From: Scytonema sp. UIC 10036
GTDB taxonomy: Bacteria; Cyanobacteriota; Cyanobacteriia; Cyanobacteriales; Nostocaceae
Length of the DNA: 32,642 nucleotides
Assembly (NCBI RefSeq): GCF_009725235.1
Contig: NZ_WJFC01000150.1
Span: 1-32,642 of the forward strand
Reading direction: 5' to 3'
Part shown: positions 1 through 32,642 of the stretch, piece by piece
How positions within the stretch are numbered: position 1 is the stretch's first letter
How the letters are laid out: every line of letters begins with the position of its first letter
Program-made: the position numbers and the translations under genes
Notes under the pieces: model-generated
The model's database searches: none
Seen by the model: the letters and a program-made list of their open reading frames with translations, nothing else
Told to the model about the DNA's origin: nothing

Positions 1-1
1 T

Positions 2-844
2 ATCAATATATTTGGTTTGGTTTTAAATTTTGGTCAAATCAATCAAGTTGTCATTGTTCAGAATTTACTACTTTCAACTAATTTATATCCCGATTTATCC
101 TCAGAACAAATCACTGAAATTACCAAATATTTAAAAACTCATTTTCCAAGTCATGCTATAATCTTTCGTTCAATTAATAATTTTGTTAGCGATGAATTAT
201 TCAATCTTTTTCAAAACAATGGCTATCACATGATAGGTAGCAGGCAAATTTACCTTTTTAATCCTAAAGACCAATCGACAATGCGGACAAAAATGAGGTG
301 GCGATTAAAACAAGATTTAAACCTCATTCAACAGCAAGGGTATGAGGTAATTGATAGCAGTCAAATTTCTTCAGATGAGATTCCCCGATTAGTAGAATTG
401 TATAATGCTTTGTATTTAGAAAAATACTCTTATCACAACCCTCAGTTTAACGATCGCTTCCTAGCACTGGCTCTGGAAAATAAAGCTTTACAAATTAAAG
501 CCTTGAGAAAAGCAGGAAAAATCGATGGAGTGATTGGATTCTATGAAGTCAATGGTGTGATGACAACACCAATTTTAGGATATGACACCACCTTACCTCA
601 AGAAGTTGGGCTATATCGAATGTTATCGGCTCTATTAACAGTGGAAGCCATAGAAAAAGGCATTGTATTACATCAAAGTTCTGGCGCAGCTTCTTTTAAA
701 AGATTTAGAGGATTTATTAGCAATATTGAGTACAGTGCTGTTTTTTATCGGCATTTACCTTGGTGGCGACAACTGGTATGGCGATTTTTGGGAGTGTTGG
801 TCAATAGAATGGCTGTACCATTGATGAAGAAGTATAAGTTGTGA
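2..844 (+). CDS. GNAT/FemAB-like acyltransferase (5' end outside window)
   Basis: The reading frame is open back to the first bases of the window, so the gene probably starts upstream; the first start-like codon inside is a TTG at 17. The 275 residues visible from there look like the C-terminal part of a GNAT-superfamily acyltransferase of the FemAB / peptidoglycan-bridge type: a basic 'KMRWRLKQDL' segment, then beta strands 'VIGFYEVNGV' and 'TPILGYDT', a helix 'LYRMLSALLTVEAIEKG' and the closing 'LHQSSGAASFKRFRG'. The C-terminus (about residues 245-275) is hydrophobic and basic (WWRQLVWRFLGVLVNRM), suggesting membrane association. It overlaps the next frame by a GTGA, so the two were probably co-translated. 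Substrate unknown. The fold assignment is inferred from pattern, not from a search. Confidence 0.6.
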   Translation: MNIFGLVLNFGQINQVVIVQNLLLSTNLYPDLSSEQITEITKYLKTHFPSHAIIFRSINNFVSDELFNLFQNNGYHMIGSRQIYLFNPKDQSTMRTKMRWRLKQDLNLIQQQGYEVIDSSQISSDEIPRLVELYNALYLEKYSYHNPQFNDRFLALALENKALQIKALRKAGKIDGVIGFYEVNGVMTTPILGYDTTLPQEVGLYRMLSALLTVEAIEKGIVLHQSSGAASFKRFRGFISNIEYSAVFYRHLPWWRQLVWRFLGVLVNRMAVPLMKKYKL

Positions 845-1107
845 GTTTTTTCTCTCAAGAAATACAATCTAGAGCGCCTATGTATCATATGAACCCCACT
901 AGTTTGTTTTCCGGTAGAGCAACAGATTATGCTTTGTATCGACCAAGCTACCCAGCAGAGGCAATTACTACCATCTTAGAAGGGCTTCACTCCCCATCAC
1001 AGCTAGTTGCAGCAGATATTGGAGCCGGGACAGGCATTGCTTCGCGTTTATTGGGCGATCGCTCTTTTGTTTCCACTCTGTTACAAACATTGACTGACGT
1101 TTTTTGA
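841..1107 (+). pseudogene. SAM-dependent methyltransferase, truncated N-terminal stump
   Basis: The first about 72 residues are the beginning of a class I SAM-dependent methyltransferase: 'FSGRATDYALYRPSYP' followed by glycine-rich motif I 'ADIGAGTGIASRLL'. A GTG start at 841 overlaps the upstream stop; ATG at 880 (MYHMNPTS) is the more likely native start. At the HIP1 octamer GCGATCGC (1055-1062) the methyltransferase stops and the sequence becomes a piece of the 5' end of the cyclo-ligase gene found intact at 7578-8177, read in antisense, to about 1118. Only about a quarter to a third of a normal methyltransferase remains and all motifs after motif I are lost, so it should be non-functional. 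Confidence 0.75.
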
Positions 1108-1118
1108 GTAGCCATCAC
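1055..1118 (-). repeat. Fragment of 5-formyl-THF cyclo-ligase gene bounded by HIP1 sites
   Basis: This stretch matches 8094-8157 and 10100-10163, the 5' coding part of both cyclo-ligase copies, with a few substitutions. In the intact copies the segment runs from one GCGATCGC to the next, 56 bp apart. Here the left HIP1 is intact (1055-1062) and the right one has decayed to GCCATCAC (1111-1118). The fragment therefore covers just the HIP1-to-HIP1 interval. Confidence 0.8.
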
Positions 1119-1185
1119 CAATTTGAAGAGAATTGATGTCAAATTGTTGATAACTCACTTTTGGTTCAACTCCTGATTTCAGAAT

Positions 1186-1216
1186 CCCGACTTCCTCGAG
1201 AAGTTGGGATTCTTAC
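1186..1216. repeat. Short inverted repeat (hairpin)
   Basis: GAATCCCGACTTC is followed after a few bases by GAAGTTGGGATTC, a 13-bp stem with a single G.T-type mismatch. No clear T-run follows, so a terminator is possible but not shown; it is more likely a small dispersed palindrome within the scrambled block. Confidence 0.45.
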
Positions 1217-1234
1217 AGCGCAATCAATTTTGTG

Positions 1235-1497
1235 ACAGTAGCTGCTGAAATTCTTCTTAACACAGTTGCTTTAAAACAAACAGCTTTAGAAGCACTCCGA
1301 ACTTGTAATGCTTTTCTGTATTATATTATACCTTGTTTAAGGATAATACTAATGCAGAATTGCTTCAAGATTTGATTGAAAAGCGTAAGGATTTTTTAGA
1401 ACAAAGCAAAGAGAAAATTTTCTTTATTTTAAATAAAGTAGATAGAAGATCGGAAAGAGATCGAGCGATATCATCTGTTATGACTCTATTGAAATGA
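1235..1497 (+). pseudogene. Dynamin-like GTPase remnant with frameshift
   Basis: Two frames read as one broken protein. From 1235 the frame gives 'TVALKQTALEALRTCNAFLY'; near 1328 it shifts and continues as 'YTLFKDNTNAELLQDLIEKR', then 'FLEQSKEKIFFILNKVDRRS', ending with TGA at 1495-1497. 'FILNKVD' fits the G4 motif (N/T-K-x-D) of P-loop GTPases, and the preceding 'CNAFLY' resembles the strand between G3 and G4 in bacterial dynamin-like proteins. P-loop, G2 and G3 are absent, so this is an inactive internal fragment. The GTPase superfamily is fairly secure; 'dynamin-like' is an inference from the overall pattern. Confidence 0.5.
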
Positions 1498-1894
1498 CGC
1501 TTGATTCTTGGAAACCAAGTTCTTTTCAAGTGGTGCGATAGCTTCGCTACTGCCTTCGGCAGATCGCAGAACCTAATAGCCACTTCTATGTGTGAAAATT
1601 CACAATCTTTATCAGTAATAAATCTGCTAGTCATATTATCTTTCCTATTAATATCTTATGACGTTTTTCATCCGAGTTAAGTAGACCCTGATGTCACCAA
1701 ATGTAATCTTCTATCTTGGCGGAGGCTGTTCTGCGTTGCTCATAAACTTAGGGGTTGGTCGATAAGTTTTCAGCCTCTACCCCAAGGTAGATATATACGT
1801 CCTCTTTCTGACAGATAATCAGACATAGCATCTGCTATAGTTTCTCAAAATTTACTCAGTTCTTACTCGAACTCTCGTACTGAAAGAGGCGATT
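1498..1894. other. No intact gene; repeat-derived sequence and upstream region of the signalling operon
   Basis: No convincing coding sequence is seen here. The left part contains a small HIP1-like palindromic patch (about 1530-1566, TGCGATAGC...GATCGCA), then the duplicated leader at 1599-1714. The 180 bp before the GTG at 1895 should hold the promoter of the regulator-kinase operon, but no confident -10/-35 pair was picked out. Confidence 0.4.
1599..1714 (-). repeat. Copy of the 5' end and leader of the 213-aa hypothetical gene
   Basis: These 116 bases match 9143-9258 with about two differences. They carry the first 12 codons (MTSRFITDKDCE, minus strand from 1634) plus about 80 bp upstream of the gene that is complete at 8537-9178. 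In this copy the reading frame continues only into unrelated sequence, so it is a truncated duplicate. It shows that the 1.0-1.7 kb block is related to the 8-9.3 kb block. Confidence 0.85.
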
Positions 1895-2164
1895 GTGCTT
1901 AAGCAACCAGAAGTCAGCCATCTTATTCGTCAACTCCGGCAGTTCACAGCACTTAGTCAGGAGCGATTTGCTGCAACATTAGGGGTTGCTTACTGCACCG
2001 TCAATCGCTGGGAAAACGGTCATATCCAGCCTTCTGCATTGGCACTCAAGCAAATTAGAACCATGCTCGAGGAGTTGAAAAATTCTCCTGATGTTACCCA
2101 TCAGGAGTGGAGTCAGACAATGCTAGAACAGTACTTTCCAGAAACGGAGTCAACTGTTCGATGA
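1895..2164 (+). CDS. XRE-family helix-turn-helix regulator
   Basis: An 89-residue protein with a single Cro/C1-type helix-turn-helix: 'LIRQLRQFTALSQERFAATL' then 'GVAYCTVNRWENGHIQPS', where S-Q-E-x-F-A and the W-E-N-G signature fit the XRE DNA-binding fold. A short C-terminal acidic tail follows. It starts with GTG at 1895. Its TGA stop (2162-2164) overlaps the ATG of the next gene (2161-2163) as ATGA, a classic translational-coupling arrangement, so regulator and hybrid kinase are probably made together. Because the downstream kinases carry their own receiver domains and no DNA-binding response regulator is nearby, this protein is a candidate output or autoregulator for the operon; that link is inference. 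Confidence 0.85.
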   Translation: MLKQPEVSHLIRQLRQFTALSQERFAATLGVAYCTVNRWENGHIQPSALALKQIRTMLEELKNSPDVTHQEWSQTMLEQYFPETESTVR

Positions 2165-4857
2165 CTGAGGGAGATTTAGAATTTCGTATGGGTGGTCAAG
2201 GCAGGTGGAAAATTGTGCGGATCGAAGTGTTAAAATATGGCGTTGCATTGTTATCAGTTGCCTTAGCACTAGGGTTCAACCTCCTGTCTCGCCCTTATCT
2301 CGACTCAACGCTGACTCCACTATTTTTCGCCGCAGTGATGGTGAGTTCATGGTATGGGGGTTTAGGTTCGGGGTTGCTGGCAACGGCTTTGTCAACACTG
2401 GCAATTAACTACTTCTTAGTTGAGCCAATCTCTTCGCTCAGTACTCCTAATCTGGTAAACTTGGCGCGACTGAGTGTGTTCGTGATGGCAGCTATCCTCA
2501 TAAATTCGCTTAACGAAGCACAACGAATCGCGCAACGAAGAGCCGAAGCAAACCTCCAGTCTCTTCGCGAAAGTGAAGCACGGTTTGGTTGTTTGGTAGA
2601 ATCTAACATTATTGGGATAATTGAGGCGGATTTGAATGGTCCCATCCTGGAAGCCAACGATATTTTTCTGCAAATGGTTGGTTACACGCAGGAGGAGTTA
2701 CACTCTGGTCGAGTGCATTGGCGCGAGATGACACCGCCAGAATCCCTTGAGGTGAGCGAGCGAGCGGTACAAGAACTCAAAACGACTGGAGCCTGTACCC
2801 CTTTTGAAAAGGAGTACATTCGTAAGGATGGTTCTCGTGTTTCGGTACTGCATGGTGCTGCCATGACAGGAGAAACAACGGTCATTGGTTTTGTGCTTGA
2901 TTTGAGCGATCGCAAACGCTCGGAAGGAGCACAGCAAGAAGCAGCCCGTCGAGAGCGAGAATTATATTATAAGGTGCAAACAGCAAAAGAACAACTAGAA
3001 ACTGTCTTAGCAAGTATCAACGACCAGTTTTTAGTCCTCGATCGCGAGTGGCGCTACATCTACATCAACGATCGCGTTAAGGAAGTTGTGGGCATATCCA
3101 GAGAAGACATGCTAGGTAAGTGTATTTGGGAGCTTTTTCCAGAGACGGTTGACACTCAGTTCTATGTGGAAGTGCATCATGCAGCAGCAGAACAGAGAAT
3201 TATTCATTTTGAGTACTTCTACTCACCCTGGCAGCGCTGGTTTGAGAATCATGTTTATCCCTCAGCAACGGGCGTATCTATCCTTGTTACCGAAATCACC
3301 GCTCGCAAACGAGCAGAGGAGACTCTTCAGCGAACCAATCAAACGTTACAAACTCTGATTGATGTCTGTCCAGTCGCCATTGCTTTCTTCGATCCACAAG
3401 GAATTGTGAGGTTGTGGAATCGTGCAGCTGAAAGTACATTTGGTTGGAGTGCAGAGGAAACGATTGGACAGTTTATGCCAACGGTTCCCCATCGCCCTCA
3501 AGAATTTCTTGCCAGCATTCAAATGGTGTTGAGCGGGCAATCGCTCATTGGATTTGAAGCCAAGCATCAGCGTAAAGATGGGCGAATGGTGGATTTGGAG
3601 ATTTGGGCTAATTTAACTTACGATGCGGAAGGAAATCCTGGTTGTCTCGGTATTACCCTAGATATCACCCAACGCAAACGGGCAGAAGCCGAACGGGAAC
3701 AACTGTTGGCGCGTGAACAAGCCGCCCGCGAGCAAGCAGAAGCAGCTAACCGCATTAAAGATGAGTTTCTGGCAGTGCTGTCCCATGAGTTGCGATCGCC
3801 TCTCAATCCGATTTTAGGTTGGACGAAACTACTTCAGACAGGTAAGTTAGATGCACAGGCAAGCCAACGCGCTCTAGACACAATCGAACGCAATGCCAAG
3901 CTGCAAACTCAACTCATTGAGGATCTGCTTGATGTGTCCCGAATTTTACGCGGCAAGATGGCATTGACCATTTGCCCCATCAATTTAGTTACAATTATTG
4001 AATCTGCTAAGGAGACGGTGCGCTTAGCAGCAGAGGCGAAACACATTCAAATTCAAACTGTTGTGACCCTTGATAACGGGCAAGTTTCCGGAGATTCTGC
4101 ACGACTGCAACAAATCGTGTGGAATTTGCTTTCCAATGCGATTAAGTTTACACCAGATGGCGGAAAGGTAGAAATTCGTTTAGACCAAATCGGCACCTAT
4201 GCCCAAATACAGGTTAGGGACACAGGCATTGGTATCAGCCCTGATTTCCTACCCTATGTCTTTGATTATTTCCGACAAGAAGATGGTAAAACGACTCGCA
4301 AGTTTGGTGGACTGGGCTTAGGCTTAGCGATCGTTCGTCATTTGACCGAACTGCATGGAGGAACAGTTCATGCAGAAAGCTTTGGGGAAGGACTTGGAGC
4401 TACGTTCACCGTCAGGCTACCCTTGATGGCTTTTGCAGAAGCATCAGAGTCAGAAATTCCAACGGCTGCTCAATCGGTTGACTTAAGTCAATTGCGGATT
4501 CTGGTGGTAGATGACGATGAGGATATGCGGGATTTGGTACAGGTCATTCTAGAACAACAGGGAGCGCAAGTTACGTTGGCTGCAAGTGCTGCTGAGGCGC
4601 TGATGCTGTTCGAGCGCCAACCGCCGGATATTGTGATTAGTGACATTGGAATGCCAGATATGGATGGCTATATGCTGATGGAGCAAATTCGCAAGCGATC
4701 TCCAGAACAGGGCGGGCTGATTCGTGCAATCGCGCTAACTGCCTATGCCGGAGAATACGACCAACGCCAAGCCCTCAAAGTCGGTTTCCAGAAACATATT
4801 CCCAAGCCTGTTGAGCCAGAAGCATTAGTCAATGCAATTTCAGAACTGACTGGCTAA
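2161..4857 (+). CDS. Hybrid sensor histidine kinase: DUF4118 - PAS x3 - HisKA - HATPase - REC
   Basis: An 898-residue membrane hybrid kinase. The ATG at 2161 was chosen over upstream in-frame codons because it makes an ATGA overlap with the regulator gene. Residues about 20-130 form a KdpD-like DUF4118 domain with four hydrophobic segments. Three PAS-like domains follow (about 140-260, 280-390, 400-510; e.g. 'AIAFFDPQGIVRLWNRAA'). The dimerisation domain has 'FLAVLSHELRSPLNPILGW' with phospho-acceptor His542; the N box is 'NLLSNAIKFTPDGG' (about 653), G1 'DTGIGIS' (about 686) and the GLGLGLAIV lid region comes later. A C-terminal receiver (about 777-895) has the acidic pair in 'ILVVDDDEDM', Asp828 in 'SDIGMPDMDGY' and the conserved Lys in 'PKPVEP'. 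The kinase core is a close paralogue of the next gene. The ligand is unknown. Confidence 0.93.
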   Translation: MTEGDLEFRMGGQGRWKIVRIEVLKYGVALLSVALALGFNLLSRPYLDSTLTPLFFAAVMVSSWYGGLGSGLLATALSTLAINYFLVEPISSLSTPNLVNLARLSVFVMAAILINSLNEAQRIAQRRAEANLQSLRESEARFGCLVESNIIGIIEADLNGPILEANDIFLQMVGYTQEELHSGRVHWREMTPPESLEVSERAVQELKTTGACTPFEKEYIRKDGSRVSVLHGAAMTGETTVIGFVLDLSDRKRSEGAQQEAARRERELYYKVQTAKEQLETVLASINDQFLVLDREWRYIYINDRVKEVVGISREDMLGKCIWELFPETVDTQFYVEVHHAAAEQRIIHFEYFYSPWQRWFENHVYPSATGVSILVTEITARKRAEETLQRTNQTLQTLIDVCPVAIAFFDPQGIVRLWNRAAESTFGWSAEETIGQFMPTVPHRPQEFLASIQMVLSGQSLIGFEAKHQRKDGRMVDLEIWANLTYDAEGNPGCLGITLDITQRKRAEAEREQLLAREQAAREQAEAANRIKDEFLAVLSHELRSPLNPILGWTKLLQTGKLDAQASQRALDTIERNAKLQTQLIEDLLDVSRILRGKMALTICPINLVTIIESAKETVRLAAEAKHIQIQTVVTLDNGQVSGDSARLQQIVWNLLSNAIKFTPDGGKVEIRLDQIGTYAQIQVRDTGIGISPDFLPYVFDYFRQEDGKTTRKFGGLGLGLAIVRHLTELHGGTVHAESFGEGLGATFTVRLPLMAFAEASESEIPTAAQSVDLSQLRILVVDDDEDMRDLVQVILEQQGAQVTLAASAAEALMLFERQPPDIVISDIGMPDMDGYMLMEQIRKRSPEQGGLIRAIALTAYAGEYDQRQALKVGFQKHIPKPVEPEALVNAISELTG

Positions 4858-4909
4858 CTCTGTACTGTTCTCAAAGTTTTGTCTTTTCCTCTCAGCCTAC
4901 TTTTCTGCA

Positions 4910-7405
4910 ATGCATGACGTTTTAGTTAATTTGTTTAGCTCGGACTTATTTATTCCCCACGGTCACTGCTACCTGTGGAAGCCCGGTTTAGTTTGGTTGC
5001 ATTTAATTTCTGATTCCATCATTGCGCTTGCTTACTATTCTATTCCCCTGACCTTGTTCTACTTTGTTCGCAAGCGACAAGACTTACCGTTCTCCTGGAT
5101 ATTTTTGTTATTTGCAGCTTTTATTATTTCCTGTGGTACAACCCACATTGCCGAAATCTGGACACTCTGGCATCCTACTTATTGGCTATCTGGCATTATC
5201 AAAGCTGGAACTGCCGCAGTCTCATTGTTTACAGCCATAGAACTTGTGCCACTGGTTCCTCAAGCTCTGGCACTACCTAGCCCGACTCAATTAGCACAAG
5301 CAAACGAGGCATTACAAGCACAAATTGAGGAACGTTTGCAAGTTGAGAATCAACTCAGACGACTTCAAGACGAACTCGAGCAACGTGTACGGGTACGAAC
5401 TGCTGAACTGATGAAAGTTAACGAGCAATTACAACAAGAAATTGATGAGCGACACCGGGCTGAAACTGCCCTGCGAGCGAGTCGCGAGCGGTTGGTTTTA
5501 GCACAACAAGTTGGCAAAATTGGCACTTGTGAATGGAATATCCAAACCGGAGAATTGATTTGGACAGAAGAGATGGAAGCTTTATTTGGGCTTGCACCAG
5601 GGAGTTTTGAGGGTAGCTATGAACATTGGTTGAAACGATTGCACCCAGACGATCGCCCAGGCGCAGATCTCGCCGCACGACGCACCGCAACAGAAGGAGC
5701 CGATTTCGACACCGAATTTCGGATTATCCTTCCTGATGGACAGATTCGCTGGGCTGCTGCCAAGGCAAAAATTTTCTATGATGATGGCGGCAAACCCGAT
5801 CGCTTAATTGGAGTTAATATGGACATCACCACTCGTAAGGAAGTCCAACAAGAACTCCAACAAACCTTACAAACTTTGAGTACACTCATCCAAGCTTCGC
5901 CGTTGCCCATTGTCCTTATTGAACTGGATATGACCGTAAAACTGTGGAATATAGCAGCAGAGCAATTATTTGGCTGGAGTGAAGCAGAACTTTTAGGTCA
6001 ACCCCTGCCCTTTGTCCCCAAAGAAAAGCTCGAAGAATGCCGCCAACTTCGAGAGGCTCTCACCAAGGGAGAAGTTTTTTTTGGAGTGGAAACCTATCGC
6101 CGCAAGCGCGATGGCTCAAATGTAGTGGTGAATATCTCAGCAGCGCCACTTTACGACGAGCGCGGCAGCGTCAATGAGATTTTACTCATTCTTCAAGACA
6201 TTACCGAGCGCAAACGGGCAGAAGCTGAACGGGAACAACTGCTGGTGCGGGAACAAGCTGCCCGCGAGCAAGCAGAAGCAGCAAACCGCATCAAAGATGA
6301 GTTTTTAGCAGTATTGTCCCACGAGTTGCGATCGCCCCTCAATCCAATTTTAGGTTGGGCGAAATTGTTACAATCCCGTACCCTCGACGAGCAAAAGACA
6401 AAATATGCCCTAGCCACCATTGAGCGTAATGCTCAATTGCAAACGCAACTGATTGGAGATTTGCTTGATGTCTCCCGCATTTTGCAGGGTAAACTCAGCT
6501 TGAACATTGCTCCGGTTGATTTAGCCGCCACCATTAAAGCCGCCATGGAAACAGTGTGCCTCGCCGCAGAAGCCAAGTCAATTCAAATTGAAACAGCAAT
6601 TAACACTACTATAGGGAAAGTTACAGGAGATTCCGGACGTATCCAGCAAATTATCTGGAATTTGTTAGCGAATGCAGTCAAGTTCACACCAGAGGGAGGA
6701 CGGGTAGAGATTTGCCTCGAACGTGTTGGCACTCAAGCCCAAATTACAGTCAGCGATACAGGTAAGGGTATCAGTCCCGACTTTTTACCTTATGTTTTTG
6801 ACTATTTCCGTCAGGCAGATAGTGCCACAACCCGAAAATTTGGTGGATTGGGACTGGGATTGGCAATTGTCCGCCATCTGACAGAATTACATGGGGGCTT
6901 AGTGACAGCACACAGTTTGGGAGAAGGGAAAGGAGCAACTTTCACACTCAGGCTACCACTGATGAAAAAAGGTGCCGAATTAGAAAACGAACCGAGTTCC
7001 GATTCCACAAACCCAGAGCTTGCAACTTCACCGCTTGCAGGGCTGCGAATATTAGTTGTGGATGATGAGGGAGATACTCGTGAGTATATCAGCTTTGTAT
7101 TGGAGCAAGCTGGAGCGAATGTGATTTCGGCTGAATCAGCAGAGCGAGCACTGCAAATATTGGTGCAATTCACTCCAGATATTTTACTGAGTGATATTGG
7201 AATGGCAGAAATGGATGGTTATGGGTTGATACGGCAGGTGCGCGCAATGCCATCGGAACAAGGAGGAGAAATTCTGGCAATTGCTCTGACTGCTTATGCT
7301 GGAGAAATGAATCAACAACTTGCTTTAGCCGCCGGATTTCAACAGCATATTTCCAAACCTGTGGAACCAGAACAACTCATTTCGGCGATCGTTAACTTAG
7401 TTTGA
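4910..7405 (+). CDS. Ethylene-receptor-like hybrid histidine kinase (N-terminal Cu-binding domain, PAS x2, HK, REC)
   Basis: An 831-residue protein whose first about 115 residues match the three-helix ethylene-binding domain of plant ETR1 and Synechocystis SynEtr1. 'SDSIIALAYYSIPLTLFYFV' aligns with ETR1 helix 1 (Asp35, Tyr42, Ile45, Pro46 equal ETR1 D25, Y32, I35, P36) and 'FIISCGTTHI' carries the copper ligands Cys75 and His79 (ETR1 C65, H69). A coiled coil (about 125-190) leads to two PAS domains (about 190-315, 320-440), then 'VLSHELRSPLNPI' with His471, N box near 583, 'DTGKGIS', and a receiver (about 712-828) with Asp762 in 'SDIGMAEMDGY'. It lacks the GAF/cyanobacteriochrome module of SynEtr1. 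It lies 52 bp downstream of the previous kinase in the same direction, probably the same operon. The domain is clear; ethylene binding itself is inferred from conserved ligands. Confidence 0.9.
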   Translation: MHDVLVNLFSSDLFIPHGHCYLWKPGLVWLHLISDSIIALAYYSIPLTLFYFVRKRQDLPFSWIFLLFAAFIISCGTTHIAEIWTLWHPTYWLSGIIKAGTAAVSLFTAIELVPLVPQALALPSPTQLAQANEALQAQIEERLQVENQLRRLQDELEQRVRVRTAELMKVNEQLQQEIDERHRAETALRASRERLVLAQQVGKIGTCEWNIQTGELIWTEEMEALFGLAPGSFEGSYEHWLKRLHPDDRPGADLAARRTATEGADFDTEFRIILPDGQIRWAAAKAKIFYDDGGKPDRLIGVNMDITTRKEVQQELQQTLQTLSTLIQASPLPIVLIELDMTVKLWNIAAEQLFGWSEAELLGQPLPFVPKEKLEECRQLREALTKGEVFFGVETYRRKRDGSNVVVNISAAPLYDERGSVNEILLILQDITERKRAEAEREQLLVREQAAREQAEAANRIKDEFLAVLSHELRSPLNPILGWAKLLQSRTLDEQKTKYALATIERNAQLQTQLIGDLLDVSRILQGKLSLNIAPVDLAATIKAAMETVCLAAEAKSIQIETAINTTIGKVTGDSGRIQQIIWNLLANAVKFTPEGGRVEICLERVGTQAQITVSDTGKGISPDFLPYVFDYFRQADSATTRKFGGLGLGLAIVRHLTELHGGLVTAHSLGEGKGATFTLRLPLMKKGAELENEPSSDSTNPELATSPLAGLRILVVDDEGDTREYISFVLEQAGANVISAESAERALQILVQFTPDILLSDIGMAEMDGYGLIRQVRAMPSEQGGEILAIALTAYAGEMNQQLALAAGFQQHISKPVEPEQLISAIVNLV

Positions 7406-7433
7406 ATTTTTACAGCAGGGCGAGCGAGAACCA

Positions 7434-7562
7434 ATAACCCTCCCCGATGGATTGGGGAAGGAATTGGAAATTCAATTTCCCCCTTATAAAGGGGAGAGAA
7501 TTGGAAATTCAATTTCCCCCCTTTATAAGGGGGGATTAAGGGGGGTAAATCCAACTTGTGTG
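7434..7562. repeat. Palindromic GC-skewed repeat (MITE-like), related to 32528-32642
   Basis: C-rich and G-rich arms: CCCTCCCCGATGGA at the left and AAGGGGGGATTAAGGGGGG then TAAATCCAACTTGTGTG at the right. The same element is found inverted at the right edge of the window, where a terminal ACAAGTGGATTTACCCC-type repeat is visible. Inside this copy a unit beginning GAATTGGAAATTCAATTTCC is tandemly duplicated (about 7470-7525). The outer left terminus seems to be missing. It lies just after the kinase stop codon and may act as a transcript end. Confidence 0.6.
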
Positions 7563-7577
7563 TACACGGTAGCCTTT

Positions 7578-8177
7578 TTAAGAGGAGATGGGGTGATCTG
7601 CAAGATGTGAAATCCCCAATATACCATTGAGTTTGCGTAACTCCTGTTCTGTACAAACTCCTTGCAAAGGCTTATCCCAAGGGTCAACAGGTAATTGAGG
7701 CATATAAGCAAATTCAAATACAATACCTATAGTTGGCTTTTTTTCCCACTCAGCAGAACTCAACAATCGGTCATAATATCCACCACCATAACCCAAGCGA
7801 TAACCCTGGTGGTCACAGGCAACACAGGGTACGAGAATTAAATCCACTTCCATGGGATTTATGGTAGCAGCCTTGGGTGATGGTTCAATAATTCCATAAG
7901 TACCAGTTTTTACAGGATCGTCAGGCATCCAATAATGCCAGATAAGTGCATTATCAACGCACCGAGGGAATCCCCAATACCGAGAAGTGTCTGTAAATAA
8001 AAAGCTGAGATCTGGTTCTTGGCGAAAGCTGAAATAAGCCAGTATTATTTTTGACCGAGCAAAAATAGATGACTGTCGAAGGTTTTGGCAAATGCGATCG
8101 CTCTTTTGTTTCCACTCTGTTACAGACATTGACTGACGTTTTTTAAGTAGCGATCGCCTTAATTCCGTTTTTTCCAT
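7578..8177 (-). CDS. 5-formyltetrahydrofolate cyclo-ligase, copy 1
   Basis: A 199-residue 5-FCL (5,10-methenyl-THF synthetase), which converts 5-formyl-THF to 5,10-methenyl-THF with ATP in one-carbon metabolism. Family signatures are the N-terminal 'KTELRRSLLKKRQSMS', the central 'DLILVPCVACDHQGYRLGYG' and 'GGGYYDRLL', then 'VFEFAYMPQLPVDPWDKPL'. Length is normal for the family. The C-terminal tail after 'GVCTE' differs completely from copy 2 at 9623-10183; the two proteins otherwise differ at only about 16 of some 173 aligned positions. This copy keeps Gly in 'YWGFPRC', which copy 2 changes to Arg. Upstream (8338-8365) lie the last codons of a porin gene, showing it descends from a porin-cyclo-ligase order. 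Confidence 0.9.
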   Translation of the reverse strand: MEKTELRRSLLKKRQSMSVTEWKQKSDRICQNLRQSSIFARSKIILAYFSFRQEPDLSFLFTDTSRYWGFPRCVDNALIWHYWMPDDPVKTGTYGIIEPSPKAATINPMEVDLILVPCVACDHQGYRLGYGGGYYDRLLSSAEWEKKPTIGIVFEFAYMPQLPVDPWDKPLQGVCTEQELRKLNGILGISHLADHPISS

Positions 8178-8376
8178 TCTAAATCTAACACCACAGCAAT
8201 TCCATCCTCAACTTGTACCCCAATATACAACTATTTATCGGTCAAACATGGAAAGTAACCCCCTCAACCTAACTTAATACTTCCTATACATTGCATAAAG
8301 ATAAATCTATCACTTATACTTTGAGTTTTTGTTCATATCTCGAAGGTAGTCCTAACTACTGTACGTTCGCTCATTT
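7648..8376. repeat. Segmental duplication, copy 1 (pairs with 9654-10495)
   Basis: About 730 bp covering nearly all of the cyclo-ligase gene, its upstream region and the last few porin codons (VVRTTFEI then stop, minus strand, 8338-8365) are repeated at 9654-10495. The second copy is longer only because a 125-bp MITE plus a TA duplication sits at the position equivalent to 8290. Same orientation, spaced about 2 kb. Confidence 0.9.
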
Positions 8377-8396
8377 TGTGAGGGCGAGAGGAATTA

Positions 8397-8549
8397 ATGC
8401 CTTACTGTACAAGGAAAAAACCTGATTCTGGATCTGATGGCGGTCATACCGTAAGATACAATTATTATAGGTCAAACACGGAAAGTAACCGTCCACGTAG
8501 TGAGCAAAAAAGTGTCCGATCTAAAATCATACGGAATCAGTCGTTATAA
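8397..8549 (+). CDS. Possible 50-aa basic small protein
   Basis: An ATG-started frame of 50 codons preceded by a good ribosome-binding sequence (GAGAGG, about 6 bases upstream). The product is basic and rich in Ser, Arg, Tyr and Asn (starts MPYCTRKKPDSGSDGG). It ends inside the 3' end of the convergent 213-aa gene. A 21-base motif in it, GGTCAAACAyGGAAAGTAACC, occurs also at about 8239 and 10243, in the repeated block, but in a shifted frame. No family recognised; it could equally be repeat-derived noncoding sequence. Confidence 0.25.
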   Translation: MPYCTRKKPDSGSDGGHTVRYNYYRSNTESNRPRSEQKSVRSKIIRNQSL

Positions 8550-9178
8550 GGTTGTGGGTTGAGAATCTCTATATCCCCAGGCGATACTTGCCTTACTCCA
8601 CCAGTAGGATATAAGTCTTCTGAATTGAGAATTTCCACAATTATTTTAGAACCCTTACTACCCAATTGATATCCACCAAAAACGGCAAATTCACCTGTAC
8701 TTTTGATTTTTAAAATTAACTTGTAAACTTGCCCTGAAGGGTTAAGAGATCTGTACTCTCCACCTAACATTTGTTTCTCCTTATTCAAAAGATTTTTTAG
8801 CAATCTTGCCGCCTGTTCATTACCTTTTGGTACGAATTTGGGCAACCAATATGAAGCCTTAGCTACTTGCTGAGGCTGTTCTGATAATTTGTTAGATAGG
8901 ATGGCTATAACGTGCCGGAAGCCAAGACGAGGGAGTAAATACTTTAGCCAAAGTTCTATTTCACTCGCATTTGCTTTCTCTAGTCCTCGCTCTAGAAGAA
9001 GCTCAAAATATTTTTTGTTCTTCAGTACTGCGTTAGCCAACTTTAAACCAATAACATAATCTCGTTCTAAAAGGGCGTTTATCTCATCGAACCGATCTGA
9101 CTCCGCTAAACTCATCAGCCTCCGTTGTAAAGCCTTATGGTCTTCACAATCTTTATCAGTAATAAATCGGCTAGTCAT
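8537..9178 (-). CDS. Hypothetical protein, 213 aa
   Basis: An intact frame starting MTSRFITDKDCE, which I do not recognise. Residues about 12-110 look all-helical (e.g. 'ALQRRLMSLAESDRFDEINA', 'ELLLERGLEKANASEIELW'), followed by a Lys-rich helix 'AARLLKNLLNKEKQMLGG'. The C-terminal 70 residues look like beta strands with glycines ('EFAVFGGYQLGSKGSK', 'YPTGGVRQVSPGDIEIL'), suggesting a small beta domain. No signal peptide or membrane segment. The first 12 codons and the leader are duplicated at 1599-1714, so the gene belongs to the repeated block of this region. Function unknown. Confidence 0.6.
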   Translation of the reverse strand: MTSRFITDKDCEDHKALQRRLMSLAESDRFDEINALLERDYVIGLKLANAVLKNKKYFELLLERGLEKANASEIELWLKYLLPRLGFRHVIAILSNKLSEQPQQVAKASYWLPKFVPKGNEQAARLLKNLLNKEKQMLGGEYRSLNPSGQVYKLILKIKSTGEFAVFGGYQLGSKGSKIIVEILNSEDLYPTGGVRQVSPGDIEILNPQPYND

Positions 9179-9427
9179 ATTATCTTTCCTATTAATATCT
9201 TATGACGTTTTTCATCCGAGTTAAGTAGATCCTGATGTCACCAAATGTAATCTTCTATTGTATTTTTTATTGGACTTTGGACAAAAAGAAAGCGCTTCGC
9301 GAACAGAAATGTATAGATTCAGTGAATTCGTAAGCTTAACTCCAACCATCAAGATCGCCATCTGCCGCCCCATGTCCCAAAAATTTTTCAGTATCTTGCA
9401 GCTATATCAATTTTGTGCTAAGGTCTG

Positions 9428-9574
9428 CTAAAATTTTTTGTCTAAAAACTCATAACCCCGTTGCCAATCAATTTCTCTGTAAGCTTGGGGAAAGAAGAAG
9501 TCAATAAATGCTTCAAAGTAAAGTTCTAACGCCTCTTTCCAAGGCGAGTCATAGTTTGCTTGTTGCTCTGTCAC
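9428..9574 (-). pseudogene. Rpn-family nuclease remnant (N-terminal 48 codons)
   Basis: Starts GTG at 9574 and reads 'MTEQQANYDSPWKEALELYF' then 'FIDFFFPQAYREIDWQRG', ending at a TAG after 'YEFLDKKF'. This is the N-terminus of the Rpn (recombination-promoting nuclease / PD-(D/E)XK transposase-like) family, the same gene as the longer remnant at 11646-12182. In that copy the frame continues where this one stops, so a truncation is seen here. Similarity continues upstream of the start to about 9650, into the 3' end of cyclo-ligase copy 2. Confidence 0.8.
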
Positions 9575-9622
9575 AAATTTTCTCTGCACTCCGGTTAATT
9601 AGTCATCAAATATACTAATGAT

Positions 9623-10183
9623 TCAGTTAAATTCCGGGCTGTCTAAATCTATTTCTGTACAAACTCGGTGCAAAGGTTTATCCCAAGGATCTACAGGTAA
9701 TTGGGGCATATAAGCAAATTCAAATACAATTCCTATGGTTGGCTTTTTTTCCCACTCAGCAGAACTCAACAATTGGTCATAATATCCACCGCCATAACCC
9801 AAGCGGTAACCTTGATAGTCACAAGCAACACAGGGTACAAGAATTAAATCCACTTCCATGGGGTTTATGGTGGAAGCGTTGGGTGATGGTTCCATAATTC
9901 CATAAGTACCAGTTTTTACAGGCTCGTTAGGCATCCAACAATGCCAAATCAATGCACGATCAACGCACCGAGGAAATCTCCAACAGCGAGAAGTGTCTGT
10001 AAATAGAAAGCTGAGATCTGGTTCTTGACGAAAGCTGAAATAAGCAAGTATTGTTTTTGACTGAGCAAAAATAGATGACTGTAGGAGGTTTTGGCAAATG
10101 CGATCGCTCTTTTGTTTCCACTCTGTTACAGACATTGACTGACGTTTTTTAAGTAGCGATCGCCTTAATTCCGTTTTTTCCAT
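9623..10183 (-). CDS. 5-formyltetrahydrofolate cyclo-ligase, copy 2 (chimeric C-terminus)
   Basis: A 186-residue near-duplicate of the 7578-8177 gene with the same motifs ('LRRSLLKKRQSMS', 'GYRLGYGGGYYDQLL', 'LPVDPWDKPL'). It differs by about 16 substitutions, including Gly to Arg in 'CWRFPRC' and Arg to Gln in 'YYDQLL'. After 'RVCTE' the frame runs into sequence related to the region upstream of Rpn-type genes (compare 12209-12262), so the last about ten residues (IDLDSPEFN) are junction-derived. The conserved core is complete, so it may still be active; the substitutions suggest relaxed selection. Confidence 0.8.
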   Translation of the reverse strand: MEKTELRRSLLKKRQSMSVTEWKQKSDRICQNLLQSSIFAQSKTILAYFSFRQEPDLSFLFTDTSRCWRFPRCVDRALIWHCWMPNEPVKTGTYGIMEPSPNASTINPMEVDLILVPCVACDYQGYRLGYGGGYYDQLLSSAEWEKKPTIGIVFEFAYMPQLPVDPWDKPLHRVCTEIDLDSPEFN

Positions 10184-10495
10184 TCTAAATCTAACACCAC
10201 AGCAATTCCATCCTCAACTTGTACCCCAATATACAACTATTTATCGGTCAAACATGGAAAGTAACCCCCTCAACCTAACTTAATACTTCCTATAGGACTC
10301 CTATTTGATTTTTGAAATACACGTAGGTAGGGCTAAAGCCCACCACGTAAGCTTTTGGTGGGCTTTAGCCCTACCTACAAGTACTTAGATTTTTTCACAA
10401 ATCAGATAAGATTGCTATATACATTGCATTAACGATAAATCTATGACTTATGCTTTGAGTCTTTGTTCAGATCTCGAAGGTAGTCCTAACTACTC
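9654..10495. repeat. Segmental duplication, copy 2 (pairs with 7648-8376)
   Basis: Carries cyclo-ligase copy 2, its upstream region and the porin 3' end, matching copy 1 apart from scattered substitutions and the MITE at 10293-10417. Beyond about 10488 this copy continues into about 280 bp more of the porin gene, whereas copy 1 diverges, so copy 2 preserves more of the ancestral neighbourhood. Confidence 0.9.
10293..10417. mobile_element. 125-bp MITE flanked by TA duplication
   Basis: The empty site in duplicate copy 1 reads CTTCCTATACATTG (about 8281-8294). Here the same site is split, with TA at 10291-10292 and again at 10418-10419. Terminal inverted repeats start TAGGACTCCTATTTGATTTT and, from the other end, TAGCAATCTTATCTGATTTG. 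The middle is a near-perfect hairpin with 23-bp arms (10323-10345 and 10356-10378, core GTAGGTAGGGCTAAAGCCC). TA duplication and short inverted ends suggest mobilisation by an IS630/Tc1-mariner-type transposase; none is encoded in the window. Confidence 0.85.
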
Positions 10496-10760
10496 CTAAA
10501 AAAATGTCGTCATTTTGATTGTCATGATTTGGTGCTGTCAGCCAAATAAAACCTGGAGTAATGCTGATTTTTTCGTTGATTTTATACCGATAAAACCCTT
10601 CAATGTGAAACCCAGTATCTGGATCGCGGCGAGGTAAGTCTGATAAGGGTGCTGAAGTACCAGTCAATTTAGGCTGCATCCCGATGATCATCCCTCCCCA
10701 ATTCCCCTTTTTGCCCAAATCAGGGAAGGCTAAGGTAATAGCCCAGTTAAACCATTGCAG
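10467..10760 (-). pseudogene. OprB-type cyanobacterial porin, C-terminal fragment
   Basis: About 98 residues with outer-membrane beta strands ending in an aromatic/hydrophobic residue, as expected for a porin C-terminus: 'WAITLAFPDLGKKGNWGGMI', 'GFHIEGFYRYKINEKISITP', 'FIWLTAPNHDNQNDDIFLGV' and final 'VVRTTFEI'. This matches the last strands of the SLH-domain carbohydrate-porin family that dominates cyanobacterial outer membranes, normally over 500 residues. The N-terminal four-fifths is replaced near 10760 by the NTPase remnant on the other strand, so it is a broken gene. Confidence 0.8.
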
Positions 10761-10762
10761 AA

Positions 10763-11383
10763 GATTTAGAGCTAGATTCAAATCTTATAACACTTCCTTC
10801 CCATGAAGAATTAACAAACAATATAAATAGATTTTCTAACCATTTTTTACCACAAGTTTTTCAGAAGTTAGGTGAGAAAAATTTAGTACTATTACTGGAT
10901 GAATTTGATGTTGTCAGGAGCGACGATGAGATATTAAATATGGGAAATAGTTTTTTTAGATATTTACAATCACTGCTAAAGCAACAAACAAAATTAGTTG
11001 TTATTCCAGTAGTAGGACGGGCTAAGGATGATTTTCAGAACCTGTTTCAGTTATTTAACAGCCCACCATACCAAGAAATTGGTTTACTTAATGAGCTAAG
11101 TGCTAGACGACTCATTACTAGACCAGCGCAGGGTCTGTTGGAGTATAACGAGGATGCCATCAAAGCTATTTTAAAACTCTCAGCAGGGCATCCCTATTTT
11201 ACCCAATCTATCTGCTTTAATCTCTTTATACAAGCAACAATGGAAGAAAAATCATCAGGAGATGTACTTAAATTTAATCACGAAGGAGAACGTCAGAATA
11301 AACCCATTCTTGTTAAGGTCGAGAACAATCAGTTTAGGTGCTTGCCGCCTGACGGGGCGAAAAAAGAGCTAGAATGCAGATAA
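10763..11383 (+). pseudogene. STAND/AAA-type NTPase fragment
   Basis: The frame is open from 10751 and the gene-like sequence begins about 10763 without a plausible start. 'FLPQVFQKLGEKNLVLLLDE' then 'FDVV' is a Walker B strand, followed by 'LVVIPVVGR' (sensor-1-like) and 'ILKLSAGHPYFTQSICFNLF' (winged-helix region typical of novel-STAND ATPases in cyanobacteria). The Walker A N-terminus is missing, cut off at the porin junction, and the C-terminus after 'QATMEEK' drifts into sequence without family character. It is therefore an internal piece of an NTPase. An in-frame ATG at 10940 could start translation but would give no P-loop. Confidence 0.7.
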
Positions 11384-11645
11384 AATAAGCGACCTAGCTC
11401 TTAGACCTTGTTGATAATTGAGGATAATTTTAAAGAGTATGAAGATTAATTAAATTATAAGTAAATCAGTCAGATATATTAGTCCAAGAGCATTTTTTAG
11501 CTCCTTCACTAATGTCGTTATTACTACTTGCTACACAAGCCTATCGGCAGTATTTGAAATCTCAATTTGCATCAGATAGGCTCTATATCTCCAACTGCGT
11601 ATAGATGGAAATATAACGGAGTTATTTATTTAATATAATTACTTA
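11384..11645. other. No recognisable gene
   Basis: AT-rich sequence between the NTPase remnant and the Rpn remnant. No frame of note, hairpin or RNA was recognised. Confidence 0.3.
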
Positions 11646-12182
11646 TTATTTATTTCTGTGCTTGGATACAAGTGATACTCTAAGGGATGCGATCGCTCTG
11701 GGATTCTGTTCTAATGTTGTCAATTGTGTTTCGTAGTCTAAGAGTTTCACGCTGGGAAACTTCAGACTCATCTGACATCCCCACAGTTCATAGCTGTATT
11801 GTTGTGGTCGCCAAGAAGCTTGAGTATCTCCCAATACTGCTAGACTCACCACTTGTTGGTCATAACGGTCAAAAATCCGGTAGTGATACTGGTACATCCG
11901 CTTGGCAAGATTTGAATCTACCTGGCTCTGTATTTCTACGTGGATCAACACCCACGCTTGTTCTCCATCTCGTCGCCAGACTTTGACTAACTTGTCTACA
12001 AAAAGTTTACCAATCTCTGCTTCTTTGACGATCTGCTGAAATTCTTTGTCTAAAAACTCATAACCACGTTGCCAATCAATTTCTGTGTAAGCTTGCGGGA
12101 AGAAGAAGTCAATAAATGCTTCAAAGTAGAGTTCCAACGCCTCTTTCTAAGGCAAGTCATAGCTTGCTTGTTGCTCCGTCAC
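11646..12182 (-). pseudogene. Rpn-family recombination-promoting nuclease, interrupted and truncated
   Basis: The gene should start at GTG 12182 ('MTEQQASYDLP'), but the Trp codon found at this place in the 9.5-kb copy is a TAG here, giving 'DLP-stop-KEALELYFEAF'. From 12137 the frame runs on as 'YTEIDWQRGYEFLDKEFQQI', 'AEIGKLFVDKLVKVWRRDGE' and 'WVLIHVEIQSQVD', where E-x-Q after a hydrophobic strand is the PD-(D/E)XK-type catalytic core of Rpn/DUF4351 proteins. After 'TLEQNP' the family sequence ends close to a HIP1 site (11689-11696) and about 18 unrelated residues follow. The DUF4351 C-terminus is lost. Rpn proteins stimulate RecA-independent recombination in E. coli; this copy should be dead. 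Confidence 0.8.
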
Positions 12183-12317
12183 AAATTTTCTCTGCACTCC
12201 AGTTTACTAGTAATAAAATATACTATCATTAAAGTTACATTCCGGTGTGTCTAAATCTATTTTTTCTCTGGCTCAAAGTTGACTATGTTATTTAAAGTAC
12301 GATCTTTCGTGTGGTAG

Positions 12318-12671
12318 TTAAAAACCAAGTACTACATCTAATGCAGTGCGAATCATTTCCCAATATTCTTCCTCCAAGACACCCACTAAACTGAGAACTC
12401 GACTATTGTCAATAGAACGAATTTGCCCAACATCAAGATAACGGTCTCGATCTAAACCATTCGTAGGCGTTGCTATCACATTTACAACATAAGGAGCTTG
12501 TTTGCTACCAGGGCGAAGTGGTATCACAACGGTCAGAAGACCATACTGGTTCATCACGTCATTTTGAACTATTAGGCAAGAACGAGTTTTTTGTGCTTCT
12601 GCACCTACAGTTGGATCGAGTCTGACCCAACGAATCTCACCACGTCGATAAGTCAAATTACCCTGTGGCAT
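12318..12671 (-). CDS. MazF/PemK-family toxin (mRNA interferase)
   Basis: About 117 residues starting MPQGNLTYRRGEI; the ATG at 12671 has a GGAG about nine bases upstream, better placed than the ATG at 12680. 'RRGEIRWVRLDPTVGAEAQK' with 'TRSCLIVQND' is the MazF fold signature (strand 1, G-x-E-x-x-K-T-R-x-x-x-V), followed by 'LTVVIPLRP' and 'GQIRSIDNSRV'. MazF toxins cleave mRNA at specific short sequences. The start lies within the end of the antitoxin gene, the usual antitoxin-first overlap, so the pair is one transcription unit. Confidence 0.9.
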   Translation of the reverse strand: MPQGNLTYRRGEIRWVRLDPTVGAEAQKTRSCLIVQNDVMNQYGLLTVVIPLRPGSKQAPYVVNVIATPTNGLDRDRYLDVGQIRSIDNSRVLSLVGVLEEEYWEMIRTALDVVLGF

Positions 12672-12906
12672 CAATTCCATCTCCAACTACGCTATCCCAA
12701 GCGGCAATTTCAGCTTGGTAGTCTGGATCTTCAGCATCTTGCTTCAGAGCGGCTATCATTTCTGCTTCCAGAATAGCCCTACGATGTATTGATAGCACTG
12801 CATTGATGTAACCACTTCGATTTGCTGTCTTTCCAGTGACGGCGGCTTGCCGATCTATAAAGGCAAGAATTTCATCATCCAAAGTAATTGTTACTTTCTT
12901 AGCCAA
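12658..12906 (-). CDS. Ribbon-helix-helix antitoxin partner of MazF
   Basis: An 82-residue protein. The N-terminus 'KKVTITLDDEILAFIDRQAA' and 'TANRSGYINAVL' is a ribbon-helix-helix (MetJ/CopG/ParD-like) DNA-binding domain, expected to dimerise and repress its own promoter. The acidic C-terminus ('LKQDAEDPDYQAEIAAWDSV') is the likely toxin-neutralising segment. It precedes and overlaps the MazF gene. The promoter should lie just right of 12906. Confidence 0.87.
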   Translation of the reverse strand: MAKKVTITLDDEILAFIDRQAAVTGKTANRSGYINAVLSIHRRAILEAEMIAALKQDAEDPDYQAEIAAWDSVVGDGIDATG

Positions 12907-13228
12907 GGGTATTTCTTTTTAACCTTATTTGTTTATCCTACTCATCTATCTTATCAAAAAATTGAGCTAGTACAACGAGAACGCCGATTGTTCTGGGAAC
13001 GTTGTGTAGTCTATGCGCGGAGCGCACTCTATGTGCAAAGCACACGCACTCGCGTTCGCGAACGGGCTATGTAACGAATGAATTCCTAACTATACCAAAG
13101 GTTAGTTAGGGTGCGTTCAAGTGTCTGTACTCCAACGAGATATTAACCATATTATTATTAACTTATATAAACTGGTAGCCAAAAGTCGAATGACTTGATG
13201 ACACCTCTACAAGAACTTCCTACTAGCT
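12907..13228. other. Intergenic; palindrome-rich dispersed repeat
   Basis: No gene is seen. About 13000-13070 is a run of short self-complementary pieces (GCGCGGAGCGCA, TATGTGCAAAGCACA, CGCGTTCGCGAACG), the style of cyanobacterial small dispersed repeats. The left part should contain the toxin-antitoxin promoter (minus strand), the right part the start region of the ATPase remnant. Confidence 0.4.
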
Positions 13229-14187
13229 ATGCTTACAAAACTGCAACTGGAACGCTTTAAAAATTTCCAAGACAGCGAACTCATTCTGGGACCTTTGACT
13301 CTTTTAGTGGGAACTAATGCCTCTGGAAAAAGTAATATTAGAGATGCCTTCCGCTTTCTTCATGGTATTTCTCGCGGTTATAATCTAGCTGAAATCATGG
13401 GAGAAAAGTATGTTGAAGTGGAGTGCTGCAGTGGCGCGGAATTCGAGGTGGTACCAGAGAAGCAGCCTTTCTAAATTCTGAAACATTTGCTTTGGAAGTC
13501 TCTTTTTATATTGACTATGACGGTAGTGTAAGAGAGGCAAGTTATCGAATAGAAGTCAATCCAAATACAGGAAGCAGACCACCAAAAGTATGTGCAGAGC
13601 ATTTGCTAGTTGAAGGTTTAGAAAGCCCTATATTTGAATCTAAACAATTCTTAGAAAATCCTGAATATTCTTTATCTGTAAAAACTTATGGAGAAAGTTT
13701 TTTACCACATTCTCTTACCAGCGATCAACCTATTATTGCACAGCTTGTTTCTAGAAAATTTCCGCAAATTTTTCCAAAAAAGAAATTTTTTCTCATTCAA
13801 GAAATAGCACAAAAATCTTTAGATGCTCTCAATGATATGCGGTTTCTGGATCTTGACCCAGATGTCATGCGCTTACCCTCCTTCCCCGGACAAATTATCT
13901 TGGGCGATCGCGGCGAGAACCTCTCATCAGTACTTCAGACGATCTGTAAAGACCCCACTGGGAAGCATACTTTGCTGCAGTGGATACAAGAACTCACACC
14001 AATGGACGCAAAGGACTTTGAGTTTCCTGTAGATCTTACGGGAAAAATTTTATTGACATTAGTTGAAGAAAGCGGACAAAAAACATCTGCTTACAGTGCT
14101 TCACATGGTACACTGCGCTTTCTAGCAACAATCGCTGCTTTGCTAGGACCAGAACCAGCATCGTTTTACTTCATAATATGTTATTGA
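13229..14187 (+). pseudogene. RecF/SMC-like AAA ATPase, frameshifted and 3'-truncated
   Basis: Starts MLTKLQLERFKNF with a Walker A 'GPLTLLVGTNASGKSNIRDA' typical of AAA15/21 RecF-like ATPases. The frame breaks near 13419: inserting one G after GTTGAA would join it to 'GVLQWRGIRGGTREAAF', and the rest then reads continuously to 'YSASHGTLRFLATIAALLGP' and 'EPASFYF'. There the expected Walker B/D-loop (usually FEEIDNGIHP) is missing and the frame ends in 'IICY'. Downstream is a degenerate MITE (14240-14330), a possible cause of the truncation. With no Walker B the ATPase should be inactive even if the frameshift is a sequencing error. Relatives often act in DNA repair or phage defence. Confidence 0.8.
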
Positions 14188-14239
14188 AAGTGATATCTTT
14201 CATGCGGCAGCATTGTTTGTACCGTTACCCAGGAAGAAA

Positions 14240-14335
14240 GCGATCGCATTCTATGTCCTTGGTGGGCTGTCTTCCCTACCTACAGTGCCTAAACTTATTT
14301 ATGATTTCTATAGTTGGCTATATTACTGATGTTTA
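14240..14335. repeat. Degenerate right half of the TA-type MITE
   Basis: GGTGGGCTGTCTTCCCTACCTACAG followed by an AT-rich arm ending ...GGCTATA resembles the right half of the element at 10293-10417 (GGTGGGCTTTAGCCCTACCTACAAG ... GCTATA). The left half is absent. It lies at the point where the ATPase gene loses its 3' end, next to a HIP1 site. Confidence 0.45.
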
Positions 14336-14371
14336 GACGGTGACAGAGTTTTCTAGGGAAGGTAAACTACA

Positions 14372-14986
14372 ATGGCGTTTAGCAGTTACAAAAGCATTAG
14401 TGCAGTTGTTAAAAAGTTTCAAATTAAGTACGTACAATCTAATTTTATAATGGAAGTTAATTTTCCTGTCAAAGAATCTTTCCAAGAAGAATTAGATTTG
14501 TTATTTACAGATGGAGTTATTGATAATTCCGAAGATGCTATTTGTGAAAATCTTATTTATCCAGTTTTGAAAGAGGTTTGGAAACATTATCGTCGCCTAT
14601 TGACACTTTGGAGTCATGAAACATTAGCTTATGATGAAGATTTATCGGGCGTTCCAGATTACACGGTGACACAGCGAAATCCTTTGGCAACGATTGTTTT
14701 TGATAAACCTTATTTTTTAACTGTTGAAGCCAAGCAAGACAAATTTGAAGAAGGTTGGGGTCAGTGCTTAGCTGAAATGATAGCGGTACAGCGAATTAAT
14801 AATGATTTTGAAATGAATGTTTTTGGAATTGTTTCTAATGGCAAAATATGGCAGTTTGGCAAGTTGACTGCTGATGTTTTTACTAGAAATAAAAATATTT
14901 ATGTCATTCAGGATTTAGATAAGTTATTTGCTGCTGTCAATTATGTTTTTCAACAGTGTGAGTTACAAATTAATAAGAATTTTTGA
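14372..14986 (+). CDS. PD-(D/E)XK nuclease-like protein of unknown function
   Basis: A 204-residue protein starting MAFSSYKSISAVVKKF. 'LSGVPDYTV' followed about 30 residues later by 'YFLTVEAKQDKFEEGWGQCL' gives the D...ExK pattern (Asp in PDY, Glu and Lys in VEAK) of PD-(D/E)XK-fold nucleases, with the helical 'GWGQCLAEMIAVQRIN' after it, as in restriction-endonuclease-like domains. No methyltransferase or specificity partner is adjacent, so a restriction role is not supported. It resembles a protein type common and often repeated in filamentous cyanobacteria. Fold assignment is by motif; biological role unknown. Confidence 0.65.
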   Translation: MAFSSYKSISAVVKKFQIKYVQSNFIMEVNFPVKESFQEELDLLFTDGVIDNSEDAICENLIYPVLKEVWKHYRRLLTLWSHETLAYDEDLSGVPDYTVTQRNPLATIVFDKPYFLTVEAKQDKFEEGWGQCLAEMIAVQRINNDFEMNVFGIVSNGKIWQFGKLTADVFTRNKNIYVIQDLDKLFAAVNYVFQQCELQINKNF

Positions 14987-15065
14987 TAAAAATTGCAATG
15001 ACATCGTATATTTTCGAGCAAAGTGGGTAACCTATCATAAAGGCTCGCAGGTTATAAACTCATCT

Positions 15066-15800
15066 ATGCTTACTTCACTACGAATCGCTACTTGGAATCT
15101 TGAGAAACCCAGCCCTAATGGATGGAGTAAAAATCCCTCTATTCTTGAAAAAATACACGAAATTAATGCTGATATCTGGATTTTGACTGAAACTAACGAT
15201 GCTATTAATCCAGGAGAGTACTATTCTCAAGCTGCTAGTTATTCCAAACCGGAATGGAATGGTTTTAAACGTACAACTATTTGGTCTCGTTTGCCTATTA
15301 TGCGGAATTGGCAAACCTATGACCCTTGGACTGGTGTTTGTGCAGAAATTTTCACTCCTATAGAAAACTTGTTAGTTTATGGAACAATTATCACATATGC
15401 TCATGATGGAGTTCTAAATCAGGAGGCAAAAATTTGGGAACGTCACTATGAATCTATCCAAAGTCATAGTCGAGATTGGAGAAAATTGAACAAGCTTTTG
15501 CCTTTATGTGTAGCTGGTGACTTTAATGAGGCTTTGAGCCAGCCTTTTAGCTACGGAACTCCTAAAGGACGAGAAATGCTTAATAAGGGATTGGAGCAAA
15601 GCAACTTAGTTTGTGTGACTGCTAATAATGAACTTGGCTATAATATCGATCATATTTGCCTGAGTTTAAAATGGGCAAAAAGAGTAAAAAATGTGAATAA
15701 ATGGCAAGCTTATAAAACCAATGGTAATCCAGTTACCGACCACTTTGGTGTTTTTGTAGATTTATTTTTGAATAATCCTCCCTTAGAAGATAGAGGGTAG
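15066..15800 (+). CDS. Endonuclease/exonuclease/phosphatase (EEP) family protein
   Basis: A 244-residue protein; the ATG at 15066 (MLTSLRIATWNLE) was chosen because the family fold begins at 'IATWNLE', and the upstream in-frame extension overlaps the preceding gene. EEP signatures: Asn in 'ATWNLE', metal-binding Glu in 'LTETND', Asp-Asn pair in 'VAGDFNE', and C-terminal His in 'VTDHFGV' preceded by 'YNIDHICLS'. Such metal-dependent hydrolases cleave phosphodiesters in DNA, RNA or lipids, or phosphomonoesters; the substrate cannot be told here. No signal peptide, so probably cytoplasmic. Confidence 0.85.
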   Translation: MLTSLRIATWNLEKPSPNGWSKNPSILEKIHEINADIWILTETNDAINPGEYYSQAASYSKPEWNGFKRTTIWSRLPIMRNWQTYDPWTGVCAEIFTPIENLLVYGTIITYAHDGVLNQEAKIWERHYESIQSHSRDWRKLNKLLPLCVAGDFNEALSQPFSYGTPKGREMLNKGLEQSNLVCVTANNELGYNIDHICLSLKWAKRVKNVNKWQAYKTNGNPVTDHFGVFVDLFLNNPPLEDRG

Positions 15801-15874
15801 AAGGAAAAAGATAAAGTTGATTTGCGATAATTCGCTGTGTTCGCCCTCTAACTTCTTAAAGGATGCTGTCGCTG

Positions 15875-16292
15875 TTGATGGGTCAGACCCCCCTCCTCAA
15901 TCCGCTTGCTTAGCCTGGGAATGCCTTAAGGGAGTTTCCGCCTCCTAAGATCGCTCTGCAGAGCCTCGCAGCCTGCATTCCCAGCCTTTGGCAGGGAACG
16001 AGAGTGGGGGATCTGTCCAATCTGCAAGGGCTCTCGAATTGTAGTAGCGCATCTAGGCTAATTTGTTGGGTAGAAATTAATCGGTAAATTAGTCTATAAT
16101 TCTTTCCCCTGTGCCCTGTGCCCCTGCGCCCCTGCACCCTGCAGCCTCAACTACATTTTAGGTGGATGTTGTAGTAGGTTGGGTTGAGCCTCAGTTGATA
16201 AATGTTGGGTTTCGTTCCTCAACCCAACCTACGTGTTTTCGTATTTTTCGGTTTAACCGACAAGTATTGGGATCTGTCTACCTACCCATCAA
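15875..16292. repeat. Palindromic element interrupted by a MITE
   Basis: The left arm TTGATGGGTCAGACCCCC (15875-15892) is mirrored at the right by GGGGGATCTGTC (16006-16017) continuing, after the inserted MITE, as TACCTACCCATCAA (16279-16292). Internal arms GGGAATGC and GCATTCCC add to the hairpin. The region is an older inverted-repeat element split by the insertion at 16018-16269. No protein coding is seen in 15801-16321. Confidence 0.65.
16018..16269. mobile_element. Hairpin MITE copy A (9-bp target duplication)
   Basis: GGATCTGTC occurs on both sides (16009-16017 and 16270-16278). The left end CAATCTGCAAGGGCTCTCGA matches the CAATACTGCAAGGGCTGAGA end of the other copies; the right end is CAAGTATTG. 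The hallmark arm GTTGGGTTTCGTTCCTCAAC is at about 16204-16223. This copy is longer than the others because it contains an extra about 120-bp piece flanked by TTGTAGTAG repeats (about 16039-16047 and 16169-16177), with CCCTGTGCCC-type tandem repeats inside. Confidence 0.75.
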
Positions 16293-16321
16293 AACTTATG
16301 TAGTGAACCATAAGTAGTAAA

Positions 16322-16708
16322 TTAAACTGCCGTTAAGTCCAAAGCTCGTTCTGTATCATCTTCACCTAAGTACTCCCCATTTTGAATCTCCAAGATAATT
16401 AGTGGAATAAACCCTGGATTTTCTACTTTATGAAACGTTGCAGGAGGCACAAAAGTGGACTCATTCCGGTTTAGTAATATTTCTTGGTTACCACAGGTAA
16501 CCTTTGCAATGCCTGAAACAACAACCCAATGTTCACATCGGTGATAGTGGATTTGTTGTTTGATACCGTGTTTGGGCTTAATTTCTATCCGATTGATCCG
16601 ATAGTTGTTGCCCTTTTCAATGACTTCAACTTTACCCCAGTATCTCGTACCACATTGTAAGGAACACGAATTGACTTTCGATTGAGGAATATTCTCATGC
16701 CGAGTCAT
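16322..16708 (-). CDS. Cupin protein, mannose-6-phosphate isomerase type II C-terminal-like
   Basis: A 128-residue single cupin. 'TRYWGKVEVIEKGNNYRINR', then metal ligands in 'IHYHRCEHWVVVSG' (His54, His56, Glu59 or His60) and the second motif 'FVPPATFHKVENPG' (His93), ending 'QNGEYLGEDDTERALDL'. This matches the C-terminal phosphomannose-isomerase domain of bifunctional ManC-type enzymes, here as a stand-alone protein. It could interconvert mannose-6-P and fructose-6-P or act on another sugar phosphate; stand-alone versions in cyanobacteria are rarely characterised. Divergent from the SGNH gene. Confidence 0.85.
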   Translation of the reverse strand: MTRHENIPQSKVNSCSLQCGTRYWGKVEVIEKGNNYRINRIEIKPKHGIKQQIHYHRCEHWVVVSGIAKVTCGNQEILLNRNESTFVPPATFHKVENPGFIPLIILEIQNGEYLGEDDTERALDLTAV

Positions 16709-16937
16709 AACTAGTTTCTCAACTAGACTGCTATAACTATTGTTTCACTGAACTATAGGAAAATGCGATCGCACTCAAACATTTGTAACCAACTTCTCAT
16801 TTTTGTATAAAAATTGCTCTTCCTTAACCCCTAACCCCTGTTTCCTAATGCCTGATTTTTTAGCTAAACTTTCACAGAGTAGAAAATTAAAATATACTTA
16901 CAACTGTTTTCGGGGATCTGCAAAAAACAAGTTTTCT

Positions 16938-17555
16938 ATGTCAAAAAAGTTACTAGAATTCAGAATTTGTTTTCTTGGTGAGTCATTTGTGAACGGGACT
17001 GGCGATCCAGAACATCTTGGCTGGGCTGGCAGAATATGTGTTAACGCCAGTAAGCAAGGGCACGATATTACCTACTATAATTTAGGAGTGAGACGCGAAA
17101 CCAGTACCGAACTAAGAGAGCGCTGGTTACGAGAAGTTTCATATCGTTTACCGAGACAATACGACGGTAGAATTGTCTTTTCTTTTGGCGTTAATGATAC
17201 AGGAATTGAAAATGGTAAACTGCGTGTTGACTTGACACAATCTGTAGAAAATGCCCGCACTATTTTGAGTGAAGCCAAACAGTTATACCCTGTTTTAATG
17301 ATTGGACCTCCACCTGTTGGCGATGAAGAACAAAATGGCAGAAATCAGAGAGTAGCAAATTTATCTCAGCAATTTGCTTTAGTTTGTCAAGAATTAGATG
17401 TACCATATTTGGATATTTTTCCTATTTTAGAAAAGTCAAACATCTGGATAGAAGAGGCAAAAGCTAATGATGGTGCTCATCCTAAAGCTGCTGGTTATGC
17501 AGAATTTGCATCAATTGTACAAAATTGGAGCAGTTGGTTAAATTGGATACTTTAA
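16938..17555 (+). CDS. SGNH/GDSL-family hydrolase
   Basis: A 205-residue protein; ATG 16938 (MSKKLLEFRICFLGES) was preferred because homology-like sequence begins there, while the extension to 16803 is low-complexity. SGNH blocks: I 'CFLGESFVNGTGDPEHLGW' (GES instead of GDS, Ser nucleophile), II 'YNLGVRRETS', III 'FSFGVNDTG' (Asn), V 'NDGAHPKAAGY' (Asp and His of the triad). Such enzymes are esterases, lipases or carbohydrate acetyl-esterases. It lies 33 bp upstream of the hydroxylase-like gene in the same direction, with 7-mer CAGTGAC-type repeats between, suggesting one transcript. Confidence 0.88.
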   Translation: MSKKLLEFRICFLGESFVNGTGDPEHLGWAGRICVNASKQGHDITYYNLGVRRETSTELRERWLREVSYRLPRQYDGRIVFSFGVNDTGIENGKLRVDLTQSVENARTILSEAKQLYPVLMIGPPPVGDEEQNGRNQRVANLSQQFALVCQELDVPYLDIFPILEKSNIWIEEAKANDGAHPKAAGYAEFASIVQNWSSWLNWIL

Positions 17556-17588
17556 CAGTGACCAGTGACTAGTGAAACAAGTAAGTAT

Positions 17589-18326
17589 ATGAAAGATTTG
17601 ATAAGCGAAATTGTTAAAACTCCCTTAGTTAAAAAACTAGAGAGTTTAGTGTCTAAATATTCTTTAGTGGGAGATTCCATTTTTTTTGATAAAGGGCAAT
17701 TTCCTTGGGCTAATGAACTAGAAACAAATTGGTTAGTTATTCGCAAGGAATTAAACCAGGTTCTCCAACACACTCATGCGTTACCAAACTTTCAAGACAT
17801 TATGCCCCGCCAACAACGCATTAGCCCAGATGATGGCTGGAAGACCTATTATTTTTATGCCTTTGGCTTCACAGCGAAAAAGAATTGCGAACGGTGTCCT
17901 GAAACTTGGAAACTATTGCAGCAAATTCCCGGTTTGAAAGCAGCATTTTTTTCGATTCTAGCTCCTGGCAAGCACATTCCCGAACACAGAGGTAAGCATA
18001 AGGGGTTGATTCGGTATCATTTAGGGTTGATAGTACCAGAACCACGGTCGGCCTGTCGAATTCGCATCAGCAATCAAATAGCTTACTGGGAAGAAGGAAA
18101 GAGTCTGTTTTTCGATGATACATTTCCCCATGAGGTTTGGAATGATACAGAGGGATACCGTGCGGTCTTATTTCTAGACATTGCCAGACCGCTACGGTTT
18201 CCCCTGTCTGTAGTCAATTGGATTGTGAATCAGATATTATCTCTATCACCTTTGGTTCAAGAAGCTAAATCCAATCACAAAACCTGGGAAAAACGATTTG
18301 AATCAATGGTAAGGAATAACGGATAA
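17589..18326 (+). CDS. Aspartyl/asparaginyl beta-hydroxylase-family dioxygenase
   Basis: About 245 residues from ATG 17589 (MKDLISEIVK); a GTG at 17565 is also in frame but lies in a tandem repeat. 'KAAFFSILAPGKHIPEHRGK' with 'RYHLGLIVP' and later 'FFDDTFPHEVWNDTEGYRAV' followed by 'LFLDIARPL' is the Asp_Arg_Hydrox domain: His in EHRG and His in PHEVWN are the Fe(II) ligands and Arg in GYRAV binds 2-oxoglutarate, as in LpxO and aspartyl/asparaginyl beta-hydroxylases. A C-terminal hydrophobic stretch 'VVNWIVNQILSL' may contact membrane. It may hydroxylate a lipid acyl chain (LpxO-like) or a peptide; substrate unknown. Confidence 0.88.
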   Translation: MKDLISEIVKTPLVKKLESLVSKYSLVGDSIFFDKGQFPWANELETNWLVIRKELNQVLQHTHALPNFQDIMPRQQRISPDDGWKTYYFYAFGFTAKKNCERCPETWKLLQQIPGLKAAFFSILAPGKHIPEHRGKHKGLIRYHLGLIVPEPRSACRIRISNQIAYWEEGKSLFFDDTFPHEVWNDTEGYRAVLFLDIARPLRFPLSVVNWIVNQILSLSPLVQEAKSNHKTWEKRFESMVRNNG

Positions 18327-18331
18327 AGGAT

Positions 18332-18369
18332 AAAAGTCATTGGTCATTGGTCATATGTCATTTGTCATT
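18332..18369. repeat. 7-mer short tandem repeats (STRR)
   Basis: GTCATTG GTCATTG GTCATAT GTCATTT GTCATTC: degenerate heptamers characteristic of heterocystous cyanobacteria. The last unit supplies the target duplication of the MITE that follows. Confidence 0.8.
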
Positions 18370-18514
18370 CAATACTACGTAGGTTTTGCTAAAAACACAA
18401 ATTCAAGGTAGGTTGGGTTGAGGAACGAAACCCAACATTTATCCGCAGTTGTTGGGTTTCGTTCCTCAACCCAACCTACAATTTCTACAATTTCTCTCAG
18501 CCCTTGCAGTATTG
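18370..18514. mobile_element. Hairpin MITE copy B (10-bp target duplication)
   Basis: ATTTGTCATT flanks both sides (18360-18369 and 18515-18524). Ends are CAATACTACGTAGGTTTTGC and, inverted, CAATACTGCAAGGGCTGAGA. The centre is a long hairpin: GTAGGTTGGGTTGAGGAACG (from 18411), then after ACCCAACATTTATCCGC the complementary arm ending CAACCCAACCTAC (about 18480). 145 bp, no coding capacity. A 9-11 bp duplication suggests an IS4-like transposase in trans. The flank lies in tandem repeats, so this target duplication alone is weaker evidence than those of the other copies. Confidence 0.75.
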
Positions 18515-18592
18515 ATTTGTCATTAGCCATTAGCAATTAGCCATTAGCAATTAGCCATTAGCAATTAGCCATTAGTCATTTGTCATTTGTTG
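18515..18592. repeat. 7-mer short tandem repeats (STRR), including MFS gene end
   Basis: Alternating ATTAGCC and ATTAGCA units followed by ATTTGTC units. The MFS reading frame (minus strand) terminates within this array at 18572. Confidence 0.85.
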
Positions 18593-19771
18593 GGTGGTCA
18601 TTGTTAACGTTTTTCTGCTTAAGAAACTTAGACAACTAATGACGATTCCTACAGCACCTGCCACATAAAACACGACTTCACCACTGCTTTTCCAAACAGG
18701 ACCGAGAAAAACGGGGGATAGAAATTGTCCTAGTGAAGAAATTCCAGTGCCGATCGCCAATATACTAGAACGCTGATTTATAGGAGATAACTCAGATAAT
18801 ATGCTGTAAAGATTGGGCATAACAATACCAAATCCCATTCCAAATACAAGCGCAGTGAATAAAGCTAATTGAGTGTGTTCTAGGTGGGGAATTGCGATTA
18901 ATGTGAGCGCCATCAGCCCAAACCCGACACCAATAGCACGCGTAACTCCCAATCTCTTGGCTAACAGACTAGCACCTACTGCGGATACGATCGCTGCACC
19001 AATAGCTCTTGAAGCAAGAATCGCACCATTGAGTACCGTATCAGCTCCAATAGCAGCTTTGAAATAGAGAGGAGCATAAACAATCACGACATAGAACATA
19101 GCTGAGGCAAGTCCCAGTCTCAGAAAGAGCATGAGGACACTGGGCTTTAACAGACTTGTACTGAGATTTTGGGTGTTGCTTAAGTTAAGAGTCGTTGCCT
19201 GTTGAAATTTTCTTTCTCGTAGAATTAAGGCGGCTGCTAGCGCTACAGGCAATGCCAACACGTAAAGACAGAAAGCAAACCGCCAGTGAGCAGACCCTAC
19301 CCATCCACCTAAAAGGGGAAATATTATACTAGCAGTTGCTAGCGCACTTGTAGCATAACCCATGACCCGCGATCGCGACTCTCCTTCATACATACCTCCT
19401 AGCAAACCTATACTCGCCGCCGCAATGCCACCATTACTCACACCCAATAGAGCACGCGTCCATAGCAGAGAGTCAAAGTTTTGCATTAAGCCCCCGGCTG
19501 CGCCAAACAAACCGTAGCAAAGCAGCGAGAAAATCAGGACTCTCAGTTTACCAATACGATCTGCCAAAATACCTAACACGGGACTGGAGACGGCGGTCAT
19601 CAAAGTGTGTATACTGACTAAAGTTCCTGCCCACCCCGGATCGATCCTTAGTTGCTCTACAATCTCTGGAAAAACAGGTGCTACGATACCACCCGTCATG
19701 CTAGTTAGACAGCCTGCGGCTAATAGTACTAATAGTGTGGGAGCTTGCTTGGAAAAGGAAATGTTGGTCAT
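18572..19771 (-). CDS. Major facilitator superfamily transporter (12 TM)
   Basis: A 399-residue membrane protein with about twelve hydrophobic segments. The MFS cytoplasmic motif between TM2 and TM3 is 'GILADRIGKLRVLIF' (G-x-L-A-D-R-x-G-x-R), and TM4-5 contains 'GVSNGGIAAASIGLLGG'. The central loop (about 190-210) is Gln/Thr/Asn-rich. Resembles drug/metabolite:H+ exporters of the DHA1 type. It is divergent from the GH3 gene (314 bp between starts), so the two may share a control region. The last about nine residues (TTQQMTND) are encoded by the heptamer tandem repeats, so the native C-terminus has been altered. Substrate unknown. Confidence 0.88.
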   Translation of the reverse strand: MTNISFSKQAPTLLVLLAAGCLTSMTGGIVAPVFPEIVEQLRIDPGWAGTLVSIHTLMTAVSSPVLGILADRIGKLRVLIFSLLCYGLFGAAGGLMQNFDSLLWTRALLGVSNGGIAAASIGLLGGMYEGESRSRVMGYATSALATASIIFPLLGGWVGSAHWRFAFCLYVLALPVALAAALILRERKFQQATTLNLSNTQNLSTSLLKPSVLMLFLRLGLASAMFYVVIVYAPLYFKAAIGADTVLNGAILASRAIGAAIVSAVGASLLAKRLGVTRAIGVGFGLMALTLIAIPHLEHTQLALFTALVFGMGFGIVMPNLYSILSELSPINQRSSILAIGTGISSLGQFLSPVFLGPVWKSSGEVVFYVAGAVGIVISCLSFLSRKTLTMTTQQMTND

Positions 19772-20084
19772 CTACGTCCGAGTTACTTAGTTACTAGTTA
19801 ACATACTAGGATGCAGAAATAGACATATAAAAGACCAAAATAGCTCCCGTTAGCTTCAACTTTTTGGTTTTTGTTGCCACAAAATGTCTCCGCCAAAGAA
19901 TATAGGGACGCGCCATGGCTCGCCTTTACAGGGGTTGTATTCGATGTACAATGAGTCTCTGTTGTCATCAACTCATAAAACTGCTTTCAGCATAACAAAG
20001 CTTTGTGAGGTAAAATCAGCACCAGTAGATAGAGTGAGATAAGGTAATTCTTTTACAGAAAGCTCTGACTTTTACAAAACCTCA
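19772..20084. other. Divergent intergenic region between MFS and GH3 genes
   Basis: No gene is seen. It must contain both promoters. A short palindromic piece GGGACGCGCCATGGC is at about 19907-19921, a style of dispersed repeat known in cyanobacteria. No operator could be assigned. Confidence 0.4.
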
Positions 20085-21818
20085 ATGGCAAATTTCTTTT
20101 TTTTACTTTTAAGCGCTGCTGCCAGACAGTCGAAAGCAAATTTTGTAAGAAAAACTCGTCAAATCAATGCAGTGCAAGAGAATTTTTTACGCAACCTGTT
20201 GCAAGCGCATCAAGACACTGAATTAGGTCGGGAATATGGACTTAGAGATATCAAAACTATCGATCGCTTTCGAGAACAGGTTCCCATTCTACCTTATAGC
20301 AGCTATGAACCTTATACTACGCGTATAGGGAAAGGTGAAGCAAACGTTCTCACAGCCGAACCAGTAGCTCACCTCATTCAAAGCAGTGGTTCAACTGGAA
20401 AAAAGAAACTAGTCCCCGTCACTCGGAAAACTAAGAAATCTTTGGAACAGGCTTATTGGACGAGCACTGGCTTTTTATGTGAGGCGCTGTCAACAAGAGG
20501 GCTAGAGTTTGGCAAATTCATGGTAACTAAGTCAGTACAGCTGCAAGGACGTACCACGGGCGGTATTGAGTATGGCACAGCTGGTGAAGTTAACCTTCGC
20601 ATGAGTAAGTTTATTTGCAAGCAGGTATTTGCCAACCCTTATGAAACCTTAGAGGTAGCTGATAGCTTAGCTCGTCATTATCTTTGTTTGTTGTTTGCCT
20701 TGCAAGAAGACTCCATGCGGGGGATGGCAGAAAGCTTTCCCATGCTTATATTGCGGAATTGCAGTTATTTGGAACACTACGCTGAAGAGTTAATCCGAGA
20801 TATAGAGACTGGAGCGATCGCAAGTTGGTTAAAAATCGACCCAGAACTGCGAGTAAAATTAGAGAAGGCGTGGTTTGCAAATCCCAAGCGAGCTGCACAA
20901 TTAAGAGAAATCTGGCGATCGCAAGGAACAATAGTCCCCAAACTCGCTTGGCCTAATTTATCATTTATTATTGCTGCACGTGGAGGAACATCAGACTTTT
21001 ATTTTGAGCGATTTCCTACCTACTTTGGTGATACACCGCAATTTGGCGCGGGTTACTCTACATCAGAAGCCATTTTTGGCATTTACCACGACATTAATGA
21101 CGATAGCAGCATTTTAGCAATTGACACTGGCTTTTTTGAGTTTGTACCAGAAGACCAGTGGGAAGCAGAGCATCCTAAAACCTTACTAGCCAGTGAGGTA
21201 AAAACGGGAGAGCGATATCGCATTTTGGTAACTAATTATAGTGGGTTCTACCGTTACGACATTGGTGACATTGTAGAAGTACTTGGATTTTACGAACAAA
21301 CACCCCTGATTGTCTTCCGCTATCGTCGAGGCGGACTGCTTTCTGCAATCAACGAGAAGACAACCGAATTCCACGTAACCCAAGTGATGCAAGCTTTGCA
21401 ACGAGATTTCAGTATACCCTTAGAAGATTTTTGTATCACCTTATCCGAAAATGATTTCCCATCCCATTATTTAGTTAACATTGAACTTGCCCCCGGTCAT
21501 ACACTCACCAATCCCCAAGCCTTCCTAGCCAGCTTTGACAGCAAACTAAAGGAAATCCATATTTCCTACGAAGTAAATCGCCGGGATCAAGTACCGCCTC
21601 CCCGACTCCGAATTTTAGCCCCAGGTAGCTTTACTACCCTCCGCCAGCGTCAACTGCAAAATGGCATTCCAGAGGGACAACTTAAAATACCACATATTAG
21701 CGAAAACCGTGCTTTTCTTACTGGGTTACCAGTTCAATATGAGGTGAGATTGCCAGAGGATTTGGATAGAACCCAACACTACGGGGATAAAAATTTTGTA
21801 GGTTGGGTTGAACGATAG
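20085..21818 (+). CDS. GH3-family acyl-acid amido synthetase, C-terminus rewritten by a MITE
   Basis: A 577-residue member of the GH3 (auxin-responsive) adenylating family, which activates carboxylic acids with ATP and joins them to amino acids. ATP motifs: 'LIQSSGSTGKKKLVPVT' (phosphate-binding loop), 'GAGYSTSEAIFGI', and 'YSGFYRYDIGDIVEV' (the conserved Asp region). The N-terminal domain begins 'ARQSKANFVRKTRQINAVQE'. Length fits the family. The last 14 residues (QHYGDKNFVGWVER) and the stop come from a MITE inserted after 'EDLDRT'; removing it restores Asn and TAG, i.e. an ending 'EDLDRTN'. The acyl substrate cannot be predicted. Plant GH3s act on jasmonate, auxin and benzoates; bacterial ones are poorly characterised. 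Confidence 0.9.
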   Translation: MANFFFLLLSAAARQSKANFVRKTRQINAVQENFLRNLLQAHQDTELGREYGLRDIKTIDRFREQVPILPYSSYEPYTTRIGKGEANVLTAEPVAHLIQSSGSTGKKKLVPVTRKTKKSLEQAYWTSTGFLCEALSTRGLEFGKFMVTKSVQLQGRTTGGIEYGTAGEVNLRMSKFICKQVFANPYETLEVADSLARHYLCLLFALQEDSMRGMAESFPMLILRNCSYLEHYAEELIRDIETGAIASWLKIDPELRVKLEKAWFANPKRAAQLREIWRSQGTIVPKLAWPNLSFIIAARGGTSDFYFERFPTYFGDTPQFGAGYSTSEAIFGIYHDINDDSSILAIDTGFFEFVPEDQWEAEHPKTLLASEVKTGERYRILVTNYSGFYRYDIGDIVEVLGFYEQTPLIVFRYRRGGLLSAINEKTTEFHVTQVMQALQRDFSIPLEDFCITLSENDFPSHYLVNIELAPGHTLTNPQAFLASFDSKLKEIHISYEVNRRDQVPPPRLRILAPGSFTTLRQRQLQNGIPEGQLKIPHISENRAFLTGLPVQYEVRLPEDLDRTQHYGDKNFVGWVER

Positions 21819-21930
21819 TGAAACCCAACAAATGCCTGTAAATGTTGGGTTTCGTTCCTGAAAAATGTTGGGTTTCGTTCCTCAACCCAACCTACATTTC
21901 GTATTTTTACGCAAAACCTACGCAGTATTC
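21774..21930. mobile_element. Hairpin MITE copy C inserted at the GH3 stop codon
   Basis: Target duplication GGATAGAACC (21764-21773) and GGAAAGAACC (21931-21940), one mismatch. The right end read inverted is GAATACTGCGTAGGTTTTGC, as in copies B and D; the left end CAACACTACGGGG is degenerate. The arms are GTAGGTTGGGTTGAACGATA and ...TTCCTCAACCCAACCTACA, with an extra internal repeat of TGTTGGGTTTCGTTCCT. The insertion supplies the last 14 codons and stop of GH3. Confidence 0.85.
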
Positions 21931-22020
21931 GGAAAGAACCAACTAGACTCAATTATCAAGGGTATATGAGACGTAGATTATTTAACCAGTGACCACTAAC
22001 AACCAACAACCAACAACTAA

Positions 22021-23184
22021 CTAAGTTGAATATTTAGAATTAGTGTCTACATAACCTTCTGATAAGTCACAACCCCAAACAGTTGCAGAAGCTTCACCAA
22101 TGTTAAGGCTTACATGGATATTCACTTTATCCTTCGACATAATTTGTCGCAACTGTACGAGGTTTTCATCATTTGAACTATTAGGATAAACTTGAATATC
22201 ATCAAACCTAATAATAACATTCTCCTGATTTATTTCGCGATCGCTTTCACATTTCCCCATAGCCATAGCCACTCTTCCCCAATTTGGATCTGCTCCATAT
22301 ACCGCAGTTTTTACCAATGGCGAATTCACAATTGCTTTGGCAACTCGTCTAGCTTGTGCATAATTGCTAGCTGAATCTACCGTCACCTCAATGACTTTAG
22401 TAGCCCCTTCTGCATCTCGCGCTACCATTAAGGTCAACTCATGTGCAATTTCATATAATGCACGAGAAAATTCATGTTCCTGAACTTCTCCAGCCAAACC
22501 ATTAGCAAGAATGACAGCAGTATCACTAGTAGAAGTGTCAGTGTCTACACTCAGGGAATTAAAAGTTTTATCTATCGTGGGTCTAAAAATAGAACGCAGT
22601 ACATCTGGAGAAATCGCAGCATCTGTAAAAAAGAAAGCAAGCAGCGTTGCCATATTAGGCTCAATCATACCGACACCTTTGGCAATTCCTACTAGCTTCG
22701 CATTACCTACTTGACGTGTTGCTAACTTCGGTGTATTATCGGTAGTCATAATAGCGCGAGATGCTGAATAAAAATCAGCAAAAGCTAATTTTTTTCCTAT
22801 ACCTGATAAACCTACTCGAATTTTTTCCATTGGGTAACGTCTACCAATGACACCTGTGGAAGCTATCAAAATACTGTTTGTTGAAACTCCAGTTTCAGTA
22901 GAAACAAGTTGTATAATTTCTTCTGCATCCGTTTTGCCAACAACACCATTAGCTACATTTGCATTTTTGGAGATAACAATAATTCCTTGTGCTTTTGAAT
23001 CCTTTAAGTTCTCACGGCTAATTGCCACACTTGGTCCAGCAAAAAGACTTTGAGTAAAGACTCCATCAGCAACACTTTCAACGTCTGATTTAACAAATAA
23101 AAAATCCTCGCTAGTATCTCTGATTCCCAGGTTAGTTACATATGTACTAAATCCTTGAGGTATGGAAGATGCCGTTAATTGCAT
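22021..23184 (-). CDS. ArgJ-family ornithine acetyltransferase, OAT2-like
   Basis: A 387-residue self-processing N-acetyltransferase. Oxyanion pair Thr110-Gly111 in 'LIASTGVIGRRYPME'; autocleavage site Ala179/Thr180 in 'GIAKGVGMIEPNMATLLAF' (Thr180 becomes the N-terminal nucleophile of the beta chain); 'SLSVDTDTSTSDTAVILANG'; and 'NSPLVKTAVYGADPNWGRVA'. Housekeeping ArgJ usually has D-G-D-T-S-T-N-D-T in the third motif. The D-T-D-T-S-T-S-D-T here, together with 'QSLFAGPSVAISREN' and the closing 'CDLSEGYV', resemble OAT2 of Streptomyces clavulanic-acid clusters as I remember it. It moves acetyl between N-acetylornithine and glutamate, or acts on a related amine. No other arg genes are nearby, which supports a non-housekeeping role (inference). 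Confidence 0.88.
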   Translation of the reverse strand: MQLTASSIPQGFSTYVTNLGIRDTSEDFLFVKSDVESVADGVFTQSLFAGPSVAISRENLKDSKAQGIIVISKNANVANGVVGKTDAEEIIQLVSTETGVSTNSILIASTGVIGRRYPMEKIRVGLSGIGKKLAFADFYSASRAIMTTDNTPKLATRQVGNAKLVGIAKGVGMIEPNMATLLAFFFTDAAISPDVLRSIFRPTIDKTFNSLSVDTDTSTSDTAVILANGLAGEVQEHEFSRALYEIAHELTLMVARDAEGATKVIEVTVDSASNYAQARRVAKAIVNSPLVKTAVYGADPNWGRVAMAMGKCESDREINQENVIIRFDDIQVYPNSSNDENLVQLRQIMSKDKVNIHVSLNIGEASATVWGCDLSEGYVDTNSKYST

Positions 23185-23575
23185 ATTGTTTCCTAAGTCA
23201 ATACTTTATGAAACGTGAGGGATTGTTTTATATTGATATAGCCAATTTTCTCATAAAAACAGTGAGCTTCTGGTTCTTTCGGACATAGCGTGCTAAATTT
23301 TCCGGAAAATTTCTAATTATGCTTTATTTGCAAGGCTTACAGACACTTATAGTTTCAATTTTAGAAAAGAATACTGTTATGAAGGGAATAATGGCTGTAA
23401 TACAATTCAGGTAAGAGTTTTCCGCTAATTTTCTCCTAAAAATAGCACGCTAAGTACGCAAGAGCCCTGTTGTTGAAGCTGGAATAGCCCCCAATCATTT
23501 TTCTCAACCCTAAGTATGGTGATTTTCCACGCTTTTTCGTTTTTAAGAGAGATTGATAGGAGCGTGGAATGATTT
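23185..23575. other. Intergenic between the ArgJ-like and MBL genes
   Basis: The 391 bp between two divergent genes is AT-rich. No gene, repeat family member or RNA recognised. An AGGAG (about 23559) lies about 12 bases before the MBL start. Confidence 0.35.
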
Positions 23576-24433
23576 ATGCGTATTCATCATATTAATTGCG
23601 GTTGTATGTGTCCGATTGGCGGGGCGCTTTTTGACGGTTTTAGTCGCGGGCTAACAGCCCGCCTCGTTTGCCACTGCTTGCTTGTCGAAACAGATCGGGG
23701 ACTTGTTCTTATCGATACAGGCTTCGGTCAGCGTGATATTAAAGCACCATTATCAAGGCTCAGCCCTTTCTTCATGAATTTGAATCGCATCCAGTTTGAA
23801 GAAAAATACACGGCGATCGCAGCTGTTAAGCAGTTAGGCTTTCACGCCCGCGATGTGCGCCACATAGTGCTGACTCACCTTGATTTCGACCATGCGGGCG
23901 GATTGGAAGATTTTCCAGAAGCTACAGTGCATGTGATGCTTCCTGAGATTGAAGCAGCGCGGGAACGGCGTGGCTTTATTTCATCACAACGCTATTGTCC
24001 GGGTCAATGGGATGAAGTAAAACAATGGAGATATTATTCGGCAAAAGGCGAACCTTGGTTTGGTTTTGATGCAGTACGCGACCTTGATGGACTACCACCA
24101 GAGATTCTCCTCATCCCCCTCGCCGGTCACACGCGTGGTCATGCTGGTATTGCCATCAAGACATCCGAAGGTTGGCTTTTACATGCAGGGGATGCCTACT
24201 TTTATCGACATGAAATGAGAAGCTCAAAACCACAATGCACACCCGGTCTCCGTGCTTATCAATGGTTGATGGAGGTAGATCGTAAGGCTCGACTTGACAA
24301 TCAAAAACGGTTGCGAGCACTATCTCTCGACCACAGTAGCGATGTACGCCTCTTTTGCAGCCATGATGCTATTGAGTTAAAAGCTTTTGCTGACCAAAAT
24401 AATTCGCAATTGCAGGAAAACTATTCGCGCTGA
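23576..24433 (+). CDS. MBL-fold metallo-hydrolase, AHL-lactonase-like
   Basis: A 285-residue metallo-beta-lactamase-fold enzyme. Metal motif 'IVLTHLDFDHAGGLEDFP' (His101, Asp103, Asp105, His106: the H-x-D-x-D-H variant), second-site His in 'PLAGHTRGHAGI', bridging Asp in 'LLHAGDAYFYRHE', and final His in 'RLFCSHD'. The order and spacing resemble the AttM/AiiA N-acyl-homoserine lactonase branch, but many sequences in this branch act on other esters or lactones. Cysteines at 8, 10 and 12 (NCGCMC) are noteworthy. It is a single gene, divergent from the ArgJ-like gene. Substrate unassigned. Confidence 0.88.
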   Translation: MRIHHINCGCMCPIGGALFDGFSRGLTARLVCHCLLVETDRGLVLIDTGFGQRDIKAPLSRLSPFFMNLNRIQFEEKYTAIAAVKQLGFHARDVRHIVLTHLDFDHAGGLEDFPEATVHVMLPEIEAARERRGFISSQRYCPGQWDEVKQWRYYSAKGEPWFGFDAVRDLDGLPPEILLIPLAGHTRGHAGIAIKTSEGWLLHAGDAYFYRHEMRSSKPQCTPGLRAYQWLMEVDRKARLDNQKRLRALSLDHSSDVRLFCSHDAIELKAFADQNNSQLQENYSR

Positions 24434-24597
24434 AATGCTGGGTGTAAAGGTGTTGTATGCAGACTATAGTGCAAAGTTTTGCGCCAGTTACAAAGGCTGA
24501 AATATTGCGAGAAATTGCATTACTCTCTAGCATTACAAACACCTCAATCACACAGCCATCACATAATATAACTAACGGGTATTACGACGCAGCACAG

Positions 24598-24858
24598 TTA
24601 CACCGGGCTTCCTCCAATAACAAGCAGTTGTTGAAGATTAATCAAGCTTTGTGCGCTGTCGGGACCTGTTATGTTGAAGCCGCCATACCCGAACGTCTGG
24701 CTTAATGTTTCGCCTAACAATCCGCCTAATGTACTCATAGCTGCACCACCTTGGACGCCCCACACTTCCCCATCAGTCAGTTCATCGAGGAAGCTTTCAG
24801 AATCATTGAACAACTCGGAGCCAGTAGGATGCAACTCTGAAATTTCGATGCTTGCCAT
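24598..24858 (-). CDS. Double-glycine leader precursor peptide (bacteriocin-like)
   Basis: An 86-residue peptide. ATG 24858 is preceded by AGGAAAC at good spacing and the leader character begins right there (MASIEISELHPTGSELF), so the longer in-frame extension to 24930 was rejected. The leader (1-38) is acidic, 'NDSESFLDELTDGEVWGVQGG', ending in a Gly-Gly cleavage site preceded by the usual E-L-x-D-x-E pattern. The 48-residue core is Gly/Leu-rich, without Cys, with 'STLGGLLGETLSQTFGYGG' (GxxxG-like spacing) as in unmodified class II bacteriocins. No C39-peptidase ABC transporter or modification enzyme is in the window, so export and processing would have to come from elsewhere. Related leaders occur in Nostocales (recollection, not searched). 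Confidence 0.72.
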   Translation of the reverse strand: MASIEISELHPTGSELFNDSESFLDELTDGEVWGVQGGAAMSTLGGLLGETLSQTFGYGGFNITGPDSAQSLINLQQLLVIGGSPV

Positions 24859-24930
24859 TTGTTTCCTGTAATTAATAGATTTAGTTTTTTCTTTAATAAG
24901 AAAATACCAATTTAAACACCCGTAGTTCAA

Positions 24931-25427
24931 GCCTTTGAAGCTACCTTATTAAGAAGTATCTCAATAAATTATTTCCCGCTTTCAAGAAACAAGGCAGTCT
25001 CGACGAAAAAATTACACAGCTACTCCCGAACCCTCACTTATATTACCTAAACACGTAGGTAGGGCTATGCCGCACATTCACTACTGGTGGGGACTGCCCA
25101 CTCTACCTCTATTGAGAAGGTGCAAGATGTCAGTTAACCCATGCTATGTATAAATTTTATAATGTGTTTCTTCAAGACATAAGTAAGTCAGTTTTTTCTC
25201 TTTTTGTTTAAAAAACTTCCAGTTGAGTCAAGACCTAGAAAAATCAGCCTTTCCAGCCACCCCCGGTACAGTGTGGGATGTTTTATCTTTATAAGTTGCG
25301 AGGAATTGACGTTTTTATGGATTGTTCGGTAACGAAAGAATAAGGGTTTGAGTCAGCAGTTATAATAGAGAAAAACCCACATAGGGAAGTAGTTATTTAA
25401 TACCTAAATTATGGAGCAATACCAATT
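24931..25427. other. Intergenic, with degenerate MITE
   Basis: No gene is seen. About 25051-25112 contains ACACGTAGGTAGGGCTATGC and GGTGGGGACTGCCCACTCTACC, a decayed relative of the TA-type hairpin at 10293-10417. A TATAAT box at 25361-25366 lies 62 bp before the next gene. Confidence 0.4.
25361..25366 (+). promoter_or_regulatory. Candidate -10 box (TATAAT)
   Basis: A consensus TATAAT 62 bp upstream of the 154-aa gene. No good -35 is seen at 16-18 bp, so this is tentative. Confidence 0.3.
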
Positions 25428-25892
25428 ATGAACATTGAAAAGGGTGATAGAGTTATAACACCGAAGGGACAAGGCGAAGTCATTGAGGATAAAGTTTATC
25501 AGGGACCGTTTTCAATCTTCTTTGGTCCACAAATAAAAGTCAAATTAGATGGCTCTGGAGAAGAAAAAGAATTTTCTCAAGAAAATTTAGAATTACAAGC
25601 TAAAAAGCCAAGCAAAAAAGAAGCAATTGAGGCAGTAGACAAAATTAAAGCACAACTTGATAAAATTCCCAATCTGCCAAAAAGAGAGAAAGGAGAGCTA
25701 CCCAATCATCTGGAATACTTTAAGGAAGGTATTCAAGTCAATAATGATTTAGAAAAACAATTGAGTGTGACAAATTTAGATTATGTAGAAAAAACACTAG
25801 AAGCGGTTAAAAAAACAGATTCTAAAGCTAACTGTTGGCAGGAAATAGAATCTAATTTCAAGATAGTGCGCTGGTGGACTAGAGCGAAATAA
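25428..25892 (+). CDS. Hypothetical protein with SH3/KOW-like N-terminus, 154 aa
   Basis: The first about 55 residues ('MNIEKGDRVITPKGQGEVIE', 'GPQIKVKLDGSGEEKEF') have the look of a small SH3-like beta barrel as in KOW or CarD-type segments: 'GDRVITPKGQGEVI' opens the barrel. The rest is charged and helical (Lys/Glu-rich, 'KKEAIEAVDKIKAQLDKIPN'), ending 'FKIVRWWTRAK'. No signal peptide or membrane segment. No family assigned. It stands alone between two intergenic regions. Confidence 0.6.
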   Translation: MNIEKGDRVITPKGQGEVIEDKVYQGPFSIFFGPQIKVKLDGSGEEKEFSQENLELQAKKPSKKEAIEAVDKIKAQLDKIPNLPKREKGELPNHLEYFKEGIQVNNDLEKQLSVTNLDYVEKTLEAVKKTDSKANCWQEIESNFKIVRWWTRAK

Positions 25893-25967
25893 CAAGGCAC
25901 GTGGCATGAAAATAATTCTTTTTTCATGCCCAATGCCCAATTCTCAATGCCCTATTTTCAAGACAGA

Positions 25968-26480
25968 CTACTGAATTTCTTCAAACTTTTCAATAGTTAA
26001 AAAGACTTCCTCATCAGCTATCTGAGCACTGTAATCAATATTAATTTGGGTTGGGTAGCCTAGTTTGGCATTGTATTCAACATTCAAGCTCTCTGCTTTA
26101 CGATTGATAGCATCTTGAATGACGTTGAAAAGCTTGGGAATTGTATTGTATTGCTGAAAAAACTCTGGATTGGTGACTGGTTGACCTGTTTCAACAGAAG
26201 TGATAGAAGTTGTTTGACCGTTTCGGACTTCAATGACTACTGGTCCTCTTGCATCAGGTATACAGAAGCAACCATTGCTAAATGTATAGCGATAGTTCAC
26301 AATATTCTGCTCGTTCCATCGATTTCGATTAAATTGCAACCGTCTTAAGTTCAAATTCCTGCTTGCTTTTAATTGTACCGATTCTATGGAGGGTTGAGGA
26401 AATGCTGGAGGAGTAAAACTTAAAGACAGTATTATCCCCATCCCAATAGCAATAGGTAAGCGCATATAAATTTTTAACAA
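25968..26480 (-). CDS. DUF6174-type secreted protein
   Basis: A 170-residue protein with a clear signal peptide ('MRLPIAIGMGIILSLSF' then 'TPPAFPQPS', cleavage near residue 28). The mature part has 'LQFNRNRWNEQNIVNYRYTF' with 'SNGCFCIPDARGPVVIEVRN', the N-R-x-x-W...Y-x-Y-x-F...C-x-C signature I associate with DUF6174, and ends 'IADEEVFLTIEKFEEIQ'. The two cysteines (CFC) could be redox-active or bind metal. Family function unknown. The start may be the second Met (residue 6), which gives a tighter signal peptide. Confidence 0.7.
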   Translation of the reverse strand: MLKIYMRLPIAIGMGIILSLSFTPPAFPQPSIESVQLKASRNLNLRRLQFNRNRWNEQNIVNYRYTFSNGCFCIPDARGPVVIEVRNGQTTSITSVETGQPVTNPEFFQQYNTIPKLFNVIQDAINRKAESLNVEYNAKLGYPTQINIDYSAQIADEEVFLTIEKFEEIQ

Positions 26481-26897
26481 ATCTGCTCCAATACTTTAAT
26501 ACGATCGCACCTAATTCACAACATTAATCATATTCTTTATTGGTATTTTAAATAAACTTTAGGATTTGATGAAAAATGCTTAAAGCTTGTCCGAACTCAA
26601 ATTTTTTACTGAGATAGCCTTTACTATTCATCATTATCTTTATCAAACGAAGCAGCCAAAACAATTGGGTGATTCAAGGCTGAAAATCATCATTAATCGT
26701 GACTCCGGGGCGTAACAATTCTGGTAATTCGTCTACAGGAACCGAACAGATAAAATCCTCAACAATAACGCGAGTTTTTCAATAGTATTAGCTACTTGAG
26801 TATTACGATCGCGTGCTCGCCCAGGTTAAAATAAAAGGGTACAGTTGAAACGAAGTCAAGCTTATGGCAGTTCGACGATTAATTAGGAGAAACTCAA
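26481..26897. other. Intergenic; short coding remnant on minus strand possible
   Basis: No intact gene. Minus-strand 26674-26777 reads 'VIVEDFICSVPVDELPELL' then 'RPGVTINDDFQP' before a stop, which has coding character but no start, so it may be the tail of a lost gene. The antitoxin promoter should lie in 26780-26890. Confidence 0.35.
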
Positions 26898-27113
26898 ATG
26901 GCATCTAACACTTCTTTAGAGGAACGACTTGCAGCAGTAGAAGCAGCGATCGCTGAGTTGCAGAAGCAAGTTGCGACTCCTCAACCAGCAAATTGGCTGC
27001 AACAAATTACGGGGTCTTTCAGAGATGAACCAGCCTTTGAGGAGGTGCTTGCTTACGGACGAGCAATTCGCCAAGGGGATGAGTCTCTCCTCGAAGCGCA
27101 AGACGATCTATGA
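26898..27113 (+). CDS. VapB-like antitoxin
   Basis: A 71-residue acidic protein. 'LEERLAAVEAAIAELQKQVA' is a coiled-coil N-terminus, and the tail 'EPAFEEVLAYGRAIRQGDES' is the type of segment that occupies the active site of PIN toxins. Preceded by AGGAG (about 26886-26890). Its TGA overlaps the ATG of the VapC gene (ATGA at 27110-27113). Assigned mainly from position before a PIN toxin; no DNA-binding domain was recognised. Confidence 0.75.
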   Translation: MASNTSLEERLAAVEAAIAELQKQVATPQPANWLQQITGSFRDEPAFEEVLAYGRAIRQGDESLLEAQDDL

Positions 27114-27538
27114 AATATTTATTAGATACAGATCATCTGAGCATACTTCAGCGCCAAGTCGGGAAGGATTACAGTAACCTTTCGACGCGCATGGCTCACT
27201 ACCCACTATCAGATTTTGCTGTATCAACTGTGAAGTTTCATGAACAGATGCTTGGCAGTCACGCTTATATTAATCGTGCTCGTAACCAGGATGATGTAGT
27301 GAAAGGATATGAAATGATGGCAAGACTCGTTAGCGACTTCAAAGTTTTGCCCCTTGTCTCGTTCGATGCGAGTGCAGCTGCGACATTTGATCGATTACAA
27401 TCACAACGGATTCAACTGGCAAAGATGGATGCGCGGATTGCGGCGATCGCGCTATCTCGTGGATTGATTTTGTTAACCCGAAATCATCGAGATTTTAGTA
27501 AAGTGACAGGGTTACCGATCGAAGATTGGACACTTTGA
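27110..27538 (+). CDS. vapC: VapC-family PIN-domain ribonuclease toxin
   Basis: A 142-residue PIN domain. Acidic residues: Asp6 in 'YLLDTDHLSIL', Glu in 'TVKFHEQMLG', Asp in 'LAKMDARIAAIALSRG' and Asp in 'LLTRNHRDFSKVTGL'. Together they bind Mg for RNA cleavage; VapC toxins typically cut tRNA or rRNA. Length is typical. ATGA-coupled to the antitoxin. Confidence 0.92.
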   Translation: MKYLLDTDHLSILQRQVGKDYSNLSTRMAHYPLSDFAVSTVKFHEQMLGSHAYINRARNQDDVVKGYEMMARLVSDFKVLPLVSFDASAAATFDRLQSQRIQLAKMDARIAAIALSRGLILLTRNHRDFSKVTGLPIEDWTL

Positions 27539-27654
27539 AGCATCATATGAACTAGAACATTATAGTGTGACTAACTTTAACTTCAGTAGGAAACAATAAT
27601 GTTTGAGTATCTTTTTGTTGACACTCCCTTTCCGTTCTAAAATTACCAATTTTT

Positions 27655-27870
27655 GTAGGGTGGGCAGTACCAACTTAGCCCTGTCAGGGTAGATAAAAAC
27701 TTTAGGAAATCAATAGCTCTCTCACCTCTTATCTCTGTGTTGTCTACATCTCGGCGGTTAAATAAATGACTTTTGAACCACAGAGTACGCAGAGGAGAAA
27801 GATGAGGAATTGCCTTATGTATCAAAATTTTATGAGCCACCTTGACAGGGAGCTTCTGCGCCCACCCTAC
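27655..27870. repeat. 216-bp palindromic element downstream of trpD
   Basis: Ends are inverted copies: GTAGGGTGGGCAGTACC at the left and GCGCCCACCCTAC at the right, with CCCTGTCAGGG / CCTTGACAGGG a little further in. The interior carries ACCACAGAGTACGCAGAG, a motif also near 30385. No coding. It fills most of 27539-27884, between the convergent vapC and trpD genes, and could act as a bidirectional transcript end. Confidence 0.65.
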
Positions 27871-27884
27871 TTAAAAGGGAGTAG

Positions 27885-28985
27885 TTACTGTAGAAATTGA
27901 GACAGTTGCTCTAACTTGTTCCAAGCAAGACCACTTTGAAGAATATCCTTAGCGATCGCAACGGCGTTAGTCAAAGTCTCAAAATAATCACCAGTATCGG
28001 GTACAGCTTCACCAACATAGAGAGCTAAAGCTGCATTGAGAGCAACAATATCTTGCTGCGCTTGAGTCCCTTTCCCTTGAAGAACGGCTTTGAGAATTTC
28101 TGCATTTTCTCGGACATCTCCACCCTTAAGTTCACTTATTGGGGCTGGAGTAATACCCAAGTCTCGCGGATCGAGTTCCAGCAACTGCATTTGTTTGTTA
28201 GACACAACAGCTAAATCGGTTTTATCTCCTAGCCCAGCTTCATCTAATTTTTCGCGCCCATACAACGCAACAGCCCGACGAGTACCTAATTGATACAAAA
28301 CTTTAGCAAAAGTTTCTACCAAAGCAGGCTTATTCACACCAATCACTTGTCCTGTTGGTCTTAAAGGGTTAATCAGTGGACCAAGTAAGTTAAAAATAGT
28401 GCGAACTTTTAGAGTTTTTCGCAAAGGCGCGATCGCTTTCAGAGCGGGATGCCAATCTGGTGCAAATAGAAAAGTAATCCCAACTGCGTCAACAGCTTCT
28501 TGAGTTCTCTTACTGCTAGCTTTGAGATTTAAACCCAAAGCTTCCAACACGTCAGCCGAACCAGTTTTACCCGATGCCGAACGATTTCCATGCTTCGCGA
28601 CTTTTACTCCACTGGCTGCAACCGTAAAAGCAACAGCAGTAGAAATATTAAACGTTGATGCTCCATCGCCACCAGTCCCACAAGTATCAACCAGTGGTGA
28701 GTTACCAACAACACTATCTCGCAGTGTTGCTTTGATGGACTGGGTATATAAAACCTTAACCATACCCAACAATTCTTCAGCAGAAACACCCTTCGCCTGA
28801 ATGGCTGCTAAAATTCCACCGGAGAGTGCAGGAGGAATACCTTCTGCCAACCAACCGTACATCAAATCAGAAGCTTGAGAAACCGACAGTGATTGACCAT
28901 CAAGCAATTGCTGTAATAAAGCAGACCAATTGGGGGGTTCGTAGTTGGAAGGATTTTTTGCAACTTGAGCTGGCGCTGTTACCAT
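27885..28985 (-). CDS. trpD: Anthranilate phosphoribosyltransferase
   Basis: A 366-residue TrpD, second step of the tryptophan pathway (anthranilate + PRPP to phosphoribosyl-anthranilate). Signature '[20 protein letters not shown]' (PRPP-binding glycine-rich loop), '[20 protein letters not shown]' (anthranilate channel with the KHGNR motif) and '[20 protein letters not shown]'. Start ATG 28985 (MVTAPAQVA). Last gene of a minus-strand trpC-trpA-trpB-trpD series, 69 bp after trpB, followed by a palindrome. Conserved residues look complete, so it should be active. Confidence 0.97.
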
Positions 28986-29040
28986 AATCTTTGCTCCTCA
29001 GTAATCATCATGTATTTTTGTAAACCACAAAAAAGTTTTT

Positions 29041-29079
29041 CTTCTCCCTATTCCCTACTCCCCACTCCCGACTCCCTTG
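29041..29079. repeat. 7-mer short tandem repeats (STRR) at the trpB end
   Basis: Minus-strand units GGGAGTC GGGAGTG GGGAGTA GGGAATA. They encode the final residues of TrpB (GVGSGE) and its stop. Confidence 0.75.
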
Positions 29080-30302
29080 TTCGTAAAAAACTTGGCAACT
29101 GTCTGTACATCCTTATCACCGCGTCCGGAACAGCTGATGACAATTCGGGGACTACCCGTTAATTGCGGACACAGGATTTCTAGAAATGCGATCGCATGAG
29201 ATGTTTCTAGTGCTGGAATAATCCCTTCTAATTGCGACAGACGTTGAAACGCTGCTAAAGCTTGAGAGTCTGTAACGCTGTAATATTCAGCACGTCTGAT
29301 ATCTTTCAAATAACTGTGTTCTGGTCCGACACCGGGATAATCTAAACCAGCACTAATAGAATGTGCTTCAACAATTTGACCATCTTCATCTTGAAGCACA
29401 AAACTCATTGCACCATGCAAAACACCAATGCGCCCTTTTGTTAAAGTTGCTGCGTGTTTTTCAGTATCAATACCTTCACCTGCTGCTTCAACACCAATTA
29501 TGCGTACAGATTCTTCATTCAAAAATTCGTGGAACAGTCCAATGGCATTAGAACCACCGCCTACACAAGCTAAAACAATATCTGGAAGCCCTCCCCATTT
29601 TTCCTGGCATTGAACGCGAGTTTCTTTACCAATAATTGCCTGAAATTCTCGTACAATCATGGGGTAAGGATGGGGTCCTGCAACAGAACCTAAGATGTAA
29701 TGAGTTGTTTCCACGTTTGTCACCCAATCCCGAATTGCTTCAGAAGTTGCATCTTTTAGGGTTCCCGTACCTGCTTCCACACCTCGTACTTCTGCTCCCA
29801 TCAACTTCATACGGAAGACATTGAGGGCTTGTCTTTCCATATCGTGAATGCCCATATAAATGACACATTGTAAGCCAAAACGAGCACAGACGGTAGCAGT
29901 AGCAACACCATGTTGACCTGCTCCTGTTTCTGCAACAATGCGCTTTTTCCCCATCCGCTTTGCTAAAAGCACTTGTGCTAAAGCGTTGTTAATTTTGTGT
30001 GCTCCTGTATGGTTTAAGTCCTCGCGTTTGAGATAGATTTGCGGTCCTGTTCCATCAGGTTTTTGATAGTATTTTGTGAGCCGTTCTGCGAAGTAAAGAG
30101 GAGTCGCACGTCCAACGTAGTCGCGTAGAAGTGGTTGAAGTTCTTGTTGAAAGAGGGGGTCGTTTTGATATTTTTTAAAAGCAATTTCTAATTCGCTGAG
30201 GGCGGACATTAATGTTTCTGGGACGTATTTACCGCCAAATCGACCAAATCGTCCTAGTGTATCGGGTTGTTGGGTGAGGAGGGAAGTGTCGTTTGCTAAC
30301 AT
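29055..30302 (-). CDS. trpB: Tryptophan synthase beta subunit
   Basis: A 415-residue PLP enzyme joining indole and serine. Schiff-base Lys103 in '[20 protein letters not shown]', '[20 protein letters not shown]' (catalytic Glu in AETGAGQ), PLP phosphate loop '[10 protein letters not shown]', and C-terminal '[19 protein letters not shown]' (Ser of SGRGDKD contacts the pyridine ring). A standard TrpB1-type partner of TrpA. The ending 'TNKGVGSGE' runs into heptamer repeats, so the extreme C-terminus is probably repeat-derived. 145 bp downstream of trpA, with CGCAGAG-type repeats between and no tyrA. Confidence 0.97.
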
Positions 30303-30447
30303 TGAAAGCTCCTTAAACTTGTTTATGTGAGTCTGTTTTACTTGAAGAAAATTTGCCTTTGCCCAAAGAATACTGAATTAAAAAACCGCAGAGTCGCAGA
30401 GAGCGCAGAGAGGGAGATGTAGGGAGAAGAGAGTTCAAAATGATAAT

Positions 30448-31275
30448 TTACTTAGTACTCACTACTGATATTGATGTCTTTAATTCTTGACAGAAGTTTT
30501 TGATTGTTTCTAGTCCTTGTTGGGGTGTTCCTTCTGCTAAACGTTGGACAAAAGCACTCCCTACAATGACTGCATCTGCACCCCAGTCAAGGGCTTGTCG
30601 AGCTTGTTCTGGACTTGAAATACCGAAACCGATTCCGATGGGTTTGTTTGTAACGTTTCGGATTTCTTTTAATACGTCTTTGACTCGTCCTTGTAGTTGA
30701 GAACGGACTCCTGTGACTCCTGTGACACTGACTAAATAAATAAATCCTTGCGATTTTTGGCTAATTGCTTCAATGCGCTCTTTGGAACTGGTTGGTGTGA
30801 CTAGTAATGTGGTTTCGATTCCGATTTCGCTGGCAAAAGTTAGGAGTTCGCTGGCTTCTTCTAGAGGTAAATCGGGTACGACTAATCCTTTGATTCCTGA
30901 AGCAGCAATTTGTTTGAGAAATGGTTGAATGCCTAGATTTAAAATGGGGTTGTAGTATGTGAATAAAATGAGGGGCGATCGCAAACTAGGAGTGATTCCT
31001 TGAGCCATTTCCAAAACTTGAGCCAACCGAGTTTCTTGTTTTAATGCACGGGTTGCTGCTGCTTGAATTACTGGTCCATCTGCAAGTGGATCTGAGTAAG
31101 GAACTCCTAATTCAATAAAATCAGCACCATTGGAATCTAAAATTTGTAAAGCTTGTGCTGTGGTTTCTAAATTGGGGTCTCCAGCTGTGATGAAAGGAAT
31201 GAGAGCACACTGGTTGTTCTTGCGTAAAGATTCAAAACGTTGAGATATAGAAGTCATGTTAGTAGGTAATACCAT
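30448..31275 (-). CDS. trpA: Tryptophan synthase alpha subunit
   Basis: A 275-residue TIM barrel releasing indole from indole-3-glycerol phosphate. Catalytic Glu55 and Asp66 in '[20 protein letters not shown]' (equal E49 and D60 in Salmonella), phosphate loop '[12 protein letters not shown]', 'AVIVGSAFV', and '[10 protein letters not shown]' in loop 6. The start may be the internal ATG at residue 7 ([11 protein letters not shown]). Upstream, between it and trpC, is the hairpin MITE copy D, which could reduce read-through. Confidence 0.97.
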
Positions 31276-31640
31276 TTTGGATTTTAGATTTTGGATTTTG
31301 GATTGGGAACGCTTTACATGGACAAAATTTCACACTACTATCTGTCACATTCTTTTTTTCAACTTGATATAATTACGAGGTTAATAGAGAAGACGAGGGA
31401 GACAATACTGCGTAGGTTTTGCATAAAAACACGCAATTACGTAGGTTGGGTTGAGGAACGAAACCCAACATTTATCGGCATTTGTTGGGTTTCGCTGTCG
31501 CTCAAGCCAACCTACAATTTCTCTCAGCCCTTGCAGTATTGGACGAGGGAGACAATACTAAATTTAGTTTTTATCCCCTTTATTTCATAGTCCGCGCAGG
31601 TAGACTTCGTTTGAATAGCCACGATTTCCAGTCGTTAAGG
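31276..31640. other. trpC-trpA intergenic region, mostly MITE
   Basis: No gene. It contains MITE copy D with its target duplication (31392-31552). The apparent frame with 'VGWVEERNPTFIG' is a translation of the MITE and is not a gene. Confidence 0.7.
31403..31541. mobile_element. Hairpin MITE copy D (11-bp target duplication)
   Basis: GACGAGGGAGA occurs at 31392-31402 and again at 31542-31552. Ends CAATACTGCGTAGGTTTTGC and, inverted, CAATACTGCAAGGGCTGAGA; central arms GTAGGTTGGGTTGAGGAACG and ...GCCAACCTAC. 139 bp, no coding. Lies within the trp operon, transcribed from the right. Confidence 0.87.
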
Positions 31641-32486
31641 CTATAAATTCAACAAAACCTTAACAGCCTGTTCTATATTAGTTTGCTTGACTAAAGATTC
31701 TCCTACTAAGACAGCTTTAGCTCCTGCTTTAGCAACTAAATCTAAATCAGCAAATGTATATAATCCCGATTCACTAACGACTGTAATACCCATGCTGTTT
31801 AATTTTTCTCCACGCTGTGATAGTAAACTTTGGGTGATTTCTAGGTCAACAGTAAAGTCTTCAAGATTGCGGTTGTTGATACCTATTAATTGTACATTTG
31901 ATAGCGACAGTACTCTATCAAGTTCAGCAAGCGTATGCACTTCGATAAGAACACTCATACCAAGATATCGGGCAAGATTTATGAACTCTTGAAGAGATTC
32001 ATCTGATAAGACAGACGCAATTAGTAGAATAGCGTCTGCACCACTCACACGCGCTAGATAAATTTGATAGGCATCAATAATAAATTCTTTACATAATAAA
32101 GGTAATTTTACTTCTTGTCTGATAATCTGCAAATTTCTAAAACTGCCTTGGAAAAATTTTTCATCAGTCAGTACTGAGAGACAAGCAGCGCCTCCTCGTT
32201 CATACGCTTGGGCAATTTTCACGGGATCGAAATTAGCACAAATAACGCCTTTACTAGGTGAAGCTTTTTTTACTTCGGCAATTAAACTAGGTTTCTTGGA
32301 ACTGTTTTGTAAAGCAAAGAGAAAATCTCGAACGGAAGGAGCATTACCAATTTGATTAAGTAAGTTAGTAAAAGGTAATAACTCGCGTCTTTTAGAAACT
32401 TCTTGTTGTTTGTGACGTACAATCTCTTCAAGAATATGACGTGGTTTAACTGATTGAGCGATCGCTTGGTTATTTATTTGAAGCAT
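31641..32486 (-). CDS. trpC: Indole-3-glycerol-phosphate synthase
   Basis: A 281-residue TIM barrel that closes the indole ring from CdRP. Motifs: '[15 protein letters not shown]', '[14 protein letters not shown]', '[16 protein letters not shown]' (catalytic Lys), '[11 protein letters not shown]', '[16 protein letters not shown]', '[14 protein letters not shown]' and '[11 protein letters not shown]'. Complete, with the cyanobacterial N-terminal extension ('[18 protein letters not shown]'). First trp gene in the window on the minus strand; anything upstream, such as trpE, lies beyond the right edge. Confidence 0.97.
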
Positions 32487-32527
32487 AGGAATAAAATCTG
32501 AAGGATAAAGGATGAAAAATTGAAGAC

Positions 32528-32642
32528 TTACAAGTGGATTTACCCCCCTTAATCCCCCCTTAGAAAGGGGGGAGATGGGATTTCCGGTTCCCTCCCCTTT
32601 CCATCGGGGAGGGTTAGGGTGGGGTACATCCCACTTGTGTGC
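32528..32642. repeat. Palindromic MITE at the window's right edge
   Basis: Left end ACAAGTGGATTTACCCCCC, right end GGGTACATCCCACTTGTGTG: terminal inverted repeats of the type ACAAGTGG-AT-TACCCC. The inside is C/G-rich with CCATCGGGGAGGGTTAGGG. It is the inverted relative of 7434-7562 and lies just upstream of trpC, so it may separate trpC from its next neighbour. The outer end may continue past the window. Confidence 0.65.

Follow-up and report, generated by a model that had tools for sequence, protein, structure and literature searches.

The window (the whole stretch of DNA analysed here, 32,642 nucleotides of a contig from Scytonema sp. UIC 10036) carries a GH3-family protein gene on the plus strand (positions 20085 to 21818) that converges with argJ on the minus strand (22021 to 23184). 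The last 14 codons and the stop of the GH3 reading frame, called as an ORF of 577 amino acids, derive from a short repeat element, which leaves argJ unaltered. Pfam recognizes in this protein the complete N-terminal, central and C-terminal GH3 domains (PF03321, PF23571 and PF23572), and structure matches identify them as those found in plant auxin/jasmonate amido synthetases, JAR1 among them. An earlier note on this DNA had called the gene GH3, and the name holds for the plant-type acyl-acid amido synthetase fold (PF03321), not for glycoside hydrolase family 3. The only NCBIfam model matched by the protein, OlsH, scores 86.3 bits against a cut-off of 620, and because this is so far below the cut-off we dropped this identity and do not file the protein as OlsH.

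Purifying selection acts on the body of the gene. Its dN/dS (NG86) is approximately 0.12 against the orthologue L013 of genome G194 (0.045/0.387; first 560 codons) and 0.11 against L012 of genome G195 (0.043/0.405; first 556 codons), values that cover mostly the time before the insertion described below. The element-coded tail, on the other hand, is predicted to be disordered and to lie outside the GH3 fold: residues 563-577 have a pLDDT below 50 in a model whose mean is 75.8, and in ten solved GH3-type sequences the match to the profile stops at position 537-546 of 561.

Anatomy of the insertion

The element occupies positions 21774 to 21930 on the plus strand and is 157 bp long, with decayed CAATACT-type ends that were delimited from the sequence and by comparison with its family. 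It lies between a left 10-bp target-site duplication, GGATAGAACC (21764 to 21773), and a right one, GGAAAGAACC (21931 to 21940), both read from the sequence and from other family copies. The earlier note had reported these flanking repeats and they are present, although imperfect, with 9 of 10 positions identical; its element boundaries coincide exactly with those of the family copies. With both the boundaries and the 10-bp length taken from those copies, and equal base frequencies assumed, an identity of at least 9/10 would arise by chance with a probability of about 3e-5. Both outer ends of this copy have decayed by one change each (CAACACTAC and ...GCAGTATTC). A repeat search located a perfect 15-bp inner inverted repeat (left arm 21797 to 21811, right arm 21882 to 21896) and two tandem copies of a 23-bp direct repeat (21840 to 21885), all on the plus strand. 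The element folds strongly (-50.2 kcal/mol, z -4.28), and none of 200 shuffled sequences was equally stable. It contains no transposase gene, and the GH3 tail is the only frame that runs into it.

As read, the GH3 frame ends in ...EDLDRT followed by QHYGDKNFVGWVER and a stop, and the junction between the two is the start of the element. The element begins in phase with the codons, its first base being a first codon position, and it supplies, as the earlier note had counted, 14 codons plus TAG (21774 to 21818, plus strand); the frame closes at 21818. Downstream of the right duplication, AAC TAG (21941 to 21946, plus strand) is the displaced last codon with the former stop, at the codon position of the L013 stop. 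Deleting the element together with one repeat copy restores the proposed empty site, GAT AGA ACC AAC TAG, which encodes DRTN and a stop, so that one residue and a stop codon have indeed been exchanged for the peptide tail that follows DRT. The claim that the enzyme gained a new C-terminus stands for its altered sequence and does not extend to a functional sense.

A dispersed repeat family and its candidate mobiliser

Three further copies with GTAGGTTGGGTT arms are found in the window, at 16174-16232, 18408-18479 and 31441-31515. The second is flanked by a perfect 10-bp duplication (ATTTGTCATT) and the third by an 11-bp one (GACGAGGGAGA), while the flanks of the first gave no resolved duplication. 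The core motif TGTTGGGTTTCGTTCCTC occurs six times with up to three mismatches against zero expected. BLAST matches to the repeat number at least 45, 60, 15 and 31 in four genomes, with pieces counted as matches, and copies are abundant in G194 and G195, the genomes reached through the GH3 orthologues. In an alignment made by eye and by script, full copies begin with CAATACT, end with AGTATTG and have 10-bp flanking repeats.

We examined 37 copies, 33 fetched and the four in the window. In 15 of them, both ends of the family are present together with a flanking repeat that has up to two mismatches; the other 22 are truncated, decayed or not resolved. Over exactly 10 bp, 14 of these 15 differ by at most one mismatch, compared with 2 of 210 combinations in which flanks were swapped between copies; the first of these figures is optimistic because the 15 were picked by a search favouring such repeats. 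Perfect 10-bp duplications occur in several relatives (for example at L071, L074, L075, L086, L096 and L103). Of 217 genomes from the same family as G001, 88 contain the left-end pattern with up to two mismatches, a terminal pattern that also catches related IS ends; its reversed control gave 0 in every row shown. Terminal inverted repeats, a target-site duplication, a short length with no transposase gene and many dispersed copies were all found, and these are the marks of a MITE. Rfam returned no family at the gathering threshold in the window, and a plasmid collection contained pieces of the repeat and no orthologous locus.

Two other repeats were seen in passing. A different palindromic repeat, GTAGGTAGGGCTAAAGCCC, lies at 10323-10378 and 25055 of the window and also beside the IS copy L112 of G195. 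In the gap between GH3 and argJ of G194, 74 bp beyond the GH3 stop, sits a family member of 364 bp that contains an internal insert (reverse complement of L101); its 10-bp flanks disagree, matching at 5 of 10 positions. Inserts of the same type (ACGCCACGTC...CTCCCCAACC) are also present in further G194 copies (for example L089, L102 and L103).

What could have moved these elements is suggested by G195, where CAATACTGCTCGGTTAAG ends recur in pairs that face inward and lie 2194 bp apart. Of the six elements of this kind that were fetched (L108-L113), four have matching 10-bp flanks and two have flanks that do not match. The main protein of L108 is an IS4-family transposase, with the Pfam domains Nterm_IS4 (PF13006) and DDE_Tnp_1 (PF01609) both above cut-off and 167.5 bits against the NCBIfam IS4 model NF033592 (cut-off 115). 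Unlike the MITE, these elements carry a transposase, and what the two have in common is a near-identical terminal motif and the 10-bp duplication. An IS4-family element with matching ends is, on these grounds, a plausible mobiliser of the family, and from the terminal motif and the duplication length we infer that an IS4-type transposase moved the GH3-site copy. L108 has in addition a second ORF (1771-2154, 127 aa) on the strand opposite the transposase, with no Pfam or NCBIfam match.

Other gene ends were searched by scanning the 52 ends of the 36 other copies, in three frames each, for frames entering the element. Three copies (L080, L095 and L096) have at least 55 open codons upstream and are candidate fusions by frame length. 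L122 was rejected as a fusion: there, a copy truncated at one end (2701-2720) abuts the stop of mfd, the transcription-repair coupling factor, and the protein end is unchanged, with the normal C-terminus VAVV (46 of 120 listed homologues compared). A preference of the family for convergent gaps was likewise dropped, as 32 copies surveyed with crude ORF calls gave no clear excess.

The gene end in relatives and competing readings

L013 (= P0001) is the closest protein among the listed matches. Its gene and argJ stand in the same convergent order, with no element at the stop, a comparative sign that the element is mobile, and it has 564 aa ending in EDLDSNQ; the reconstructed end of the window protein, EDLDRTN, gives the same length. 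The comparison with element-free orthologues proposed in the earlier note therefore comes out as expected in position, the nearest relative in the tree ending at codon 564 like the reconstruction, with SNQ in place of RTN. Homology of the two ends rests on codon position and on the aligned coding sequence, since the final residues differ and the likeness past the old stop is weak (81 of 2000 shuffles reach its score). In a tree of nine rows, from which L037 and L038 were left out and in which the L012 row begins at an upstream in-frame Met, the window sequence lies beside L013 with a support of 93/93, below the star level of the tool; L012 falls outside this pair, and the three are grouped at 100/100. 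L012 also has no element. Its gene is deleted at the tail, ending in RLAVTSDQ, and because the deletion lies at the same place, it can show neither an empty site nor a former element. The AVTSDQ of this protein is encoded by a 7-bp tandem repeat (CAGTGAC type); here the same C-terminus has been remodelled a second time, in a different way.

None of the 120 homologues listed, out of 1156 found, carries the tail coded by the element. Counted from the last invariant Glu (553), these 120 proteins carry 2 to 21 further residues, 8 in 66 of them and up to 14 in 116, and the 24 of the window protein exceed them all. P0002-P0005, at an identity of approximately 73%, end in tails of 19-21 residues whose sequence is unrelated. 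The earlier note had named orthologues with a similarly long tail as the observation that would speak against an insertion; such orthologues exist as regards length and not as regards sequence, and since they carry unrelated long tails, tail length alone proves nothing. Judged from these sequences, the GH3 C-terminus varies freely among relatives.

We consider it very likely that the insertion of a MITE at the GH3 stop is real and near-neutral, with ends that match an IS4-family element and a 10-bp target duplication. What carries this reading is observed directly: the anatomy of the insertion, the family ends, the 10-bp duplications, the empty orthologous end and the purifying selection. The non-autonomous element would have inserted three bases before the GH3 stop codon and duplicated 10 bp of target. 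The frame would then have entered it at a codon boundary and stayed open for 14 codons to TAG; because of this entry and the open first frame, the protein would have exchanged its last residue for 14 new ones, a net +13. The element ends and one target copy would have acquired their changes afterwards. Points that weigh against this reading are the mismatch between the target copies, the decayed outer ends, the weak likeness to L013 past the old stop, the difference between RTN and SNQ, the deletion that L012 has at this place and the unlike flanks of two of the six IS copies.

The four relatives in which 19-21 residues follow the last invariant Glu could also suggest that a long C-terminus was native to the gene before the repeat, the repeat-like sequence and its flanking repeat being coincidental. 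We give this almost no credence, as the tail is encoded by the left end of a dispersed repeat, which starts exactly with the codon that follows the first target copy; the nearest orthologue stops at 564 aa, and 116 of the 120 listed homologues have tails of at most 14 residues. It is equally hard to believe that the insertion, by overlapping the coding end, damaged a gene that is now decaying: the 577 codons form an uninterrupted frame, both the catalytic and the C-terminal domain are complete, and dN/dS is close to 0.1, although a very recent loss would be compatible with this last value because it mostly reflects the time before insertion.

A reading that deserves somewhat more attention, though we hold it to be unlikely, is that the element is kept for its hairpin, as a shared 3' end or an mRNA stabiliser of the convergent GH3 and argJ genes, with the tail as a by-product. 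The element folds strongly, three of the four window copies lie between convergent genes by a crude ORF call, and the sister genome has its separate 364-bp family member, 74 bp past the GH3 stop, in the very same gap. However, positions 21600-22100 contain no intrinsic-terminator pattern and L012 manages without the element. Nor does the position of 32 copies from two other genomes (15 tandem, 7 convergent, 5 divergent, 1 at an edge and 4 within ORFs that are small and unverified) indicate a clear preference when set against element-free gaps (45 tandem, 13 convergent and 13 divergent, from crude ORF calls).

Returning to the near-neutral insertion, its simplest reading is that the last GH3 residues are dispensable and that it was tolerated for this reason. 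We infer near-neutrality of the tail from its position outside the fold and from the variability already present at this C-terminus, and the change of the protein end is probably harmless. The tail peptide QHYGDKNFVGWVER probably has no function. That this IS4-type MITE family repeatedly rebuilds gene 3' ends, and that the tail is kept for a role such as localisation or interaction, seems to us very improbable.

Parallels in other bacteria and significance

Several repeats reported elsewhere resemble this case. One of them is nearly identical: in the Erwinia amidase ECA3499, the repeat RU-1 removed the normal stop and added a tail past the conserved domain, with a stop inside the repeat (Delihas 2007, PMC2759123). 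Like the GH3 element, this MITE-like repeat deprives an enzyme of its stop, adds a tail and ends translation within itself; it differs in its repeat family (with TA target duplications), in its 35 extra residues against a net 13, and in host and enzyme, and the same account explains its internal stop by a point mutation within the repeat. QMITE1 and QMITE2 overlap the 3' ends of genes, and QMITE2 supplies 33 C-terminal residues of EnhC (PMC5896051). Here too an in-frame MITE at a 3' end provides the last residues or just the stop, whereas the repeat and the host are unrelated and the EnhC stop is placed just downstream of the element (PMC5896051). In-frame fusions and the Rickettsia palindromic elements are described in a review (PMC10969869); these repeats resemble ours in being palindromic, in their length of about 150 bp and in entering frames in frame, as presented there, yet they often lie within proteins, while the GH3-site family has one end-of-gene case and its other copies look mainly intergenic. 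The same review names cyanobacterial MITEs, Nezha as well as MITEb and MITEe of Anabaena PCC 7120 (PMC10969869), which are likewise short, non-autonomous and found in Nostocales, a likeness by description only. In the open-licence literature on MITEs, cyanobacteria and protein fusions, we found no paper on the GH3-site element. Because RU-1, QMITE2 and the Rickettsia elements had already been described, the GH3 case belongs to a known kind: repeat-derived protein endings exist in other bacteria, and it adds no new kind of mechanism.

The case is a clean one, with an empty orthologous end, of a mobile repeat that gives a gene a new ending and its stop codon by way of a target copy, a codon boundary, a short open frame and a stop. 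It is also a warning that an annotated coding sequence may contain a MITE. Finally, the insertion indicates which part of the GH3 enzyme evolution leaves free.
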